Shown here one piece after another: positions 1 through 64,000 of a DNA stretch of 64,000 nt. How positions within the stretch are numbered: position 1 is the stretch's first letter; each line of letters begins with the position of its first letter. This DNA comes from Chitinophagales bacterium. GTDB lineage: Bacteria > Bacteroidota > Bacteroidia > Chitinophagales > Saprospiraceae. The stretch covers positions 1 through 64,000 of the forward strand of contig JAAFJN010000004.1 of assembly GCA_013298845.1 (NCBI GenBank), given 5' to 3'. The notes below the pieces were generated by a model. It saw nothing but the letters and a program-made list of their open reading frames with translations. It made no database searches and was not told where the DNA came from. The position numbers were made by a program, and so were the translations under genes.

Positions 1-75
1 TTGATGCTTAACAAAATTACCGTTGTAACCCGCTAAACTATACTTTCAATTTCTGTGTCTCATCGTTTGGGGCTG

Positions 76-108
76 CAAAGGTACAACAACCGTTTTCAAA
101 CCACCAAA
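76..108 (-). promoter_or_regulatory. Bacteroidota-type promoter reading leftwards (proximal)
   Basis: On the minus strand a TTTG at 108-105 is followed after exactly 21 bases by TACCTTTG at 83-76. This fits the phylum consensus TTTG-N21-TAnnTTTG at both elements. It would drive a gene beginning left of base 1. Confidence 0.7.
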
Positions 109-213
109 TTTTTGTGAAACTTTTTTAAAAGATTTTTTTGAAGAACCCTTTTGTATTTCATACTTCCGGTGTTTTCTGTTTCTTTAAACAGTCACTGTTT
201 CCCAAAGCGGGCG

Positions 214-246
214 CAAAGGTAAGACGGGTAAGTTTGTTTCACCAAA
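214..246 (-). promoter_or_regulatory. Bacteroidota-type promoter reading leftwards (distal)
   Basis: On the minus strand TTTG at 246-243 and TACCTTTG at 221-214 are separated by 21 bases, the same geometry as the promoter 138 bp further left. Two tandem promoters with identical -7 boxes point to a strongly or doubly expressed gene outside the window. Confidence 0.65.
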
Positions 247-595
247 CTTTTTGAAAACTTTTTTTAAAAAATTTTTTCCGCCTCGTTGTTTTACCCAAAA
301 AACAACTCGATTTAAGGCTATTTATCCCAAAATTGCCGTAAACCCATTGAAGTTTCTTTTACCCATCCGATAAAGACCTTTTTTTACCTCGAAGTTTATT
401 TTTCGGTACTCCTATATATATGTATCTGATTTGCCACCACCATCAAAAAGAAAACCGGTATTCCCGTATTTCATCGCTCTTGATCCCACTTCCCTTCGAA
501 GGACAACATATATAGAAATCAACATAAAATATTCGGCACCCAAGATTCTACATTTACTAATCCTCTCGTACCTTGCGCCTTCAAATAGCTCTGCC

Positions 596-2134
596 ATGAC
601 AAAAATCACCACCTTACAACAGAAGTTAGCCGAAGCCAAAGTTGGCGGCGGACAAACGCGTATTGACGCTCAGCACAAAAAACGCAAACTCACGGCCCGC
701 GAACGCATTCATTTCCTGATGGATGAAAGTTCATTTGAAGAAATTGGCGCATTGGTCGCCCATCGCTGCACGGACTTTGGCATGGAAGATCAAAAATACC
801 TCGGCGACGGGGTGGTTACCGGATACGGTACCATCAATGGCCGATTGGTGTACGTGTTTGCGCAAGACTTTACGGTGTTCGGTGGATCACTATCGGAAAC
901 CCACGCCGAAAAAATTTGTAAAATAATGGATCTGGCGGTTCAAAACGGCGCGCCACTCATTGGACTCAACGACTCCGGTGGGGCGCGTATCCAGGAGGGA
1001 GTGAACTCGCTGGGTGGCTACGCTGATATTTTTTACCGCAACGTTTTGGCATCCGGCGTGGTACCCCAAATTTCGGCCATCATGGGGCCATGTGCGGGCG
1101 GTGCCGTGTATAGCCCCGCTATGACTGACTTTATTATTATGGTGGAGCAGAGTTCGTACATGTTTGTTACGGGGCCTAACGTGGTAAAAACCGTTACCAA
1201 CGAAGAAGTCAGCAGTGAGGACTTGGGCGGAGCCAGTGCCCACAGCACCAAATCGGGGGTAACGCACCTAACGGCCACCAACGATCTGGACTGTATTAAT
1301 AAGGTAAAGCAGTTGTTGTCGTACATGCCCCAAAACAGTACCGACCGCCCGGCTCACCTTCCTTACACGCTGAGCGACGAATACCGTTACGAATTGGATA
1401 CGATGGTGCCGGAAAACGCCCTTCAGCCGTATAACATGAAAGATGTTATTGCTCAAATCACCGATGAGGGTTCGTTTTTTGAAATACAGGAAAACTACGC
1501 CGAAAATATTATCTGCGGATTTGCGCGTCTGGCGGGCCGGAGCATTGGTATTATCGCCAACCAACCGATGAGCCTGGCGGGCGTATTGGACGTTAACTCT
1601 TCCAAAAAATCGGCGCGTTTTGTGCAGTTCTGCGATTGTTTTAATATTCCCATGCTCGTACTGGTGGATGTTCCCGGCTTTTTGCCCGGCACCGACCAGG
1701 AATGGAACGCCATTATTACCAACGGCGCGAAATTGCTTTTTGCCTTTTCTGAAGCCACTGTCCCCCGTGTTACGCTGATTACCCGAAAGGCATACGGCGG
1801 CGCGTACGACGTCATGAACTCCAAACACATTGGCGCGGATATGAATTTTGCCTGGCCCACAGCTGAAATTGCGGTGATGGGTGCCAAGGGCGCATCGGAG
1901 ATTATTTTCAAAAAAGAGATTGACGGCGCAACCGACCCGGCGGCAAAATTGTTAGAAAAAGAGCGCGAATACGCGGAAACGTTTGCTAACCCTTACCGGG
2001 CCGCTGAACGTGGCTTCATTGACGAAGTTATTTTGCCCAATGAATCCCGCCGAAAACTCATCAAAGCCTTTGCCATGTTGGAAAACAAAGTGGTATCGCG
2101 CCCTAAGAAAAAACACAGTAATATTCCTTTATGA
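596..2134 (+). CDS. Acyl-CoA carboxylase carboxyltransferase (beta) subunit, propionyl-CoA carboxylase type
   Basis: A 512-residue carboxyltransferase subunit, the usual length for propionyl-CoA carboxylase beta chains. It would move carboxyl from biotin to propionyl- or methylmalonyl-type CoA substrates in the cytoplasm. Both crotonase-like halves are visible: [10 protein letters not shown] near residue 128 and [12 protein letters not shown] near 165 in the N half, [10 protein letters not shown] near 395 in the C half. An in-frame start at 431 would add 55 residues unlike the family, so the ATG at 596 ([11 protein letters not shown]) is chosen. The biotin-carrying alpha subunit is not in the window. 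The gene overlaps the UbiA gene by four bases (ATGA), so the two are co-translated. The exact acyl substrate cannot be read from sequence. Confidence 0.9.
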
Positions 2135-2997
2135 AAAATTACCTCTCGCTCGTTAAGTTCAGCCACACCATTTTTGCCATGCCGTTTGCCCTCACCGGTT
2201 TTTTTCTGGCGGTGAAGGAATACGATAACGGCGTCAATTGGCGACTTTTCGGGTTAGTTGTATTGTGTATGGTATTTGCCCGCAGCGCGGCCATGGCGTT
2301 TAACCGCTGGCTTGATCGCGATATTGACGCGGGGAATCCCCGGACGGCCATTCGCGAAATTCCGGCGGGCGTCATCACCCCCAATGCCGCGCTGACCTTT
2401 ATTATATTAAACTGCGTCTTTTTTATCGCCACGACCTGGTTGATCAACCGGTTGTGTTTTTACCTGTCGCCCGTGGCGCTTTTGGTCATTTTGGGTTACA
2501 GTTACACCAAACGGTTTACGTGGTTGTGCCATTTTGTGTTAGGTCTGGGTTTGGCACTGGCACCCGTGGGGGCTTATTTGGCCGTAACGGGTTACTTTTC
2601 GTGGCCGCCAGTATTGTTGGGTTGTACGGTGTTAACGTGGGTTGCAGGTTTTGATATTATTTATGCCTTGCAGGATGAATCGTACGACCGGAGTAAAAAT
2701 TTACATTCGGTGCCGGTGCTGCTGGGCACCCGAAATGCGTTGCGGTTATCGGAAATAGTGCATTTGGCAACGGCCGGTTTGCTGATTTTATCGGTTTATT
2801 TGATGCAACAGCACACAGGCTACCATATTCACCCGTTGATTTGGGGCGGCGTGACCGTATTTTTGGGTTTATTGTTGTACCAGCATTTGATTGTAAAACC
2901 TAACGATTTATCCAGGGTGAATCTGGCTTTTTTTACGACCAACGGAATCGCCAGTTTGGCGTTTGGGGTTGTAGCGGTGACGGCGTTTTTTATTTAA
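2131..2997 (+). CDS. UbiA-family prenyltransferase (MqnP/UbiA-like)
   Basis: A 288-residue polytopic membrane protein of the UbiA superfamily, which joins a polyprenyl chain to an aromatic acceptor. The first aspartate motif is [15 protein letters not shown] near residue 58 and the second is [10 protein letters not shown] near 180; both bind the Mg-diphosphate of the prenyl donor. About eight hydrophobic segments are visible. Bacteroidota of this type usually make menaquinone, and the protein resembles the putative 4-hydroxybenzoate type assigned to the futalosine pathway, but the substrate is inferred. The start overlaps the carboxylase stop by four bases, so it is translationally coupled to a gene of unrelated function. 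Confidence 0.85.
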
Positions 2998-3067
2998 AAA
3001 CAAACTACTCTTTCATTCGTCAAAACAATCCTTTCATTTCATTTCTACTACGCCTCATTGTCAATTA

Positions 3068-3100
3068 ATTGTCGTTCGATGGTTCGTGGGTGCACTTTTG
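3068..3100 (+). promoter_or_regulatory. Probable promoter of the large T9SS protein gene
   Basis: ATTG at 3068-3071 is followed after 21 bases by CACTTTTG at 3093-3100, one mismatch from TAnnTTTG. It lies 30 bases before the ATG at 3130. Spacing is ideal, but the first base of the -7 box is off-consensus. Confidence 0.45.
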
Positions 3101-3129
3101 CGCCATAATTACACGAAACACATCGTACA

Positions 3130-6100
3130 ATGAAAAAAATAACCATCCCCGCCAAATCTTTAACCCTCTTTGCAGGCATTCTGTTCATGGCGCTCCAACT
3201 GCCCGCCCAAACCTGGGTAGGCACCACTTCCGATTGGAATGTGGCTTCCAACTGGAACCCGGCTCAAATTCCCGGTCCCAACTCCGTGGTGACCATACCG
3301 GACGCCACTTTTAACCCCATCGTTAAAGCAGGAACGATGGCTACCGCCAAAAAAATCACCATTGAACCCAATGCCGCCCTAACCATTAACGAAAACGCCA
3401 CCCTGAATATCAACGGGGCCAGCAACCACTGCATCGACAACGACGGGGCGTTATACGTCTTGGGCACGGTTAACATGAGCGGATCTACCGAATACGCCCT
3501 TCGCAACAACAAAACCGTTAGTGTACAAAAAACCGGCGTTATCAATATTGACGGTAGTTTTAGCGGGATCGTAAATACCTATCTCGGTAGTTTTTCCAAC
3601 AAAGGAACGATACTGATTGGGCAACAATCTGGCATGACGTATTCCGGTTTGGTGAATACCGGCGATTTTATCAATGACCACGGCACCATTAAAATTGACC
3701 GCATCACCGACAACGCCATTGAAATAGAAGGCTCGGCCAAATTGTATTCTTCGGGCGTTATTGAATTGGGCAGCATTGCGCCCATTGGCGATCGGGGAAT
3801 ACTTCTTGAGTACGGTGGCGTATTTGAACTGAATGGTTTTGGCCAAAGTTTATTGACCATCAATCGTTTTTCTAAATACGGCATTCAATCGGAAGATGAG
3901 TTAAAAAACAACGGTACCATCAAGATTGGAAACATAAGCGGCGGACAATATGGCATTTACAACAAGTCGAATTTTTTCAATCAATCAAACGGTAAAATTT
4001 ACATTGACGGTTGTTCCGAAGCGGCATTATTCGCCGATAACTACGGCATATGGGAGAATAACAACGAAATTATTTTAGGCTCTGCGTCATCACCCGGCAA
4101 ATACGGTATTTTGAACGGTGGACAATTTTTCAAAAACATGCCCGGCGGCACGATCACCATCAGCCGCACCACCGAAGCTGCTATTTTTAACCTCAACTCC
4201 AATGCTACCGGCACATTTATGAACCGTGGGAAAGTACTCGTGGGCGTTGAGGGTACCACTGGTGGTGCAGGAATCAGAAATATGGGGGCTTTTAATAACC
4301 AATTGGGTGCCAGTGTTATTATTCAACAAACTACCATCTTGGGTGTCATGAACGAGGGTAATATGAGTAACCAAAGCACCTGGCTGGTTTTTAGCCAACA
4401 AGCCAATGCCAACTACAAAAGTTTTTACAACGCCGCCGGTGGCGTTTTTGAAAATTATTACGCTGGTAATTTGTTCCTATGGGGGCCAATCATCAACCTC
4501 GGTACCGTGCTACAAAAAGGACTATTGGTCTTAACATCCACTACACCGTCCTCCAACCCCACCAGTACATTTGTCAACGACGGGATTATTTCCACCAGTA
4601 TCGCCAATTCCATTCCCAACGTCATCAATCACGATCTTATCATCGGGCCACTCACCGGGAATTGTAACATTGCCAATTCGGTACTGACCACCGGAAGTGA
4701 AAATACTTTTATTGTTCCCACTATCTGGCACATGGAAGAAGACTTCACCAATGTTGCGGGGGTTTTTAACGGAGGAGCCAATACTTTTACCATGCAGGCC
4801 AGCAATAGCCCAGCCGTGGTGTTTGCCAAAGTTTCCAGTGCCGAATTTGCTTTTTCAACCATCACGGTACCCATTTTTTCAAATTTAAAAGACAACACGC
4901 CACCGAGTGTTACCTGCAAACCGTACACACTCCAACTGAACAACAACGGCAACGCTACCCTCGCGGCCAACGACATTTTAGGAATAATGGGCGATAATTG
5001 CGTGAGTGTTAGTGTCAAAAGTATATCCAAAAGCAATTTTACCTGTTCCGAAACGGGTACCCATTCCGTGATGCTAACCGTTCAGGATGGCTCCGGAAAC
5101 ACCGCCAACTGCCAGTCAACAGTCACTGTAAAAGACGTTTCGGTACCTACACTCACCTGCAACGCCACCCACAACGTTTTTCTGAATGCCAGTGGAACCG
5201 CTACGTTAAATCCGTCCAATATGATAGCATCCATCTCGGATAACTGCGGCGCGACCCTGCAACCGTTGGCCAATACCACTTTTTCCTGCGCCCAGATTGG
5301 GGGCCAAATCATCGTGCTCACTGCCAAAGACGCTTCGGGAAATACCAGTACCTGCGCCGTTAAAGTGAATATTATTGATGGTATCGCCCCTTCTTTGCAG
5401 TGTAAATCCGTCAATCTGACTCTTAACGCCAATGGACAGGCGACCCTGTTGTTGTCGCAAGTGATGAACAGCGTCAGCGACAATTGCCAGGTAGTATCCA
5501 CGACCCTGAGCCAAAGCAGTTTCAACTGCGCACACACCGGTACCAATACCGTAAAAGTACAAGCCTTTGACGCTTACGGCAATATCGCGGAGTGCAACGT
5601 ACCCGTCAACGTCACCGATCTGATTGCCCCCGTTGCCCAATGCAAAAACACCCTGATCAACCTTGGGGCCAACGGCTCCACCGGACCAATGGGTGCTCTT
5701 GTAAACAATGGTTCTTCGGACAACTGTACGTTCACATTCAGCACAATACCCGCCCAATTAACCTGCGCGAACATTGGTACAAACACCGTTACCCTGCGCG
5801 TCACCGATGCTTCGGGTAATACTGCCACCTGCGTGAGTCAGGTCCAGGTAAAAGACGCCACTCCGCCCACCATGTTGTGCAAAAACCCCATCATTTACCT
5901 CGACGACGAAGGACAAGCAACGCTGTCGGTCGCCCTGGTCAACAACGGCAGCACGGATGCTTGCGGCATGGCCAGTTTGGTGCTCTCCAAAACAACCTTT
6001 AATTGCTCGGAATTGCAGGGAACCACCTGGCCGGTATTGCTCACGGGCCGCGATATACACAACAATACCGCAACGTGCCAGGCGACAGTAACCATAAAAG

Positions 6101-6651
6101 ACGCATTGGCCCCAACGGCCATTTGCCAAAATACAACGGTAGAATTGGGCAGTAACGGCAGCGTAGTGGTCAATACCAGCGCATTAGCCGAGGAAAGTTT
6201 TGATAACTGCGCCGTTTGGTCGTACAGCCCGGCGGTAAAAGTGTACACGGCGGCAAATTTGGGCAACAATAACTTAACCATTACGGTCAAAGACTGGAGT
6301 GGCAACGGCACCCCATGTACCGCCGTAGTTACCGTGGTTCCGTTTGGCGGCCTTCAGGGTGGCAGCGAAGAACGCGCCGAAACCGTCGTTCACCCAACCG
6401 ACGCCCCACTGTTCCCCAACCCGGCTACCGATCAGGTGACCATAGAATGGTACATGTCCACCGGCCAATCTGCCCAATTGACAATGGTAGATATGAACGG
6501 TAAAATCGTATCCAACAAACAACTAGAATGCCAGCCCGGCACCAATACCCTACAGTGGGCATTGACCGGGATACCGGCGGGAATATACTCCGTTGTATTA
6601 AAAACGGGGGAGAAAAACAATCAGTGGAGATTGGTCGTAGTGCGTGACTAA
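3130..6651 (+). CDS. Large secreted protein with HYR-like repeats and T9SS sorting domain
   Basis: A 1173-residue exported protein of unknown role. It begins with a signal peptide (MKKITIPAKS..., cleavage after ALQLPAQ). Residues about 30-580 are asparagine/glycine-rich beta-repeat sequence with recurring short units such as NNGTIKIG, suggesting a beta-helix or adhesin-like fold. Residues about 587-1073 hold six HYR-like modules of roughly 80 residues, each starting near a D-x-x-xP-x-x-x-C pattern and containing paired cysteines. From about 1090 a type A T9SS C-terminal domain starts with LFPNPATDQ and ends in RLVVVRD. It should be secreted by the Gld/Spr machinery encoded at 33550-39599 and anchored at the surface. 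It is monocistronic, with its own promoter and a terminator at 6686. Confidence 0.85.
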   Translation: MKKITIPAKSLTLFAGILFMALQLPAQTWVGTTSDWNVASNWNPAQIPGPNSVVTIPDATFNPIVKAGTMATAKKITIEPNAALTINENATLNINGASNHCIDNDGALYVLGTVNMSGSTEYALRNNKTVSVQKTGVINIDGSFSGIVNTYLGSFSNKGTILIGQQSGMTYSGLVNTGDFINDHGTIKIDRITDNAIEIEGSAKLYSSGVIELGSIAPIGDRGILLEYGGVFELNGFGQSLLTINRFSKYGIQSEDELKNNGTIKIGNISGGQYGIYNKSNFFNQSNGKIYIDGCSEAALFADNYGIWENNNEIILGSASSPGKYGILNGGQFFKNMPGGTITISRTTEAAIFNLNSNATGTFMNRGKVLVGVEGTTGGAGIRNMGAFNNQLGASVIIQQTTILGVMNEGNMSNQSTWLVFSQQANANYKSFYNAAGGVFENYYAGNLFLWGPIINLGTVLQKGLLVLTSTTPSSNPTSTFVNDGIISTSIANSIPNVINHDLIIGPLTGNCNIANSVLTTGSENTFIVPTIWHMEEDFTNVAGVFNGGANTFTMQASNSPAVVFAKVSSAEFAFSTITVPIFSNLKDNTPPSVTCKPYTLQLNNNGNATLAANDILGIMGDNCVSVSVKSISKSNFTCSETGTHSVMLTVQDGSGNTANCQSTVTVKDVSVPTLTCNATHNVFLNASGTATLNPSNMIASISDNCGATLQPLANTTFSCAQIGGQIIVLTAKDASGNTSTCAVKVNIIDGIAPSLQCKSVNLTLNANGQATLLLSQVMNSVSDNCQVVSTTLSQSSFNCAHTGTNTVKVQAFDAYGNIAECNVPVNVTDLIAPVAQCKNTLINLGANGSTGPMGALVNNGSSDNCTFTFSTIPAQLTCANIGTNTVTLRVTDASGNTATCVSQVQVKDATPPTMLCKNPIIYLDDEGQATLSVALVNNGSTDACGMASLVLSKTTFNCSELQGTTWPVLLTGRDIHNNTATCQATVTIKDALAPTAICQNTTVELGSNGSVVVNTSALAEESFDNCAVWSYSPAVKVYTAANLGNNNLTITVKDWSGNGTPCTAVVTVVPFGGLQGGSEERAETVVHPTDAPLFPNPATDQVTIEWYMSTGQSAQLTMVDMNGKIVSNKQLECQPGTNTLQWALTGIPAGIYSVVLKTGEKNNQWRLVVVRD

Positions 6652-6685
6652 AAGTAGTTACCACTATCAACAAGAACAGACCTCG

Positions 6686-6722
6686 CGTCCGTCTGGCAGT
6701 AGGCCGGGCGGGCGTTTTTTTT
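6686..6722 (+). terminator. Intrinsic terminator after the large T9SS protein gene
   Basis: A 12-bp stem, fully paired if G-U pairs are allowed (6686-6697 with 6703-6714), encloses a five-base loop and is followed by eight T. It sits 34 bases past the stop at 6651 and separates that gene from the dcw operon. Confidence 0.8.
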
Positions 6723-6739
6723 ATTTACCCAACGGACTA

Positions 6740-6783
6740 CCACTTTTTACCACCGCGTTCCACTTTTCGTCCAACCTTTCCAC
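6740..6783 (-). promoter_or_regulatory. MraZ-box-like array, minus orientation
   Basis: CCAC (GTGG on the minus strand) occurs at 6740, 6750, 6760 and 6780, in strict 10-base register with one degenerate slot at 6770. MraZ is known to bind direct repeats spaced one helical turn apart upstream of its own gene. No minus-strand promoter is visible next to it. Confidence 0.5.
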
Positions 6784-6843
6784 TCTACCCGTTTTTACCT
6801 CCTTTTTCTTGCTAAAACCATCGTTTAAATGTCTTTCTGCCCG

Positions 6844-6857
6844 GTGGTAAAAAGTGG
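6844..6857 (+). promoter_or_regulatory. MraZ-box-like repeat pair
   Basis: GTGGTAAAAAGTGG holds two GTGG units 10 bases apart. The same 14-mer occurs in reverse at 6740-6753, forming a long-range inverted repeat. Confidence 0.5.
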
Positions 6858-6982
6858 TGCAAAAATGCATTTTGATCCTAAAAACTGCGGTACAAGCCTT
6901 TTTCCCAAAACATTAACATTTTGCTAAAAAACTGATAATCAAACACTTAATTTTCAAAGTAAAAGTTTTTTGAAAAAAACCA

Positions 6983-7006
6983 GTGGTGGAAAGTGGTAAA
7001 ATGTGG
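6983..7006 (+). promoter_or_regulatory. MraZ operator (three GTGG repeats) overlapping the dcw promoter
   Basis: GTGG at 6983, 6993 and 7003 forms three direct repeats with exact 10-base spacing, ending 10 bases before the -7 element at 7017. The middle repeat lies where the -33 element should be, so bound MraZ would block the polymerase. Autorepression by MraZ is known in other bacteria; here it is inferred from this layout. Confidence 0.7.
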
Positions 7007-7016
7007 CTAATGAGTG

Positions 7017-7024
7017 TATGTTTG
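7017..7024 (+). promoter_or_regulatory. dcw operon promoter (-7 element)
   Basis: TATGTTTG is a perfect TAnnTTTG match 27 bases before the mraZ ATG and directly after the GTGG array. No TTTG is present 21 bases upstream, where a GTGG repeat sits instead. Confidence 0.65.
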
Positions 7025-7051
7025 TGGCGTATTAGTCCCTCTCACAGCACT

Positions 7052-7549
7052 ATGAACCTCATAGGCGAATATCCCGTTTCGATGGATGACAAAGGCCGGT
7101 TAAGAATGCCAGCCTCCCTGCTCCGTCAGTTACCGACCCCCCTCTCCGAGGAGTCGGGTTTCGAGTTTGTAGTGAACAGGGGCTTTGAAAAATGCCTCAC
7201 GATGTATCCCAAAACCGTATGGGATACCCTCTCCGCCAAGATCAACCGGCTCAACCGATTCAACAACCGCAACCGTATGTTTATCCGCGCATTTTACCAG
7301 GGTGCCAGCCACACCGCCACCGATTCGGCGGGCCGTATTTTGGTACAAAAACCCTTGCTCGATTATGCCGGTATCACCAACGAAGCCCTTTTGCTGGCCA
7401 TGGACGACCGGATTGAAATATGGGCACCGGACCAATACAATAACTTGGTAATTGACCCCGAGCAGTTCTCTGATCTTTCCGACCAGGTACTCGGCGGTGG
7501 CGACGATGGCGTAGGTGATATGGACTTTTTTGACGATAAATCCTTCTAA
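7052..7549 (+). CDS. mraZ: Transcriptional regulator MraZ
   Basis: A 165-residue MraZ, made of two AbrB-like SpoVT folds. The N-terminal repeat shows GEYPVSMDDKGRLRMP and the second shows SATDSAGRILVQKPLL, the paired DxxGR signatures that contact DNA. An upstream GTG at 6983 would overlap the operator and promoter, so the ATG at 7052 is taken. It is the first gene of the dcw operon and is probably its own repressor through the 10-base GTGG repeats upstream. The C-terminal tail is acidic (GDDGVGDMDFFDD). It is followed by rsmH after six bases. Confidence 0.92.
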   Translation: MNLIGEYPVSMDDKGRLRMPASLLRQLPTPLSEESGFEFVVNRGFEKCLTMYPKTVWDTLSAKINRLNRFNNRNRMFIRAFYQGASHTATDSAGRILVQKPLLDYAGITNEALLLAMDDRIEIWAPDQYNNLVIDPEQFSDLSDQVLGGGDDGVGDMDFFDDKSF

Positions 7550-7555
7550 ACATAC

Positions 7556-8506
7556 ATGAACGTTCCCAATCCCTCATATCACGCACCGGTACTACTCCGC
7601 GAATGCCTCGACGCTATGCAGTTGAGCACGGGTGGCGTATTCGTGGACGTAACCTTTGGCGGGGGCGGGCACTCGGCGCATATATTGTCGGAAATGGCGG
7701 CCAATGGCCATCTTTATTCCTTTGATCAGGACGACGATGCCGAAAAAAACGCGCAGCAAGCGCCCTTTGCCGGGCACGCGGGTTTTCATTTTGTAAAAGC
7801 CAATTTCCGCTACCTCAAACGGATGCTCCGCTCCGAAGGGGTGCGCCCCGGAACCGTTAAAGCCATTTTGGCCGACCTCGGCGTGAGCAGTTACCAATTG
7901 GACACGCCCGAACGCGGTTTTAGTTACCGCTTCGATGCCGCCCTTGACATGCGTATGAACACCACCGACGGCGATTCGGCCGCTGATGTATTAAATACGT
8001 ACAGTGCCGAACGGTTACAGGAAGTTTTTGGCACCCTCGGGGAAGTGCGCAACGCCCGCACCTTAGCACTGGCCTGCGTCAGTGCGCGGGGCATTATTCC
8101 GTTCCAAACCACCGGCGATTTGGTGCGTTTGTGCGAAAAACACGTCTTCGGTGAGCGTTGGCGCTATTTGTCACAGGTTTTTCAGGCCCTGCGCATGGAA
8201 GTCAACGATGAACTGGGTGCTTTGAGCGATTTTATGAGCCAAAGCCACGAAATGCTGGCCCCCGGTGGCCGAATGGTGGTCATTACCTACCACTCCATTG
8301 AGGATCGCGTGGTAAAAAACCACCTCAAAACCGGTAACGCCGAAGGCACCGTTGATAAGGACTTTTTTGGAAATATCACCCGTCCGTGGACTTTAGTGAA
8401 TAAAAAACCCACCGAACCCACCGACGCTGAAATAAAAATAAACGGCCGCGCCCGCAGTGCCAAACTGCGCGTAGCCGAAAAAAATATTGTAAATGAATCT
8501 GCTTAA
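7556..8506 (+). CDS. rsmH: 16S rRNA (cytosine-1402-N4)-methyltransferase RsmH
   Basis: A 316-residue SAM-dependent methyltransferase that modifies C1402 in the 16S rRNA P site. The SAM-binding glycine motif is DVTFGGGGHS near residue 32. The family signatures LADLGVSSYQLD near 105 and ITYHSIEDRVVK near 243 are present. Length matches the family. It is the second dcw gene, as in most bacteria, and its last 14 bases overlap the start of ftsL, indicating translational coupling. Confidence 0.95.
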   Translation: MNVPNPSYHAPVLLRECLDAMQLSTGGVFVDVTFGGGGHSAHILSEMAANGHLYSFDQDDDAEKNAQQAPFAGHAGFHFVKANFRYLKRMLRSEGVRPGTVKAILADLGVSSYQLDTPERGFSYRFDAALDMRMNTTDGDSAADVLNTYSAERLQEVFGTLGEVRNARTLALACVSARGIIPFQTTGDLVRLCEKHVFGERWRYLSQVFQALRMEVNDELGALSDFMSQSHEMLAPGGRMVVITYHSIEDRVVKNHLKTGNAEGTVDKDFFGNITRPWTLVNKKPTEPTDAEIKINGRARSAKLRVAEKNIVNESA

Positions 8507-8795
8507 ATCATTGAACATCAGCAAATACTCCACCGATTGGGTATTTGAAAACTTCAGGTTTTTGCTCTTCATTGGCTTCCTGATGGTTTTGTACATCGCT
8601 AATGCGCACTTCGCCGAAAAAGGCGTACGCGAAATTCAGCGCACCGAAAACGAGATTAAACAACTCAAATGGGAATACATCACCATCAAAAGCCAAACCA
8701 TGTTCAAGTCCATGCAATCTCAAATTGACACCAGTTTGGAACGCACCGGCCTGGACCTGGAACCCGAAGGGCCGAAAGTGATTGTGGTGAAGTAG
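8493..8795 (+). CDS. ftsL: FtsL-like division protein
   Basis: A 100-residue single-pass membrane protein in the position of ftsL between rsmH and the division transpeptidase. It has a short cytoplasmic part, one membrane span at about residues 25-42 (FLLFIGFLMVLYIANA), then a heptad-like coiled coil (VREIQRTENEIKQLKWEY) that would pair with FtsB-like partners. Sequence is divergent from proteobacterial FtsL, as is normal for this phylum; the name rests on position and topology. It overlaps rsmH by 14 bases. Confidence 0.75.
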   Translation: MNLLKSLNISKYSTDWVFENFRFLLFIGFLMVLYIANAHFAEKGVREIQRTENEIKQLKWEYITIKSQTMFKSMQSQIDTSLERTGLDLEPEGPKVIVVK

Positions 8796-8822
8796 ATAAC
8801 AAACTCAACAAATTCAACAATA

Positions 8823-10979
8823 ATGCTTAACATCAAAAACGAGGTATTGGTCAGAGTGTACGTAGTAGCCGGTGCGGTGCTGCTCGTGGCCATCGTTATT
8901 GCCGTTAAGTTATTTACTCTTAGTGTCACCGATGCAGCCAAATGGCGCCGGAAAGCCGACGAACAATACCTGCGTTGGGTGGATGCGCCCAGCGATCGGG
9001 GCAATATCCTGGCCACCGACGGTAGTTTGCTCGCCACTTCCCTCCCCTTCTTTGATATCCACTTCGATGCCAAGGCCGAGGGCATGACCGACGAAATTTT
9101 TTACGCCAATGTGGACAGCCTCGCCATGATGCTTTCGACCCACATTGACCAACAATATACCCCGGGCGAATACCGCGACTGGCTCATTGGCCTGCGCAAT
9201 GGCGACCCAAAGGAAATAAAGGGACTTCGTTACGTATTGGTGGCCAAACGTTTGCCTTTTACCAAAATGAAATTGCTCAAAGATTTCCCTTTGTTCCGCC
9301 TCGGGCGACACAAAGGGGGCTTGATTATGGAGCAAAAACCCGAACGCGAACGCCCGTACAAAATTTTGGCGCAACGGACCGTGGGTTACGTACGTGACGG
9401 TGCATCGCCGGTGGGTTTGGAAGGCACTTTTGATAATGTTTTGGGCGGTAGCAATGGCCAACGCCTCATGCTGCGGGTACCCGGCGATATGTACATTCCG
9501 CTGAATAACCTGGCCGAAATCGAATCCAAACCCGGTAAAGATGTCCGCACCACCCTCGACATTAACATTCAGGATGCCGCCCAGCAATCGCTGCTGCGCG
9601 CCGTTGAAAAACACGGTGCCGACCACGGTTGCGCGATTGTAATGGAAGTAAAAACGGGAAAAATTCGGGCAATGGCCAATATTGGGCGGACCAAAGACGG
9701 TTATTGGGAAACCTTCAACTACGCCGTGGGTGAAAAAGTAGAACCTGGTTCGATGTTCAAACTCGCCTCTTTTATGGCCATGATGGAAGACGGCCATTTG
9801 GATGATTTGGAACAAAAAGTGCCCGTTTATCGCGGTAAAGTGAAAATTTTTAAAGAAGAACTGGTGGACGCCGAGCCGCACGGCCGCGACTCCATGACGA
9901 TAAAAGAAGTATTTGCCCATTCGTCCAACGTGGGCACTGCTACTTTGGTGCAAAAATTCTACGGTGCCAACAAGGGCCAACAGGCGGGCTTTTTGGAGCG
10001 GTTGCACGAGTTTGGTCTCGATATGCCCACGGAAATTGAAGTAGGCGGGGAAGAAAAACCGTATTTCAAAAACCCCAACAACACCAAAGACGAGTGGTCG
10101 GGCACTACCCTGCCCTGGATGAGCATTGGCTACGAATTATTGATGACGCCGTTGCAACTCCTGCAATTTTACAACGCCGTTGCCAACGACGGCCGCATGA
10201 TGAAACCTTTATTGGTGGAGCAAACCGAACAATACGGCGAAGTGGAAAAAGAATACAAACCCACGATTGTAAAACGCAGTATTGCCAGTAAAAAAACCAT
10301 CGAAAGTGCCAAAACATTGCTTCGACAGGTGGTTTTGGACGGTACTGCCAAAAACATCAACCAAAAGAACTTCGGGATTGCGGGTAAAACCGGCACCGCC
10401 CAGTTGAACTACCACAAACTCAAATCCCAAACCGGCATTCGGCACCAGGCGGGTTTTTGCGGGTTTTTCCCGTACGAAAACCCCGTTTATTCGTGCATTG
10501 TCGTCATTAGCGAACCCAAATCCGGCGGGTACCACGGCTCCGAAGTGGCCGCCCCCGTATTCAGAGATATTGCCCGCGCGTGTTTTTCACTCAAAAGCGA
10601 GTTGCACACGCCGGTGAACAGTAAAGATCCAGATCCTTTCACGGTAGCCGAACTCCCCGCCTTCGATGCCGGCTATCGTGAAGATTTGGAGTCGTCACTC
10701 AAGTGGCTCGGCCTCAAATTCCTCGATGACCAAAGCAAAAACACCGACTGGGCTATTCTCAGCGCGCGTTCTGCCGATAGTCTGATGCTGGTGAGCCGCA
10801 CCATTTCGGAAAAAACCGTCCCCTCGGTGGTAGGAATGGGCCTCAAAGACGCCGTTTTCCTGCTCGAAAACCGGGGCTGCCGCGCCCGAATTCAGGGCGT
10901 GGGCCGCGTGGTGCGACAAAGTGTACCACCCGGAACCAGGGCCAACGGAAAAACACCGGTGACCCTTTACCTCGAATAA
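8823..10979 (+). CDS. ftsI: Division-specific penicillin-binding protein (FtsI/PBP3) with PASTA domain
   Basis: A 718-residue class B penicillin-binding protein that cross-links septal peptidoglycan. One N-terminal membrane anchor (residues about 9-30) precedes the dimerisation domain and the transpeptidase. Catalytic motifs are in order: SMFK near 309, SSN near 366 and KTG near 520. The last 50 residues (VPSVVGMGLKDAVFLLE) form a PASTA domain, absent from E. coli FtsI but common in Bacteroidota and Gram-positive homologues. The gene lies 27 bases after ftsL and before murE, the standard dcw order. Confidence 0.93.
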   Translation: MLNIKNEVLVRVYVVAGAVLLVAIVIAVKLFTLSVTDAAKWRRKADEQYLRWVDAPSDRGNILATDGSLLATSLPFFDIHFDAKAEGMTDEIFYANVDSLAMMLSTHIDQQYTPGEYRDWLIGLRNGDPKEIKGLRYVLVAKRLPFTKMKLLKDFPLFRLGRHKGGLIMEQKPERERPYKILAQRTVGYVRDGASPVGLEGTFDNVLGGSNGQRLMLRVPGDMYIPLNNLAEIESKPGKDVRTTLDINIQDAAQQSLLRAVEKHGADHGCAIVMEVKTGKIRAMANIGRTKDGYWETFNYAVGEKVEPGSMFKLASFMAMMEDGHLDDLEQKVPVYRGKVKIFKEELVDAEPHGRDSMTIKEVFAHSSNVGTATLVQKFYGANKGQQAGFLERLHEFGLDMPTEIEVGGEEKPYFKNPNNTKDEWSGTTLPWMSIGYELLMTPLQLLQFYNAVANDGRMMKPLLVEQTEQYGEVEKEYKPTIVKRSIASKKTIESAKTLLRQVVLDGTAKNINQKNFGIAGKTGTAQLNYHKLKSQTGIRHQAGFCGFFPYENPVYSCIVVISEPKSGGYHGSEVAAPVFRDIARACFSLKSELHTPVNSKDPDPFTVAELPAFDAGYREDLESSLKWLGLKFLDDQSKNTDWAILSARSADSLMLVSRTISEKTVPSVVGMGLKDAVFLLENRGCRARIQGVGRVVRQSVPPGTRANGKTPVTLYLE

Positions 10980-11040
10980 ACCATTTATTTTAAAAGAAAA
11001 ACGCCCCAAAAGGCAATTTTTAATACAAAAAAATAAAAAA

Positions 11041-12504
11041 ATGACCATCCGTCAACTCACACAAAACATCCCCGGATTGAGCCGATACATCGGTGAAACC
11101 GAAAAGAATATCCGGGAGATTACCCAAGACAGCCGCCGCGTGCAAGCGGGCGACTGCTTTGTGGCCGTGCGGGGTGTACACAACGATGGGCATATCTATA
11201 TTGACAAGGCGATTGAACTGGGCGCCGTTGCCATTGTGTGCGACAACCAATTCGACGCCGACCAATTGGCCGGAAAAGTCACCGTTGTGCAGGTGGAAAA
11301 CGCCGCGTTGGCCTTGGGGTATATGGCTTCGGCCTTTTACGGGCACCCGGCTAAAAAAGCCAAAGTGGTGGGCGTAACGGGTACCAACGGCAAAACCTCG
11401 GTGACCACGCTGCTTTGGCAGGCATTTACCCAATTGGGCTACACTTGTGGCCTGATCGGGACGGTAGAAAACCGCATCGGGGATAAAGTATTGGCCAGTA
11501 CCCACACCACGCCCAACGCCGAAGCGGTGTACGCACTGCTGAACGAGATGGTGAACGCCGGTTGCGCCTATATTTTTATGGAAGTGAGCAGCCACGCTAT
11601 TCACCAACACCGGGTGGCGGGACTGGAATTTGCGGGTGCCGTGTTTACCAACCTCACGCACGATCATTTGGACTACCACGGGACGTTTAAAAACTACCGC
11701 GACGCCAAAAAACTATTGTTCGACCACCTTTCGGCCTCGGCTTTTGCATTAACCAACAACGACGACCGCAACGGCGGTTTTATGATGCAAAACACTAAAG
11801 CCAAAGTGTGCACCTATGGTTTGCTCAAAAGTTCGGATTACAAAGCTAAAATCGTGGAAAATGCCCTGACCGGCCTGCACCTCAACCTCGACAACGCCGA
11901 GGTACACGCACGCCTGATCGGGACTTTTAACGCGTATAACCTCTTGGCGGTGTACGGCGTTTGCCGCGAACTGGGCGTGGATAAAAATACCGCGCTGACG
12001 GTCATCAGTGATATTCGCGGGGCCGAAGGGCGCTTTGAATACGTACTGCACCACGGCATTTTGGGCATTGTGGATTATGCCCACACCCCCGATGCGCTGG
12101 AACAGGTATTGGAAACGATTGCAAAACTCAAAAAAACGGGGGCCAAAGTCATTACCGTAACCGGTGCCGGAGGAGATCGCGACAAAACCAAGCGCCCACT
12201 CATGGCGCAGGTAAGTGCGCAACACAGCACCCAATTGATTTTGACCTCCGATAATCCGCGGACGGAAAACCCGGCGGAGATACTTAGGGACATGGAAGCG
12301 GGCCTCGATCAGGATGGGCAACGAAAAACCCTGACCATCGAAAACCGCGAAATGGCCATCAAAACGGCCGTAAAACTGGCGCAACCGGGAGATATTATCC
12401 TGGTCGCGGGCAAAGGCCACGAAAAATATCAGGAAATCATGGGGGTAAAACACCCTTTCGATGATATGTCGGTGTTAGGTAAGTGTTTAACCGAATTAGG
12501 ATGA
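11041..12504 (+). CDS. murE: UDP-MurNAc-tripeptide synthetase MurE, meso-diaminopimelate type
   Basis: A 487-residue cytoplasmic Mur ligase that adds the third residue to UDP-MurNAc-dipeptide. The ATP-binding loop GVTGTNGKTS is near residue 110 and the family motif MEVSSHAI near 180. The substrate loop reads DNPRTENP near 404; DNPR is the signature of enzymes that add meso-diaminopimelate rather than lysine. It follows ftsI by 61 bases. The gap after it (12505-12687) is long for this cluster and carries two hairpins. Confidence 0.95.
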   Translation: MTIRQLTQNIPGLSRYIGETEKNIREITQDSRRVQAGDCFVAVRGVHNDGHIYIDKAIELGAVAIVCDNQFDADQLAGKVTVVQVENAALALGYMASAFYGHPAKKAKVVGVTGTNGKTSVTTLLWQAFTQLGYTCGLIGTVENRIGDKVLASTHTTPNAEAVYALLNEMVNAGCAYIFMEVSSHAIHQHRVAGLEFAGAVFTNLTHDHLDYHGTFKNYRDAKKLLFDHLSASAFALTNNDDRNGGFMMQNTKAKVCTYGLLKSSDYKAKIVENALTGLHLNLDNAEVHARLIGTFNAYNLLAVYGVCRELGVDKNTALTVISDIRGAEGRFEYVLHHGILGIVDYAHTPDALEQVLETIAKLKKTGAKVITVTGAGGDRDKTKRPLMAQVSAQHSTQLILTSDNPRTENPAEILRDMEAGLDQDGQRKTLTIENREMAIKTAVKLAQPGDIILVAGKGHEKYQEIMGVKHPFDDMSVLGKCLTELG

Positions 12505-12589
12505 CAGCAAGCGCCCTCTCTGCAAACTGTCATGTTGACTACCTCATTACCAATGAACAGCGAAGGGCTTCGGCTCCGAACTGGTAAGA

Positions 12590-12650
12590 AATAATAGTAG
12601 AGGGACTATTATTAGAACGTTCGTTGTGGGGGCGTTGCAAAACGCCCCCC
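12590..12650 (+). other. Two hairpins in the murE-mraY spacer
   Basis: A 9-bp perfect inverted repeat (12590-12598 with 12605-12613) is followed by a GC-rich 9-bp hairpin (12628-12636 with 12641-12649, loop GCAA). No T-run follows, so this is not a classical terminator. In a tightly packed operon the 183-bp spacer may be an inserted repeat, an attenuator or an RNA-processing site. Confidence 0.5.
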
Positions 12651-12687
12651 GACAAAAACGCATACAAATCGAAAAATTAATAACAGC

Positions 12688-13935
12688 ATGTTATACCACA
12701 TTTTTGAATTTTTGAAAAAAAACTATGACCTCCCGGGGGCTGGCCTGTTTCAATACATCTCGTTCCGCGCGGGGGTGGCCGTTATTTTTTCATTAATCAT
12801 TAGCATTTTGTATGGTGGACGGATTATTAATTTTTTGCGCCGCCAGCAAATTGGCGAAACCGTTCGCGACCTGGGTCTCGAAGGCCAAAAACAAAAAGCC
12901 GGAACCCCAACCATGGGTGGTGTTATCATCATCATGGCCACGGTGATTCCTTGCCTATTGTTGGCGCGTTTGGACAATATTTACATCATTCTCATGCTGT
13001 TTTCGGTTGTTTGGCTGTCGGCGATCGGTTTTGCGGATGATTATATAAAGGTTTTTAAAAAGGATAAAGAAGGTTTAAAAGGCATTTTTAAAGTTGCCGG
13101 ACAAATCGGGTTGGGCCTCATCGTGGGCATTACCATGTTGGTGAACGACGAAATTGTGGTGCGCATGGACAAATCCGTGGCCGATGCCAATGGTTACGAA
13201 ATCATCAGTGCGCCCAAATTAACCGCCGATATGGCCGCCACCGATGTAAATGCCAAAGCCGCTATTACGAACGTACCGTTTATGAAGGGCAACCAACTGG
13301 ATTATTCCAAATTCCTTTGGTTTCTCGGCGATATTTCGGACGAAATGGTATGGCTGGTATTTGTTATGATGACCGTTTTGATCATCACGGCGGTATCCAA
13401 CGGTGCCAACCTCACCGATGGTTTGGATGGTTTAGCCGCCGGGGTATCGGCCATTGTCATTGCCGTTTTGGGTATTTTCGCCTACGTCAGTGGTAATATC
13501 AAAGGGGCCGAATACCTGAACATCATGTACATCCCGCAATCGGGCGAACTGGTGATTTTTGCGGCCTGTTTGTTGGGCGGATGCATTGGCTTTTTGTGGC
13601 ACAATGTGTTCCCGGCGCGGGTTTTTATGGGCGATACCGGCAGTTTGATGCTGGGAGGCATTATCGCTGCATTGGCCATTGTGATTAGAAAAGAACTACT
13701 TATTCCGGTATTGTGCGGGATTTTCCTCATCGAAAATTTGTCCGTTATTATACAGGTTTGGTATTTTAAATACACGAAAAAGAAATACGGCGAAGGCCGG
13801 CGCATTTTCCGAATGTCGCCCCTTCACCACCATTATCAAAAAGGCGGCATGCACGAAGTTACCATTGCGGTGCGCTTCTGGATTGTACAAATTCTGCTGG
13901 CCGTTTTGACCTTGATCACTTTGAAAATACGGTAA
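12688..13935 (+). CDS. mraY: Phospho-MurNAc-pentapeptide translocase MraY
   Basis: A 415-residue integral membrane enzyme that transfers phospho-MurNAc-pentapeptide to undecaprenyl phosphate, forming lipid I. Family motifs are the GTPTMGG segment near residue 72, FADDYIKV near 115, [10 protein letters not shown] near 242 and the cytoplasmic [12 protein letters not shown] loop near 382. It is longer than the usual 360 residues because of an insertion at about 155-210 that carries no core motif, as seen in other Bacteroidota MraY proteins. It lies between murE and murD with no murF, which is typical of this phylum's dcw cluster. Confidence 0.95.
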
Positions 13936-13949
13936 AATTCAACAAAAAA

Positions 13950-15281
13950 ATGCAACGCATCGTCATATTAGGCTCAGGTGAATCCGGTACGGGAGCGGCT
14001 ATTCTTGCCAAAAGAATGGGCTTCGACGTATTTGTATCGGATAAAAGTCCCATCAAAGCGGCATACAAAGCCACTTTGACGGAACTGGCCATTCCTTTTG
14101 AAGAAGGTGAGCATAGCATGGATTTGATCCTGAATGCCGATGAAATTATAAAAAGCCCCGGTATTCCCGAAAAAACGGACGTGATGAAGGCCATTCGCGC
14201 CAAAGGCATTCCGGTCATCGGGGAAATTGAACTGGGTTTCCGATACACCAAAAATGCCCGCATTGTGGCCATTACCGGTTCCAACGGAAAAACCACCACG
14301 ACCAACCTCACCTATCATTTGTTCCGCGCCGCCGGGGTAAATGCCTTTATGGGTGGTAACGTGGGGGATTCGTACGCGGCTTTGGTCGCCGAAGCATTGG
14401 AACAACCCGATCAGCACCGGACCTATATCCTGGAAGTGAGCAGTTTCCAATTGGATGATATTGACACGTTCCAGCCAGACATTGCGATGTTGCTCAATAT
14501 CACCCCCGATCACCTCGATCGGTACGATTACCAAATGATCAATTACGTGCGCTCCAAATTTCGGATTACAAAGAACCAAACGGCGACGCAACTTTTGATT
14601 ACCAACGCCAACGACCCCGAAATTCAAGGGCATTTGGCCCAAAATCCGGGAATAGTGCGGGCGAGGATGGAAGCCGTAAGTACCGCCGACATCCAGGGCA
14701 GCACGGTAACGGTACAAGGCCAACGTTTTGACCTTTCCGGCACCCGCCTCAAAGGCCCGCACAATATGTTCAACGCGGCCTGCGCCATTCGCGCCGCTTT
14801 AGAATGTGGGATTGCGCCAAACGATATTACAGCCGGTTTGGCCTCTTTTACGCCACCACCCCACCGTTTGGAACTGGTGACCCAAAAAGCGGGCATCACC
14901 TGGATCAACGACTCCAAAGCCACCAACGTGGACTCGGTGTTTTACGCCTTGCAGGCCGTGGATACGCCAATTGTTTGGATCGCAGGTGGTACCGATAAAG
15001 GCAATGATTATACGCCACTGTACGATTTGGTGCGCAACCGGGTGAAAGCCCTGGTGTGCATGGGATTGGACAATGAAAAATTAAAAACGGTATTTGCGTC
15101 GTACGGTTTTCCCATTGTGGAGGCCAAAAGTGCAAGTGAGGCCGTTGAAAAAGCCCAAGAATTGGCCCAAAGCGGCGATACGGTGTTGTTAAGCCCCGCT
15201 TGCGCCAGTTTTGACCTTTTCAAAAATTACGAAGACCGTGGAGATCAATTCCGCGTCGAAGTACTAAAAATTAACCAATAA
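13950..15281 (+). CDS. murD: UDP-MurNAc-alanine:D-glutamate ligase MurD
   Basis: A 443-residue cytoplasmic Mur ligase that adds D-glutamate to UDP-MurNAc-L-alanine. The N-terminal Rossmann-like domain begins IVILGSGESGTGAAILAKR, the ATP loop ITGSNGKTTTTNL is near residue 107, and the C domain holds INDSKATNVDS near 317 and LLSPACASFD near 413. It starts 14 bases after mraY and is followed 12 bases later by ftsW. Confidence 0.95.
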   Translation: MQRIVILGSGESGTGAAILAKRMGFDVFVSDKSPIKAAYKATLTELAIPFEEGEHSMDLILNADEIIKSPGIPEKTDVMKAIRAKGIPVIGEIELGFRYTKNARIVAITGSNGKTTTTNLTYHLFRAAGVNAFMGGNVGDSYAALVAEALEQPDQHRTYILEVSSFQLDDIDTFQPDIAMLLNITPDHLDRYDYQMINYVRSKFRITKNQTATQLLITNANDPEIQGHLAQNPGIVRARMEAVSTADIQGSTVTVQGQRFDLSGTRLKGPHNMFNAACAIRAALECGIAPNDITAGLASFTPPPHRLELVTQKAGITWINDSKATNVDSVFYALQAVDTPIVWIAGGTDKGNDYTPLYDLVRNRVKALVCMGLDNEKLKTVFASYGFPIVEAKSASEAVEKAQELAQSGDTVLLSPACASFDLFKNYEDRGDQFRVEVLKINQ

Positions 15282-15293
15282 AGCACCAACAAA

Positions 15294-16427
15294 GTGTCCA
15301 TAGCGAATAAAATATCAGCCGAATTAAAGGGAGACCGCGCCATCTGGATGGTGATCGCGATGTTGGCGCTTGTCAGCATCCTGGCGGTGTATTCCGCTAC
15401 GGGGACGTTGGCTTGGAAAAGCAAAAACGGCGACACCACTTTGTACCTCATTACCCACATTGTGCGGTTGGGCTTTGGTTTGTCGCTGGTGTATATCTGC
15501 CATTTGTTGCATTACCAACGGTACAACAAAATGGCCCCTTTCCTGCTCATTTCGGTGATTGGATTGCTCATTTTTACGCTATTATTCGGGGTACGGCTCA
15601 ACGAAGCCTCCCGTTGGATCAGCGTGGGGGGCATTAGTTTTCAACCCTCGGAATTGGCCAAAATAGTACTGGTGATTCACGTTGCCCGCGAATTAACCCG
15701 CAAACAGGACATCATTACCAGTTGGAGTGAGGCATTTGTGCCCATTATTTTACCGGTTTTGATCGTTTGTGGCCTCATTGCGCCCGCCAACCTGTCCACC
15801 TCAATGGTGTTGTTTGTCACCTGCATCGCCCTTATGTTTATTGGCCGGGTAAAGCCACGATTTATCTTTTTGCTGGCCTTGCTGGGGGTAGTTGTTTTTG
15901 CGGGTTTGATTGTTTTGGGTGAATTTTTCCCCAGTCTGGTGCGCGTGGACACCTGGATTTCGCGGATAACCGATTACGTCTATAACGACGACGGCGGTTA
16001 CCAGGTACAACAGGCCAAAATTGCCATTGCCAACGGTGGTTGGAGCGGCGTTGGGCCAGGCAACTCCATTTCGCGCAACTTTTTGCCCTACGTCTATGCC
16101 GATTTTATTTACCCGCTGATTTGCGAGGAATATGGCTTGTTGGGCGGTTTGTTTATTTTAGTCTTGTACGTCCTTTTGTTTTTCCGCACCGTTGCTTTGG
16201 TAACGCGCAGCCCAAAAGCATTTGGCGCCTTTTTGGCCATTGGTTTGAGTTTAAGTTTAACCATTCAGGCATTGGCCAATATAGCAGTATCGGTGCATTT
16301 GGTCCCATCCACGGGCCTTACGCTTCCCATGATTTCGATGGGCGGTACCAGTATCATTTTCACCTCAATTGCGCTGGGGATCATCCTGAGCGTCAGTAAA
16401 TATATTGAAACGTATGACGGGCAGTGA
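15294..16427 (+). CDS. ftsW: Lipid II polymerase FtsW (SEDS family)
   Basis: A 377-residue SEDS glycosyltransferase with about ten membrane spans that polymerises lipid II at the septum with its partner transpeptidase FtsI. Typical segments are GVRLNEASRWISVGG near residue 98, the conserved FQPSELAK just after it, and the late LTLPMISMGGTS near 340. The start is GTG at 15294; starting at the next ATG (15348) would remove the charged N-terminal tail typical of the family. Its end overlaps murG by 14 bases. Confidence 0.93.
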   Translation: MSIANKISAELKGDRAIWMVIAMLALVSILAVYSATGTLAWKSKNGDTTLYLITHIVRLGFGLSLVYICHLLHYQRYNKMAPFLLISVIGLLIFTLLFGVRLNEASRWISVGGISFQPSELAKIVLVIHVARELTRKQDIITSWSEAFVPIILPVLIVCGLIAPANLSTSMVLFVTCIALMFIGRVKPRFIFLLALLGVVVFAGLIVLGEFFPSLVRVDTWISRITDYVYNDDGGYQVQQAKIAIANGGWSGVGPGNSISRNFLPYVYADFIYPLICEEYGLLGGLFILVLYVLLFFRTVALVTRSPKAFGAFLAIGLSLSLTIQALANIAVSVHLVPSTGLTLPMISMGGTSIIFTSIALGIILSVSKYIETYDGQ

Positions 16428-17535
16428 GTTAAGGATAATGGTAACGGGAGGTGGCACGGGTGGCCACATTTTCCCGGCTTTGGCGGTGGCAGATGCCATT
16501 AAAGCCATGCACCCCGACGCCACTTTTTTGTTTGTGGGCGCCGAAGGTAAAATGGAAATGGAACGCGTGCCGCAGGCAGGCTACAATATAGTGGGCCTGC
16601 CCGTAGCGGGTTTTCAACGGGGCTTTTCGTGGAGCAGCATTCGCCGGAACATGAGTTTCCCGATTAAATTGCTGCGCAGTTCGCGCAAAGCCCGCCGCAT
16701 TGTGGAGGAGTTTAAACCGAATCTCGTCATTGGCACCGGTGGTTACGCCAGTGGTCCGGTGATGCAGGCCGCCCAAAAAATGGGTATCCCGACGGTGATT
16801 CAGGAGCAAAACTCTTATCCGGGGCTAACCAATCGCCTCTTGGCCAAAAGAGCCAGCAAAATCTGCGTGGCGTACGAAGGTTTGGAAGAATGGTTCCCGG
16901 CCGAAAAAATTATTCACACGGGCAATCCGGTGCGCCAGGATATTGTGAACGTTGGGGCCAAAAGACCGGAGGCCATCCAGCATTTTGACCTCGATGCTAA
17001 CCGCCGGACGATTTACGTCACCGGTGGCTCACTCGGTGCGCGGACCTTGAACGATGCGATGATTGCCGCCAAAGATCAATTGGCCCAACCCGGTGCGCCC
17101 AATGTCATTTGGCAATGCGGCCGCTTTTACCACGAAATGGTGAAAGAAAACGAAGTGGCTCAATTGCCCAACGTGCATTTGTTGCCCTTTGTGGACCGCG
17201 CCGACCTGGCCTACGCCGCCGCCGATGTAGTGGTGGCCCGCGCCGGAGCATTGACCATCAGTGAATTGTGCATTCTGGGGGTGCCTGCCATTTTGGTACC
17301 ATCGCCCAATGTCTCCGAAGACCACCAAACCAAAAATGCCCTGGCGCTGTCGCAAATTGGCGCCGCCCGCATTATTCGCGACGTGGACGCTTCCGAAAAA
17401 CTCATCTCGGAAGCCATGTTGATTTTGAATAACGACGGTTTGGCTTTTAGTTTGGGAGAAAATATCCGCCCGTTGGGCAAACCCAATGCCGCTAAGGCCA
17501 TTGCTGAAACCGCTCTTGACCTGATTGGACGCTAA
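16414..17535 (+). CDS. murG: Lipid II synthase MurG
   Basis: A 373-residue membrane-associated GT28-family glycosyltransferase that adds GlcNAc to lipid I. The N-terminal glycine loop is VTGGGTGGHIFPA, a second donor-site loop is VTGGSLGAR near 209, and RAGALTISEL near 275 binds UDP-GlcNAc. A TTG start at 16405 is also possible; the ATG at 16414 is chosen because ATG is preferred and it still overlaps ftsW in a coupled arrangement. murC follows after three bases. Confidence 0.94.
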   Translation: MTGSELRIMVTGGGTGGHIFPALAVADAIKAMHPDATFLFVGAEGKMEMERVPQAGYNIVGLPVAGFQRGFSWSSIRRNMSFPIKLLRSSRKARRIVEEFKPNLVIGTGGYASGPVMQAAQKMGIPTVIQEQNSYPGLTNRLLAKRASKICVAYEGLEEWFPAEKIIHTGNPVRQDIVNVGAKRPEAIQHFDLDANRRTIYVTGGSLGARTLNDAMIAAKDQLAQPGAPNVIWQCGRFYHEMVKENEVAQLPNVHLLPFVDRADLAYAAADVVVARAGALTISELCILGVPAILVPSPNVSEDHQTKNALALSQIGAARIIRDVDASEKLISEAMLILNNDGLAFSLGENIRPLGKPNAAKAIAETALDLIGR

Positions 17536-17538
17536 CTT

Positions 17539-18897
17539 ATGTTAAACGACATTAAAAAAATATACTTCGTAGGAATTGGCGGCATCGGAATGTCGGCATT
17601 GGCCCGTTATTTTCACAAAAACGGCGCTGAAGTGCACGGCTACGACCGCACCGAAACCGACCTTACCCGCGCCCTCGCGCAGGCCGGTATGCACATTCAT
17701 TACGAAGACGATACCAAATACATCCCGGAAAACGTGGATTTGGTCGTGTGGACTCCGGCGGTTCCCGCCGACCACCGCGAACTGACGTGGTTCCGCGAGA
17801 GCGGCATTCCGTTAAAAAAACGCGCCGAAGTACTGGGTATTATTAGCAAAGCCAAACGTTGCATTGCCATTGGCGGCACCCACGGCAAAACCACCACCAG
17901 TACCATGACCACATGGTTGTTGTACGCCACCGGGGTGGATATTACGGCGTTTGTGGGGGGTATATCGGGCAATTTGGCCAGCAATTTTATCGAAGGGAAC
18001 AGCGATTGGGTAGTGGTGGAAGCCGACGAATACGACCGGTCATTTCTGCAACTGTACCCGGAAGTTGCCGTTATCAATTCGGTAGACGCCGACCACCTCG
18101 ACATTTACGGTACCGAAGCCGATGTGCGCAAATCGTACGAACAATTTGCCCGTCAGGTAAAAGAAACCGGTCTGCTGTTGCTCCAATCGCCCGATGTGAT
18201 GGACGGTAAACCCTGGGATACCGCTGCGCACACCGAAACGTTTGGCATTGAGCAGGGCACGTACGCCGCTTCCAATATTCAGGTAGAAGACGGTTTTACC
18301 ATTTTTGACCTAAAAACGCCGCAACACGGGGAATTTAAAGGGTTAAAACTGCCCTATCCCGGTTTGCACAACGTTCGCAACGCCACGGCGGCCATTGCGG
18401 CTACCTTGTACGCAGGCGGGGACCCGGCCAAAATTCCGGCGGCATTGGAGCAATTTAAAGGGGTTAAACGGCGGTTTGAATACATCGTCCGCCGCGACGA
18501 TTTTATATACATTGACGACTACGCGCACCATCCGGCAGAATTGGAAGCGACCATTCAGGCGGTTCGTTCCTTGTACCCGGACGCTCACGTAACCGGCATA
18601 TTTCAGCCCCATTTGTTCACGCGCACCCGCGATTTTGCCGATGGTTTCGCCGCCGCGCTCGACAAATTGGATACCTGCTGGTTGCTGCCCATTTATCCGG
18701 CCCGCGAATTACCCATTGAAGGTGTCAACGCGGAACTAATTTTGGGAAAAATGCATTCTGCGGATAAGCAAATCGTGCAAAAGGCTGATTTACTTGATCT
18801 TATACAACAAAAAAAACCACGCATCCTCTTAACAATGGGTGCCGGTGACATTGATAACTTTATTCAACAAATTTTTGAAGCAATGAGAAATGAGTGA
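17539..18897 (+). CDS. murC: UDP-MurNAc:L-alanine ligase MurC
   Basis: A 452-residue cytoplasmic Mur ligase that starts the peptide stem by adding L-alanine. The N-terminal nucleotide motif is FVGIGGIGMSALAR, the ATP loop IGGTHGKTTTS is near residue 112, and YIDDYAHHPAEL near 324 is diagnostic for MurC. Length matches the family. It starts three bases after murG. Downstream the compact organisation breaks: a 133-bp stretch of short repeats separates it from the next gene. Confidence 0.95.
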   Translation: MLNDIKKIYFVGIGGIGMSALARYFHKNGAEVHGYDRTETDLTRALAQAGMHIHYEDDTKYIPENVDLVVWTPAVPADHRELTWFRESGIPLKKRAEVLGIISKAKRCIAIGGTHGKTTTSTMTTWLLYATGVDITAFVGGISGNLASNFIEGNSDWVVVEADEYDRSFLQLYPEVAVINSVDADHLDIYGTEADVRKSYEQFARQVKETGLLLLQSPDVMDGKPWDTAAHTETFGIEQGTYAASNIQVEDGFTIFDLKTPQHGEFKGLKLPYPGLHNVRNATAAIAATLYAGGDPAKIPAALEQFKGVKRRFEYIVRRDDFIYIDDYAHHPAELEATIQAVRSLYPDAHVTGIFQPHLFTRTRDFADGFAAALDKLDTCWLLPIYPARELPIEGVNAELILGKMHSADKQIVQKADLLDLIQQKKPRILLTMGAGDIDNFIQQIFEAMRNE

Positions 18898-19030
18898 AAA
18901 GTGAAAAGTGAATAGTGATGATACACTACCAAATCATATTTTTCACCACTGCCCACTCAACACCACTATTCATTTTTCACTATTCACTATTCATTTTTCA
19001 CTATTCACTTTTCATTTTTCACTATTCACT
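18895..19030 (+). repeat. Microsatellite-like short repeats between murC and the next gene
   Basis: The spacer is built almost wholly of units such as TTCACTATTCA and TTCACTTTTCA, or their complement AGTGAAAAGTGA near the murC stop. Similar runs lie at 42242-42355 and 54522-54672. The repeats end directly at the ATG of the small membrane gene. Confidence 0.75.
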
Positions 19031-19366
19031 ATGAAAAACGCTATACTAATTTACTTTGCTCTGGTGCTGTCTTACGCGGCCTGGAAGGGTAATGCGCAGG
19101 CGTTGGAGGAAAAAATATACCATAATTCGAAGGGAGAACTGGTGTATCCGGTGGTGACCAAAAGTATGGAGCAGGTGCGGGAATTGGGGAATAGTTTGTA
19201 TTACACGGGTACCGACGGACAACGCTACGTTGATATTAATGAACAAGTGGTGCTGCATTTCAACTGGGAGACTTTTTTTCAGGTAATGGCTTTTGGTTGC
19301 GGATTAGCGCTCTTGTTGTTATTGGTCATCCGATTATCCACCCGATTTGCCAAAGAAAACCCATGA
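19031..19366 (+). CDS. Small membrane protein of unknown function in the dcw cluster
   Basis: A 111-residue protein not recognised as any named dcw product. The N terminus (MKNAILIYFALVLSYAAWKG) is a signal peptide or first membrane span, and a strong span at about residues 84-103 (FQVMAFGCGLALLLLLVIRL) is followed by a short basic tail. The middle contains GTDGQRYVDINEQVVLHF. A longer reading from 18908 would translate the repeat stretch, so the ATG at 19031 is chosen. Its stop overlaps the ftsQ start (ATGA at 19363-19366), so it is coupled to ftsQ and may serve division or wall synthesis; that is only an inference from position. Confidence 0.75.
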   Translation: MKNAILIYFALVLSYAAWKGNAQALEEKIYHNSKGELVYPVVTKSMEQVRELGNSLYYTGTDGQRYVDINEQVVLHFNWETFFQVMAFGCGLALLLLLVIRLSTRFAKENP

Positions 19367-20148
19367 GTATGTCCATGAATGTACCACGTTTACGCTACGA
19401 CCGCATCTTATGGGTGCTGTTTCTGCTGATTGTTGCCGCGATCTGGATCAGAGCCGTTGTAGCCCGTAAAGACGCCGACATATCGCGCCTGGAGGTGGAA
19501 GTTATTCCCCTGGAAGGCGGCAACAAACTGATTACCGAAGAAAACGTGCGGAATCTGCTGCGCAAATCATTTGGGAGTTCGATTGAAAAAACGCAATCAT
19601 CGCGTTTGGAACTGGACCGGATGGAGCAAAAAATGGAAGAAGATCCGTTCGTGCACAATGCGGACGTATACATTGATCAACGCAACAAACTACGGGTAAA
19701 AATTGAACAACGCGCCCCGGTTTTACGCGTCATGGATACCAACGGCGGTAATTATTATCTCGATCAATACGGAAAAAAGATTCCGGTTTCGGATAATTAC
19801 ACGGCCCGCGTGATGGTGGCTACCGGCAAAATTCCGCCCTACGCCCCCGATTTTTTGGAGAAAAAAAGCAACGTGTTAAAAGATGTTTTTGGCATTGCCC
19901 AAACGATTGCCCAAGACGATTTTTTTAAACATTTTATCCAGCAAATCCACGTGTCAACGAGCAACGGCGACATTATGATGACACCGCTCATTGGCGATCA
20001 GGTCATTATTTTGGGCAGCGCCCGCAAACTGGAAGATAAATTAGAGCGCTTGCGCATTTTTTACAAAGAGGCTATACCCCACGAAGGTTGGCGGAAATAT
20101 TCCACCATCAATCTGAAGTACAGCGGACAAATTGTGTGCAAGAAGTAA
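19363..20148 (+). CDS. ftsQ: Division protein FtsQ (POTRA domain)
   Basis: A 261-residue bitopic division protein. A basic N-terminal tail leads to one membrane span at about residues 15-33 (ILWVLFLLIVAAIWIRAVV), then a POTRA-like and beta domain (EEDPFVHNADVYID, LRVKIEQRAPVLRV). It would connect FtsL-type proteins to the FtsA/FtsZ ring. The start is set by the ATGA overlap with the small membrane gene; the longer reading from 19297 would run far into that gene. It is the last gene before a fresh promoter in front of ftsA. Confidence 0.88.
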   Translation: MSMSMNVPRLRYDRILWVLFLLIVAAIWIRAVVARKDADISRLEVEVIPLEGGNKLITEENVRNLLRKSFGSSIEKTQSSRLELDRMEQKMEEDPFVHNADVYIDQRNKLRVKIEQRAPVLRVMDTNGGNYYLDQYGKKIPVSDNYTARVMVATGKIPPYAPDFLEKKSNVLKDVFGIAQTIAQDDFFKHFIQQIHVSTSNGDIMMTPLIGDQVIILGSARKLEDKLERLRIFYKEAIPHEGWRKYSTINLKYSGQIVCKK

Positions 20149-20179
20149 AAAAAAGTAAACAAAATGTATAAAAAGCATT

Positions 20180-20187
20180 TACCTTTG
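20180..20187 (+). promoter_or_regulatory. ftsA-ftsZ promoter (-7 element)
   Basis: TACCTTTG is a perfect TAnnTTTG match in the 101-bp ftsQ-ftsA gap, 62 bases before the ftsA ATG. No TTTG is visible 21 bases upstream. It would let ftsA and ftsZ be made independently of the wall genes. Confidence 0.55.
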
Positions 20188-20249
20188 TCCCTGCGGAAAC
20201 ATATAAGCAAAGGGGTTCGGTAAATGTTGATATTTAATCTTGAATAATT

Positions 20250-21641
20250 ATGACTACAAACGAATTAAAACCGCAAACCCCCGACGTAGTTGTCGCCCTG
20301 GATATTGGCACAACTAAAGTCTGTTGCCTGGCTGGCAAAAAATCAGCCCATGGCAAGGTAGAAATTATTGGCATTGGCAAAGTGGAATCCGTTGGCGTAT
20401 TGCGCGGCGTGGTTTCCAACATCGAAAAAACGGTATCCGCCATCCGCGAAGCCGTTGAAATTTGTGAGCGCCAGGCCGGTATGAAATTCCGCGATGTCCA
20501 CGTGGGCATTGCCGGACAACACATCAAAAGCCTCCAACACCGGGGCATTTTAACGCGCGAAAGCGACCACACCGAAATCAACGACCGCGACATTGAGCGT
20601 CTGGTCAATGATATGTTCAAACTCGTATTGCCGCCCGGCGATAAAATCATTCACGTATTCCCGCAGGAATTTACCGTGGATAACGAGCAAGGCATCACCG
20701 ATCCGGTCGGGATGTGTGGCGTGCGCTTAGAAGCCAATTTCCACATTATCACCGGTCAAATTACGGCCATCAACAACATCTATCGCTGCATCGAAAAGGC
20801 AGGGCTGAAGGTAAAAGACCTCACCCTCGAACCCATTGCCAGCGCCGATGCGGTCCTTTCCGAAGAGGAAAAACAAGCCGGTGTTGCTTTGGTGGATATG
20901 GGCGGTGGCACCACCGACATTACCATTTTCCACGAAGGTCTGATTCGCCACACGGCGGTAATTCCTTTTGGCGGTAACGTTATCACGGCCGATATTAAAG
21001 AAGGTTGCACCGTGATGCAACCGCAGGCCGAAAAATTGAAAGTAAAATTCGGATCGGCGCTTTCGAGTGAAGTATTCGACAACCGAATTATCACCATACC
21101 CGGTCTCAAAGGCCGCGAACACAAGGAAATCAGCGAAAAGAACCTGTCCCGGATTATTCAGGCGCGCATGGAAGAAATTCTGGATTACGTGCTTTGGGAA
21201 ATTCGCCGCAGTGGTTTTGAACGCAAACTCATCGGAGGCATTGTCCTCACCGGTGGCGGCGCACTGATGAATCACATTGAAAAACTGACGGAATTGCACA
21301 CGGCCATGTCGTGCCGCATTGGTTTACCGGTCGAAAACCTCGCGCATGGCTACCGCCAAACCGTGAGCAGCCCCATTTTCTCCACGGCCATTGGGTTGTT
21401 GCAACGCGGCCTCGACGACGTAGATTACCGCGAACCTTCTGCCGACAATACAGCCACCACCAACGCACCTTTGTTTGAAACGGCCAACGCTCAAACAGGC
21501 AATACCAACCCCGTAAGCAACGCTAAGGAAACAACGGTGGACGAAAACGACGATAAATCACCGTCGTGGTTGGAAAATGTATTCCGCAAAACCAAGGAGT
21601 GGTTCGAAGCCGAACCCGACATTGATTTTAACAAAAAGTAA
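20250..21641 (+). CDS. ftsA: Cell division protein FtsA
   Basis: A 463-residue actin-like ATPase that tethers FtsZ to the membrane and recruits the divisome. The phosphate-1 loop is VVALDIGTTKVCCLAG near residue 12, phosphate-2 is VALVDMGGGTTDIT near 212, and the adenosine loop GGIVLTGGGALM is near 330. After the core comes a linker rich in N and T, and the C terminus (WLENVFRKTKEWF) is an amphipathic membrane-targeting helix. It lies 57 bases before ftsZ. Confidence 0.95.
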   Translation: MTTNELKPQTPDVVVALDIGTTKVCCLAGKKSAHGKVEIIGIGKVESVGVLRGVVSNIEKTVSAIREAVEICERQAGMKFRDVHVGIAGQHIKSLQHRGILTRESDHTEINDRDIERLVNDMFKLVLPPGDKIIHVFPQEFTVDNEQGITDPVGMCGVRLEANFHIITGQITAINNIYRCIEKAGLKVKDLTLEPIASADAVLSEEEKQAGVALVDMGGGTTDITIFHEGLIRHTAVIPFGGNVITADIKEGCTVMQPQAEKLKVKFGSALSSEVFDNRIITIPGLKGREHKEISEKNLSRIIQARMEEILDYVLWEIRRSGFERKLIGGIVLTGGGALMNHIEKLTELHTAMSCRIGLPVENLAHGYRQTVSSPIFSTAIGLLQRGLDDVDYREPSADNTATTNAPLFETANAQTGNTNPVSNAKETTVDENDDKSPSWLENVFRKTKEWFEAEPDIDFNKK

Positions 21642-21698
21642 AATCAACGGTTACCCCTCGTTTTTCATTTTTATTTTATCATTTATCAATCAACAATC

Positions 21699-23198
21699 AT
21701 GCTGTTCGATTTACCTAAAGACGAACCGTCTATCATAAAAATTATCGGCGTTGGCGGCGGAGGCTCCAATGCGGTTACCCATATGTTCAAACAGGGCATT
21801 GTAGGGGTAGATTACGCCATTTGTAACACCGATGCGCAAGCCATGAACCTTAGCCCGGTTCCCGTAAAAATCGCCCTCGGTGCCGAACTCACCGAAGGTC
21901 GCGGCGCCGGTTCCAAACCCGACGTGGGCAAACGCGCCTGCCTCGAAAGTATGGAAGAAATCCGGGGATTCCTCGAAAATTCCACCAAAATGGTGTTTAT
22001 CACCGCCGGTATGGGCGGTGGAACGGGCACGGGTGCCGCACCGGTAATTGCCAAATTATCGCGCGAAATGGGCATCCTCACCGTGGGCATTGTAACCCTT
22101 CCGTTTACTTTCGAAGGCCGTATCCGCGTGAGCAACGGTTACGAAGGCATGGAAGAACTGCGCAAAAACGTGGATTGCCTCGTACTGGTTTCCAACGACA
22201 AATTGCGCCAAATTCACGGCAACCTCAGCATTTCTCAGGCGTTTGCCCAGGCCGATAATATTTTGTGCACCGCCGCTAAAGGCATCGCCGAAATTATTAC
22301 CGTTCCCGGTTATGTGAACGTGGACTTTGAGGACGTTAACACCGTGATGCGCGACTCTGGCGTGGCCATTATGGGAACTGCTTCGGCCGATGGCGACAGC
22401 CGCGCCCGCATGGCCGTTGACCAGGCCCTCAACTCTCCCCTGCTCGAAGATGGCAATATTTTTGGGGCCACCAATATCCTCGTCAATATTACGTCGGGTG
22501 CCAAAGAGGCCACCATGGACGAGATTTTCGAAATCACCGAGTTTGTACAAAACGAAGCCGGTGAAAACGCCAACCTCATCTGGGGTAACTGCTACGACGA
22601 ACGTTTGGGTGATAAACTCAGCGTTACCATTATCGCGACCGGTTTTGAATCCAGCCGCAAAACGGCACCGTTGGCGGCCCAACGCAGCATCAGCAAACCA
22701 GCGGCAGTGAGTGATCGCCAGGTGGTGAACCTCGATGACGAAATCAGCAGGGCACCCAAGCCCACTTTAGAAGAAATTACCTTGACCAACGAGCGCCAAT
22801 ACGTGGCCGTGGATGAAACTCCGGCCCCCAAGCGCGAATTTGAATTTGACGATGTTCGGGAAACAGTAGAGCAAATTCGCCGCACGCAACAAACTGCACA
22901 AGGGCGCTTGTTTGAGCAACCTGAAGATATTTCACCCGAAGAACGCCGCCGCCGCCTCGAAGATGCCGCCCGTCACCGCGAAGAAGTACGCAACCGCCAA
23001 ATTAACGTGACCAAACTCTCTTCACCCCAAACGGTGATTGAATTGGAAAACCAACCCGCGTACCTGCGTAAAAACATCCGCCTCGACAATGTTCCCGATG
23101 CCGGTGAACAAACCATGTCGGATTGGACCGTGTCTTTAGATGAAGACGCGGATATTCGCCCCGGTGGCAATTCGTTTTTGCACGAGCGCGCCGATTAA
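21699..23198 (+). CDS. ftsZ: Cell division GTPase FtsZ
   Basis: A 499-residue tubulin homologue that forms the Z ring. The GTP-binding tubulin signature GMGGGTGTGAAP is near residue 106, and the N-terminal IKIIGVGGGGSNAV and the SVTIIATGFE segment of the C domain are present. Residues about 320-480 form a long charged linker rich in E and R. The last residues, NSFLHERAD, resemble the short FtsA-binding tail used in Bacteroidota. It is longer than E. coli FtsZ (383) because of the linker. It ends the dcw cluster; a terminator lies at 23361. Confidence 0.97.
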   Translation: MLFDLPKDEPSIIKIIGVGGGGSNAVTHMFKQGIVGVDYAICNTDAQAMNLSPVPVKIALGAELTEGRGAGSKPDVGKRACLESMEEIRGFLENSTKMVFITAGMGGGTGTGAAPVIAKLSREMGILTVGIVTLPFTFEGRIRVSNGYEGMEELRKNVDCLVLVSNDKLRQIHGNLSISQAFAQADNILCTAAKGIAEIITVPGYVNVDFEDVNTVMRDSGVAIMGTASADGDSRARMAVDQALNSPLLEDGNIFGATNILVNITSGAKEATMDEIFEITEFVQNEAGENANLIWGNCYDERLGDKLSVTIIATGFESSRKTAPLAAQRSISKPAAVSDRQVVNLDDEISRAPKPTLEEITLTNERQYVAVDETPAPKREFEFDDVRETVEQIRRTQQTAQGRLFEQPEDISPEERRRRLEDAARHREEVRNRQINVTKLSSPQTVIELENQPAYLRKNIRLDNVPDAGEQTMSDWTVSLDEDADIRPGGNSFLHERAD

Positions 23199-23360
23199 GT
23201 GCCAAATTTTGCAAAAAACGGCACTTTTACTGGTGAACATTGACTTAAAATCACCAATTAGTCAGATGAATCCTACGGTGTATTCCCTTTGTTTGTCAAA
23301 GGACAGGCGAACACTACGCCTTATAAATTAGAATTCGGTTTAGTCATACCTATATTCATG

Positions 23361-23396
23361 GCGGCACTGCGCGGAAGCGTGCGTGCCGCTTTTTTA
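23361..23396 (+). terminator. Intrinsic terminator downstream of ftsZ
   Basis: A GC-rich hairpin (GCGGCAC at 23361 with GTGCCGC ending at 23389, plus an inner TGCGC/GCGTG stem) is followed by six T. It lies 163 bases after the ftsZ stop; a weaker 7-bp hairpin (AAGTGCC/GGCACTT) sits right at the stop. Nothing gene-like is visible in between. Confidence 0.7.
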
Positions 23397-23407
23397 TTTC
23401 CAATTTT

Positions 23408-24088
23408 TTACAACAAACCTTCATCTGCAAAACTGTAATATCCCCTTTCCGATACAATTAAGTGATCTAATAGCGGTAATTCAATCAATTTTCCGCCCTG
23501 CGCCAATTTTTGCGTTAGTACAATATCCGCCTGACTCGGTTTTAAATTGCCCGATGGATGATTGTGCACCGCAATTACCCCGGCGGCTTTCCCTTCCAAA
23601 GCGTGCCGAAAAAATACCCTTACATCCACAATCGTGGCGGTTAAACCACCCGAACTCACCATTTTGCGGTCCATAACTTCGTTGGCCTGGTTGAGCAACA
23701 ATACCCAAAATTCTTCGTGGTAAAGATCGGCCAATAGCGGTGCAATCACCTGAAACGCATCGCGGGAACAGGTCACTTTCGGGCGTTTGCGCAAATCGGA
23801 TAATTGCCGTCGCCGCCCCAATTCCAGCGCCGCCGCAATCGTAATGGCTTTTGCTTCGCCAATTCCCTTGTAGCGTTGTAAATCTTTGACCGATTTGCGC
23901 CCCAAATCGTGGAGTGAATGGTCGGTATCGCCCAAAATGCGTTGCCCCAACGCCACGGCGGACTCGCCAACGGTGCCAGAACCAATTAAAATGGCCAATA
24001 ATTCGGAATCAGAAAGGGCCGCAACGCCCTTTAATAACATTTTTTCGCGGGGCCGATCCGCTTCGGCCCAGGCAGTGATAGAAGACAT
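23408..24088 (-). CDS. radC: RadC-family JAB-domain protein
   Basis: A 226-residue protein with a helix-hairpin-helix-like N half (LQRYKGIGEAKAITIAAALELG) and a C-terminal JAB/MPN metalloprotease-like domain. The zinc motif is visible as VHNHPSGNLKPSQAD near residue 170. Despite the historical name, a role in DNA repair is unproven. A longer reading from 24376 would cross its own promoter, so the ATG at 24088 (MSSITAWAEADRPREKML) is used; the length then matches the family. It is divergent from the sterol desaturase-type gene. Confidence 0.9.
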   Translation of the reverse strand: MSSITAWAEADRPREKMLLKGVAALSDSELLAILIGSGTVGESAVALGQRILGDTDHSLHDLGRKSVKDLQRYKGIGEAKAITIAAALELGRRRQLSDLRKRPKVTCSRDAFQVIAPLLADLYHEEFWVLLLNQANEVMDRKMVSSGGLTATIVDVRVFFRHALEGKAAGVIAVHNHPSGNLKPSQADIVLTQKLAQGGKLIELPLLDHLIVSERGYYSFADEGLL

Positions 24089-24161
24089 AATGAAATGATG
24101 ATAATTACGGTGGACAAATAACGGTAGTGAAAATTCGCTGAAAACATTTGTAACAGCGGTG

Positions 24162-24169
24162 CAAAGATA
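24162..24169 (-). promoter_or_regulatory. radC promoter (-7 element)
   Basis: On the minus strand TATCTTTG matches TAnnTTTG perfectly, 73 bases before the radC ATG. It is back to back with the plus-strand -7 box at 24183-24190, only 13 bases away. Confidence 0.55.
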
Positions 24170-24182
24170 AAGAGAAATGAAA

Positions 24183-24190
24183 TAACTTTG
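24183..24190 (+). promoter_or_regulatory. Promoter of the sterol desaturase-type gene (leaderless geometry)
   Basis: TAACTTTG matches TAnnTTTG and ends four bases before the ATG at 24195. Transcription from it would begin at or within a base or two of the ATG, giving a leaderless mRNA. Confidence 0.55.
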
Positions 24191-24194
24191 CACA

Positions 24195-25457
24195 ATGGAA
24201 TTGTACGGAAAAATTTTATTATTCGCGATGCCCATTTTTTTGGCATTGGTTCTGTTGGAACAATGGTACAGTTGGTACCGCAAAGAAAACACGTTTAACA
24301 CCATGGACACCGTGTCGAGCCTGAGTTCGGGGGTGACCAATATTGTAAAAGACGTTTTGGGCCTTAGTATCTCCATTATTTCTTACGGCTGGATGGTCAA
24401 ACATTGGGCGATGTACAAGGTAGAATCCACGTTTTGGGTGTATTTTACCGCTTTTATTGCCCTCGATTTTTCCGGTTATTGGGTGCACCGCCTCAGCCAC
24501 GAAATCAACCTGTTTTGGAACAAACACGCCATTCACCACAGCAGCGAAGAGTTTAACCTCGCCTGCGCCCTGCGGCAAAGTGTATCGTCGTTTGTCAACT
24601 TGTTTACGGTGTTTTTACTACCCGCCGCCATTTTGGGTGTTCCGGGAGAAGTGATCGCCATTGTGGCACCAGCGCATTTGTTCGCCCAATTTTGGTACCA
24701 CACCCGCCACATCGGGAAAATGGGGTTCCTCGAACATATTATTGTAACGCCTTCCCACCACCGCGTGCACCATGCCCTCAACCGAGAGTACATGGACAAA
24801 AACCACGGCCAAATTTTTATTATTTGGGACAAATTATTTGGCACTTTTCAGGAAGAACTGCCCGAAGTGCCGCCCGTGTACGGCATTACACGCCCGGCGC
24901 AAACCTGGAATCCCATCAAAATTAATTTCCAACACCTCGGACTTCTGCTGCGCGATGCGTGGTACACCCGCGACTGGCGCGATAAATTGCGCATTTGGTT
25001 TAAACCCACGGGTTGGCGTCCCGCCGACGTGGAAGCGCGTTTTCCGGTGCACAAAATTGAGAATCCGTACCAATTTGAAAAATACGCCCCACCGGCTACT
25101 CCCGCCATAAAAACCTGGGCCTGGGTGCAACTCTTCTGGATGCTGGCCGTGGTGATGTACTTTTTTGGCCACCTCTCCCCCATCGGGTCGCCGGGAATTT
25201 TTGTGTATGGTGCGTTTATTTTTACCACCGTGTACGCTTTTTCGGAATTTATGGACCTCAATCCGAACGCCATTTGGTACGCGATGGCCAATTTCCTGTT
25301 CGCGGCCGTACTCGTGTATTCGTCCGGCGATTGGTTCGGGGCCAATGCCATTTGGGGTGGTATCAAATATGTAGTGTTGGGTAATCTATTGGCGCAAATT
25401 GTGGTGTCGTGGGCGTTGGTACCCGCCCGTAGCGTCGAACCCCATTCGACGACGTAG
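24195..25457 (+). CDS. Sterol desaturase / fatty acid hydroxylase superfamily protein
   Basis: A 420-residue multi-span membrane di-iron oxygenase. The three histidine clusters that bind iron are HRLSH near residue 99, HAIHH near 112 and HHRVHH near 190. Hydrophobic spans flank the catalytic part, and residues about 300-410 add three or four more spans, making it longer than the 250-300 residues common in the family. Members hydroxylate or desaturate lipids; the substrate here cannot be read. A later ATG at 24228 is possible, but the first ATG sits right behind a -7 box. GTG/ATG start choice affects only a few residues. Confidence 0.85.
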   Translation: MELYGKILLFAMPIFLALVLLEQWYSWYRKENTFNTMDTVSSLSSGVTNIVKDVLGLSISIISYGWMVKHWAMYKVESTFWVYFTAFIALDFSGYWVHRLSHEINLFWNKHAIHHSSEEFNLACALRQSVSSFVNLFTVFLLPAAILGVPGEVIAIVAPAHLFAQFWYHTRHIGKMGFLEHIIVTPSHHRVHHALNREYMDKNHGQIFIIWDKLFGTFQEELPEVPPVYGITRPAQTWNPIKINFQHLGLLLRDAWYTRDWRDKLRIWFKPTGWRPADVEARFPVHKIENPYQFEKYAPPATPAIKTWAWVQLFWMLAVVMYFFGHLSPIGSPGIFVYGAFIFTTVYAFSEFMDLNPNAIWYAMANFLFAAVLVYSSGDWFGANAIWGGIKYVVLGNLLAQIVVSWALVPARSVEPHSTT

Positions 25458-25461
25458 CGTT

Positions 25462-25670
25462 GATGTGATGTTTGTCAGGATGGTAGATGTGATATGACCT
25501 CGGCAGAGGTCAAATATTGGTAGAATCCGGGGAAGCGGCTGGATAGTTACCAAAACACGTAAAGCATGGTAAATTTTAGCCGAAAACAGGCACACTTGGG
25601 TTCAACAACTGCTCTGAGATGTCATCTCTCCGTACCTCCGAGATGCACATCTCGTCGCGGGACACTTGGG
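25462..25670. repeat. Degenerate intergenic palindromic repeat (family A), with hairpins
   Basis: Bases 25462-25489, read in reverse, match 26 of 28 bases of the unit junction at 32999-33026. Further on, ATTTTAGCCGAAAAC at 25572 resembles the copies at 33293 and 42428. Two more hairpins follow: TGACCTC/GAGGTCA at 25495-25512 and GAGATG/CATCTC near 25640. It lies between the convergent ends of two genes and has no coding potential. Confidence 0.6.
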
Positions 25671-25672
25671 AT

Positions 25673-26764
25673 TTATTTTGTGCGTTGGTCCGTGTTTCGA
25701 TTAGATATCAACCGCCAACACCGGTAATGTAAATAATGTCCCAAAATCCAAAAATGCCGAAAAGCGGGGTTAGTCGTTTGTCCGTGGTGGTAGCGGTAAT
25801 AAATTTGTTGTACAATGGCCGCCAACCGAAATAAACCATACACTTCATAAAAGGTAAAGTTATCGGGATTATGCCCCGTTTTTTGGCAATAATACGCCAC
25901 CACTTCGCGGCGGGTCATCATGCCGGGCACGTGGGTGGGTTGCAGGCGGAATTTTTTAAACAAAAAATCATCGTCGGCCTGAACCCAATACGCGAGAGCG
26001 TTGCCCAAATCCATGAGCGGGTCGCCCATCGTGGCCATTTCCCAATCCAATACCCCGATAATTGCCGAGGGCTGTTCGGGGGCTAACACTAAATTATCAA
26101 ACCGAAAATCGTTGTGGATAAAACAAATATGCTCCTGCGCGGGCAAATTTCGTTGTAACCAGGCCATTACCCGCTCAAAACCGGGCACATTCCAGGTTTT
26201 AGCGCGGCGGTACCGCTCACTCCAACCCTCAATTTGCCGCTGAATATACCCCTCCCCTTTGCCAAACTGCTGAACACCGGCCGCAACCGGGTCAATTTGA
26301 TGCAGTTGAATTAAAGTATCAATGGCGTTGGTACACAATTGGCGCACTTGTTCGGGAGCCATCTCCAAACCACGCGGGAAATTAGCCCGGAGGATAATAC
26401 CCTCCATTTTTTCCATGATATAAAAAGGCCGCCCCAACAACGCCGCATCGTCGCAATGGGCAATCATCCGGGGCACCGGGGGAAAAAACGGCTTTAATTG
26501 GTCCATAATCGCGTATTCGCGGCCCATATCGTGGGCGCTTTTGGCTTTGGTACCCATCGGGGCCGTCCGCAGAATAAACGCTTTTTGCCCAAAATCCAAT
26601 TGATACGTCAGGTTAGAAGCGCCGCCCCTGAACTGCCGGATCACCGGGACACCCGCCAGTCCGGGCACCTGCTCGCGCACGTACGCGCCCACGACCTCCG
26701 GGTCGAGGGCATCTTCGCGGCGCATGGCCGAAGGCTGGTCGGAAAAAGAAGCGTTATTACTCAT
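25673..26764 (-). CDS. Aminoglycoside-phosphotransferase-fold kinase, ACAD10/11 N-terminal type
   Basis: A 363-residue protein with a kinase-like APH fold. The catalytic loop is FIHNDFRFDNLVL near residue 215, and the metal-binding aspartate lies in GVLDWEMATMGDPLMD near 239. In animal ACAD10/11 such a kinase domain is fused to an acyl-CoA dehydrogenase and phosphorylates 4-hydroxyacyl-CoAs so phosphate can be eliminated. Here the two halves are separate genes overlapping by eight bases, so they probably work together in 4-hydroxy acid catabolism. It is the last gene of a minus-strand run beginning with msrB. Confidence 0.8.
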   Translation of the reverse strand: MSNNASFSDQPSAMRREDALDPEVVGAYVREQVPGLAGVPVIRQFRGGASNLTYQLDFGQKAFILRTAPMGTKAKSAHDMGREYAIMDQLKPFFPPVPRMIAHCDDAALLGRPFYIMEKMEGIILRANFPRGLEMAPEQVRQLCTNAIDTLIQLHQIDPVAAGVQQFGKGEGYIQRQIEGWSERYRRAKTWNVPGFERVMAWLQRNLPAQEHICFIHNDFRFDNLVLAPEQPSAIIGVLDWEMATMGDPLMDLGNALAYWVQADDDFLFKKFRLQPTHVPGMMTRREVVAYYCQKTGHNPDNFTFYEVYGLFRLAAIVQQIYYRYHHGQTTNPAFRHFWILGHYLHYRCWRLISNRNTDQRTK

Positions 26765-27962
26765 ATTTTTTTAGTTCCCGGGAGGCCACCACCCCACGGT
26801 GTACTTCATCGGGGCCATCGGCGAGGCGCAGAATACGGGCGTAGGCGTACATGGCCGCCAACGGCGTGTTATCGCTCAACCCTTCGCCGCCGTGCATCTG
26901 AATGGCCTGGTCAATGATGCGAGCCGCTACCGTTGGACAAGCCACTTTAATTTGTGATACTTCACTCAACGCGCCCATAATCCCCACGGTATCGAGGAGC
27001 CAGGCTGTTTTGAGCACCAATAACCGAATCATTTCAATGTCCATGCGGGCCTGCGCAACCAGATCGCGGTTGCCGTTGAGTTGCAGCAGCGGCTTCCCGA
27101 AGGCATTGCGCGACTTACCGCGTTGAATCAGGAGTTCCAAAGCGCGTTCGGCGGCGCCCACCAGTCGCATACAGTGGTGTACCCGACCGGGACCTAAACG
27201 CCCCTGCGCAATTTCAAAACCGCGTCCCAGGCCACCAATCACGTTGGCAACCGGTACGCGCACCTGATCGAACATGACCTGACCGTGCCCGTAAGGCGCA
27301 TCGTAAGCCCCAAATACGGGCAACATCCGTTCAATGTGTACGCCCGGCGTTGCTACATCCACCAACACCATGCTGTGTTGCAGGTATTTGTGCGCCGTTG
27401 GGTTGGATAAACCCATAAAAATCAACAATTTACAATTCGGGTGTCCCAAGCCGGTACTCCACCATTTACGGCCATTGAGCACCACGTGATCGCCGTCTTG
27501 CACAATGGTGGCCCGCAAATTGGTCGGGTCACTCGACGCCACTTCCGGTTCGGTCATGCAAAACGCCGAGCGGATACGGCCTTCGAGCAGGGGTTCGAGC
27601 CATTGTTGCTTTTGGGCTTCGGAGCCGTATTTCCACAACAATTCCATGTTTCCGGTATCGGGGGCATTGCAGTTAAAAATTTCGGGTGCCAGCAGCGAAA
27701 GACCGGTTATTTCGGCCAAAACCGCGTAATCGGTGTGCGAAAGTCCACTGATTTCGGGCAAAAACAAATTCCACAAACCTTCGGCTTTGGCCTGTTGTTT
27801 CAGGGCTTCCAGGCGTTCGTCGAGGGGCCAGTTTTTCCAATCTGCGCCGTATTCTTTTTTTTCCGAAAGAATGGCTTCTTCCACGGGCAAAATGCGTTCG
27901 CGCACAAATTGGGTCATTCGTTTAACGTACCCCTCGGCTATTGTTGAATGTTGAAAGTCCAT
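26757..27962 (-). CDS. Acyl-CoA dehydrogenase, ACAD10/11 C-terminal type
   Basis: A 401-residue FAD-dependent acyl-CoA dehydrogenase. Visible family parts are CMTEPEVASSDPTNL near residue 136 (FAD contact), the helical C domain, and IQMHGGEGLSDNTPL near 360 with the closing LRLADGPDEVHRGVVA. The pairing with the overlapping APH-fold kinase mirrors the two halves of eukaryotic ACAD11. Its probable job is to convert phosphorylated 4-hydroxyacyl-CoA to enoyl-CoA for beta-oxidation; that is inferred from the pairing. It starts 11 bases after the HTH-like gene stop. Confidence 0.88.
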   Translation of the reverse strand: MDFQHSTIAEGYVKRMTQFVRERILPVEEAILSEKKEYGADWKNWPLDERLEALKQQAKAEGLWNLFLPEISGLSHTDYAVLAEITGLSLLAPEIFNCNAPDTGNMELLWKYGSEAQKQQWLEPLLEGRIRSAFCMTEPEVASSDPTNLRATIVQDGDHVVLNGRKWWSTGLGHPNCKLLIFMGLSNPTAHKYLQHSMVLVDVATPGVHIERMLPVFGAYDAPYGHGQVMFDQVRVPVANVIGGLGRGFEIAQGRLGPGRVHHCMRLVGAAERALELLIQRGKSRNAFGKPLLQLNGNRDLVAQARMDIEMIRLLVLKTAWLLDTVGIMGALSEVSQIKVACPTVAARIIDQAIQMHGGEGLSDNTPLAAMYAYARILRLADGPDEVHRGVVASRELKKYE

Positions 27963-27973
27963 TTTTTTGTTGT

Positions 27974-28990
27974 TTACGCTTCGTCAATGTAAACGATGAG
28001 GCGTTGTTTGACCCGTTCAATTTTTTTGTTCATTTCCCGGAAAAACCACTCGCGGGTGCGTTCGGATACCTGGGTCATGTGGTTGGATTTGGCCATCACA
28101 TCTTCGAACCATTTATTGGTAAAGTCGCAAAAACGCTCGTCGGTGGTGCGCAGAAAATTTGGGCCGTTGTACGTAAAATACACCACCGGGCCTAAATCCG
28201 ACTGCATCGAGGTGATATTGGTGGTAAAAAAGATCTCGTTGTGGTAAAGGTGGAATTTGGCCGAACGATCGGTAGCAGAACTGCCTACTTCAAATTTTCG
28301 ACCAGCGATGACCATTTCGCGCAGGTGGGCCACCCATTTGGCCAAAATATCGCACAATTGCAGGGCTTCATCCGGGTTAGCGAACCCTTCGGAATAGAGT
28401 TGGTATTCAATTTGCGCCAGCGTCATATCAATGGAACTGACGTTGAGCAATTCGGTCGTTTCGACCTGATTGTAGTGCGCCTGCGTTTCGCGGATGGTGC
28501 GGCGCACGGGTTCGTTAATCAGGTCAAAAGAAAACGGGCGATTGCGCAAATATTCAAAATTCCACGAAGTACGCCCCCAAACGTACAATTTAAACCCGAG
28601 TAATTCGGGGAAATACGTGCAGGCCATCACGGGGATTTCGGTGGAGGCGCTGTACATCTGCAAATTGGGCATCCGGCGGACCAACTCAAAATCGCTGTTG
28701 AAATAGGTCAAATAATCTTCAAAATTATTGACTTTGTGGTTGATGGGCCGAAACGAGCACACCAATTTGGTGCTTTCGGTAAAAATCAGCCGATCCAGCG
28801 AAATATTGTAATGAATGGCCAGCAGTTGTAGTTCATCCGGCGCGAGTAAGGTGGTTCCCCTCAAGCGCCGATACACGGGATCTTTAGTGGAATTAAGAAT
28901 ACGACAAAGATCCTCAACGGCATCCGAGCGGCGTTCGTACCGCGCGATAATTTTATCAAACAGGCGTTCCTGAAGATTTAGTGATTGCAT
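27974..28990 (-). CDS. Putative DNA-binding protein with N-terminal HTH, unknown function
   Basis: A 338-residue soluble protein. Residues about 5-60 (RYERRSDAVEDLCRILNSTKDPVYRRLRGTT shortened here to its pattern) look like an XRE-type helix-turn-helix, with DPVYRRLRG as a recognition-helix candidate. The rest is a mostly alpha region without a motif I recognise; it contains FELVRRMPNLQMYSAST and ends in a basic helix (MNKKIERVKQRLIVYID). No sensor or enzyme motif is seen. Its position directly before the acyl-CoA dehydrogenase suggests a regulator of that pathway, but this is weak. It may be a phylum-restricted family. Confidence 0.6.
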   Translation of the reverse strand: MQSLNLQERLFDKIIARYERRSDAVEDLCRILNSTKDPVYRRLRGTTLLAPDELQLLAIHYNISLDRLIFTESTKLVCSFRPINHKVNNFEDYLTYFNSDFELVRRMPNLQMYSASTEIPVMACTYFPELLGFKLYVWGRTSWNFEYLRNRPFSFDLINEPVRRTIRETQAHYNQVETTELLNVSSIDMTLAQIEYQLYSEGFANPDEALQLCDILAKWVAHLREMVIAGRKFEVGSSATDRSAKFHLYHNEIFFTTNITSMQSDLGPVVYFTYNGPNFLRTTDERFCDFTNKWFEDVMAKSNHMTQVSERTREWFFREMNKKIERVKQRLIVYIDEA

Positions 28991-29014
28991 GGTTAAAATA
29001 AGATTGCAGGAAAT

Positions 29015-29656
29015 TTAAAAAATACCCTGTACCCAAACCGTTATTTGCGCAAAAAAAGAAACGATCAGGGATGGTTTAAATATCAAAGGAAAAAAGAAAC
29101 CAAATACCGCCCCGTAATAGTGCGCGGTATGGTCAATATTGTCACCGCCCTGGTTGGCGGCGTAATTGCTATACCAAAGATAAAACACCCCAAAAATAAA
29201 GCCCGGGATGGGTATCGGGATAAAAAACATCATGATCCCGATGGTAGGAATAAACAAAATACAGGCAAATAACACAGCCGCCGTCGCCCCCGATGCCCCA
29301 ATACTGGCAAAATGCGGGTTATCTTTGTACTTAACATAAGTAGCCGATGAAGCCACAACAATGGCCAGCACGTAAAAGAGCAGGAACATAAACTGTGGCA
29401 TCAACGGGAAAATCTGCTGAAAACACCGCTCGAGCAATGGCCCAAAAAAGTATAAAGTCAGCATATTGAATATCAGGTGCATATAGTCACCGTGCAAAAG
29501 TCCGCCCGTCAACCACCGGTACTGCTCCCCCCGACGCGCCTCGGCGTAAGGCCAGTGTTTTAGTTTTTGAAACACTTCGTGATTATTAAAGGCCCACATC
29601 GAGATGAGCACGGTAAACCCTATAATAAGATAGGTGACGTTTAAAATATCGGACAT
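29015..29656 (-). CDS. Rhomboid-family intramembrane serine protease
   Basis: A 213-residue membrane protein with about six spans. Rhomboid signatures are GGLLHGDYMHLIFNM near residue 52 (structural H and N), the catalytic serine in SIGASGATAAV near 118, and the catalytic histidine in DHTAHYYGAVFG near 176. It would cleave substrates within the membrane. It lies eight bases after msrB and 24 before the HTH-like gene in the same minus-strand run. Confidence 0.88.
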   Translation of the reverse strand: MSDILNVTYLIIGFTVLISMWAFNNHEVFQKLKHWPYAEARRGEQYRWLTGGLLHGDYMHLIFNMLTLYFFGPLLERCFQQIFPLMPQFMFLLFYVLAIVVASSATYVKYKDNPHFASIGASGATAAVLFACILFIPTIGIMMFFIPIPIPGFIFGVFYLWYSNYAANQGGDNIDHTAHYYGAVFGFFFPLIFKPSLIVSFFAQITVWVQGIF

Positions 29657-29664
29657 ACTGAGTA

Positions 29665-30213
29665 TTAGTTTTTAATAAAATCCAGCGATACCGAATTGAT
29701 ACAGTAGCGCAGGTTGGTGGGTGGTGGCCCATCGTCAAAAACGTGCCCCTGGTGTCCGCCGCAACGGGCGCACTCTACTTCTACCCGCACCATACCGTGG
29801 CTGCTATCCGTATTTTCGGTCACAAAAGCCTTGTCAATGGGTTGGTAAAATGAAGGCCAGCCCGTTCCCGAATCAAATTTGGTCTCGGAACTGAACAGGG
29901 GCAACTGACAGCCGCGGCAAACATAAACACCTTTTTCGTGATTTTTCCATAAATCTCCGGAAAAAGCGTATTCGGTGCCTTCCTCGCGCAAAACATTGTA
30001 CTCTTTGGCGGTTAGCATCGCCTTCCAGTCCGCGTCGCTTTTGGCGATTTTGACCAGTTTACCGGCGCTGTCGAACTGGGGAGGAACCGGAGCCACGGTA
30101 TCGCGGGTAGCCGCTTTCGTCGGCGCCGTATTCACTTCCGCCGTGGAGGTGGGAGCCTGTTGGGGCCGGGCGGTGCAGGCCATAAAAGCCAAACTAAAAA
30201 TGAAAATTCTCAT
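29665..30213 (-). CDS. msrB: Peptide-methionine (R)-S-oxide reductase MsrB, lipoprotein
   Basis: A 182-residue MsrB that reduces methionine-R-sulfoxide in proteins. Motifs are [10 protein letters not shown], the zinc cysteines in VCRGCQLP and CARCGGHQG, and the catalytic cysteine in RYCINS. The N terminus [13 protein letters not shown] is a lipoprotein signal with Cys13 as the acylation site, so it probably acts in the periplasm or on the outer membrane. Readings from 30477 would add a non-conserved extension. It is the first gene of a five-gene minus-strand run. A near-consensus TATCTTTT lies upstream at 30234-30227. Confidence 0.88.
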
Positions 30214-30241
30214 ATTTTGTAGATTTAAAAGATATTTTTTT

Positions 30242-30276
30242 ACACTGAGCGTTTCCAGTGTCGAAGTATAACGTTG
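30242..30276 (+). repeat. Short palindromic repeat (family B)
   Basis: CACTGAGCGTT, four bases, then GTGTCGAAGTATAACG. The element at 43151-43205 shares the same outer parts (ACTGAGCGTT ... CGAAGTATAACGT), and the one at 43352-43434 carries them in reverse. It lies in the otherwise empty 299-bp gap between the divergent msrB and metalloprotease genes. Confidence 0.6.
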
Positions 30277-30512
30277 AAACGGCCAAATAGTTAATCGGCG
30301 GGGAGCACAAACCAAACCATGTGTTGGGGTAGCGACAAAAACCCATTCTTTTTTCGTTGGTAACAAATATTTTACAAAGCAAGAATGGCATTTAACAAAA
30401 TAATGAACAAAAATTTTCCCGTTCTGCCAATTTGTGCTTAGGTTTGCCATCGAAATTTTATACTGTGTAAAATTCATTCCACCTTTTTTTCTAACTTAAT
30501 CTACATGTGTTA

Positions 30513-32612
30513 ATGAAAAACGTATACTTTGTTCTCTGCTGCATGTTCCTGTCCTTAGCAGGTTATGCTCAAACCGTAAAACCTATCCCTCAAATGGTCA
30601 TTAATGGCCACACCGGGCAAAAGGTATTTTCTACGACCTTATTTTCTGACGACGTTAGCGACATTTCGGCTAATAAAACCTTGCTGGAAGGATTAAAATC
30701 GGGTACCATCCTCCAATGGGACGCCGCAAAAGTGGCCCATTTGCGGTCTTTGGCGCAAGTGCCCGTTACCCTTGTAATTCCATCCGCTACCGGTCCATCC
30801 TTGACGCTGGATTTGGTGCCGGCTAAAAACTTCTCGCCCGAATTTGCCGTTCACGACGCCGCTACCGGCCGCGAACAACAAGTAGACCACGGCACCCACT
30901 TTTGGGGTATTGTGCGGGGCGACAACAACTCGCTGGTGAGCATCAGCGTGTTTGACCATGAAATTATCGGTGCCATCAACAACGACGAAGGCAACTGGGT
31001 GATTGGTGCCATTGAAGGCGATACCCGCAAAGCCCACGTGTTGTACAACGACCACGACCTGAAAGCCAACAGTACCTTCGAGTGCCTCACCGATGACGAA
31101 TTGCACCGCATTGGCGACAAACACGTTGGCCCACAAGCCGAAGCCGGTCCCGAAAATTGCGTTCGGATGTTTGTGGAAACCGATTTTACCTTATTTCAAA
31201 ATAAAGGCAGCGTGGCCAATGTGACGACCTACATGACGGGGGTATTCAGTCAGGTTTCCGCCTTGTACACCAACGAAACGGTGAATGTAGTGCTGCACGA
31301 TTTGTTTGTGTGGAGCACCACCGATCCTTACACCGGCCCTGCTTCCGGCGATTACCTCAACCAGTTCCGCACCGCTAAAAACGGCGTATTTAACGGCGAT
31401 TTGGCGCATTTGGTGGGCATTAATAACCTCGGTGGTATTGCTTACCTCGATGTATTGTGTTTCCCCACGTACGGCGTTGGTTACAGCAGTATTAACGCGA
31501 CGTACAGCAACGTTCCCACTTATTCGTGGACGATTGAAGTACTGACCCACGAAATTGGCCACAACCTCGGTTCTCCACACACGCACGCGTGCACGTGGAG
31601 CGGTAACCTCCCCATTGACGGCTGCGGCCCCACGGCGGGTTACAGCGAGGGTTGTACCACTTCTTTGCCCACCAACGGCGGTACCATCATGAGTTATTGC
31701 CACCTTGTATCCGGTGTGGGCATTAATTTCAACAACGGCTTTGGTCCCCAACCCGGTGACCGTATCCGCAATGAAGTGTACAACGCCGCTTGTTTGGCCG
31801 CTTGTGGCGGCGGCGGCGGCACGGGAGTTTGCACCTACGCCGTGGTCAACAGCAATACGTTTGAAAGCAACTTTGGAATCTGGACCGACGGCGGTACCGA
31901 CTGCATTCGCACCAGCAACAATACCTATGCTTTTTCCCCCAGTTTTAGTATTCAATTGCGCGACAATACCACTACCTCCACCATGTCCACGACCAACCAA
32001 AACTGGGCGGCTTACGACAAAATTCAGGTAGAATTCACCTCTTATTCGGTGAGTTTTGAAACCGGCGAAGATTTTTGGTTACAAATTTCCACCAACGGCG
32101 GCAGCACGTACACCACGGTTGCCACTTATACGGCAGGAACCGACTTTACAAACGGCAACCGCATCTTTAAAACGGTGGAAATTTTGGGACCATTTACGTC
32201 CACCACTCGCCTGCGTTTCCGCGCCGATGCTTCGGCCGACGACGATCAGGTATACATTGATAACGTGGTCATCAGCGCGTGTACCGAACAATTCAACGGC
32301 GGTGTTATTGAAGAACGCACCGACTTTACCACGGTAACTAGCGATGAAATGCCCGCGATTTACGAGTTCCAGGCCAATCCTAACCCAGCAGCAGACTGGT
32401 TAAACATCGGGTTTATCTCCGAAGCGGATTTGCCCGTGAACCTGTTCTTCACTGATTTGGCGGGCAAAGTGGTGCTGCAACAATCCGTTACGGCAACGCG
32501 TGGACAAAACAACCTGCAAATTGCCACCGGGCAGTTGAACAACGGTTTTTACCTGCTCCACCTCACGGGCGGCGACAATCAGATTACCCATAAAGTGATG
32601 ATTGCCAAATAA
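30513..32612 (+). CDS. Secreted reprolysin-like (M12B) metalloprotease with T9SS sorting domain
   Basis: A 699-residue exported zinc protease. A signal peptide (MKNVYFVLCCMFLSLAGYAQ) is followed by a propeptide-like region to about residue 200, then the catalytic domain with HEIGHNLGSPHTH near residue 345, the extended HExxHxxGxxH zinc motif. A later segment (about 445-590) is a jelly-roll-like accessory domain, and from about 610 a T9SS C-terminal domain starts FQANPNPAADW and ends HKVMIAK. The ATG at 30513 is preferred over a GTG two codons upstream. It is monocistronic, ending at a terminator. Likely an extracellular digestive protease exported by the Gld system. Confidence 0.88.
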   Translation: MKNVYFVLCCMFLSLAGYAQTVKPIPQMVINGHTGQKVFSTTLFSDDVSDISANKTLLEGLKSGTILQWDAAKVAHLRSLAQVPVTLVIPSATGPSLTLDLVPAKNFSPEFAVHDAATGREQQVDHGTHFWGIVRGDNNSLVSISVFDHEIIGAINNDEGNWVIGAIEGDTRKAHVLYNDHDLKANSTFECLTDDELHRIGDKHVGPQAEAGPENCVRMFVETDFTLFQNKGSVANVTTYMTGVFSQVSALYTNETVNVVLHDLFVWSTTDPYTGPASGDYLNQFRTAKNGVFNGDLAHLVGINNLGGIAYLDVLCFPTYGVGYSSINATYSNVPTYSWTIEVLTHEIGHNLGSPHTHACTWSGNLPIDGCGPTAGYSEGCTTSLPTNGGTIMSYCHLVSGVGINFNNGFGPQPGDRIRNEVYNAACLAACGGGGGTGVCTYAVVNSNTFESNFGIWTDGGTDCIRTSNNTYAFSPSFSIQLRDNTTTSTMSTTNQNWAAYDKIQVEFTSYSVSFETGEDFWLQISTNGGSTYTTVATYTAGTDFTNGNRIFKTVEILGPFTSTTRLRFRADASADDDQVYIDNVVISACTEQFNGGVIEERTDFTTVTSDEMPAIYEFQANPNPAADWLNIGFISEADLPVNLFFTDLAGKVVLQQSVTATRGQNNLQIATGQLNNGFYLLHLTGGDNQITHKVMIAK

Positions 32613-32643
32613 TTACGGACGAAACAACAAACAGTATAAACAG

Positions 32644-32680
32644 CGGCGCTCTCCGGTAACGGTAGAGTGCCGTTTTTTTT
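32644..32680 (+). terminator. Intrinsic terminator of the metalloprotease gene
   Basis: CGGCGCTCT (32644-32652) pairs with AGAGTGCCG (32664-32672), with one G-U pair, and is followed by eight T. It starts 31 bases past the stop. Confidence 0.8.
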
Positions 32681-32827
32681 GTGGGGGGATATTTTAGGGG
32701 CACAACAAAAGGGAGCAGAAATGCTACTCCCTAGCGGATGGGTAGATATACCCTTGATGCACTCATCTGGGAAAAGGGCTTGGAAGGCCAATAAAACGTG
32801 TTTGCCGCTCTTTTAGATCGAGTGCCC

Positions 32828-33300
32828 TGACAAACTATCACTTCGTGTCACGCAGCGGTGATGTAATGACTAACCGATGTACGCGCCCGCAGGGCTACTT
32901 CGGGGCGTGCCAATCTACCAAATCTGGGAGATTTGGCAGATTGGCACGCCCGAAATCGTGGATTATCCGGCGGATGAAACGTGTACGCTGATCGTTTACA
33001 TCTATTATCCTGACAAACATCACATCTTGTCACGCAGCGGTGATGTAATGACTAACCGATATACGCGCCCGCAGGGCTACTTCGGGGCGTGCCAATCTAC
33101 CAATCTGGGAGATTTGGCAGATTGGCACGCCCAAAATCGTGGATCATCCGGCGGATGAAACGTGTACGCTGATCGTTTACATCTATTATCATGACAAACA
33201 TCACATCTTGTCACGCAGCGGTGATGTAATGACTAACCGGTGTACGCGCCCGCAGGGCTACTTCGGGGCTAAAATCTACCAAATCTGGGAGATTTTAGCC
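32828..33300 (+). repeat. Three tandem ~182-bp repeats with internal hairpins (family A)
   Basis: Units begin at 32828, 33011 and 33192 (spacing 183 and 181). Each holds a long hairpin: GGCGTGCCAATCT at 32904 pairs over 13 bases with AGATTGGCACGCC ending at 32950, around a second stem CCAAATCT/AGATTTGG. In the third unit both arms change together to GGCTAAAATCT/AGATTTTAGCC (33267-33300), so pairing is kept. The third unit ends after this hairpin. There are no CRISPR-type spacers. This fills most of the 937-bp gap before gldN. Confidence 0.85.
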
Positions 33301-33405
33301 ACAAGAGCAGGAATAAAAGACGAATGTCTCTGGTGTGTACACCTTCGTATGCCCGGTTTTACCCCCAGGAACCGCGCCAAGTGCGCCACCGGTACAAGCC
33401 TCGGG

Positions 33406-33446
33406 CGGAACAATCTGCCAGATTTGGTAGATTTTATCCACAACAG
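33406..33446 (-). repeat. Inverted stray copy of the family A hairpin core
   Basis: Read on the minus strand this stretch contains AAAATCTACCAAATCTGG and AGATTG, matching the hairpin core of the third tandem unit. It is separated from the array by about 100 bases of unrelated sequence. Confidence 0.55.
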
Positions 33447-33485
33447 TAGGAATAAAATCGGACTGTAATATTTGCATATAACGCC

Positions 33486-33523
33486 AAAAAAAATGAGCCA
33501 CCCCGAATCTCCGGGATGGCTCA
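33486..33523 (-). terminator. Terminator of the gldLMN transcript
   Basis: On the minus strand a 12-bp stem (33523-33512 with 33505-33494, one G-U) is followed by eight T. It lies 27 bases past the gldN stop. The plus strand also has a T-run after the hairpin, so it may work in both directions. Confidence 0.8.
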
Positions 33524-33549
33524 TTTTTTAGGTTAACCTATGCCAACGA

Positions 33550-34431
33550 TTAATACTGCCACAAGTCGTGTTCGAAGTTGAAAATCTCGTTTTTGATTTT
33601 TTCAGACTCCATCAACAAGTCAACACCAGTGAGGTATTCTTCGAGTTTGCGGTCATATACGTTTGACTCTTTGTAGATATAAGAGGCAAAGTGGCGTTGT
33701 TCGAGGTGATCTTCCCAAGAGATGGTAGCGTTGGTGTTACCGCCCATGGTGAATACACGGTGACGAGCGAAGAGTTCACGCGCCTGTGGGTAATACACCC
33801 AGAACAAAGGACGTTCGAAGCGGAAGTTACCCTGGTCGTCTTTCACGTCGATCAGGGGCGCAATACCCATGATACGCACGTTCAGCGTAGAGGTTTCTTT
33901 GTCGAAGAACCAAATTTCTTTGATACGGAAACGTTTTACGTCTTCCCAGTTGATATCGTTGCGCACGATTTGAACTTTCTCTTCGTACGTTTCGGGGTCG
34001 AAAGTAACAACGGTATCGGTTTTGGAAAGCATTCCCAAAACGTCGTTGGTGCTGAGGCGTTTGGTAAATTTATCGTCTTCGGTGCTGTACACGGGCATTT
34101 CGCCTTTAGTAGCGGCATCGGAAAGGATTTTAAAGAATGGTTCTTCCGGGTAAGCGAATGGAAGATTCATTTTTTCGCGAATGTCAATGATACGCCATAC
34201 GCGTTTTTCCCAGAAGATATCGCTTTCGCGGATAGGTTGGTATGGGAGTACCTTACGTTGCATCATTACCTCTTTTTTTACAACGTCGTCGAGAGGCATG
34301 TCGCCTGGAGCAATTTCCGGAGTTGTTTCAGTTTGTTCTGTTTCAATTTCTTCCGGTTCTTGAGCCATTACTGCCAACGGAGCCATTGCGAATAAAAGGC
34401 AAAGGCAGGTCCATTTGAAAAAATTTTGCAT
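33550..34431 (-). CDS. gldN: Gliding motility / type IX secretion protein GldN
   Basis: A 293-residue periplasmic T9SS component (PorN in Porphyromonas) that forms the ring with GldK under the outer membrane. A signal peptide ends near ...LAVMAQ, followed by an acidic stretch (EPEEIETEQTE), then the conserved domain with ESDIFWEKRVWRIIDIREKMN near 85 (given here only as its pattern) and RFRIKEIWFFD near 170. It is the last gene of the gldL-gldM-gldN unit, 109 bases after gldM, and is followed by a terminator. Confidence 0.93.
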   Translation of the reverse strand: MQNFFKWTCLCLLFAMAPLAVMAQEPEEIETEQTETTPEIAPGDMPLDDVVKKEVMMQRKVLPYQPIRESDIFWEKRVWRIIDIREKMNLPFAYPEEPFFKILSDAATKGEMPVYSTEDDKFTKRLSTNDVLGMLSKTDTVVTFDPETYEEKVQIVRNDINWEDVKRFRIKEIWFFDKETSTLNVRIMGIAPLIDVKDDQGNFRFERPLFWVYYPQARELFARHRVFTMGGNTNATISWEDHLEQRHFASYIYKESNVYDRKLEEYLTGVDLLMESEKIKNEIFNFEHDLWQY

Positions 34432-34540
34432 CGCGCTAAATAGTTTTGATTAGAAAATGTTTAAGCAATTTCGATTGTTAAGCCATGAAAGGTTGTGCGG
34501 AATGAACCGCACAACCTTCAGGCTTATTGTGTTATAAGGA

Positions 34541-36070
34541 TTATTTAATTTTGAAAGACAAACCGCCGAGGTTACGAGGATTCGAATCCCCTGGGCAGCG
34601 TACTTTAATCTCTTCAAAGAAATAAGCATCACCAGGACCAGCAGCGCTAACAAAGGACTGTACCTTGTCGTTCCAGCGGGCACCGCTGTTGGCGATTGGA
34701 GGTGATGGATCTTGACGCTTTTTCAGATAAGTGGCTTCAAAACCAACTACATCGCAACGTACGTCGAAGTCAAAGTTTTGCAACACAGCAGCGATACCGG
34801 ATTGCGCTTTGAATTCACCGTTACCCATTGACTTAGAGGCGTGTTTAGCGCCCAACAATGGCAGTGGATCGGGAATACGTTTTACGCGATATTGGAAAGT
34901 TTGAGAAGCACCACCACCAGAAACGGTCAAAGTAGCCTCTCCAGGTGTAGTTACCTTTACAGTGTATTTACCACCGCCGTTAGGCGATACAGAAATACCA
35001 GCACCGGAACCTGATACTTTTACATCGTTGGAAGAAACACCCGCCGCCGAAACGGAGATGGGGTTATCTACACCAATGTAAAACACGTTCATTTTATCCA
35101 ATGAAACGGCAACTGAACGCTGACCAACTTCGTATTTAAACTCTTTGTTATATGGCTTAACTTCGCCAGTCAAAGGGTTTTTCACGTTGATATTTACTTT
35201 GTAACTACGCTCACCAACACCACTGGTACCCGTTTCGTAACGAGCAACACCGTCTTTAGTAGCCAATGTGGTACCATTTACAGAGATGCTCACGTTGTCG
35301 GCGGAAGAACTGTACGCGCTGAGGAATACATCAGCCGCGTATTTATCGCCGGAGATTACGTAACTTTTTTCAGCAGAAATAGCTGGTTGGAAATTATCAA
35401 ACTTAATATCCACTTTACCCATTTGCTCCGCGCACCAGTTCATTACCGCAGAGGTAGAACTTTTACCATCGCTTTGCATTTTACCCAATACTGGGAAAAT
35501 AGCGGCAACCGGCATTTGTTTGAATTTAAACTCGGACCAGTTTTTAGATTTAGTGTCTGCGGGCAGCGGTTCTACATCTAAAGGTAAAGAAGCAGCTACT
35601 TTAGGATCATTACCCACTAAGGCAAGAAACTTTTCGCGGGTTTCCTTAATTTTTGCTTCGATTTCGTTACCCAAACCGTCGTTTACAAAGAGTTTAGTTG
35701 TAATATCTTTGTTACGAATGTCTTTGGGGATTTCCGGATCTGTTTTAGACGGACCTTTTGCTTTTTCAAAAAGCATAGTACGGATACCCTCAATGTAACT
35801 ATTGAATTCATTACCGATACGAAGTGCTTCGGACGCTTTGTTCTTCAACTCTTCATTTTTCGGGTTCTTATAGGCTTCAGCAGTGGCATCAATACCACTC
35901 TTCATTGCTTCGTTATTTTTATCAACGATTGCACGACTGGTTTTCATACCTTTATCCAAAGAGAAGAAGGCATTCATAACCTCTGCAGATACGTTGAGGG
36001 CCAACAGAGCGGTCAGTACCAGATACATCAGGTTGATCATCAACTGCCGCGGCTCCTTTGGTATTGACAT
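34541..36070 (-). CDS. gldM: Type IX secretion / gliding motor protein GldM
   Basis: A 509-residue inner-membrane protein with one N-terminal span (LMYLVLTALLALNVSAEV, about residues 11-28) and a long periplasmic region built of a helical domain and beta domains (for example VKVSGSGAGISVSPNGG near 340, FQYRVKRIPDPLPLLG near 395). With GldL it forms the proton-driven rotary motor that powers T9SS and gliding; the periplasmic part reaches GldK/GldN. It starts 88 bases after gldL. Confidence 0.94.
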   Translation of the reverse strand: MSIPKEPRQLMINLMYLVLTALLALNVSAEVMNAFFSLDKGMKTSRAIVDKNNEAMKSGIDATAEAYKNPKNEELKNKASEALRIGNEFNSYIEGIRTMLFEKAKGPSKTDPEIPKDIRNKDITTKLFVNDGLGNEIEAKIKETREKFLALVGNDPKVAASLPLDVEPLPADTKSKNWSEFKFKQMPVAAIFPVLGKMQSDGKSSTSAVMNWCAEQMGKVDIKFDNFQPAISAEKSYVISGDKYAADVFLSAYSSSADNVSISVNGTTLATKDGVARYETGTSGVGERSYKVNINVKNPLTGEVKPYNKEFKYEVGQRSVAVSLDKMNVFYIGVDNPISVSAAGVSSNDVKVSGSGAGISVSPNGGGKYTVKVTTPGEATLTVSGGGASQTFQYRVKRIPDPLPLLGAKHASKSMGNGEFKAQSGIAAVLQNFDFDVRCDVVGFEATYLKKRQDPSPPIANSGARWNDKVQSFVSAAGPGDAYFFEEIKVRCPGDSNPRNLGGLSFKIK

Positions 36071-36158
36071 AGTTCGTTATTTTTTAAATTTGAAAATTAG
36101 TTTTTAGTGTCGTGTTTGACGCCCAATTGCTTGTTTGTCAATTTTCTAAAAGTCAAAC

Positions 36159-36755
36159 TTATTGACGACCTATGTTCGACATGGCAGTAAGCATATTGCC
36201 ATATACCGTGTTCAAAGAACCAAGGTTTTTGTTCAAAGCACCCAACTGATCTTTGTACGCTTTTACGTCGTCCGCAGATTTAGCCATGTCAGACATTGCT
36301 TCGTTCATTTTTGTGTAGAAGTTGCTCATAGATTTGATCTGGTCTTGTGTACCAGAAAAATCAACTTCTTGCAAAGATTTGAGGGCACCCATGCTTTTTG
36401 ACATAGATTGCAACTCCGTCAACATACCACCGAGTTGGCGCTCTACAACGTCACCGTGCAAAGGCTGGAACTCCTGGAAGTTTTGTTGTTGAACGCCCGC
36501 AGTAATAGGTTGGAGACGTGCATCGTAATCAGCGAGACCTGGGTAAAGTTTGTCCCAGTAGTAATCCGGATCAGGGCCGAGCAAGCCAAGCATAAGGAAG
36601 ATAAAGATCTCAATACCCATACCTAAGATAAGCATTTCGGAAGCACCTTCCCATGATTCGAGTTTGAAAAGCGCACCTGCAAGAACGAAGGCTGCACCAA
36701 CACCGATTAACAAGTTTTTGAGGTACTTGAAACCTTTTGATTTGACGAAACTCAT
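36159..36755 (-). CDS. gldL: Type IX secretion / gliding motor protein GldL
   Basis: A 198-residue inner-membrane motor subunit. Two spans at about residues 13-34 and 42-61 contain the conserved acidic residue in GMGIEIFIFL that is thought to carry protons. After PDPDYYWDKLYPGL comes a soluble C half with amphipathic helices suited to a coiled coil. The longer reading from 36935 would cross the promoter at 36863-36895, so the ATG at 36755 (MSFVKSKGFKYLKNLL) is chosen. First gene of the gldLMN unit. Confidence 0.93.
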   Translation of the reverse strand: MSFVKSKGFKYLKNLLIGVGAAFVLAGALFKLESWEGASEMLILGMGIEIFIFLMLGLLGPDPDYYWDKLYPGLADYDARLQPITAGVQQQNFQEFQPLHGDVVERQLGGMLTELQSMSKSMGALKSLQEVDFSGTQDQIKSMSNFYTKMNEAMSDMAKSADDVKAYKDQLGALNKNLGSLNTVYGNMLTAMSNIGRQ

Positions 36756-36862
36756 TGTTTGATTAATACTTTTAGCAGTTTGAAACCAAAAAAAATAAAA
36801 CTGTTTGAAATTTGTGTCTGAAATAAACGCAGTCATTTTCATGACACGCCTATTAAACGCTG

Positions 36863-36895
36863 CAAAAGTAAAAATATGATTTAACTGTGAACAAT
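36863..36895 (-). promoter_or_regulatory. gldLMN promoter
   Basis: Minus strand: ATTG at 36895-36892, 21 bases, then TACTTTTG at 36870-36863, a perfect -7 match. It lies 107 bases before the gldL ATG. Confidence 0.65.
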
Positions 36896-37051
36896 TTTTT
36901 AGCGAAATGTAAACAAAATTCAAACGAACAACCATTTACAACCCCTTAATGCCCACTAAAACCAGATAAAAAATGCAGCGTAAAAGCATAAAACACAGAT
37001 TATTAGTGCTTTATGTAAAAGATTAGCAAAAAGGCAAAAAACCGATTTGTT

Positions 37052-37099
37052 AATGAAATTTAAAGGTTGAGTAACTATCAAAGTTACTCAACCTTTAAA
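37052..37099 (-). terminator. Probable gldK terminator
   Basis: A 17-bp perfect inverted repeat (37099-37083 with 37075-37059, 7-base loop) lies 18 bases past the gldK stop and is followed on the minus strand by TTTCATT. The U-tract is short but the stem is very stable. Confidence 0.6.
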
Positions 37100-37116
37100 A
37101 AAATGCGGAACCAGAT

Positions 37117-38370
37117 TTAGAAGTCGTTGATGGAGCGACCGAGGAAGGTCAACACGCAACGGAAACCTACGTAACATTTTGTAGTGTCTTGGTATTCCCA
37201 TGAGCGTGTGCCTGTCTGAAGGAAGAAGGCAACGTCTTTCCAGGAACCACCACGAATTACTTTACGTTTGGAAGTAATCGGGTCTTCGTCTTTTGCATCG
37301 TAACGAATATCCGGATTCAGGTCGTGCATAAAAGAATAAGAATTCTCGAAGTACGCTGTTTCTGTCCATTCAGATACGTTACCCGACATACAGAACAAAC
37401 CGTAGTCGTTCGGGAAGTACTTGTCTACGGGTACCGTGTACAAACCGCCATCTTCAGGATAGTTACCACGGCCAGGTTTGAAGTTGGCCAACAAACAACC
37501 TTTGGAGTTGCGTGTGTAGTAAGCACCCCATGGATACGGAGAAAGTTCACGACCACCGCGAGAAGCCCATTCCCACTCGTGTTCGGTTGGCAGACGGAAA
37601 TCTTCAGACATTGGCTCTTCACCTTTGTACATGTTCCAGATTTTGGTACGCCAGTAGCAGAATGCTTTAGCCATTTTCCAGTTTACACCTACAACGGGAT
37701 AATCGTCGAATGCAGGGTGCCAGAAATAGTTACGCGTCATTGGCTCATTGTAAGAATAAGCGTAGTCGCGCACCCAGGCTAAAGAGTCAGGATAGATTTT
37801 TACTTTTTCTTTGTGGATGTGGGATGTACGATTGCTGTTACGGTCGTGCGCAGCGCGCTGCCAATCGTACCATTGCATTTCAAATACATACTTACTCACG
37901 TCCAGTTCTTTACGACCAGCGAAACTTTCGTTTCCTTGGTAGTACAAGTCCTGAAGTTCTTCGGCACTTTCTTCCCAATCAATGTCCTGTTCCCAGTCAA
38001 TCAATTGTTTTTCAGCAGTACCATCTCCTTCATCTTCGAGGTAGTGCTGAAGTGCTTCGTGCGCCAATGAGTCACGAACCCAGTCGGTGAACTGGCGGTA
38101 CTCATTGTTGGTGATTTCGGTTTCATCCATGAAAAAGCCCTGTACAGAGATGGACTTTGGACGTGAAACCTGCTGACGGCTAATGTCTTCATCACCAGCG
38201 CCGATGTGAAGTGTGCCAGACGGAATATAGAGCATTCCGTAGGGATTAATGCCTCTCCATTTTGGGCGGTCCTGTGAGCCAATAAGTTGACCGCCTTCAC
38301 TGCGGCCACATGATGAAAGGACAGCCGCAATAAAGCTGAGAAACAAGAGCGATTTTTGTAGTTGTTGCAT
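37117..38370 (-). CDS. gldK: Type IX secretion / gliding lipoprotein GldK
   Basis: A 417-residue outer-membrane lipoprotein (PorK type). The signal MQQLQKSLLFLSFIAAVLSSC places the acylated cysteine at 21. The body is an FGE-sulfatase (SUMF1-like) fold used structurally: FFMDETEITNNEYRQF near 82, RLPTEHEWEWASRGG near 267, and the closing VIRGGSWKD and YVGFRCV. With GldN it forms the periplasmic ring of T9SS. The ATG at 38370 is preferred over a GTG three codons earlier. It has its own promoter and terminator. Confidence 0.94.
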   Translation of the reverse strand: MQQLQKSLLFLSFIAAVLSSCGRSEGGQLIGSQDRPKWRGINPYGMLYIPSGTLHIGAGDEDISRQQVSRPKSISVQGFFMDETEITNNEYRQFTDWVRDSLAHEALQHYLEDEGDGTAEKQLIDWEQDIDWEESAEELQDLYYQGNESFAGRKELDVSKYVFEMQWYDWQRAAHDRNSNRTSHIHKEKVKIYPDSLAWVRDYAYSYNEPMTRNYFWHPAFDDYPVVGVNWKMAKAFCYWRTKIWNMYKGEEPMSEDFRLPTEHEWEWASRGGRELSPYPWGAYYTRNSKGCLLANFKPGRGNYPEDGGLYTVPVDKYFPNDYGLFCMSGNVSEWTETAYFENSYSFMHDLNPDIRYDAKDEDPITSKRKVIRGGSWKDVAFFLQTGTRSWEYQDTTKCYVGFRCVLTFLGRSINDF

Positions 38371-38425
38371 ATTAAACACCCGTGTGATTTACCTACTAAT
38401 TTTGTTCGGTTTAAAAAAACAGCCG

Positions 38426-38458
38426 TAAAGGTAGTTGATTAAATAGTATCCAAACAAC
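38426..38458 (-). promoter_or_regulatory. gldK promoter
   Basis: Minus strand: GTTG at 38458-38455, 21 bases, then TACCTTTA at 38433-38426, one base off TAnnTTTG. It lies 55 bases before the gldK ATG. Confidence 0.5.
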
Positions 38459-38624
38459 TGTTCCTGAAAAAAATTGTCTGAAGGATATTTCCATTGGTCT
38501 TTTGAGCGGCCTCATTAACGATACTTCTCCCGAAAATGTTATCGCACCGTTAAAATTTTAACATTTGGCCCTCCGTTTTATTTTGTTTCGATTGTCATAA
38601 AAATGCTTTTTTTTCAACAATCGG

Positions 38625-39599
38625 TTAGTTCACATAACGCGGATTATAAATCACCGGCGGGTTCTTTCCTACCCCCAATGGTTTATTCATATTGTACCGA
38701 AGCATGACCTCGTGGCTACCGCGATTGGTACTTCTTAAACCCGAAAGTGGCACATCGTAACCATAATAAAGGGTTGTTTTGTCGTTTATACCCACTCCGG
38801 CCATAATAATTACCGCATCCCGGCTGGTGGCCCCCGTTAAACCGCGATACCCCAACCCCGCCGTAAATTTATCTTTCCAATATCCCACAGCGCCTACCTC
38901 TGCCTGCATTTTTACCCCGTCGGTTTTAAAAAGCAGTCCCGGCTTTAACACCAAATTATTACTGGTCTCCCACACGTACGTCCCCTGAAAAATATAATGT
39001 CGCTCGGGTTGTAATTGGAATTGCCCCGGCGATTTTTCTTTAATTACCGGTGAAAAAACGGGTTGTGATGCTATTCCCAACAAAATACGATCCGTTGAAA
39101 AAGATACGCCCAACTCTATCACCGGCGTACCGATGCTAATACTGCCCAAAGGTAAAAAAGCGTCGTTGTGCTGAAATACCTGGTCGCGGTAATCGCCCTG
39201 CGGTGTCCGAATCCGGGAACCATCCAATAAATACTGCTGGTACCCTACCCCACCCCCAATGGCCAATACACCTGCACCCGCGTTCATTTGATAATTGTAA
39301 CTCAACATAGCCTGCGTGGTGCGGTGTGCCCCGATAGCGTCGTTTTCAATTCTCAACCCGGCTCCGCTGCTCAAAAAACGCAAGGGCAAATGCACGTTGA
39401 TTTGCTGCGTCACTGGCGCACCGTCCAGATCAATCCATTGTTGCCGGTATACGCCGTTGGCCACCAAAGATGGCTCCAGGCCGGCACAGGCCGGATTGTA
39501 CCCGTAAGGGTTCAATATCCAAAGACTGTATTGGGAGAGTTGCTGCGCCTGTAATTGTATGCCAAGCAACAAAAAAATAATGGTAGTGAGTCGTATCAT
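38625..39599 (-). CDS. PorP/SprF-family type IX secretion outer-membrane protein
   Basis: A 324-residue beta-barrel-type protein of the PorP/SprF family. After a signal peptide (MIRLTTIIFLLLGIQLQAQ) it has the family opening SQYSLWILNPYGYNPACAG and alternating beta-strand sequence to the end. Members link T9SS to particular cargo or to the outer-membrane complex. The ATG at 39599 follows a promoter at 39624-39656; the longer reading would cross it. It lies upstream of gldK on the same strand, the common porP-gldKLMN order. Many paralogues exist in such genomes, so which subfamily it is cannot be told. Confidence 0.88.
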   Translation of the reverse strand: MIRLTTIIFLLLGIQLQAQQLSQYSLWILNPYGYNPACAGLEPSLVANGVYRQQWIDLDGAPVTQQINVHLPLRFLSSGAGLRIENDAIGAHRTTQAMLSYNYQMNAGAGVLAIGGGVGYQQYLLDGSRIRTPQGDYRDQVFQHNDAFLPLGSISIGTPVIELGVSFSTDRILLGIASQPVFSPVIKEKSPGQFQLQPERHYIFQGTYVWETSNNLVLKPGLLFKTDGVKMQAEVGAVGYWKDKFTAGLGYRGLTGATSRDAVIIMAGVGINDKTTLYYGYDVPLSGLRSTNRGSHEVMLRYNMNKPLGVGKNPPVIYNPRYVN

Positions 39600-39623
39600 G
39601 TGATTTACCAGTTTTTGCCTGAA

Positions 39624-39656
39624 CAAAAGTACAAATTTATTTTCCAGTGCACCAAC
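39624..39656 (-). promoter_or_regulatory. Promoter of the PorP/SprF-type gene
   Basis: Minus strand: GTTG at 39656-39653, 21 bases, then TACTTTTG at 39631-39624, a perfect -7 match 24 bases before the ATG. The -33 element abuts the dnaN terminator. Confidence 0.65.
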
Positions 39657-39695
39657 AAAAACGGGTCGAAAGTCCGCGTGAACTTTCAACCCGTT
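39657..39695 (-). terminator. dnaN terminator
   Basis: Minus strand: AACGGGTTGAAAGT pairs over 14 positions (one G-U) with ACTTTCGACCCGTT and is followed by TTTG after the last TT. It lies 45 bases past the dnaN stop and separates dnaN from the porP-like gene. Confidence 0.65.
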
Positions 39696-39739
39696 TTTAG
39701 ATATACTTCGACCCGGCAATGTAAAACCGGATAATTGCA

Positions 39740-40855
39740 TTAGTTATTGATCATTACGGGCATGACCAGCATCAAAATTTCGCGGTCGTTATTGTCTTCC
39801 ACGGGCGTCAGGATACCGGCGCGACTGGGGGTGGAAAGATCAATTTTTACTTCGTCGCTTTCGAGTACGCCGAGCATTTCGACGAGGAACTTGGCGTTGA
39901 AGGCAATTTTCATGGCGTTTCCGTTGTAATCGCAACTCATTTGCTCGGTGGCTTCGTTGGAAAAGTCAATGTCCTGCGCCGAGATGGTGAGGCTTTTGTC
40001 GTTCATATCCAATACAACCTGGTTGGTGGTTTTATTGGCATAAATGGCAATACGCTTGAGGGAGTTTTGGAAATCGCCGCGTTGAACGGTGAGTTGGTTC
40101 GGATTTTCCACCGGAATAACGGCGTTATAATCCGGGTAACGCGCATCAATGAGGCGGCAAACGAGGTTGGTATTGCCAAAAGAGAAAAACGCGTTGGCTT
40201 TGTTAAAAGCGATGGAAACTGCGTCGTTGGCCGGGAGGGCGTTTTTGAGCAGGTTGAGCGCTTTTTTGGGCACAATAAACGAAGTGGCTACTTCCCCGGC
40301 CAAATGGTGGGTAGAGTATTTCACCAATTTATGGGCATCCGTGGCGACCAGAATAAGTTTATTAAAGTCCACCTGAAAATAGACGCCGGTCATGGCGGGC
40401 CGCAAATCGTCGTTGGAGGTGGCAAATGCGGTTTTGGCAATACCTTCCAACAAATATTGGCTGTTGATTTTTACCTTATCCACGTCGTCGGATTCCGGCA
40501 ATGCGGGAAAATCGGCACCGTTTTCGCCCGCCAACCGGTATTTACCGTAAGAGGAGGTAATTTCGATGGCGAAGTTATCGGGGTTAATATTAAAGGTAAT
40601 GGGTTGCTGCGGAAGGGCTTTTAAGGTTTCCAACAAAATTTTTGCCGGAATAGCCACCGTAAAATCATCATCAGCTAACACTTCTATGCTGGTGGAAATA
40701 CTGGTTTCCAAATCACTCGCAGAAATAGTGAGTTGTTTATTTTCTATACGAAACAGAAAATCCTCCAAAATGGGCAGCACCGGATTGGAACCTAATGCCC
40801 CGGAAGCGACCTGCAATTGTTTCAGAAGTTCGGTTGAAGAAACGCTGAATTTCAT
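39740..40855 (-). CDS. dnaN: DNA polymerase III beta subunit (sliding clamp) DnaN
   Basis: A 371-residue sliding clamp, the normal length, that encircles DNA and tethers polymerase III. Typical features are the N-terminal MKFSVSSTELLKQLQ, the repeated three-domain layout, TGVYFQVDFNKLILVATDAHKL near 170 (pattern only) and the closing LVMPVMI. A longer reading from 40885 is rejected because the ATG at 40855 gives the standard start. It is not next to dnaA or recF here, which is common in this phylum. It has its own promoter and terminator. Confidence 0.95.
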   Translation of the reverse strand: MKFSVSSTELLKQLQVASGALGSNPVLPILEDFLFRIENKQLTISASDLETSISTSIEVLADDDFTVAIPAKILLETLKALPQQPITFNINPDNFAIEITSSYGKYRLAGENGADFPALPESDDVDKVKINSQYLLEGIAKTAFATSNDDLRPAMTGVYFQVDFNKLILVATDAHKLVKYSTHHLAGEVATSFIVPKKALNLLKNALPANDAVSIAFNKANAFFSFGNTNLVCRLIDARYPDYNAVIPVENPNQLTVQRGDFQNSLKRIAIYANKTTNQVVLDMNDKSLTISAQDIDFSNEATEQMSCDYNGNAMKIAFNAKFLVEMLGVLESDEVKIDLSTPSRAGILTPVEDNNDREILMLVMPVMINN

Positions 40856-40882
40856 ATCTTGTTCTAATGACTTTTTAAACCG

Positions 40883-40890
40883 CAAATGTA
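40883..40890 (-). promoter_or_regulatory. dnaN promoter (-7 element)
   Basis: Minus-strand TACATTTG is a perfect TAnnTTTG match 27 bases before the dnaN ATG. No clear -33 element is seen at N21. Confidence 0.5.
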
Positions 40891-40962
40891 AGTCAGGATT
40901 TTGGCATAATAACCCTAATTAACTAACATAATGTGGAAAACAAGCAATACCTTCGTGCCCTA

Positions 40963-42246
40963 ATGACTGTTAACCGAAAAATTGCGCCCAGTATCCACTC
41001 CGTTATTCAGCCTGAACTACCGGTATTTACCGTAGAAACTTTGGATAATGGGCTTAAAATGAACGTGTTGCAATTCCCTGAACACGATATTCTAAAAATT
41101 GAGTTTAATTTTCACGCCGGTCGCCCCGAGGAACACCAACGGATGACAGCGTACATGGCGCCCCGCCTCATGCGCGAAGGCGTGGAAGGCATGGACGGTG
41201 GTGCGATTGCCGAACATTTTGACTACTACGGCACATCGGTAGGCACTTGGAGTTGGCTCGACGCGACGGGGTTTTCCCTCACCGGGCTGCCCAAACACGC
41301 CGCTCATACCATCCCTTTACTGGCAGATATTCTGTTACGCCCCACCTTTCCCCAAAAGGAACTGGATATATTGGTACAAACCCACGTTCAGGAACTACAG
41401 GTCGAATTGGAAAAAACCGAAGTGATTTCTTACCGGGTATTAACCGAACGTTTGTACGGGGCCAACCATCCATTCGGGTACAATTCCACCACCGCCGATT
41501 ATAAGGCCATTACGCCAGAGGCCTTGCACCAATACCACCAGGAACATTTGCACCTGGGCAATGCTTATTTGTTTGTCAGTGGCAATATCACCGATGAGAT
41601 TAAGGCGTTGTTGAACCAATATTTTGGGCAAATTCCGTTAAAAACCAAGGCATCGGATACCCGAAATATCCCTCCAGCGGTATCCAACATGCCCAAAAGC
41701 CGCAAAATCACCATCAAACAACCCAATGCGCTGCAAGCAGCGGTAAAAATGGGCCGTTTGCTGTTTAATCGCCTTCACCCTGATTTTTACGAAATTCAAA
41801 TTCTAAATACCATCTTGGGGGGATATTTTGGCTCCCGCCTCATGTCGAATATCCGCGAAGAAAAAGGCTACACCTATAATATATACTCCGGCATTGACAC
41901 CTACTACGAAAGTGGTTATATGTACATCGCCACGGAAGTCAACGGTGAAAAAGTGGGGGCCACGCTGCGGGCCATTAAATTGGAGATGAAAAAACTGCGC
42001 GAAACGCTGATTGACGACGAAGAATTGCTCATGGTGCGCAATTACATGACCGGTGCCCTGCTCAATGGCATGGATGGTCCGCTCAATATGTCAGCCATGA
42101 TGCGCGCCCTGGTGTTCGAACGCGTGGGTGAAGAAGGATTGCGCCGCCAAATTCAGGCCCTACAAACCATGACCCCGGAACGCATCCGGGAATTGGCACA
42201 ATTGTACCTGCAACCAGATGACTTTTTGACAGTAGTTGTTAAGTGA
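40963..42246 (+). CDS. M16-family peptidase-like protein lacking the zinc motif
   Basis: A 427-residue insulinase/M16-fold protein. The N half should carry HxxEH, but the matching stretch reads TAYMAPRLMREGVEG near residue 61, without the zinc ligands. The rest of the fold is kept: GTSVGTWSWLD near 89, the substrate-binding RxxY-like motif in NIREEKGYTYNIYSG near 299, and a C-terminal RIRELAQLYLQPDDFLTVVV. Such inactive M16 proteins often pair with an active partner, which is not in the window. The start is ATG at 40963, matching family starts (MxxxRxxAPxI); a GTG at 40933 is possible. Confidence 0.8.
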   Translation: MTVNRKIAPSIHSVIQPELPVFTVETLDNGLKMNVLQFPEHDILKIEFNFHAGRPEEHQRMTAYMAPRLMREGVEGMDGGAIAEHFDYYGTSVGTWSWLDATGFSLTGLPKHAAHTIPLLADILLRPTFPQKELDILVQTHVQELQVELEKTEVISYRVLTERLYGANHPFGYNSTTADYKAITPEALHQYHQEHLHLGNAYLFVSGNITDEIKALLNQYFGQIPLKTKASDTRNIPPAVSNMPKSRKITIKQPNALQAAVKMGRLLFNRLHPDFYEIQILNTILGGYFGSRLMSNIREEKGYTYNIYSGIDTYYESGYMYIATEVNGEKVGATLRAIKLEMKKLRETLIDDEELLMVRNYMTGALLNGMDGPLNMSAMMRALVFERVGEEGLRRQIQALQTMTPERIRELAQLYLQPDDFLTVVVK

Positions 42247-42355
42247 TGAGTGAAGAGTGATGAGTGAAAAACGAAGAGTGAAGAGTGATGAGTGAAGAGT
42301 GAAGAGTGAAAAACGAAGAGTGAAGAGTGAAAAACGAAGAGTGATGAGGAGTGAT
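42242..42355 (+). repeat. Microsatellite-like AGTGAAGAGTGA repeats
   Basis: Tandem short units AGTGATG, AGTGAAG and AGTGAAAAACGAAG run from the stop of the M16-like gene for about 110 bases. The same type lies at 18895 and 54522. Confidence 0.8.
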
Positions 42356-42751
42356 TTGAAAGAGCGTACGTGAGTACAGCGTACAAGGTTCGGGTGGGAT
42401 AATCCGCAAAATCTGTAAGATTTGGTAGATTTCGGCCGAAAATATGCGCCACCGGCACCGCAGCCCCGGTGCGCATGAGTCAAGTGCTACGTCAGGCGGT
42501 CTCACATTCCATCTTTTGTCTAAGGTCTCTTGTCTAAGATCTAAAAAAAATGTTAACCGCCGGGAACTTTGGTTGGGCGGCGGCGGTTATTCCCGTCATC
42601 TTCAACATGCTCAACGGCAACTGAATACAATTTTTCATTTTTTTTTCAGCGGCGGGAACTGATTTAACCCATGATTGGTTATTATCCTGACACTTCAAAA
42701 AATCAAAAAAAACGCAACAACATCACTTTTAACTTTTAACTTTTAACAACA
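42356..42751. other. Intergenic region with repeats, no clear gene
   Basis: Contains a degenerate family A element (42376-42470), a reversed TCTAAGGTCTCTTGTCTAA motif (42520-42541) that also occurs at 59546-59634, and a 24-codon hydrophobic reading frame at 42550-42624 that is not supported as a gene. The AT-rich run TTTTAACTTTTAAC lies just before the small ORF at 42752. Confidence 0.5.
42376..42470 (-). repeat. Degenerate family A repeat copy
   Basis: CAGCGTACA, GGATAATCC and AGATTTGGTAGATT occur in the same order as in the reverse complement of the tandem units at 32828-33300. It is shorter and diverged. Confidence 0.5.
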
Positions 42752-42919
42752 ATGGTACACCAAGATCAACATACAATGCCGTTTCATCAACCCATAAAGG
42801 TTGATAATGGTCGCATGATCAGCCATAAGGGCAGTTGGTGCACCATGATGGGTAATGATTTAAGTCTTCCGTATCCTACAGGACGATTTATGAATTATCC
42901 CAATTTTATCCAGCGATAA
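42752..42919 (+). CDS. Possible small protein upstream of the tRNA array
   Basis: A 55-codon frame from ATG to TAA. The product is rich in His, Met and Asn (MVHQDQHTMPFHQPIK at the start, MNYPNFIQR at the end), with no signal peptide, span or motif I recognise. There is no clear promoter. It is the only open frame of any size between the M16-like gene and the tRNA array and may be spurious. Confidence 0.35.
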   Translation: MVHQDQHTMPFHQPIKVDNGRMISHKGSWCTMMGNDLSLPYPTGRFMNYPNFIQR

Positions 42920-43059
42920 CCTCCCGAATCGTTTTCGGGGCGGCGTAAGGCTGAGCAACCGAAAATATCCGTAAAATCCATTCGATTTTCTTTTTTTCTG
43001 TTGCTTTGCCCGCATCCGCTGGCAAATGCAGGGTTCATCCTTGCGCCTCTCCATATCAC

Positions 43060-43143
43060 GGAAGTATTTAGCATTGGTTAGCTTAGCCTGACTGTAAATC
43101 AGGTGCCCGTCGGGCTGTGGTGGTTCAAATCCATCTGCTTCCA
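43060..43143 (+). tRNA. tRNA-Tyr (GTA)
   Basis: Acceptor GGAAGTA pairs with TGCTTCC, the anticodon arm is CCTGA-CTGTAAA-TCAGG, a long variable arm (GCCC/GGGC) marks a class II tRNA, and the T loop is TTCAAAT. The D stem has a weak base pair. CCA is not encoded. Confidence 0.8.
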
Positions 43144-43150
43144 CTATTTT

Positions 43151-43205
43151 TCATACTGAGCGTTGCTTGGTTTTGTGCACAAAACCTGCTGAGCCGAAGT
43201 ATAAC
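43151..43205 (+). repeat. Palindromic repeat (family B) between tRNA-Tyr and tRNA-Pro
   Basis: Starts TACTGAGCGTTGC, has a central GGTTTTGT-GC-ACAAAACC hairpin and ends GAGCCGAAGTATAAC at the first base of tRNA-Pro. It matches, in opposite orientation, the element at 43352-43434. Confidence 0.7.
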
Positions 43206-43278
43206 GTAGAAGTCATCTAATGGCCAAGATGCGCGATTTGGGATCGTGAAAATGTTCGTTCGAGTCGAGCCTTCTGCA
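43206..43278 (+). tRNA. tRNA-Pro (TGG)
   Basis: Acceptor GTAGAAG/CTTCTGC, D stem ATCT/AGAT, anticodon arm CGCGA-TTTGGGA-TCGTG, T arm GTTCG-TTCGAGT-CGAGC all pair. CCA is not encoded. Confidence 0.88.
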
Positions 43279-43283
43279 CAAAA

Positions 43284-43355
43284 GGATATATAGCGCAATG
43301 GTAGCGCACTGGCCTGTCACGCCAGAGGTTGCGGGTTCAAGCCCCGCTGTACTTC
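43284..43355 (+). tRNA. tRNA-Asp (GTC), 3' acceptor strand interrupted
   Basis: D, anticodon (CTGGC-CTGTCAC-GCCAG) and T arms are perfect, but the acceptor GGATATA meets TGTACTT, so its outer three pairs are lost. The missing TCC follows only after an 83-bp palindromic repeat, at 43435-43437. Probably a tRNA gene broken by repeat insertion. Confidence 0.7.
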
Positions 43356-43434
43356 GACAAGGCTGGTTTTGTACAGTACAACACGGGATAATCCTCTGTC
43401 GTGGTGTACAAAACCTGGCAACGCTCAGTATCTA
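43352..43434 (-). repeat. Palindromic repeat (family B) inserted in tRNA-Asp
   Basis: Bounded by TA on both sides (43350-43351 and 43433-43434). Its arms GGTTTTGTACA and TGTACAAAACC form an 11-bp perfect inverted repeat, with CTTCGAC at one end and GCTCAGTA at the other. Read on the minus strand it matches the element at 43151-43205 plus an internal extension. Confidence 0.7.
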
Positions 43435-43526
43435 TCCGCCATAAACACAACAATTAAAACACCATGCATATAGAAACAAGTTTGCGAAAGTGATCCGGTG
43501 CATTATCCGATAACAACATAATCACC

Positions 43527-43598
43527 GGGTTCGTAGCTCAATGGTTGAGCACTCCGCTTTTAACGGAGGGGCTGTGGGTTCGAGTCCCACCGGGCCCA
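43527..43598 (+). tRNA. tRNA-Lys (TTT)
   Basis: Acceptor GGGTTCG/CGGGCCC (with G-U pairs), anticodon arm CTCCG-CTTTTAA-CGGAG, T arm GTGGG-TTCGAGT-CCCAC. The D loop is short (AATGGTT). Confidence 0.9.
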
Positions 43599-43605
43599 CT
43601 ACAAT

Positions 43606-43677
43606 AGTCTCGTCGTCCAATGGTCAGGACCGTATTCTACGAAAGTACAAATCAAGGTTCGAATCCTTGCGAGGCTA
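43606..43677 (+). tRNA. tRNA-Arg (ACG)
   Basis: Acceptor AGTCTCG/CGAGGCT, D stem GTCC/GGAC, anticodon arm GTATT-CTACGAA-AGTAC, T loop TTCGAAT. Confidence 0.9.
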
Positions 43678-43722
43678 CTTTATTCATACTTGGCGTCGTT
43701 TATGGCGATTCGAAGTGTACAT

Positions 43723-43794
43723 GGTACTTTTAGTGTATAGGTAACATTTCGCCTTGTGGCGGCGAAGAATCGGGTTCGAATCCCGGAAAGTGCC
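43723..43794 (+). tRNA. tRNA-His (GTG)
   Basis: Acceptor GTACTTT/AAAGTGC with an extra 5' G opposite C73, the identity mark of tRNA-His. Anticodon arm TCGCC-TTGTGGC-GGCGA, T arm TCGGG-TTCGAAT-CCCGG. Confidence 0.9.
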
Positions 43795-43806
43795 CCAAAA
43801 ATGCAT

Positions 43807-43878
43807 TGGTTCATAGCTCAACGGTGGAGCAACGGGCTGTTAACCCGAAGGCTACAGGTTCGAACCCTGTTGAACCAG
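43807..43878 (+). tRNA. tRNA-Asn (GTT)
   Basis: Acceptor TGGTTCA/TGAACCA is perfect; anticodon loop CTGTTAA; T arm ACAGG-TTCGAAC-CCTGT. The outermost anticodon-stem pair is A-A. Confidence 0.88.
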
Positions 43879-43899
43879 CCTAAGAAATTGATTTAAAAC

Positions 43900-43971
43900 T
43901 GCGTAGTAGTGTAATGGTGATCACGCGTGCCTGATACGCACGAAATACAGGTTCGAGTCCTGACTACGCGA
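43900..43971 (+). tRNA. tRNA-Ile (GAT)
   Basis: Acceptor TGCGTAG/CTACGCG, anticodon arm CGTGC-CTGATAC-GCACG, T loop TTCGAGT. One mismatch each in the D stem and T stem. Confidence 0.82.
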
Positions 43972-43979
43972 CAAAACAA

Positions 43980-44052
43980 GTGAAGATAGCTTAGTTGGTC
44001 TGAGCGTTCCGCTGAAGACGGAAAGGTACAGGTTCGATACCTGTTCTTCACA
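43980..44052 (+). tRNA. tRNA-Phe (GAA)
   Basis: Acceptor GTGAAGA/TCTTCAC, anticodon arm TTCCG-CTGAAGA-CGGAA, T arm ACAGG-TTCGATA-CCTGT. Confidence 0.9.
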
Positions 44053-44063
44053 CCACAATCAAT

Positions 44064-44135
44064 TGCGCGGTGGTGTAATGGTAACATTCGGCCCTCTTAA
44101 GGCCGATGCTGCGGGTTCAAGTCCCGCCTGCGCAA
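44064..44135 (+). tRNA. tRNA-Lys (CTT)
   Basis: Acceptor TGCGCGG/CTGCGCA, anticodon arm CGGCC-CTCTTAA-GGCCG, T arm GCGGG-TTCAAGT-CCCGC. It is a second lysine isoacceptor in the array. Confidence 0.88.
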
Positions 44136-44149
44136 CAATTTAAATATGG

Positions 44150-44220
44150 GCGAGTGTAGTTTAAAGGTAAAATCGCGGTCTTCCAAACCGAGGTTGGCAG
44201 TTCGAGTCTGCCCGTTCGCA
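44150..44220 (+). tRNA. tRNA-Gly (TCC)
   Basis: Acceptor GCGAGTG/CGTTCGC, anticodon loop CTTCCAA, T arm GGCAG-TTCGAGT-CTGCC. One anticodon-stem end pair is mismatched and the D arm is AT-only apart from one G. Confidence 0.82.
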
Positions 44221-44229
44221 CAATAACAG

Positions 44230-44317
44230 GGAGAGTAGTCAGATACGGTTGGCTGAGCGACACTGCTAATGTCGTCCTCGCTTCGGCGAGGTGAGGGTTC
44301 GAATCCCTTGTTCTCCG
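44230..44317 (+). tRNA. tRNA-Ser (GCT)
   Basis: Acceptor GGAGAGT/GTTCTCC, anticodon arm CGACA-CTGCTAA-TGTCG, long variable arm CCTCGC-TTCG-GCGAGG as expected for serine, T loop TTCGAAT. Confidence 0.88.
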
Positions 44318-44370
44318 CGCATTTTTTTGCCAATTGGGCTTTCCGCCATTTTGGCCAATTGGGCAGCCAA

Positions 44371-44466
44371 TTTTTTAGCCAATTGGGGCAGCCACGAGGG
44401 CTGCCCGTACGGGATTCCGTCCTTTTTTAGCCAATTGGGCAGCCACGAGGGCTGCCCGTACGGGAA
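44371..44466 (+). repeat. Two direct copies of a 43-44-bp palindromic repeat
   Basis: Copies at 44371-44414 and 44423-44465 differ by one indel and are eight bases apart. Each carries AGCCAATTGGG followed by a hairpin GGGCAGCC/GGCTGCCC and the palindrome CCCGTACGGG. More GCCAATTGG units lie just upstream (44331, 44353). Confidence 0.8.
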
Positions 44467-44492
44467 TCGCAGGTTCAAATCCTGCATTGGCT
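44429..44492 (+). tRNA. Remnant of a tRNA gene invaded by a repeat
   Basis: A good T arm (GCAGG-TTCAAAT-CCTGC, 44469-44485) and acceptor 3' strand ATTGGCT remain, and AGCCAAT at 44429 can pair with it fully. The D and anticodon arms are replaced by the palindromic repeat, so no anticodon can be read. Confidence 0.5.
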
Positions 44493-44509
44493 TCGTAGCA
44501 TTATTAGGC

Positions 44510-44560
44510 AGGCTGCTGCTTCAGATCGGGCGTCCAAATACCGACACTGAGCAGCAGCCT
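44510..44560. terminator. Hairpin between the tRNA array and the T9SS genes
   Basis: AGGCTGCTGCT (44510-44520) pairs perfectly with AGCAGCAGCCT (44550-44560) around a loop that has a small inner stem. It lies between convergent units, nine bases past the stop of the minus-strand gene, so it may end both. The T-runs are weak. Confidence 0.5.
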
Positions 44561-44569
44561 TTGTTGTAA

Positions 44570-45814
44570 TTATTCTACCACAAATTTTAACGTTTCCACT
44601 TGGTTGTTCCGCGCCATTTTACACCAATAAATTCCAGGAAATGGCACCTGCTGACGGTTCAACTCCACCTGATGTTGACCCGGAGGATAATTTTCGGTAT
44701 TCTGATACACTTCCTGGCCGAGTGCATTTAACACAGTAAATGTAACCTTTTCGGGTTGCACTGCGGTAAAGGTCACAAGGGCATTATTCCGCCACGGATT
44801 GGGCGCCAACTGAATGGATTCATTATTCAGCGGGCTAAATTGCAGTCCAAGGTTACTGCGGTTACCATCGCGATCAAACGATACCGACGGTGTTATTTTG
44901 TTGGACATACGCACCATTTCACTCAAAAAGCCGCCGGAACGGGCGCGCAAACGCACATCAAAGGATTGCTGCGGTGCTTCGGTGGCAAAAGTGAGGTTGG
45001 TACCGTTATCGTGCGGGAAAAGACCAAAGTTACGATCACTCAAACTGCCTTGGGGAATAATTTCTTCCACCGAAAGTTGGTCCAGTTCGAGGGTCATTTG
45101 CCAGGCCGCCTGGTCGGCAGGAGCCGGAATGGACAGTGTAAAAGTCTCGCCGGGGAGCACGAATCGGTCCGGCATTTGGAGTTGGCTACGGCCTTCTACC
45201 ATGTCGTCCTTAAAATTAGCGGAGCCGTTAACGTCCCCCAGTTTAACGCCGTTAAACTTTAATTCAGGGTTTACTGTATTCAACATCAACTCAATTTCAT
45301 CTTCTAACACCACGCCAAATGGATTAGCAGGATCTGGAATAACCACATCGGCGTTCCAGAAACGCCATTCGTCCACCGGAGATGATACGGGAAGGCCCAA
45401 TACCCATTTGCGCACTTCTATAACATCCATAATTGAAACACTCCCTGAGCCATTAACGTCCCCCGCAATGAATTGACAGGGCAAATCGAACGGCGCTATA
45501 CCCAAAACGTGCCTGCTCAGGAGAAGTACATCCCAAACTGTTACCCCCTGATTGTCTGAGCCGATGACACTTACTTTTACCGGCGTTCCCACTGGCGCGT
45601 TGGGAATAATGGTAGCGGAACCATTTACATCGGTGAACGCCTCTCCTCCGGGCGTAACTGTTACTAATGCATTCTCCAGTAGAGGACTTGTTGCCGTTAA
45701 GCCCGTAATACACTTTTCCACCTGTACAACAATGGGACCGGCTGCTGTTTGGGCGGTTAATAGGGATGCGCTGAATAATACAGCGGGAATCAAGGTTAAA
45801 ATTGTTTTTTTCAT
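44570..45814 (-). CDS. Secreted protein with dockerin-like repeats and T9SS sorting domain
   Basis: A 414-residue exported protein. Signal peptide to about residue 21 (MKKTILTLIPAVLFSASLLTA). Residues about 35-90 resemble a carboxypeptidase-regulatory-like beta domain. At about 90-140, VWDVLLLSRHVLGI and AGDVNGSGSVSIMDVIEVRK form a dockerin-type pair of Ca-binding segments. A cohesin-like beta domain follows, and from about 338 a T9SS CTD starts LAPNPWRNNA. It is the last of three tandem related genes, 12 bases after the next one. Its partner or substrate is unknown. Confidence 0.8.
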   Translation of the reverse strand: MKKTILTLIPAVLFSASLLTAQTAAGPIVVQVEKCITGLTATSPLLENALVTVTPGGEAFTDVNGSATIIPNAPVGTPVKVSVIGSDNQGVTVWDVLLLSRHVLGIAPFDLPCQFIAGDVNGSGSVSIMDVIEVRKWVLGLPVSSPVDEWRFWNADVVIPDPANPFGVVLEDEIELMLNTVNPELKFNGVKLGDVNGSANFKDDMVEGRSQLQMPDRFVLPGETFTLSIPAPADQAAWQMTLELDQLSVEEIIPQGSLSDRNFGLFPHDNGTNLTFATEAPQQSFDVRLRARSGGFLSEMVRMSNKITPSVSFDRDGNRSNLGLQFSPLNNESIQLAPNPWRNNALVTFTAVQPEKVTFTVLNALGQEVYQNTENYPPGQHQVELNRQQVPFPGIYWCKMARNNQVETLKFVVE

Positions 45815-45826
45815 ACTGTTTTATAT

Positions 45827-47968
45827 TTAATTGTTAATAACCATTTTTGTTACCTGAACCTGCCCGTTCAATGCCAAACGGCACCAATACGTGCCCGCAA
45901 CGGGAAATTGTTGACGGTTCAAGGTGATGGTATGCGGCCCCGCCGAATAGGTTTCTTTACTGGTGTAAACAACCTGCCCTAATGCATTGGAAATGGTGAA
46001 AACGCCGGTGCCGGATTGCTCGGAAATAAATTGTAGGTTCGTGTGGGTTGTCCACGGATTAGGCATTAAATTAGCCGAAAACACCGGAACGTCGGTGGTA
46101 TTGCTGGTAAATTCGAGGGTAATGGGCGACGGTACGCCGTTGGCATCGTAACTGAGCGATGGCGTAATGGCGTTGGACATATGGAGCATGGTGCTCAACA
46201 TACCATTTTGGAGCGCTCGTAAGCGAAGATTAAAATATTTTTGGGGCGATTCCGCCGAAAACGTAAGATAAATCGTGTCATTTTGATCAAATACCCCAAA
46301 GTTATCCGAGGTCAGGCCATTGAACGGAATAATTTCCACAATTTCCAAACCATTCATTGCAAGGGTCATTTGCCAGGCATAAAAATCATTGTTTCCCGGA
46401 AAAGAAACTTCCACTTCCTGACCCGCTTGCATCAGGTGGTCGGGTACGGTAATAACGCTGCGGTCGCTGGCGGAAGCAGTAATGTTCCAGTCAATACAGT
46501 TATCCACATTCCCAATTTTTATACCTACAAATTCAATCAAAGGATTGATTGAATCTACCACTACTGTCACACTATTTTGAATTGGTTCGGTAAACGGATT
46601 CAAAGGATTGGAAAAAACCTGGTTTTTATTAACAAAAACGATGGATGCGTTATTCGGCAACTCATTGTAAGTACCTAAAATAAGCCTACGTAATTCAACG
46701 ATGTCAAAAGTCGTAATGGTACCCGATCGGTTGGCATCGGCAGCAATGATTTTGTAAGGCGAATCAAACAACTCGACGTTCAAAATATGTCGGCTAATCA
46801 AAATCAAATCCCAGGTATTCAATTCCTTCGTATAATCATAATAACTGGGGGAAGGGGTAACTGTTTTGATGGTTCCAAGTTCCCCGCCGGTTAGCACATA
46901 ATCCCCATTATTCACGACATAATTTTCTCCGCCAAACGGCACTATGTCTTCCAGATAGGCACCCGGACAAAGCGCATCGGTAATCCTCACCCGAACCGGA
47001 TTCTGAATATCTAAATAGGTGGTACAATAACCCGAATTTTCCGATGCATTAACCGTTACTTCGCAGTAAGAAGCGTTATCCTCACTGTCCATTGCCCATA
47101 ATTCGACCAATTGCGGCGTAAATACATCTTCACAAATAAATTTAACTTCAAATTGTGGGGTACCGTTCGCATTTCGGGGAAAACCCGTGGTATTCCCTTC
47201 TCCATCAGGCTGGCCAACCCGGCGAATACCCATTCGGATCAGGTCTGATGGTGTATAGTTGTCTTCGGTGTATTGCAGCAGGTCGGATGCCAACAGTGGC
47301 GTTGGGATAATACCATACAGGTTGAGGCTCACGTCATTAATGCACGACACGGTTGGTTTAGCCCCGTCTTTGACCATCAGATCATTAGTGCAGGTCGCAG
47401 TTTCGCCACAATCATTGCTGAAACGCCATTCCACGCGGTGTAGTCCGTAGGGAAGCAACGGTGTTGTTTCGGTCCCGCTACCGTTGATCCATATCATTTT
47501 CAACTGGTACACCGAGTCGTTGACCGGCGTGATTTTAACACGAAAACGGTATTTTTCGAAGTTGGCAACGCCGCGATTATCGAAAGGTATCAAATTGCCG
47601 GGGCTGCCACCGGCATTGTTCAATAAGATGGATCCAGCCGGATAGGTAGAGTCGCTGTGTACCACGGTTTCTAAACTACCATTGCCATCTACATCCAGTG
47701 AAAGGATAAATTGGGCAGCGAAATCCGGTGTATTCGGGCAGCCTTTGCTGACAAACGTCTCCAGATTAACCGGAGCGTCGGCCAAATCTCGGGAGTTGAT
47801 AGTGCCATCCCAAAGAGCCTGGTTATTCCAAAATGCCTCATCGTTGCTGGAAGTATCCGGTATATTAAGCGTTTGCCCAGTGCAACTCTGGAAAACGGGT
47901 GCCTGCGCACTCAGCATACTGCCAATAAACAGCAGCAGCACTGTAGTAACGAGTTGTATTTTTTTCAT
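45827..47968 (-). CDS. Secreted dockerin-like / T9SS protein (tandem paralogue)
   Basis: A 713-residue paralogue of the gene at 47983. Signal peptide (MKKIQLVTTVLLLFIGSMLSA), an N-terminal region with paired cysteines (VEWRFSNDCGETATC), a HYR-like part (VKDGAKPTVSCINDVSLN), then dockerin-like segments ILISRHILNVE and AADANRSGTITTFDIVELRR near 400-440, and a T9SS CTD starting LMPNPWTTHTNLQF. The ATG at 47968 is preferred over a reading that runs 24 codons into the intergenic gap and upstream gene. Function unknown; likely surface-bound. Confidence 0.8.
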   Translation of the reverse strand: MKKIQLVTTVLLLFIGSMLSAQAPVFQSCTGQTLNIPDTSSNDEAFWNNQALWDGTINSRDLADAPVNLETFVSKGCPNTPDFAAQFILSLDVDGNGSLETVVHSDSTYPAGSILLNNAGGSPGNLIPFDNRGVANFEKYRFRVKITPVNDSVYQLKMIWINGSGTETTPLLPYGLHRVEWRFSNDCGETATCTNDLMVKDGAKPTVSCINDVSLNLYGIIPTPLLASDLLQYTEDNYTPSDLIRMGIRRVGQPDGEGNTTGFPRNANGTPQFEVKFICEDVFTPQLVELWAMDSEDNASYCEVTVNASENSGYCTTYLDIQNPVRVRITDALCPGAYLEDIVPFGGENYVVNNGDYVLTGGELGTIKTVTPSPSYYDYTKELNTWDLILISRHILNVELFDSPYKIIAADANRSGTITTFDIVELRRLILGTYNELPNNASIVFVNKNQVFSNPLNPFTEPIQNSVTVVVDSINPLIEFVGIKIGNVDNCIDWNITASASDRSVITVPDHLMQAGQEVEVSFPGNNDFYAWQMTLAMNGLEIVEIIPFNGLTSDNFGVFDQNDTIYLTFSAESPQKYFNLRLRALQNGMLSTMLHMSNAITPSLSYDANGVPSPITLEFTSNTTDVPVFSANLMPNPWTTHTNLQFISEQSGTGVFTISNALGQVVYTSKETYSAGPHTITLNRQQFPVAGTYWCRLALNGQVQVTKMVINN

Positions 47969-47982
47969 AAAATCAAGATTTA

Positions 47983-50127
47983 TTAATGAACAACCATTTT
48001 TACCACCTGCACCTGCCCGTTCAAAGCCAAACGGCACCAATACGTACCAGCAACGGGAATTTGTTGGCGACCCAAAGCAATAGTGTGCGGCCCCGCCGAA
48101 TAGGTTTCTTTTGTGCTGTAAACGACCTGCCCCAACGCGTTAGAAACGGTGAAAATGCCGGTGCCGGATTGCTCCGTAGTAAATTGCAGGTTCGCCTGCG
48201 TCGTCCACGGATTAGGCTTTAAACTGGCCGAAAACACCGGAATCTCGGTGGTATTGCTGGCAAATTCGAGGGTTATGGGCGATGCGTTGCCGTCGTCGTC
48301 GTAACTGAACGAAGGCGTAATGTCATTGGTAATGGAGAGCATACTGCTCAACATGCCGCCGATATTGGCTTTCAGGCGCAACTGGAATTGCTGGCCGGAT
48401 GCTTCGGTAGCAAACGTGAGTTTATTCAAGTCCGAACCGGGAAAATAAGCAAAATTACTCGGCGTGAGGTCGCTTAGGTTAATAAATTCCAACAATTCGA
48501 GGCCATTTAACTGGAGCGTCATTTGCCAGGAAGAGAACGTATTGCCACCGGGGAAAGTAAGGACTACCTCTTCGCCGGGAGCCAACAACTGATCGGGAAA
48601 CGTCATCACGCTGCGATCGGAAGCAACGCCGGTCAGGTTTTGCGGATTGGCACCGCAGTCCACATCACCCACTTTTATGCCCACAAAAGCAATTGGTGCG
48701 GGCATGGTATCCACGTTGTTTATTTGAATATCTTCGCGAATAACTTCGGCAAAAGGATTACCCGAATTGGTAAATATCTGGGCAGCATCCACAAAACGCC
48801 ACGATGTGTTACTCGGAAATTGCGTGTATAACCCCAAAATCAATTTGCGCGATTCTACAATATCAAAAGTGGTGATTGTCCCAGATTTGTTGATGTCGCC
48901 CGCAATAAATTTATACGGTGAATCCAATGACTGCAAGCCCAAAATATGTCGGCTAATGAGCACATTATCAAAGGTATTTACGCCATTTAAGGGGTTAATG
49001 TCTTTAACGGGCGTCAAAGATAAATTAGCAGCCAATGGGAGTGCAATCCCAAACACGCCGTCCTCATTCGTCAGCACTTCTTGCGAGCCGGACGGCACTC
49101 CATTCCCGGAAATACCGATACCCACCAATACATCTTTCACCCCGGCGGTTCCGCCACAAAAAGTAACAATTCCTTCAATGATGGATTGCGGCACGCAAAC
49201 ATTGGCATTATCCTGAACAATAACGTAGGATTGGCAGTAGTCGGCATTACCGCTTTTATCCCGCCCCCAAAGTTCAAAAAAGTGGACCCCAATGTCTTCA
49301 CAATCGAAAGAAAACTGATTTTGCGGCGTACCATCGGCATTCATGGGAAAACCAGTGACATTACCCATTCCATCGGGTTCACCAATGCGGCGGATTGCAA
49401 ATACCAATTGTTGCGTGGGGGTATAGTTATCCTCGGCATATTGCAAAAAATCGGTGGCCCAGAGTTGAAGTCCCAGGGGGGACATATTCACGACAAGCCC
49501 ATTAAGACACACCATAATGGGCTTTTTGAAGTCTTTTACCGTCAGGTTATACTGGCAGGTGGTTGCGTTGCCACAGCCATCGTTCACGAGCCACTCCAGC
49601 CGGTGTTTTCCGTAGGGCAACTGCACGTTCTGGACGGTGCCGGTTTCGGTAACCCACACCATCCGGGCGCTAAAGGTGGAGTCACTCAGGGTTTGGGTTT
49701 GGACCGCGAAACGGTATTTGGCATTGGCCGCCACCGCCCGGCTATCGAATTCAACGGATGTTCCGGGGGCATTGTTGGCATTATTAAACAGGATGGTACC
49801 CGCCGGGAAAACATCGGTGCTTTTTACCACGGTTTCCAGGGTATCGTCAAAATCCAAATCGAGGTGTAAAACAAAAGAAACTTCGGGGTTAGGCGCGGCG
49901 CAATAATGACGCACCACCAATTGGTCTTCAATCACCGTTTCTCCCAAATCTTTAGTGGAAACAGACGGATCAAAAAACAGGTTATTGTTCCATAATTGTG
50001 CGTTGTTGTCTCCATAATCGCCGTATTCTTTATCCAGATTGGGGCAATTTTGGACAATGGGGGATTGGGCAAGTATACGCGTAGCGAATAGCCCCAAAAG
50101 CAGTGTGGTTTGTAGTAAAAACTTCAT
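47983..50127 (-). CDS. Secreted dockerin-like / T9SS protein (first of three in tandem)
   Basis: A 714-residue exported protein laid out like its neighbour: signal peptide (MKFLLQTTLLLGLFATRILA), cysteine-bearing N region, VKDFKKPIMVCLNGL, dockerin-like VLISRHILGLQ and AGDINKSGTITTFDIVESRK near 400-440, and a CTD starting LKPNPWTTQANLQF. The CTDs of the two large genes are nearly the same over about 80 residues, which marks a recent duplication. It leads a three-gene unit with gaps of 12-14 bases. No consensus promoter is obvious upstream. Confidence 0.8.
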   Translation of the reverse strand: MKFLLQTTLLLGLFATRILAQSPIVQNCPNLDKEYGDYGDNNAQLWNNNLFFDPSVSTKDLGETVIEDQLVVRHYCAAPNPEVSFVLHLDLDFDDTLETVVKSTDVFPAGTILFNNANNAPGTSVEFDSRAVAANAKYRFAVQTQTLSDSTFSARMVWVTETGTVQNVQLPYGKHRLEWLVNDGCGNATTCQYNLTVKDFKKPIMVCLNGLVVNMSPLGLQLWATDFLQYAEDNYTPTQQLVFAIRRIGEPDGMGNVTGFPMNADGTPQNQFSFDCEDIGVHFFELWGRDKSGNADYCQSYVIVQDNANVCVPQSIIEGIVTFCGGTAGVKDVLVGIGISGNGVPSGSQEVLTNEDGVFGIALPLAANLSLTPVKDINPLNGVNTFDNVLISRHILGLQSLDSPYKFIAGDINKSGTITTFDIVESRKLILGLYTQFPSNTSWRFVDAAQIFTNSGNPFAEVIREDIQINNVDTMPAPIAFVGIKVGDVDCGANPQNLTGVASDRSVMTFPDQLLAPGEEVVLTFPGGNTFSSWQMTLQLNGLELLEFINLSDLTPSNFAYFPGSDLNKLTFATEASGQQFQLRLKANIGGMLSSMLSITNDITPSFSYDDDGNASPITLEFASNTTEIPVFSASLKPNPWTTQANLQFTTEQSGTGIFTVSNALGQVVYSTKETYSAGPHTIALGRQQIPVAGTYWCRLALNGQVQVVKMVVH

Positions 50128-50317
50128 GAGATACGATTTATTAAATAAAACTGATTGTTTCTTTTACGAGGGAAAATAGTTTTTTCACAATAAATAATGT
50201 CTGGCCGAACCTCGTTTGGCCTACCTGTTCCATCGAACAGACTCCGCTGCACTTTTTATTACATAACGCATTAGTTAAAGACAGGGTTGGGTAAGGGATA
50301 AAAATTATTTCCGATTA

Positions 50318-51658
50318 TTACACCCTCAACCGCCGCCACTGATACGAGCGCAAATACCAAACGGTCATACCCAACATCACGGTCCAATACAAAATTTCGG
50401 CCATCCACACCCACACCAATCCCAGTTGCGTATGGTTGGTGATGATATAAATGTACAACAAATACATCGAAACGCTGAATAACTGCATTTTTAAACCAAA
50501 AAACGTGGCTCCCGTACCCGCCAAGGCATTAAACGACACTGCCCCAAAGGTGGATAGCGTTAACAACGCCAGCAAAACGTAAAACATCGGTTGGGCTTCC
50601 CCCAATAAACTCATGTCAGATTTGCCCAACAACGGGTACAAAAAAACACCCGGATACAACAACACCGGAACGGCCAGTATCATGGTCACCAAGAGGCACA
50701 ATTTCCCGGTTTTGAACGTGGCGGGCAACACATCGCGGAAGCGTTGCTGGCCAATCAGGTTACTGATTAACGTATTGGCCCCCGATGAAAAACCCCACAA
50801 CGGAATAGACAACAACAAATACACCGTTCGAACGAGGTTAGAAATAGCCAACGGGCGTTCGCCCAGGTTTTCGACCATTCCGAAAAAAAACACCCAACTC
50901 CCCTGCCCCACGGCGGCCTGCGCCACCACCGGAAGGGAAATTTTGAGTTGTTGCCGCGTCAAAGCCCAATCAATGGAGGGTACCGAAAATATTTTTAAAC
51001 TGCGGTTCTGTTTGTCGAGCAACATAAACACCACAAACACCGCAAAAGCGATGCCTTCGGCGATACTACTGGCCAATCCGGAACCACCTATGCCCATTTC
51101 GGGTAAACCAAATTTTCCAAAAATAAGGCCGTAGTTCAGCACCAGATTCACAATGGCCAAAATAACCGTATCAATCAAAATCAGGGCTGGCCGGGCAATA
51201 CCCGTGTACAAGGAAACCAACGCCACCCCGGCGTAACTAAAAAAGATACCGTAAGAGCGGTAATGAATGTATTCGAGGCATTTTTTGTACACTTCGGGGC
51301 TGTGATCGAGGAAAAACCGAAAAAACCAGGCTGACCCGTACCGCATAAAAGCCCACATCACCGAGGCCATGAGCAACTCGAACAGGAGCATGGTGTGGAA
51401 AGTATGCCCCACCCGTTCGGGCAGTCCCTCGCCCATGCGGCGGGCAATCATGATTTGGCCGCCGCGCGAAAAACTATACCCAATGGCCGCGATGGTAATG
51501 TAAAACACCCCCACGAACCCAATAGCCGCAAACTCTACTTCACCTTTGTGGAACAACAGTACCGCATCGCTGAGGGCTATCACATTTTGCGCCGCCGACC
51601 CCAGCATAATGGGGGCAGAAATACGCCATATATCGCGGTATTTGATGTCTAATTGCAT
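50318..51658 (-). CDS. MATE-family efflux transporter
   Basis: A 446-residue membrane protein with about twelve spans in two related halves, typical of multidrug and toxin extrusion antiporters. The opening IWRISAPIMLGSAAQNVIALSDAVLLF and the second-half start LKISLPVVAQAAVGQGSW fit the family (quoted in part). It starts six bases after the methyltransferase stop and is the end of a three-gene unit with the PspC-like and methyltransferase genes. The exported substrate is unknown. Confidence 0.87.
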   Translation of the reverse strand: MQLDIKYRDIWRISAPIMLGSAAQNVIALSDAVLLFHKGEVEFAAIGFVGVFYITIAAIGYSFSRGGQIMIARRMGEGLPERVGHTFHTMLLFELLMASVMWAFMRYGSAWFFRFFLDHSPEVYKKCLEYIHYRSYGIFFSYAGVALVSLYTGIARPALILIDTVILAIVNLVLNYGLIFGKFGLPEMGIGGSGLASSIAEGIAFAVFVVFMLLDKQNRSLKIFSVPSIDWALTRQQLKISLPVVAQAAVGQGSWVFFFGMVENLGERPLAISNLVRTVYLLLSIPLWGFSSGANTLISNLIGQQRFRDVLPATFKTGKLCLLVTMILAVPVLLYPGVFLYPLLGKSDMSLLGEAQPMFYVLLALLTLSTFGAVSFNALAGTGATFFGLKMQLFSVSMYLLYIYIITNHTQLGLVWVWMAEILYWTVMLGMTVWYLRSYQWRRLRV

Positions 51659-51664
51659 GGATGG

Positions 51665-52516
51665 TTAGAAAATTTTCCAAGGTTTCCAGGCGGATGAAAC
51701 AATGGTAAAATGTTGTTTTTCAACGAATTCGGGATTAAAATAAGCAGAGGCAAAATATCCGCAATCAATCGTAAGGGTCACTTTAGGATGTTGCTGAATG
51801 GTAGCCCAGGCTTTTTCCATACCCGCCGACCAGTGTACATCATCAAAAATAAAAACGGTGTTGGCGTGGGCTTTGGGTAAACATTGTTCAAAATAGCGCA
51901 GCGTGGGCGCTTGCTGGTGGTTACCGTCGAAATACACAAAATCCAGTTGTGGAAAAGTAGCCAACGCGGGTTCCAGCGTTTGTTCAAAAGGCCCGGCAAT
52001 AACCGTCACCCGTTTTTTATTCAAGGTTTCGAGGTGGTGGCGGGCGAGTTGAGCGATGTTAGGGCAACCTTCGAGGGTGGTCATTTGCGCCGACGACGGT
52101 GCGCCGTGGGCCATGTACAAAGTGCCCAAACCCAAAGAAGTGCCCAGTTCCAGCACAAATTTTGGTTGGTACAGCGCGGCCATTTTAAACAACATTTGGC
52201 CTTGGTGCGGATCGCTGGTGGCGTGTTTGCCAATTTCCGCCAAAGTGGTGGTGCGAAGAACCGGCCCCGTATTTCCGGCGAAAGACCCGGATGGCCCGGC
52301 CCCAAAATCGGTGACCTGAATGGGAGCAGAAAGCCCTAATATTCGGGTGCGCAGGGCCGAAATAGCCCCAAACACGTAATAATTACGGTCATCCTCCAGT
52401 ACATTGGTGATCCATTGAAAAACAAACGGCGAATGAACCTGGTATTTTGTAACAGCGCGAAGGTAAAACCGCACCCAAGCCCCCACCCGAAATAAAAACT
52501 GCTGAATATTGAACAT
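51665..52516 (-). CDS. Class I SAM-dependent methyltransferase
   Basis: A 283-residue soluble protein with a Rossmann methyltransferase domain: FVLELGTSLGLGTLYMA near residue 119 binds SAM, DFVYFDGNHQ near 192 and VFIFDDVHWS near 218 resemble the O-methyltransferase family. The N-terminal region (VRFYLRAVTKYQVHSPFVFQ) is basic and typical of a group found in Bacteroidota. The acceptor is unknown. It lies between a PspC-like gene and a MATE pump, with gaps of three and six bases. Confidence 0.8.
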   Translation of the reverse strand: MFNIQQFLFRVGAWVRFYLRAVTKYQVHSPFVFQWITNVLEDDRNYYVFGAISALRTRILGLSAPIQVTDFGAGPSGSFAGNTGPVLRTTTLAEIGKHATSDPHQGQMLFKMAALYQPKFVLELGTSLGLGTLYMAHGAPSSAQMTTLEGCPNIAQLARHHLETLNKKRVTVIAGPFEQTLEPALATFPQLDFVYFDGNHQQAPTLRYFEQCLPKAHANTVFIFDDVHWSAGMEKAWATIQQHPKVTLTIDCGYFASAYFNPEFVEKQHFTIVSSAWKPWKIF

Positions 52517-52519
52517 GAA

Positions 52520-52741
52520 CTAATCCCACAATGCACTTTTGCCGCGCCGAATGTACCGGCGCAGATTGACCCAAAAAGCAATCACCAAATAAACAATTAA
52601 AGGGGACCCCATTCCGATAAAGGACGTGTAAATGAAATATTTGCGCACTTCGGAAGGGGATAATTGCATTTTTTCTCCCAAATACTGACATACGCCAAAA
52701 GCATGGCGTTCTACCAGATCTTTAAACCAATGTTGTAGCAT
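52520..52741 (-). CDS. Small PspC-domain protein
   Basis: A 73-residue protein resembling the PspC phage-shock domain: FGVCQYLGEKMQLSPSEVRK, then one membrane span (GMGSPLIVYLVIAFWVNLRR) and a short basic tail. Readings up to 52813 would cross the -7 box at 52801, so ATG at 52741 (MLQHWFKDLVERHA) is chosen. It opens the unit with the methyltransferase and MATE genes. Confidence 0.78.
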   Translation of the reverse strand: MLQHWFKDLVERHAFGVCQYLGEKMQLSPSEVRKYFIYTSFIGMGSPLIVYLVIAFWVNLRRYIRRGKSALWD

Positions 52742-52800
52742 GCTCTGTTCGTTTAGTTTTATTTGATGAATAGCCCGTGCAAATGATACGGCACAACACG

Positions 52801-52808
52801 CAAAATTA
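52801..52808 (-). promoter_or_regulatory. Promoter of the PspC-methyltransferase-MATE unit (-7 element)
   Basis: Minus-strand TAATTTTG is a perfect -7 match 59 bases before the ATG at 52741. No clear -33 element is present. Confidence 0.5.
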
Positions 52809-52849
52809 AGCAAGCAGGCTGACCTTATTTCTTTTTTAAGTAAAAATAT

Positions 52850-52879
52850 TTTGAAAATCCGTGAAGCAAACTACTTTTG
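52850..52879 (+). promoter_or_regulatory. POT transporter promoter (leaderless geometry)
   Basis: TTTG at 52850-52853, 18 bases, then TACTTTTG at 52872-52879. The ATG at 52887 begins seven bases later, where transcription should start. Confidence 0.65.
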
Positions 52880-52886
52880 CCTCCCT

Positions 52887-54521
52887 ATGAATAAACATCC
52901 AAAGGCACTGCCTTATCTGTTTTTGACCGAAATGTGGGAACGTTTCGGCTACTACCTCATGATTGGTATATTCCTCCTGTACATGACCGATGTGGAAGGA
53001 GGTTTAGGTTTTGACCGTGCTTTGGGTTCCGATGTATTCGGGACGTTCATTGCATTGGTGTATATCACGCCGTTTATTGGGGGGCTTTTGGCCGACCGTA
53101 TTCTGGGTTTCCGCAAGTCCATTGTGATTGGTGGAGTCCTGATGGGTATTGGTTACCTGTTGTTGGCCATTCCGCATAATTTAACGACATTTTACGCGTC
53201 GTTGTTCATTATGATATTGGGAAATGGCTTTTTTAAACCCAATATTTCTACGTTGTTGGGCAATTTGTACAACGAAGACAAGTATAAAGCCCTCAAAGAC
53301 GACGGCTACAGTTACTTCTACATGGGTATCAATATCGGGGCACTCATTTGCAATTTTGTGGCGGCTTATCTGCGCAACAATTACGGCTGGGGTTACGCAT
53401 TTGCCGCCGCCGGGATTGGTATGTTTGTGGGGGTTGCGGTGTTTATTTCCGGTTGGAAACACTACGCCCACGCCGATGTTCGGCGCGAGGTATCGCCGCA
53501 GGAAGGCAGTGTTACCACCCTGCTTTCGTCGGTATTGTTACCGGCCCTGGTAACGGGAATTTTGGCCTGGAACATTCCGGGTAATATTTTCGGCTCCGAT
53601 TCCACCGACGCCTTTTTGTTTGGGGCCATGCCAGTGGTGGGTTTTTACCTCTGGATTTTGCGCAAAGCCACCGCCGCCGAAAAGCCGCGGATTCAGGCGT
53701 TATTGACGGTATATGCCATTGTAATTGTGTTTTGGGCGGTATTTAAACAAAATGGCACGGCCCTCACCACTTGGGCGGAGTTTTACACCGACCGCAGTAT
53801 GCCCACGCTGGTAGAACCCGTGGCGGAAGCGTTAGGCTCCACCCAAACAATCAAGATGGAGGCCAAAGAGTACCCGGTGTATGACAGCCAATTCCGCACG
53901 CAAAAAGGCCCGGAAGGTAAAATTATAAAAGCCGTGGGGATGCCGCCTTATTTTATCAACGTACCGGAAAATGAACGTCCGCCGGAAGGTAGCAGTGTTG
54001 AATTGGTTTCGACCGAAATATTTCAATCGGTGAACCCATTTTTTGTGATTATCCTGACGCCGGTGGTCATTTTTGTGTTTACGTGGTTGCGTCGGCGCGG
54101 CAAAGAACCCACAACACCGGCCAAAATCGGGTGGGGTTTGGTAATTTCGGCCTTGTCCACGTTGGTGACCATTTGGGGAGTGTACGCCTGCAACAACGGG
54201 GCGGTAAAAGCCTCGGCGTGGTGGGTTGTGATGACGTATTTTGTGATTACCTTCGGTGAATTATGCCTCAGTCCGATGGGGCTGTCGATGGTATCGAAAA
54301 TGGCTCCGCCGCGCATTGCGGGCCTCATGATGGGCGGTTGGCAATTGGCGACCTCGCTGGGTAATAAATTATCGGGCGTATTGGCCAAATTATGGGACAA
54401 TTACGACAATAAAGCGGACTTTTTCTGGGTCAATTTTATCATGTTATCGGCGGCGGCATTGGTGCTGTTCCTGCTGCTGCGCTGGCTCAACCGAATATTC
54501 CGGGAACAAGGAGTTTATTAG
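52887..54521 (+). CDS. POT/PTR-family proton-dependent oligopeptide transporter
   Basis: A 544-residue major-facilitator protein that imports di- and tripeptides with protons. The family motif is EMWERFGYYLM near residue 16 (ExxERFxYY), followed by GGLLADRILGFRKS near 66 and the second PTR motif region GNGFFKPNISTLLG near 112. About fourteen spans. An upstream start at 52851 would place the promoter inside the gene, so the ATG at 52887 is chosen. Monocistronic. Confidence 0.9.
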   Translation: MNKHPKALPYLFLTEMWERFGYYLMIGIFLLYMTDVEGGLGFDRALGSDVFGTFIALVYITPFIGGLLADRILGFRKSIVIGGVLMGIGYLLLAIPHNLTTFYASLFIMILGNGFFKPNISTLLGNLYNEDKYKALKDDGYSYFYMGINIGALICNFVAAYLRNNYGWGYAFAAAGIGMFVGVAVFISGWKHYAHADVRREVSPQEGSVTTLLSSVLLPALVTGILAWNIPGNIFGSDSTDAFLFGAMPVVGFYLWILRKATAAEKPRIQALLTVYAIVIVFWAVFKQNGTALTTWAEFYTDRSMPTLVEPVAEALGSTQTIKMEAKEYPVYDSQFRTQKGPEGKIIKAVGMPPYFINVPENERPPEGSSVELVSTEIFQSVNPFFVIILTPVVIFVFTWLRRRGKEPTTPAKIGWGLVISALSTLVTIWGVYACNNGAVKASAWWVVMTYFVITFGELCLSPMGLSMVSKMAPPRIAGLMMGGWQLATSLGNKLSGVLAKLWDNYDNKADFFWVNFIMLSAAALVLFLLLRWLNRIFREQGVY

Positions 54522-54679
54522 AGTGAAAAGTGAAGAGTGAAGAGTGAAGAGTTATTAAGTACATTTTCAATACTAAATTATTGACCTAGTCACCAAATAA
54601 CAATGGAGACTCGAAAAATATTTTTATCAATAAACAAAAGAATTTTTCACTATTCACTTTTAACTATTCATTTAAATAT
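54522..54679 (+). repeat. AGTGAAGAGTGA-type repeats around a short spacer
   Basis: AGTGAAAAGTGAAGAGTGA follows the POT stop, and TTCACTATTCACTTTTAACT (reverse sense) lies at 54648-54667 just before the small ORF. They are the same family as at 18895 and 42242. Confidence 0.65.
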
Positions 54680-54808
54680 ATGGCAAAGGTTAAATCCAAC
54701 AAGCAGCAACAAAAAGCGAAAGAAGCGGAAGAAAATTCAAAATTTTTGGTTGTCGTATTCGTAGCGGCCATTGTTTTGGTTGTTCTGATGTACTTCATTT
54801 TTAATTGA
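54680..54808 (+). CDS. Small single-span membrane protein
   Basis: A 42-residue product: a lysine/glutamine/glutamate-rich head (MAKVKSNKQQQKAKEAEENS) and one strong membrane span (FLVVVFVAAIVLVVLMYFIF). The charged head and clean span make it a believable gene despite its size. No family recognised. Like the small dcw membrane gene, it starts directly behind a run of short repeats. Confidence 0.6.
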   Translation: MAKVKSNKQQQKAKEAEENSKFLVVVFVAAIVLVVLMYFIFN

Positions 54809-55225
54809 TGGTTCGATGAAAAAACAAAATCTAAAGTAGCAAGGTAGATGACAAAACTGCGGCAATATCCAGCCGCCTGCTTGTTTAGTCCTTCTCAAAC
54901 GATGCCCAATGTTATTGGCTACTCAGGTTTTGCCACACATTAAATTAAATTTTCGTGCATTTGTAAAGAAGTTGGAGGTGTATCTCCCTTGGGAACAAAC
55001 ACTTTCAACTTCTTTTACTTGATTAAATTACAGGTTGATTCAAGCGTGTCTTGAACTGCATCTCATGCCTACATAAATTATTTTTTGCCCGCAAGGTTCT
55101 CTTGGAGTAGTAATGGATTATTTATGGCAAAAAAAGGGACAACGTGGGAAGGAAAAAGATTTTTATTAAAGTGAAAAAAGTAAATTCAGACAACATCCGC
55201 ACCAGCACAATACATTTCACCAAAA
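54809..55225. other. Intergenic region with a large hairpin
   Basis: No gene seen in 417 bases. AAAGAAGTTG at 54965-54974 pairs with CAACTTCTTT at 55006-55015 around a 31-base loop, followed by TTAC. TACATTTC at 55211-55218 is one base off a -7 box, seven bases before the MBOAT gene ATG. Base composition becomes more AT-rich towards 55225. Confidence 0.5.
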
Positions 55226-56677
55226 ATGAATTTCAATTCAATAGATTTTTTTATATTTTTTATTTTAGTTTTTTTTTCTTACTGGTCTACAATTAGTAAG
55301 CATTTAAAAATACAAAATCTGATACTTCTAGCATCGAGTTATTTCTTTTATGCTTGTTGGGATTGGAGATTTTTATTTTTACTCATTTTTTCGACGTTAT
55401 TGGATTATTTTACAGGTATCAAAATGTCCAATAGTCGGAGTAATCATGAGAAAAAAGCATGGTTTTGGTTAAGCATTTGTATAAATATTGGATTTTTAGG
55501 CGTATTTAAATATTTTAATTTTTTCGCAAATTCTTTTGCTGATTTGATCTCTAACTTTGGGCTAAATGCACATACATACACTCTAAACATTATTTTACCA
55601 GTTGGTATTTCATTTTATACATTTCATGGGTTGTCGTATGTCATAGACATCTATAACGATAGAATTAAGCCTGAAAAATCATTTGTAAACTACGCTGTTT
55701 TTGTCAGTTTTTTCCCATTATTGGTAGCGGGGCCGATTGAACGAGCAACGCATCTTTTGCCCCAAATAAAAGGAAAGAGAGATTTTGAATACGAAAAAGC
55801 AGTTGATGGATTAAAACAGATTTTATGGGGGCTATTTAAAAAAGTAGTTATTGCCGACAACTTTGCAACAATTGCCAATGCAATTTTTGAAAATCATTCG
55901 CATCTATCCTCAAGTACGTTGGTTCTCGGTGCTGTTGCTTTTTCATTTCAAATATACGGAGATTTCTCTGGTTATTCAGACATGGCCCTAGGTACCGCCA
56001 AGTTATTTGGAATAAACCTTATGAGAAACTTTGCTAACCCGTATTTTTCAAGAGACATAGCAGAATTTTGGCGTAGGTGGCATATTTCACTTTCATCGTG
56101 GTTTAGAGATTATTTATATATACCGTTAGGTGGGAGTAGTGGGGGGATGTGGCGAAGAGTAAAAAATACATTTATAATATTCATAGTTAGTGGCTTCTGG
56201 CATGGCGCAAATTGGACTTTTATTGTTTGGGGTATACTAAACGCTTTTTTTATAATGCCTTCAATAATTTTTCAATCCAACAGAAAAAACCTTGACGTTG
56301 TGGCCAAAGCCCGCCTTTTACCTACGCTCAACGATTTAGTTAGGATTGGATTTACTTTTTGCCTAACGACTTTTGCTTGGATATTTTTTAGGTCAGAAAA
56401 TATTACTCATGCTCTGGAATACATATCTGGCATATTCAAAATGACTATATTTTCTAAGCCTTACTATCCCAATAATGGAGGAATTGTAACAAGAACATTG
56501 GTATTGGCACTGTTTTTTATTGTGATTGAATGGCAAGGAAGAGAACAACAGCACGCCCTTGAAACCTTATTTCAATCGAGAAAAAAATATATAAGATATG
56601 CATTTTACTATTTGGTAATAATTATTATTTTTGTTTTTTCGGGTTCAAATCAACAATTTATCTATTTCCAGTTTTAA
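55226..56677 (+). CDS. MBOAT-family O-acyltransferase (AlgI/DltB-like)
   Basis: A 483-residue multi-span membrane O-acyltransferase. Family segments are LPVGISFYTFHGLSYVIDIY near residue 126, GPIERATHLLPQ near 170, AEFWRRWHISLSSWFRDYLY near 285 and the catalytic histidine in VSGFWHGANWTFI near 330 (each quoted in part). It would move acyl, usually acetyl, groups across the membrane onto a surface polymer. The DNA is markedly more AT-rich than its neighbours, with a shift in codon use, which suggests transfer from another genome. It forms a unit with the SGNH gene two bases downstream. Confidence 0.88.
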   Translation: MNFNSIDFFIFFILVFFSYWSTISKHLKIQNLILLASSYFFYACWDWRFLFLLIFSTLLDYFTGIKMSNSRSNHEKKAWFWLSICINIGFLGVFKYFNFFANSFADLISNFGLNAHTYTLNIILPVGISFYTFHGLSYVIDIYNDRIKPEKSFVNYAVFVSFFPLLVAGPIERATHLLPQIKGKRDFEYEKAVDGLKQILWGLFKKVVIADNFATIANAIFENHSHLSSSTLVLGAVAFSFQIYGDFSGYSDMALGTAKLFGINLMRNFANPYFSRDIAEFWRRWHISLSSWFRDYLYIPLGGSSGGMWRRVKNTFIIFIVSGFWHGANWTFIVWGILNAFFIMPSIIFQSNRKNLDVVAKARLLPTLNDLVRIGFTFCLTTFAWIFFRSENITHALEYISGIFKMTIFSKPYYPNNGGIVTRTLVLALFFIVIEWQGREQQHALETLFQSRKKYIRYAFYYLVIIIIFVFSGSNQQFIYFQF

Positions 56678-56679
56678 CA

Positions 56680-57642
56680 ATGAAAAAGTTTTTACGAAAA
56701 ATAACTTATTTTTTCGCACCTATAATATTCCTTTTATACCCTATTGACATTTTTCTTTCTTCAAATCTAAAGACGTCAAAAATGGGAGAACACCCTGTTT
56801 GGAATGCCCTCTTTGAAGGTAGTATTAACGCAGATATAGTTATTTATGGCAGTTCTAGGGCTTGGGTACACGTTAACCCAAAAATCATAAGCGAAAAACT
56901 AAATGCAAAAACATTCAATCTAGGTATTGATGGACACAACTTTTTTTTACAACAATTAAGGCATAAAGAGTACCTTAAATACAATACAAAGCCCAAACTA
57001 ATATTGCACTCTTTGGATGTTTTTACTTTTGAGAAAAGAAAAGATTTATACAATTCGGACCAATTTCTTCCGTATTTTTTTAACAACAAAGATGTAGTGG
57101 AATATATAGAAACCTACAACGGGTTTAAATACTATGATTTTCACATTCCATTACTACGATATCATGGAAAATATGATGCAATTAAATCTGCATTAAACAT
57201 GTTTGTATTCCCTGATAACAACCTCGTTGAAAGGGTTAACGGCTACAAAGGTCAAGATAGGAATTGGAATAGTGATTTTAATAATGCAAAAACAACGATA
57301 AAAAAATACACTGCGATACTAGACTCTGCCTCAATAAATATGTTTGAAAACTATTTAATTGAATGTAAATCCAATCAAATAGAGGTCATATTTGTGTATA
57401 CGCCAGAATATATTGAAGGGCAACAGTTCATTAGTAATAGAACAGAAATTATGCACTTATATCACTATTTTAGCCAAAAATACGGGATAAAATTTTATGA
57501 CTTTTCTAATAACCCCATATCTTTTAACAAAGATTACTTTTATAACGCTATGCACATGAATAAAACAGGAAGTGATTTGTTTACCAATAATCTTGTCGAT
57601 TCTTTGCTACATTATGAAAACCTGAATCACATATTAAAATAA
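56680..57642 (+). CDS. SGNH-hydrolase-like membrane-anchored protein, MBOAT partner
   Basis: A 320-residue protein with one N-terminal span (residues about 8-28) and an extracytoplasmic SGNH-like domain. The serine block is VIYGSSRAWVHVNP near residue 55, and the C-terminal Asp/His block is DYFYNAMHMNKTGSDLF near 284. Such proteins receive acyl groups from MBOAT partners and complete O-acylation, as AlgX/AlgJ or PatB do. Only two bases separate it from the MBOAT gene. Same AT-rich composition. Confidence 0.8.
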   Translation: MKKFLRKITYFFAPIIFLLYPIDIFLSSNLKTSKMGEHPVWNALFEGSINADIVIYGSSRAWVHVNPKIISEKLNAKTFNLGIDGHNFFLQQLRHKEYLKYNTKPKLILHSLDVFTFEKRKDLYNSDQFLPYFFNNKDVVEYIETYNGFKYYDFHIPLLRYHGKYDAIKSALNMFVFPDNNLVERVNGYKGQDRNWNSDFNNAKTTIKKYTAILDSASINMFENYLIECKSNQIEVIFVYTPEYIEGQQFISNRTEIMHLYHYFSQKYGIKFYDFSNNPISFNKDYFYNAMHMNKTGSDLFTNNLVDSLLHYENLNHILK

Positions 57643-57756
57643 ATAAAAAGAAATAAACAAACGCAAATAATAACAGTGATACATTAAGAGGTTGCCCGTA
57701 TTTCGTCGTAAGCAACGAAATGCGAGCAGTCTCCTCTGTGAGCCTTTGATTCCTTA

Positions 57757-58382
57757 CTACCTCACCACCACTACTTTCCCCGTCCGTATTACCCCGTCGG
57801 CGAAATACACCACGAGGCAATACACCCCGGGAGATACCGCGGAATACCCGACCACGTGCTACCATTCCAACGAGCAATCGAATAACTGGTATCCTGGCCT
57901 GCCATCAGGAATAATCCCGATACCAACAACGTGCTGTCGTTTTCTACGTAACTGCCCCATACCGATACATTGGCCGGATTACCAAGTTCAGTCCTGTAAA
58001 ACCCGGTCACCGGAGACCACTCGCTGCCGTTCCAACCCGCCATCCCCACCGTCGAAATGCCGCCAATCTCTTTCAAGGCCCCACCATAATACATCTTATC
58101 CTTAAACCGCTGAACCATATTCATGCTCCCACAGGCCGGTTCCCCACAGGCGTTGTTATCGGCACCAATACCAACAATCTGCTGGCCGTCGTAATGGAAC
58201 ATGCCCCATATCGTATCGGTACCGTTGTATTTGGCACCCGTGATCGTATGTAACAGGTTATCTACTGTATCAACATAGAATTGGTAAACGCCTCGATTTA
58301 AATGACCCACCTGTTGCCAGCCCTGAGCGGCACCGGGATAATAAAAGGTAAACAGGGTACAAAAGAGGGGCAGGTATTTCAT
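57757..58382 (-). pseudogene. Decayed T9SS-secreted beta-propeller-like protein (internal deletion and frameshift)
   Basis: From ATG 58382 a 197-codon frame begins with a signal peptide (MKYLPLFCTLFTFYYPGAAQ) and continues as Kelch/delta-60-like repeats (GMAGWNGSEWSPV, SIARWNGSTWSG), then goes out of frame at about 57840 and stops at 57789. In the shifted frame the sequence reads SPGVYCLVVYFADG...TGKVVVVR and stops at 57757, the typical last strands of a T9SS CTD. The middle of the CTD and any further repeats are missing, so a deletion appears to have joined the two ends out of frame. It lies 23 bases after folE. Confidence 0.65.
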
Positions 58383-58405
58383 GATTTTAGGAAGAACTCG
58401 TTTTC

Positions 58406-58993
58406 TTACTCCATGAGCCGCAAAAACTCCGTTCGGGTGCGGACATCGCTTTGGAACACGCCGGTAAATGCCGAGGTAGTGGTTTTGCTGTTTTGTTTTT
58501 GCACCCCGCGCATCATCATACAAAGGTGCGAGGCTTCGATCACAACGGCCACACCCAGCGGGTTGAGGGTTTCCTGAATTACGTCCCGGATTTCGAGTGT
58601 GAGCCGTTCCTGCACCTGCAAACGGCGGGCAAAAACATCTACCACGCGGGGCAATTTGCTTAACCCAACGATATAACCGTTGGGAATGTAGGCGATATGG
58701 GCTTTGCCAAAAAAAGGCAACATGTGGTGTTCGCACAAGGAATACAACTCAATGTCTTTGACCAATACCATTTCGCTGTAATCTTCCTTAAACATGGCCG
58801 ACCGCAAAATAGCGGCTGCGTCCTGATCGTAGCCCTGCGTAAGAAATTGCATAGCTTTGGCCGCTCTTTCGGGGGTTTTTAACAACCCTTCGCGGGTAAT
58901 ATCTTCACCGAGGCTCGACAAAATATCGTTGAACCGAAGGATAAGTCCGTCGGTTGTTTCTTGGTCGTAATGGTCCACTTTTTTATAAGGCAT
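58406..58993 (-). CDS. folE: GTP cyclohydrolase I FolE
   Basis: A 195-residue FolE that converts GTP to 7,8-dihydroneopterin triphosphate, the entry to folate and queuosine precursors. Zinc and active-site residues are visible in [20 protein letters not shown] (about residues 84-103), followed by [15 protein letters not shown] and the late [11 protein letters not shown]. Length is typical. It is 15 bases downstream of queD, and the two products act in sequence. Confidence 0.95.
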
Positions 58994-59008
58994 AACCGTT
59001 TTGGGGCG

Positions 59009-59425
59009 TTATTCACCGTAATACTCGACGTAAATATTCTCCGTTTCCCACAGTGTCAGGCGGTGCAGGGTTCCCCCCAGTTCTTCTACGTGTTTTTCCA
59101 GTCGCTCCCAAATTACTTTAACGATATTTTCGGAGGTTGGTTGCAGATTTTTTGGGAAAAACGGCACGTCTAAGTTAAGATTGCGGTGGTCGAGGTGATC
59201 CGTAACTTCCCGTTTAATAATGGTGCTGAGGTCTTTGGCGTTGACCACAAACCCCGTCACCGGGTGCGGGTGTCCTTTTACGGTAACGTGCAGGGTATAA
59301 TTGTGACCGTGCCAGTTGGCGTTAGAGCATTTGCCAAATTTTTCGATATTCTCCTCTTGGGTCCAGTCTTCTACCCAGAGTTTATGCGCTGCGTTGAAAC
59401 GCTCTATTCGTGTGATATAAACCAT
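59009..59425 (-). CDS. queD: 6-pyruvoyl-tetrahydropterin synthase / QueD family protein
   Basis: A 138-residue member of the PTPS/QueD family, which act on dihydroneopterin triphosphate, the FolE product. Zinc histidines lie in FNAAHKLW near residue 12 and HGHNYTLHV near 43; the catalytic cysteine is in FGKCSNANWHGH. DHLDHRNLN near 82 and the C-terminal ETENIYVEY also fit. Start ATG 59425 is preferred; 59446 adds seven codons. Pairing with folE supports queuosine or pterin synthesis; which product is made is not certain. Confidence 0.88.
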   Translation of the reverse strand: MVYITRIERFNAAHKLWVEDWTQEENIEKFGKCSNANWHGHNYTLHVTVKGHPHPVTGFVVNAKDLSTIIKREVTDHLDHRNLNLDVPFFPKNLQPTSENIVKVIWERLEKHVEELGGTLHRLTLWETENIYVEYYGE

Positions 59426-59506
59426 AGTTTTTTGTCTTAAGAGCAAATACTGCTAAAAACTTTGTTTAGAACCGCTTTTTACGGCTAAAAGTTCTAAAAA
59501 AGGCCG

Positions 59507-59514
59507 CAAAGATA
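59507..59514 (-). promoter_or_regulatory. queD-folE promoter (-7 element)
   Basis: Minus-strand TATCTTTG is a perfect -7 match 81 bases before the queD ATG. The leader holds an 8-bp inverted repeat TTTAGAAC/GTTCTAAA (59464-59498). It does not fit the preQ1 riboswitch pattern I know. Confidence 0.5.
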
Positions 59515-59545
59515 CAGTGCAGCGGGAATATTGTACTAAAAGATT

Positions 59546-59634
59546 TTAGACGGTAGACAAAAGACCTTAGACAAAAGACATTAGACAAAAGACCTTAGAC
59601 AAAAGACATTAGACAAAAGACCTTAGACAAAAAA
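59546..59634 (+). repeat. Tandem TTAGACAAAAGACC units
   Basis: About six near-identical 14-base units (TTAGACAAAAGACC or ...ACA) run head to tail, followed by ATCTCATCACTCAT-type repeats to 59670. A reversed pair of the same unit lies at 42520-42541. Non-coding. Confidence 0.8.
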
Positions 59635-59674
59635 CTCATATCTCATCACTCATATCTCATCTCTCCATCACTCC

Positions 59675-60637
59675 TCACTTTGAAAAAAGATAGGCCATTA
59701 CATCCATCATGACTGCGATACAGCCGTGGACGATGGCACCACCCACGATATTGTTGGTGCGCAAGGCCACTACCCCCAGAATATATCCGCCAAATACGGA
59801 ACTGATGGTTTCGCCCGGCGGTTTGGCAAAATGCCGGAAGGCGTACAAACCACTCATCGGAATAATGGCGTGCCGCTCCATGAGGTGCGCCATTCCCACC
59901 ACCAAAAAGCCGCGAAAAATGATTTCGGCCCAAATAAAATACAAACCATAAATCAGTTCGTACAGGAAAAAAGCCGCGTTTTCGTTTTCAATCAGGGTCA
60001 TTTTTTCAATTTGTTTCAGTTGCAAAGTTGGGTAATAACTCTGAAACTGCGCCTGATTCGCGCCCCAAAGCACCAGTGGAAACATGATGCCCAAAATCAT
60101 CAAATACGGCAGCGGATCAAAACCTTTGCGCACCAAACCGTACATAAAAGGCACCCCGCGCTGCCGGTCGTTCCACCACCAAAACACCAACAATGGCAAA
60201 CCAAAGTACAAATACGGCATCAAAGGAGCCGAAATTCGCAAGGCAAAATACTTGTCGGGCGGAAACGAAAATTGCTGCCCCAAGTACCGGTGCAAACCCA
60301 AACTCCCCTGCGCACTCAACAACAACAAAATAAACACCGACCGCAACCAGAACTCCCGTTGTTGCCAAAACCGCGCTTCGGGGTGAAAAAGAGCCGTAAT
60401 ACCCACCAATACCAGGTAAGGGCCCCCGTAAAAGAAAAAATACGCCGGAAAACACCAGGCACTGCCCGGCACGTACAAGGTGCGCACCATGTAAAACTCC
60501 CACGACCGGTACCCCGACGGGGCGGTGGTGTAATTGAGTACAATACACAAAGCGATAAAACCGAAGGCTACCAAATAATAACCCGGCTTGAAATCCGTTT
60601 TCAGGTGCTCTTTTAAATAACGTACAATACTGCGCAT
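59675..60637 (-). CDS. CPBP-family intramembrane metalloprotease
   Basis: A 320-residue protein with about eight spans. CPBP/Abi motifs: WAEIIFRGFLV near residue 224 (E and R of motif 1), YAFRHFAKPPGE near 257 (F and H of motif 2) and VHGCIAVMMD near 304 (motif 3 histidine). Motif 1 shows a single glutamate rather than the usual EE pair. Family members process prenylated or membrane peptides; the substrate is unknown. ATG at 60637 is chosen because a perfect -7 box lies four bases before it and inside the longer reading. Confidence 0.82.
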   Translation of the reverse strand: MRSIVRYLKEHLKTDFKPGYYLVAFGFIALCIVLNYTTAPSGYRSWEFYMVRTLYVPGSAWCFPAYFFFYGGPYLVLVGITALFHPEARFWQQREFWLRSVFILLLLSAQGSLGLHRYLGQQFSFPPDKYFALRISAPLMPYLYFGLPLLVFWWWNDRQRGVPFMYGLVRKGFDPLPYLMILGIMFPLVLWGANQAQFQSYYPTLQLKQIEKMTLIENENAAFFLYELIYGLYFIWAEIIFRGFLVVGMAHLMERHAIIPMSGLYAFRHFAKPPGETISSVFGGYILGVVALRTNNIVGGAIVHGCIAVMMDVMAYLFSK

Positions 60638-60641
60638 CAGG

Positions 60642-60649
60642 CAAAGGTA
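60642..60649 (-). promoter_or_regulatory. CPBP gene promoter (leaderless geometry)
   Basis: Minus-strand TACCTTTG ends four bases before the ATG at 60637. Divergent from the promoter at 60668-60699. Confidence 0.6.
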
Positions 60650-60667
60650 ACAATATTGTCCCTTCCA

Positions 60668-60699
60668 ATTGTGAAAGTCGGAGGATATGTGTACGTTTG
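60668..60699 (+). promoter_or_regulatory. Promoter of the proline-rich protein gene
   Basis: ATTG at 60668-60671, 20 bases, then TACGTTTG at 60692-60699, a perfect -7 match 22 bases before the ATG at 60722. Confidence 0.65.
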
Positions 60700-60721
60700 C
60701 GGCATTAAAACCCACCTAAAG

Positions 60722-61507
60722 ATGGATCTGCTCAAAGCAAAAATTTACTTAGATAAAATCAACCGCGAATTCGGGCGAATGCTGAAAGACCCCGAAAATG
60801 TCCCGCGTATTGACGTGGACATTACGCTATCGCACGTTCGTGAACTGTACGATGCCTTTTTATCCGACACCCCCGAAGTAAAACCCGCTCCGGCACCCAG
60901 AAAAGCAGTTGAACCACCACCACCACCCGTGGTCGTGGCACCGCCACCGCCGCCGCCAGTAGTTGTAGCGCCACCGCCGGTGGAAGTACCGCCACCACCG
61001 CCTCCGGTGGTTGTAGCACCTCCACCACCGCCCGTGGTTGTAGCACCTCCACCACCCGTAGTGGAAGTACCGCCACCACCGCCCGTGGTTGTAGCACCGC
61101 CGCCGCCCGTAGTGGAAGCGCCGCCGCCACCCGTGGTCGTAGCACCGCCACCGCCCGTGGTAGAAGCGCCACCGGCACCGACAGCGGTAGTTTCCGCTGG
61201 TGACGCGGAAATTCTTTTTGAATACAAAGAGGCCAAAGAACTCTCCGAAAAACTATCGGATACGCCCATCAGTGATCTCAAACGCGCCATTTCGCTCAAT
61301 GACCGTCTGATGATTCAGCGGGAACTTTTTGGCAACGATAACCCATTTTTCGAAACGACCCTGAGTACCCTCAATTCGGCCTCCGGGTTCGAGGCCGCCC
61401 GCGCTTATTTGTTACAGGAGTGCATTGGTCGGTTCGACTGGCTGCACAAAAACAAGGTAGAAACCGCGAAATCGTTTATTCGCCTGGTTCGGAGACGTTA
61501 TAAATAA
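60722..61507 (+). CDS. Protein with proline-rich linker and conserved C-terminal domain, unknown function
   Basis: A 261-residue protein in three parts. Residues 1-55 are a helical N-terminal segment (MDLLKAKIYLDKINREFGRM). Residues about 64-155 are a low-complexity linker with six PPPPVVVA-type units. Residues about 165-261 are a helical domain with DLKRAISLNDRLMIQRELF and FDWLHKNKVETAKSFIRLVRRRY, of a kind I associate with uncharacterised Bacteroidota proteins. No signal peptide or span. ATG 60722 is chosen because the promoter lies inside the longer reading from 60656. It is followed four bases later by the flavin oxidoreductase gene. Function not known. Confidence 0.75.
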   Translation: MDLLKAKIYLDKINREFGRMLKDPENVPRIDVDITLSHVRELYDAFLSDTPEVKPAPAPRKAVEPPPPPVVVAPPPPPPVVVAPPPVEVPPPPPPVVVAPPPPPVVVAPPPPVVEVPPPPPVVVAPPPPVVEAPPPPVVVAPPPPVVEAPPAPTAVVSAGDAEILFEYKEAKELSEKLSDTPISDLKRAISLNDRLMIQRELFGNDNPFFETTLSTLNSASGFEAARAYLLQECIGRFDWLHKNKVETAKSFIRLVRRRYK

Positions 61508-61510
61508 ACA

Positions 61511-62545
61511 ATGTCGAAAAAAATTCTGGTGGTTGGACAAGGACTGGCTGGTTGTGTTTTAGCCTGGACTTTAGCGCAGGAAGGTGCCGATGTGACCGTT
61601 ACCGACCACCTTCAGTTGCCCGCTGCATCTGCCGTTGCGGCGGGGCTAATTAATCCGGTAACGGGTAAAAGATACGCAAAATCGTGGAATTTTGAGGTCT
61701 TTTACCCGTTTGCCATGCAGTTTTACCAAAATCTGGAACGGGCCGCCGGACAACAAATTTGGTTCAATTATCCCATTATCCGGCTGCTCAACAGCGTCAT
61801 TGAGCAAAATGAGTGGAGCCTGCGCGCGGGACAACCCGATTACGCCGGTTTCGCCGATGTGCAAACCCACGCCGGAGATTGGGAAACATTCGTACAACCG
61901 GGCTTTGCTTACGGCTATATTCACCGGGCCGCCCGGGTCAATTTTCCCGCCCTGCGCGCCTTTATTCACCAATGGTTTTCGGCGCAAAACCGCTTCCTGC
62001 ACACCCACGTAACGGCCAATAACGTCGCCGATTATATTCCACATTACGATCATATTATTTTTAGCGAAGGTTATTACGGGCAAAAAAACGCCTTATTTCA
62101 GCATTTACCGTGGTTATCGGCCAAAGGAGATGTTCTAATGATTCGGATACCCGCCGCCACCGCCGACATCCAATCCATTTTGAAAAAACAAATCACCATT
62201 ATTCCCTACGGCGATGGTTTGTTTTGGGCGGGTGCCAACTACTATTGGGAATTTGAAGATGCCAACCCCACCCAACAGGGACTGGAATTTAACCGGAGCG
62301 AACTGCGCACCATGCTCCGCACCCACTTTGAAATTGTCGAGCACCGGGCGGCCGTTCGCCCCGTACTCAAAGACCGCCGCCCCGTTATGGGTTGGAGTAC
62401 CGAACAACCTAAAGTGGGTATTTTTAACGGCATGGGCAGCAAAGGTGCTTTGTTAACGCCGTTTTGGGCCGCCCATTTTGCCCAACATATGTTGCACGGA
62501 ACTGCGTTGGATAGTACCGTGGATATTAAGCGATTTGGACGTTAA
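61511..62545 (+). CDS. FAD-dependent oxidoreductase (DAO family)
   Basis: A 344-residue flavoprotein. The N-terminal FAD loop is ILVVGQGLAGCVLAWTLAQEG, and the C-terminal part holds RPVLKDRRPVMGW and IFNGMGSKGALLTP near 310-325, as in D-amino-acid oxidase/glycine oxidase relatives. Substrate unknown; oxidative deamination of a small amino compound is the family activity. It starts four bases after the proline-rich gene, so the two are co-transcribed. Confidence 0.82.
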   Translation: MSKKILVVGQGLAGCVLAWTLAQEGADVTVTDHLQLPAASAVAAGLINPVTGKRYAKSWNFEVFYPFAMQFYQNLERAAGQQIWFNYPIIRLLNSVIEQNEWSLRAGQPDYAGFADVQTHAGDWETFVQPGFAYGYIHRAARVNFPALRAFIHQWFSAQNRFLHTHVTANNVADYIPHYDHIIFSEGYYGQKNALFQHLPWLSAKGDVLMIRIPAATADIQSILKKQITIIPYGDGLFWAGANYYWEFEDANPTQQGLEFNRSELRTMLRTHFEIVEHRAAVRPVLKDRRPVMGWSTEQPKVGIFNGMGSKGALLTPFWAAHFAQHMLHGTALDSTVDIKRFGR

Positions 62546-63029
62546 GCCTCATTAGGTATTCCTTCGCACCGTAGGCCTCTTTGGGATTATTCTTCGGATG
62601 CGCTTTATTTTTTAACCCTTGTCACGCAGCACCGGGTTTGTAACCTCGGTTATATTGACCAGCCCCCCCTATTATTTAAACCATTGAAAAACATCGAACA
62701 ACGAAATTATTTTTGCCAAATATGTTAAATACAAAAAAAACATTGGCAAAAACGCGGACCAACAAATTATTCGCACCTAAATTTGTCATCAGGTATTCAC
62801 CCCGATATTTTTATTTTATTTTTTTATTCCCCAATAGTTCACAGTTCCCCCGGTATTCTCATTAAACGGACAACCAATTACACCAACAGATAAAAAACAA
62901 TATACGCAACCATTTTTCCCGATTACGCGCCCCCAAGTTTTGTGTGCTTCTAATTGCGTATGCCCCTTTTTTTGTCGTTTTTACATTGAGTGAATTGGAT
63001 TTTTTTAGGCAGTAAAAAACCAATAACAA
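62546..63029. other. AT-rich gap before the injection-system genes
   Basis: 484 bases without a gene. CTTGTCACGCAGC at 62618-62630 also occurs in the tandem repeats at 33028 and 33209, so this may be a weak family A fragment. 62690-62830 is very AT-rich. No perfect -7 box is seen; TACATTGA at 62982-62989 is the nearest. This is where a promoter or silencer of the following cluster would lie. Confidence 0.5.
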
Positions 63030-63647
63030 ATGCCACGTATCCAGGATACACTGATTGACGTATTACAAATTGTACGGCACAATTTGGATACCGCCATTGA
63101 CCAATTGGCACCCGCCCCCGGCGATTTTGTGGTAATCAGCAATATTGCTTTTGCCGAAAACCCCACGCTGAAAACACCCGGTGTGCAGGACAAAGTGGTC
63201 ATTACACTGGTCAAAACCGAAGAAGAATCGGCCTTAAAAAACCAGCCGGCTTACCACCGAAACCCCGTCAGTAATAGTTTAGAATATCGAAATCCGCCCA
63301 TTTTCCTGAATTTATACCTCCTGATGACCGCCAATTACGGCGATTATCTCATCGCGCTGACCCAATTATCGCGGGTAATCGGGTATTTTCAACACAAACG
63401 GGTATTCACCGATACCGATGCCGAGGTGCAACTGCCACCCGGCTCGCCCGTGGTTCATTTTGATTTTAACGTCACGTTGGTATCGCCGTCTTTTGAACAA
63501 ACCAACCACATGTGGAGCATTTTGGGGGGCAAACACCTCCCCTCGGTGCTGTACAAAATGCAGGTCGTTCAAATGGAATACGTGCCGGATACGGCCCAGG
63601 CCGCACCCATTATCGAAACCATCCAAATGCAGGAAAAATTATACTAA
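63030..63647 (+). CDS. DUF4255 (Pvc16/Afp16 N-terminal-like) contractile injection system protein
   Basis: A 205-residue protein matching the DUF4255 / Pvc16_N pattern: an N-terminal helix (IQDTLIDVLQIVRHNLDTAI), VVISNIAFAENPTLK near 34, VVITLVKTEEESALKNQPAY near 55, then PPIFLNLYLLMTANYGDYLIAL near 90 (quoted in part) and a C-terminal beta region. In phage-tail-like extracellular contractile injection systems (PVC, Afp, MACs) this family caps the inner tube and sheath at the tail end. Only five bases separate it from the next gene, so it begins an operon that runs off the window. The sheath, tube and baseplate genes are not visible here. Confidence 0.8.
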   Translation: MPRIQDTLIDVLQIVRHNLDTAIDQLAPAPGDFVVISNIAFAENPTLKTPGVQDKVVITLVKTEEESALKNQPAYHRNPVSNSLEYRNPPIFLNLYLLMTANYGDYLIALTQLSRVIGYFQHKRVFTDTDAEVQLPPGSPVVHFDFNVTLVSPSFEQTNHMWSILGGKHLPSVLYKMQVVQMEYVPDTAQAAPIIETIQMQEKLY

Positions 63648-63652
63648 ACGCC

Positions 63653-64000
63653 ATGGGATTCCGCATTCAGTACCAAAAAGTATTTGATCTCCTGGTTTGG
63701 CACGATCATTTTTTAGCCCCCGGCCCGGCCGATACCTTCACGCCGCCGCCCATGGCTGCCGATTACCAAAACTTATTGCCTTATACCTCCGCGCGTTTCT
63801 TGGAGTTTGAACCCAGCCGCGAAACGGAATTGTACCGCAACAACGGCGGACTTTTGTTCAAAAACAACCGCTATGGCTGCTTTTTAACAAAAAAATTGAG
63901 TTTTGTGGAAACCGACCCGATGGCAAAAATCACCCTGTTGGGGCGATTACGCGACCCGTTTTTTTTGGAATACACCCAATTGGGCCTCGATAATGCCCAT
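63653..64000 (+). CDS. Partial gene after DUF4255, function unknown (truncated by window edge)
   Basis: At least 116 codons, open to the last base. It begins MGFRIQYQKVFDLLVWHDHF and continues with RFLEFEPSRETELYRNNGG and LLGRLRDPFFLEYTQ. No motif recognised. Its tight spacing behind the DUF4255 gene suggests a component or accessory of the same contractile injection system. The real end is outside the window. Confidence 0.6.
   Translation, partial: MGFRIQYQKVFDLLVWHDHFLAPGPADTFTPPPMAADYQNLLPYTSARFLEFEPSRETELYRNNGGLLFKNNRYGCFLTKKLSFVETDPMAKITLLGRLRDPFFLEYTQLGLDNAH

What the first reader, a model, noticed from the sequence alone, without database searches (positions are those of the whole stretch)
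63030..64000. Left edge of a probable extracellular contractile injection system
The DUF4255/Pvc16-like gene is a marker of phage-tail-like injection machines, and the closely spaced unknown gene behind it suggests an operon running right. It is preceded by 484 bp of AT-rich non-coding DNA, a natural cluster boundary. The second gene has no family I recognise and could be a lineage-specific part.
Basis: partly seen in the sequence, partly recalled or inferred. Interest (0 to 1): 0.75.

Follow-up and report, generated by a model that had tools for sequence, protein, structure and literature searches.

The report
Complete phage-tail-like protein injection machine
The window ends two genes into a complete cluster for a phage-tail-like syringe of the type known from the marine bacterium Algoriphagus, and the far end of the cluster carries a toxin-like cargo gene followed by what may be the gene that protects the producer.

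Summary
The gene at 63030-63647 is a Pvc16/DUF4255 cap protein (E 2.2e-30). On the same contig, 18 same-strand genes (63030-88778) encode cap, sheath, tubes, hub, spike, PAAR, gp25, two large baseplate proteins, fibre, tape measure, DUF4157 cargo and AAA+ ATPase. The nearest solved systems are AlgoCIS and the Anabaena tCIS.

The more interesting part lies beyond the window. The 1547-aa cargo ends in about 300 residues without a match in five relative cargos, and an orphan 208-aa gene follows. In 10 of 14 clusters with a recognised DUF4157 gene, out of 30 examined, a cargo gene is directly followed by a 115-230 aa orphan. This fits exchangeable toxin-immunity pairs; neither toxicity nor immunity was shown. 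Novelty: new member of a known kind.

The parts
62546..63029 (.). 484-bp AT-rich non-coding gap before the cluster (37.4% GC)
   Evidence: no match in this gap to the Bacteroidetes-type promoter pattern tried (pattern recalled)
63030..63647 (+). cap (tube terminator) protein, Pvc16_N/DUF4255, Alg16A-type, 205 aa
   Evidence: Pfam PF14065 E 2.2e-30; phmmer to 7adz_0A Algo1 cap 1.4e-26, 9wt1_A 7.6e-26, 7b5i_AA All3327 6.8e-25
63653..64000 (+). cap adaptor, Alg16B/All3326 family, short form, 261 aa; the gene runs on past the window end to contig position 64438 (the 16 further genes of the cluster, to 88778, are listed in the full report)

Best explanation
The feature is the left end of a complete AlgoCIS-type contractile injection system cluster, most likely an extracellular one (eCIS). 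Shown here by sequence and model: the parts list, their order on one strand, and that the first two genes encode the cap that ends the tube and the adaptor that links cap to sheath. Inferred from the characterised AlgoCIS: the particle assembles in the cytoplasm; cap and cap adaptor hold the sheath in its extended state; tail fibres and baseplate sense a target; the sheath contracts, the adaptor is released, and the spike-tipped tube delivers the DUF4157 cargo from its lumen. Inferred with less certainty: the end of the cargo is an antibacterial toxin and the 208-aa gene behind it protects the producer.
For: Pvc16_N match. Sheath, tube, hub, spike, PAAR, gp25, tape measure, eCIS_core and AAA matches in one contiguous cluster, gaps between neighbouring genes -23 to 104 bp. 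Large baseplate proteins and fibre best match AlgoCIS and tCIS chains. Cap-adaptor identity by profile, decoy-controlled iteration, leave-out profile (52.9 bits against 8.1 for the best of the other 1017 sequences) and structure. Roles of cap adaptor, fibre, cage and cargo: passages of PMC8894135 and PMC13314943.
Against: No particle, release or target is shown. Some Pfam domains (Phage_sheath_1, Phage_GPD, LysM) are below their cut-offs, though other domains of the same proteins pass. By a single sequence the cap-adaptor similarity is weak (E 0.086 to Algo2). The upstream regulator of 7 of 12 relative clusters is absent here, so expression is unproven. Both same-genus genomes sampled lack a Pvc16 match. 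For AlgoCIS itself, none of the bacterial strains tested was killed by the particles (PMC8894135 passage).
Confidence: 0.94

Rival explanations
1. A contractile system of the same parts that stays inside or anchored to the producing cell, as the Anabaena tCIS, the Amoebophilus T6SS subtype iv or the Streptomyces cytoplasmic system do, rather than being released.
For: Fibre, Alg12-type protein and cap-adaptor profile or model match Anabaena tCIS proteins somewhat better than AlgoCIS ones.
Against: Cap and Alg11-type protein match AlgoCIS slightly better. No membrane-anchor gene was recognised among the genes annotated, but none was specifically searched for, so this is weak.
Confidence: 0.2
2. 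A prophage tail remnant or R-type tailocin rather than an eCIS.
For: Sheath, tube, gp25, spike and PAAR genes are shared with phage tails.
Against: CIS_TMP, CIS_tube, DUF5908, eCIS_core cargo, AAA+ ATPase and cap adaptor are all present. None of the six genes examined just downstream, to about 96.5 kb, was a capsid, terminase or integrase gene; upstream only the nearest gene was examined for this.
Confidence: 0.02
3. The 208-aa gene is not an immunity protein but a cargo-specific chaperone or loading factor, or an unrelated accessory gene, and the cargo tail acts on eukaryotes or is not a toxin.
For: No family, structure or experiment assigns the 208-aa protein. The own cargo tail has no significant family: PDDEXK_9 at E 0.1 is below cut-off, the fold was low-confidence (pLDDT 55.8) with no Foldseek match at E <= 0.001. 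In 4 of 14 clusters with a DUF4157 gene no such orphan follows directly, and 16 of 30 clusters showed no DUF4157 gene in the stretch read.
Against: In 10 of 14 clusters with a DUF4157 gene a cargo is directly followed by a 115-230 aa orphan. The seven that lie between cargo and ATPase show no mutual blastp match at E <= 1e-3; one weak match, E 0.003 over 53 residues, appears at a laxer limit. Relatives carry Endonuclea_NS_2 and Ntox16 tails.
Confidence: 0.4

Closest known systems
AlgoCIS of Algoriphagus machipongonensis PR1 (clade Ib eCIS; PMC8894135 and PMC13314943, passages seen)
   Same: Cap plus separate cap adaptor, one sheath protein, Alg11/Alg12-type large baseplate proteins, Alg19-type fibre, PAAR-like tip, DUF4157 cargo with a distinct C-terminal part.
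   Different: Cap adaptor here is 261 aa and its model aligns with residues 1-214 of the 284-aa Algo2; fibre is 849 aa against 1443; one cargo gene instead of two; an orphan gene follows the cargo (whether AlgoCIS has one was not checked).
tCIS of Anabaena PCC 7120 (PDB 7b5h, 7b5i)
   Same: Cap (All3327), cap adaptor (All3326), baseplate (All3315, All3317) and All3314 are among the closest solved relatives.
   Different: All3326 is 399 aa and the model aligns with its residues 1-317; tCIS is anchored to thylakoids (recalled), which cannot be judged here.
DUF4157 effectors with toxin tails, and toxin-immunity pairs, in eCIS loci (Geller et al. 2021, PMC8213781, passages seen; review PMC12961389, passages seen)
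   Same: DUF4157 towards the N-terminus, a linker of more than 1000 aa, place at the 3' side of the operon; toxin-immunity pairs in eCIS loci are already reported.
   Different: Geller et al. write that most tested antibacterial eCIS toxins have no recognisable immunity gene; here an orphan directly follows a cargo in 10 of 14 clusters with a DUF4157 gene.

Membership tests
eCIS (AlgoCIS-type) | Pvc16/DUF4255 cap protein | tested here: met
   PF14065 2.2e-30
eCIS (AlgoCIS-type) | contractile sheath and gp19-type tube genes | tested here: met
eCIS (AlgoCIS-type) | hub/spike, PAAR and gp25 baseplate genes | tested here: met
eCIS (AlgoCIS-type) | tape measure (CIS_TMP) and AAA+ ATPase | tested here: met
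eCIS (AlgoCIS-type) | DUF4157 (eCIS_core) cargo gene | tested here: met
   3.1e-31
eCIS (AlgoCIS-type) | Alg11-type baseplate with cage extension | tested here: inconclusive
   1213-aa protein aligns to 7aeb_G over residues 286-1207; the cage part itself was not modelled
eCIS (AlgoCIS-type) | assembled particle released from the cell | not testable with these tools
   needs microscopy
cap adaptor (Alg16B/All3326) | sequence profile match to solved cap adaptors | tested here: met
   leave-out control
cap adaptor (Alg16B/All3326) | fold of the N-terminal domain | tested here: met
cap adaptor (Alg16B/All3326) | C-terminal beta-barrel domain (Alg16B 214-284) | tested here: inconclusive
   the protein ends where the alignment with Algo2 ends (residue 214); 5 of 25 aligned members, the window's included, end in this region
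cap adaptor (Alg16B/All3326) | gene directly behind the cap gene | tested here: met
   28 of 29 genes behind cap genes fall in one family; the 29 include the window's own gene and one gene held twice
polymorphic toxin-immunity pair | shared leader, variable toxin tail | tested here: met
   cargo aligns with G062 to residue 1094, with G125 to 1173 and with G003 to 1251 of 1547
polymorphic toxin-immunity pair | recognisable toxin domain in the tail | tested here: inconclusive
   PDDEXK_9 E 0.1, below cut-off; low-confidence fold
polymorphic toxin-immunity pair | neighbour gene neutralises the toxin | not testable with these tools
   needs co-expression
LuxR/GerE-regulated eCIS | regulator gene directly upstream of the cap gene | tested here: not met
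   upstream neighbour is a FAD-dependent oxidoreductase; best own-genome relative of the regulator lies on another contig at 34% identity

The most novel reading that the evidence does not exclude
In this bacterial family the eCIS cargo end works as an exchange site: between tape measure and ATPase sit one or more DUF4157 leader-toxin genes, many with their own unrelated immunity gene, so these particles are antibacterial weapons that swap nuclease and other warheads together with their antidote; the window's version also uses a stripped-down cap adaptor without the C-terminal barrel.
Probability: 0.45. Interest if true: 0.5.

Novelty: new member of a known kind. Interest (0 to 1): 0.33.

Why it matters
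It confirms a complete AlgoCIS-type cluster and gives the unnamed second gene a function. No curated Pfam, NCBIfam or PHROGs model matched this cap adaptor, and of 25 aligned members only 3 hit DUF3244, and one each two other families, at E <= 0.01, so such genes are probably often annotated as hypothetical (inference). The cargo-plus-orphan layout bears on a question raised in print: how producers of antibacterial eCIS toxins survive when most lack evident immunity genes (PMC8213781, passages).

Full report
Observation. The ORF at 63030-63647 and the closely following ORF at 63653 are real. The first matches Pfam Pvc16_N (DUF4255) over nearly its whole length, E 2.2e-30. Its nearest solved relatives are the AlgoCIS cap Algo1 (1.4e-26), the cap of the post-firing AlgoCIS entry 9wt1 (7.6e-26) and the Anabaena cap All3327 (6.8e-25). 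The 484-bp gap before it is AT-rich (37.4% GC against 47.6%).

What lies to the right. The window is positions 1-64000 of a 280,746-bp contig, so contig positions continue the window's numbering. Eighteen genes on the + strand run from 63030 to 88778 with gaps of -23 to 104 bp. After the cap (63030-63647) and the second gene (63653-64438) they are: sheath 64464-66137 (Phage_sheath_1C 9.4e-14; Phage_sheath_1 1.8e-6, below cut-off); tubes 66219-66647 and 66650-67087 (Phage_T4_gp19 6.1e-40, 1.5e-42); DUF5908 protein 67091-67270 (3.1e-17); CIS_tube/LysM protein 67305-68000 (CIS_tube 1.9e-49; LysM 0.0011, just below cut-off); spike 67997-69715 (Phage_base_V 1.2e-21; Phage_GPD 1.5e-6, just below cut-off); PAAR 69720-70007 (1.3e-25); gp25 70035-70466 (2.8e-24); baseplate proteins of 1213 aa at 70571-74212 and 1223 aa at 74225-77896; tail fibre of 849 aa at 77917-80466; 127-aa orphan 80444-80827; tape measure 80874-82163 (CIS_TMP 4.1e-99); cargo of 1547 aa at 82189-86832 (eCIS_core 3.1e-31); 208-aa orphan 86834-87460; AAA+ ATPase 87450-88778 (AAA 5.4e-26). 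A class-III aminotransferase gene follows 55 bp on and was taken as lying outside.

The two baseplate proteins have no Pfam match at E <= 0.1 and only sub-threshold NCBIfam TIGR02243 matches, but match AlgoCIS and tCIS baseplate chains: 7aeb_G 9e-129 and All3317 7.3e-122 for the first, All3315 9.7e-106 and Algo12 3.9e-103 for the second. The 849-aa protein matches All3314 (1.1e-51) and the 9wt0 chain (1.7e-45). That this 9wt0 chain is the AlgoCIS fibre Alg19 is my reading of its 1443-residue length and of the text of PMC13314943. Blastp pieces with the 1362-aa fibre of G062 cover residues 1-703 of 849, so the end of the fibre is its own.

The second gene. Alone it has no Pfam, NCBIfam, PHROGs or PADLOC match and only E 0.086 to the AlgoCIS cap adaptor. 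I therefore collected the gene behind the cap gene in relatives. Of 150 genomes sampled from the family, 41 carry Pvc16_N. In the 30 loci returned there plus the G062 locus, a following gene could be read in 29 cases, which include the window's own gene and one gene held twice. An iterative search from the window's protein, in a database of 961 sequences (these 29, 323 other ORFs, 609 shuffled or reversed decoys), recruited 28 of the 29, no decoy, and one of the other ORFs, that in L008, the G126 locus which one search had already found with this protein. The missed one, L038, is an ORF open at the locus end that starts 208 bp behind its cap gene.

Mechanism. In AlgoCIS, about half of the particles without the cap adaptor lack cap, adaptor and last sheath layer, the rest are otherwise aberrant, and the lumen was empty in all observed (PMC8894135 passage); on firing the adaptor is released (PMC13314943 passages). 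I infer the same role here. Fibre binding, cage opening and iris expansion are also taken from those passages, not shown here.

Cargo end. The 1547-aa cargo has eCIS_core at 175-252 with the HExxH motif visible in the sequence (the motif is described in PMC8213781). Blastp aligns it with the G062 cargo up to residue 1094, with the G125 cargo up to 1173, and with the G003 cargo in a short piece at 1129-1251; residues 1252-1547 have no match in the five cargos compared. Tails differ between relatives: Endonuclea_NS_2 in G062, just above cut-off, Ntox16 in G003 and DUF6402 in G020; the tails read in G125, G001 and G006 matched no family above cut-off. The own tail is unassigned.

Layout before the ATPase. 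I read the stretch before the ATPase in all 30 loci returned, the window's own included; these are the best ATPase matches among 150 family genomes, one per genome. A DUF4157 gene was recognised in 14 of 30: 13 in the listing and G126. In three of the other 16 the contig begins too close to the ATPase to tell (G051, G045, G027). In 7 of 30 the ATPase is directly preceded by an orphan of 115-230 aa and this by a DUF4157 cargo (own, G062, G125, G006, G001, G020, G003). In three more (G030, G055, G146) another cargo of the array is directly followed by an orphan of 182-218 aa. So 10 of 14 clusters with a DUF4157 gene show a cargo followed at once by a small orphan; G134, G093, G139 and G126 do not. 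The seven small genes before the ATPase have no mutual blastp match at E <= 1e-3, and one weak one (G062-G125, 30% over 53 residues, E 0.003) at a laxer limit. One, in G003, matches DUF6714; one, in G125, has a pentapeptide-repeat match just below cut-off. The window cluster's 208-aa protein and the last 171 residues of its cargo are each found in 1 of 395 class genomes, their own. This is the pattern expected of toxin-immunity pairs, but function was not tested. Geller et al. [quoted passage not shown]

Regulator. In 7 of the 12 relative clusters (G062, G051, Pricia antarctica, Neolewinella litorea, and records L039, L040, L041) the gene just before the cap belongs to one family of 147-230 aa proteins by mutual blastp; ORFs of similar size in G003 and G125 did not match, and the other three clusters were not compared. 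The two members tested carry a LuxR-type GerE domain. GerE next to 25.8% of eCIS loci is reported in PMC8213781 (passage). In the window's genome this place is empty and the best relative lies on another contig at 34% identity.

Placement. The organism was not identified. The closest tube proteins in named records are from Lewinella, an unnamed Bacteroidetes bacterium, Flavobacteriaceae and Neolewinella (class Saprospiria); the record of the window's own genome may be left out of that collection. Both same-genus genomes in the sample lack a Pvc16 match, so the cluster is patchy.

Verdict. A new, complete member of a known kind. The cargo-orphan pairing is the part worth following.

Noticed in passing
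window 43206-44220 (+): A run of ten tRNA genes within about 1 kb (Rfam).
   Followed up: no
window 60656-61507 (+): ORF with a long proline-rich tract (PPPPPVVVAPPPP-like repeats) in the middle, just upstream of the FAD oxidoreductase gene; local GC rises to 67%.
   Followed up: no
contig position 80831-80864 (L002:18331-18364), beyond the window: A 15-pair hairpin between the 127-aa orphan and the tape-measure gene, the longest stem listed in the scan of 20 kb, with a T-run only on the minus strand; the number of such sites in the scan is at background.
   Followed up: no
contig position 80444-80827 (L002:17944-18327), beyond the window: 127-aa orphan with GSWVSG...SDLDIAV, which recalls a nucleotidyltransferase signature (recalled motif); no family match.
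   Followed up: partly
L099 to L102, L105, L106, L110: Several relatives hold two or three DUF4157 cargo genes in the stretch before the ATPase, some with small orphan genes between them.
   Followed up: partly
L047 2714 and 4264; L043 6755 and 8255; L039 2829 and 4351: G062, Neolewinella litorea and a Lewinella MAG have two sheath-like genes in tandem where the window's cluster has one.
   Followed up: no
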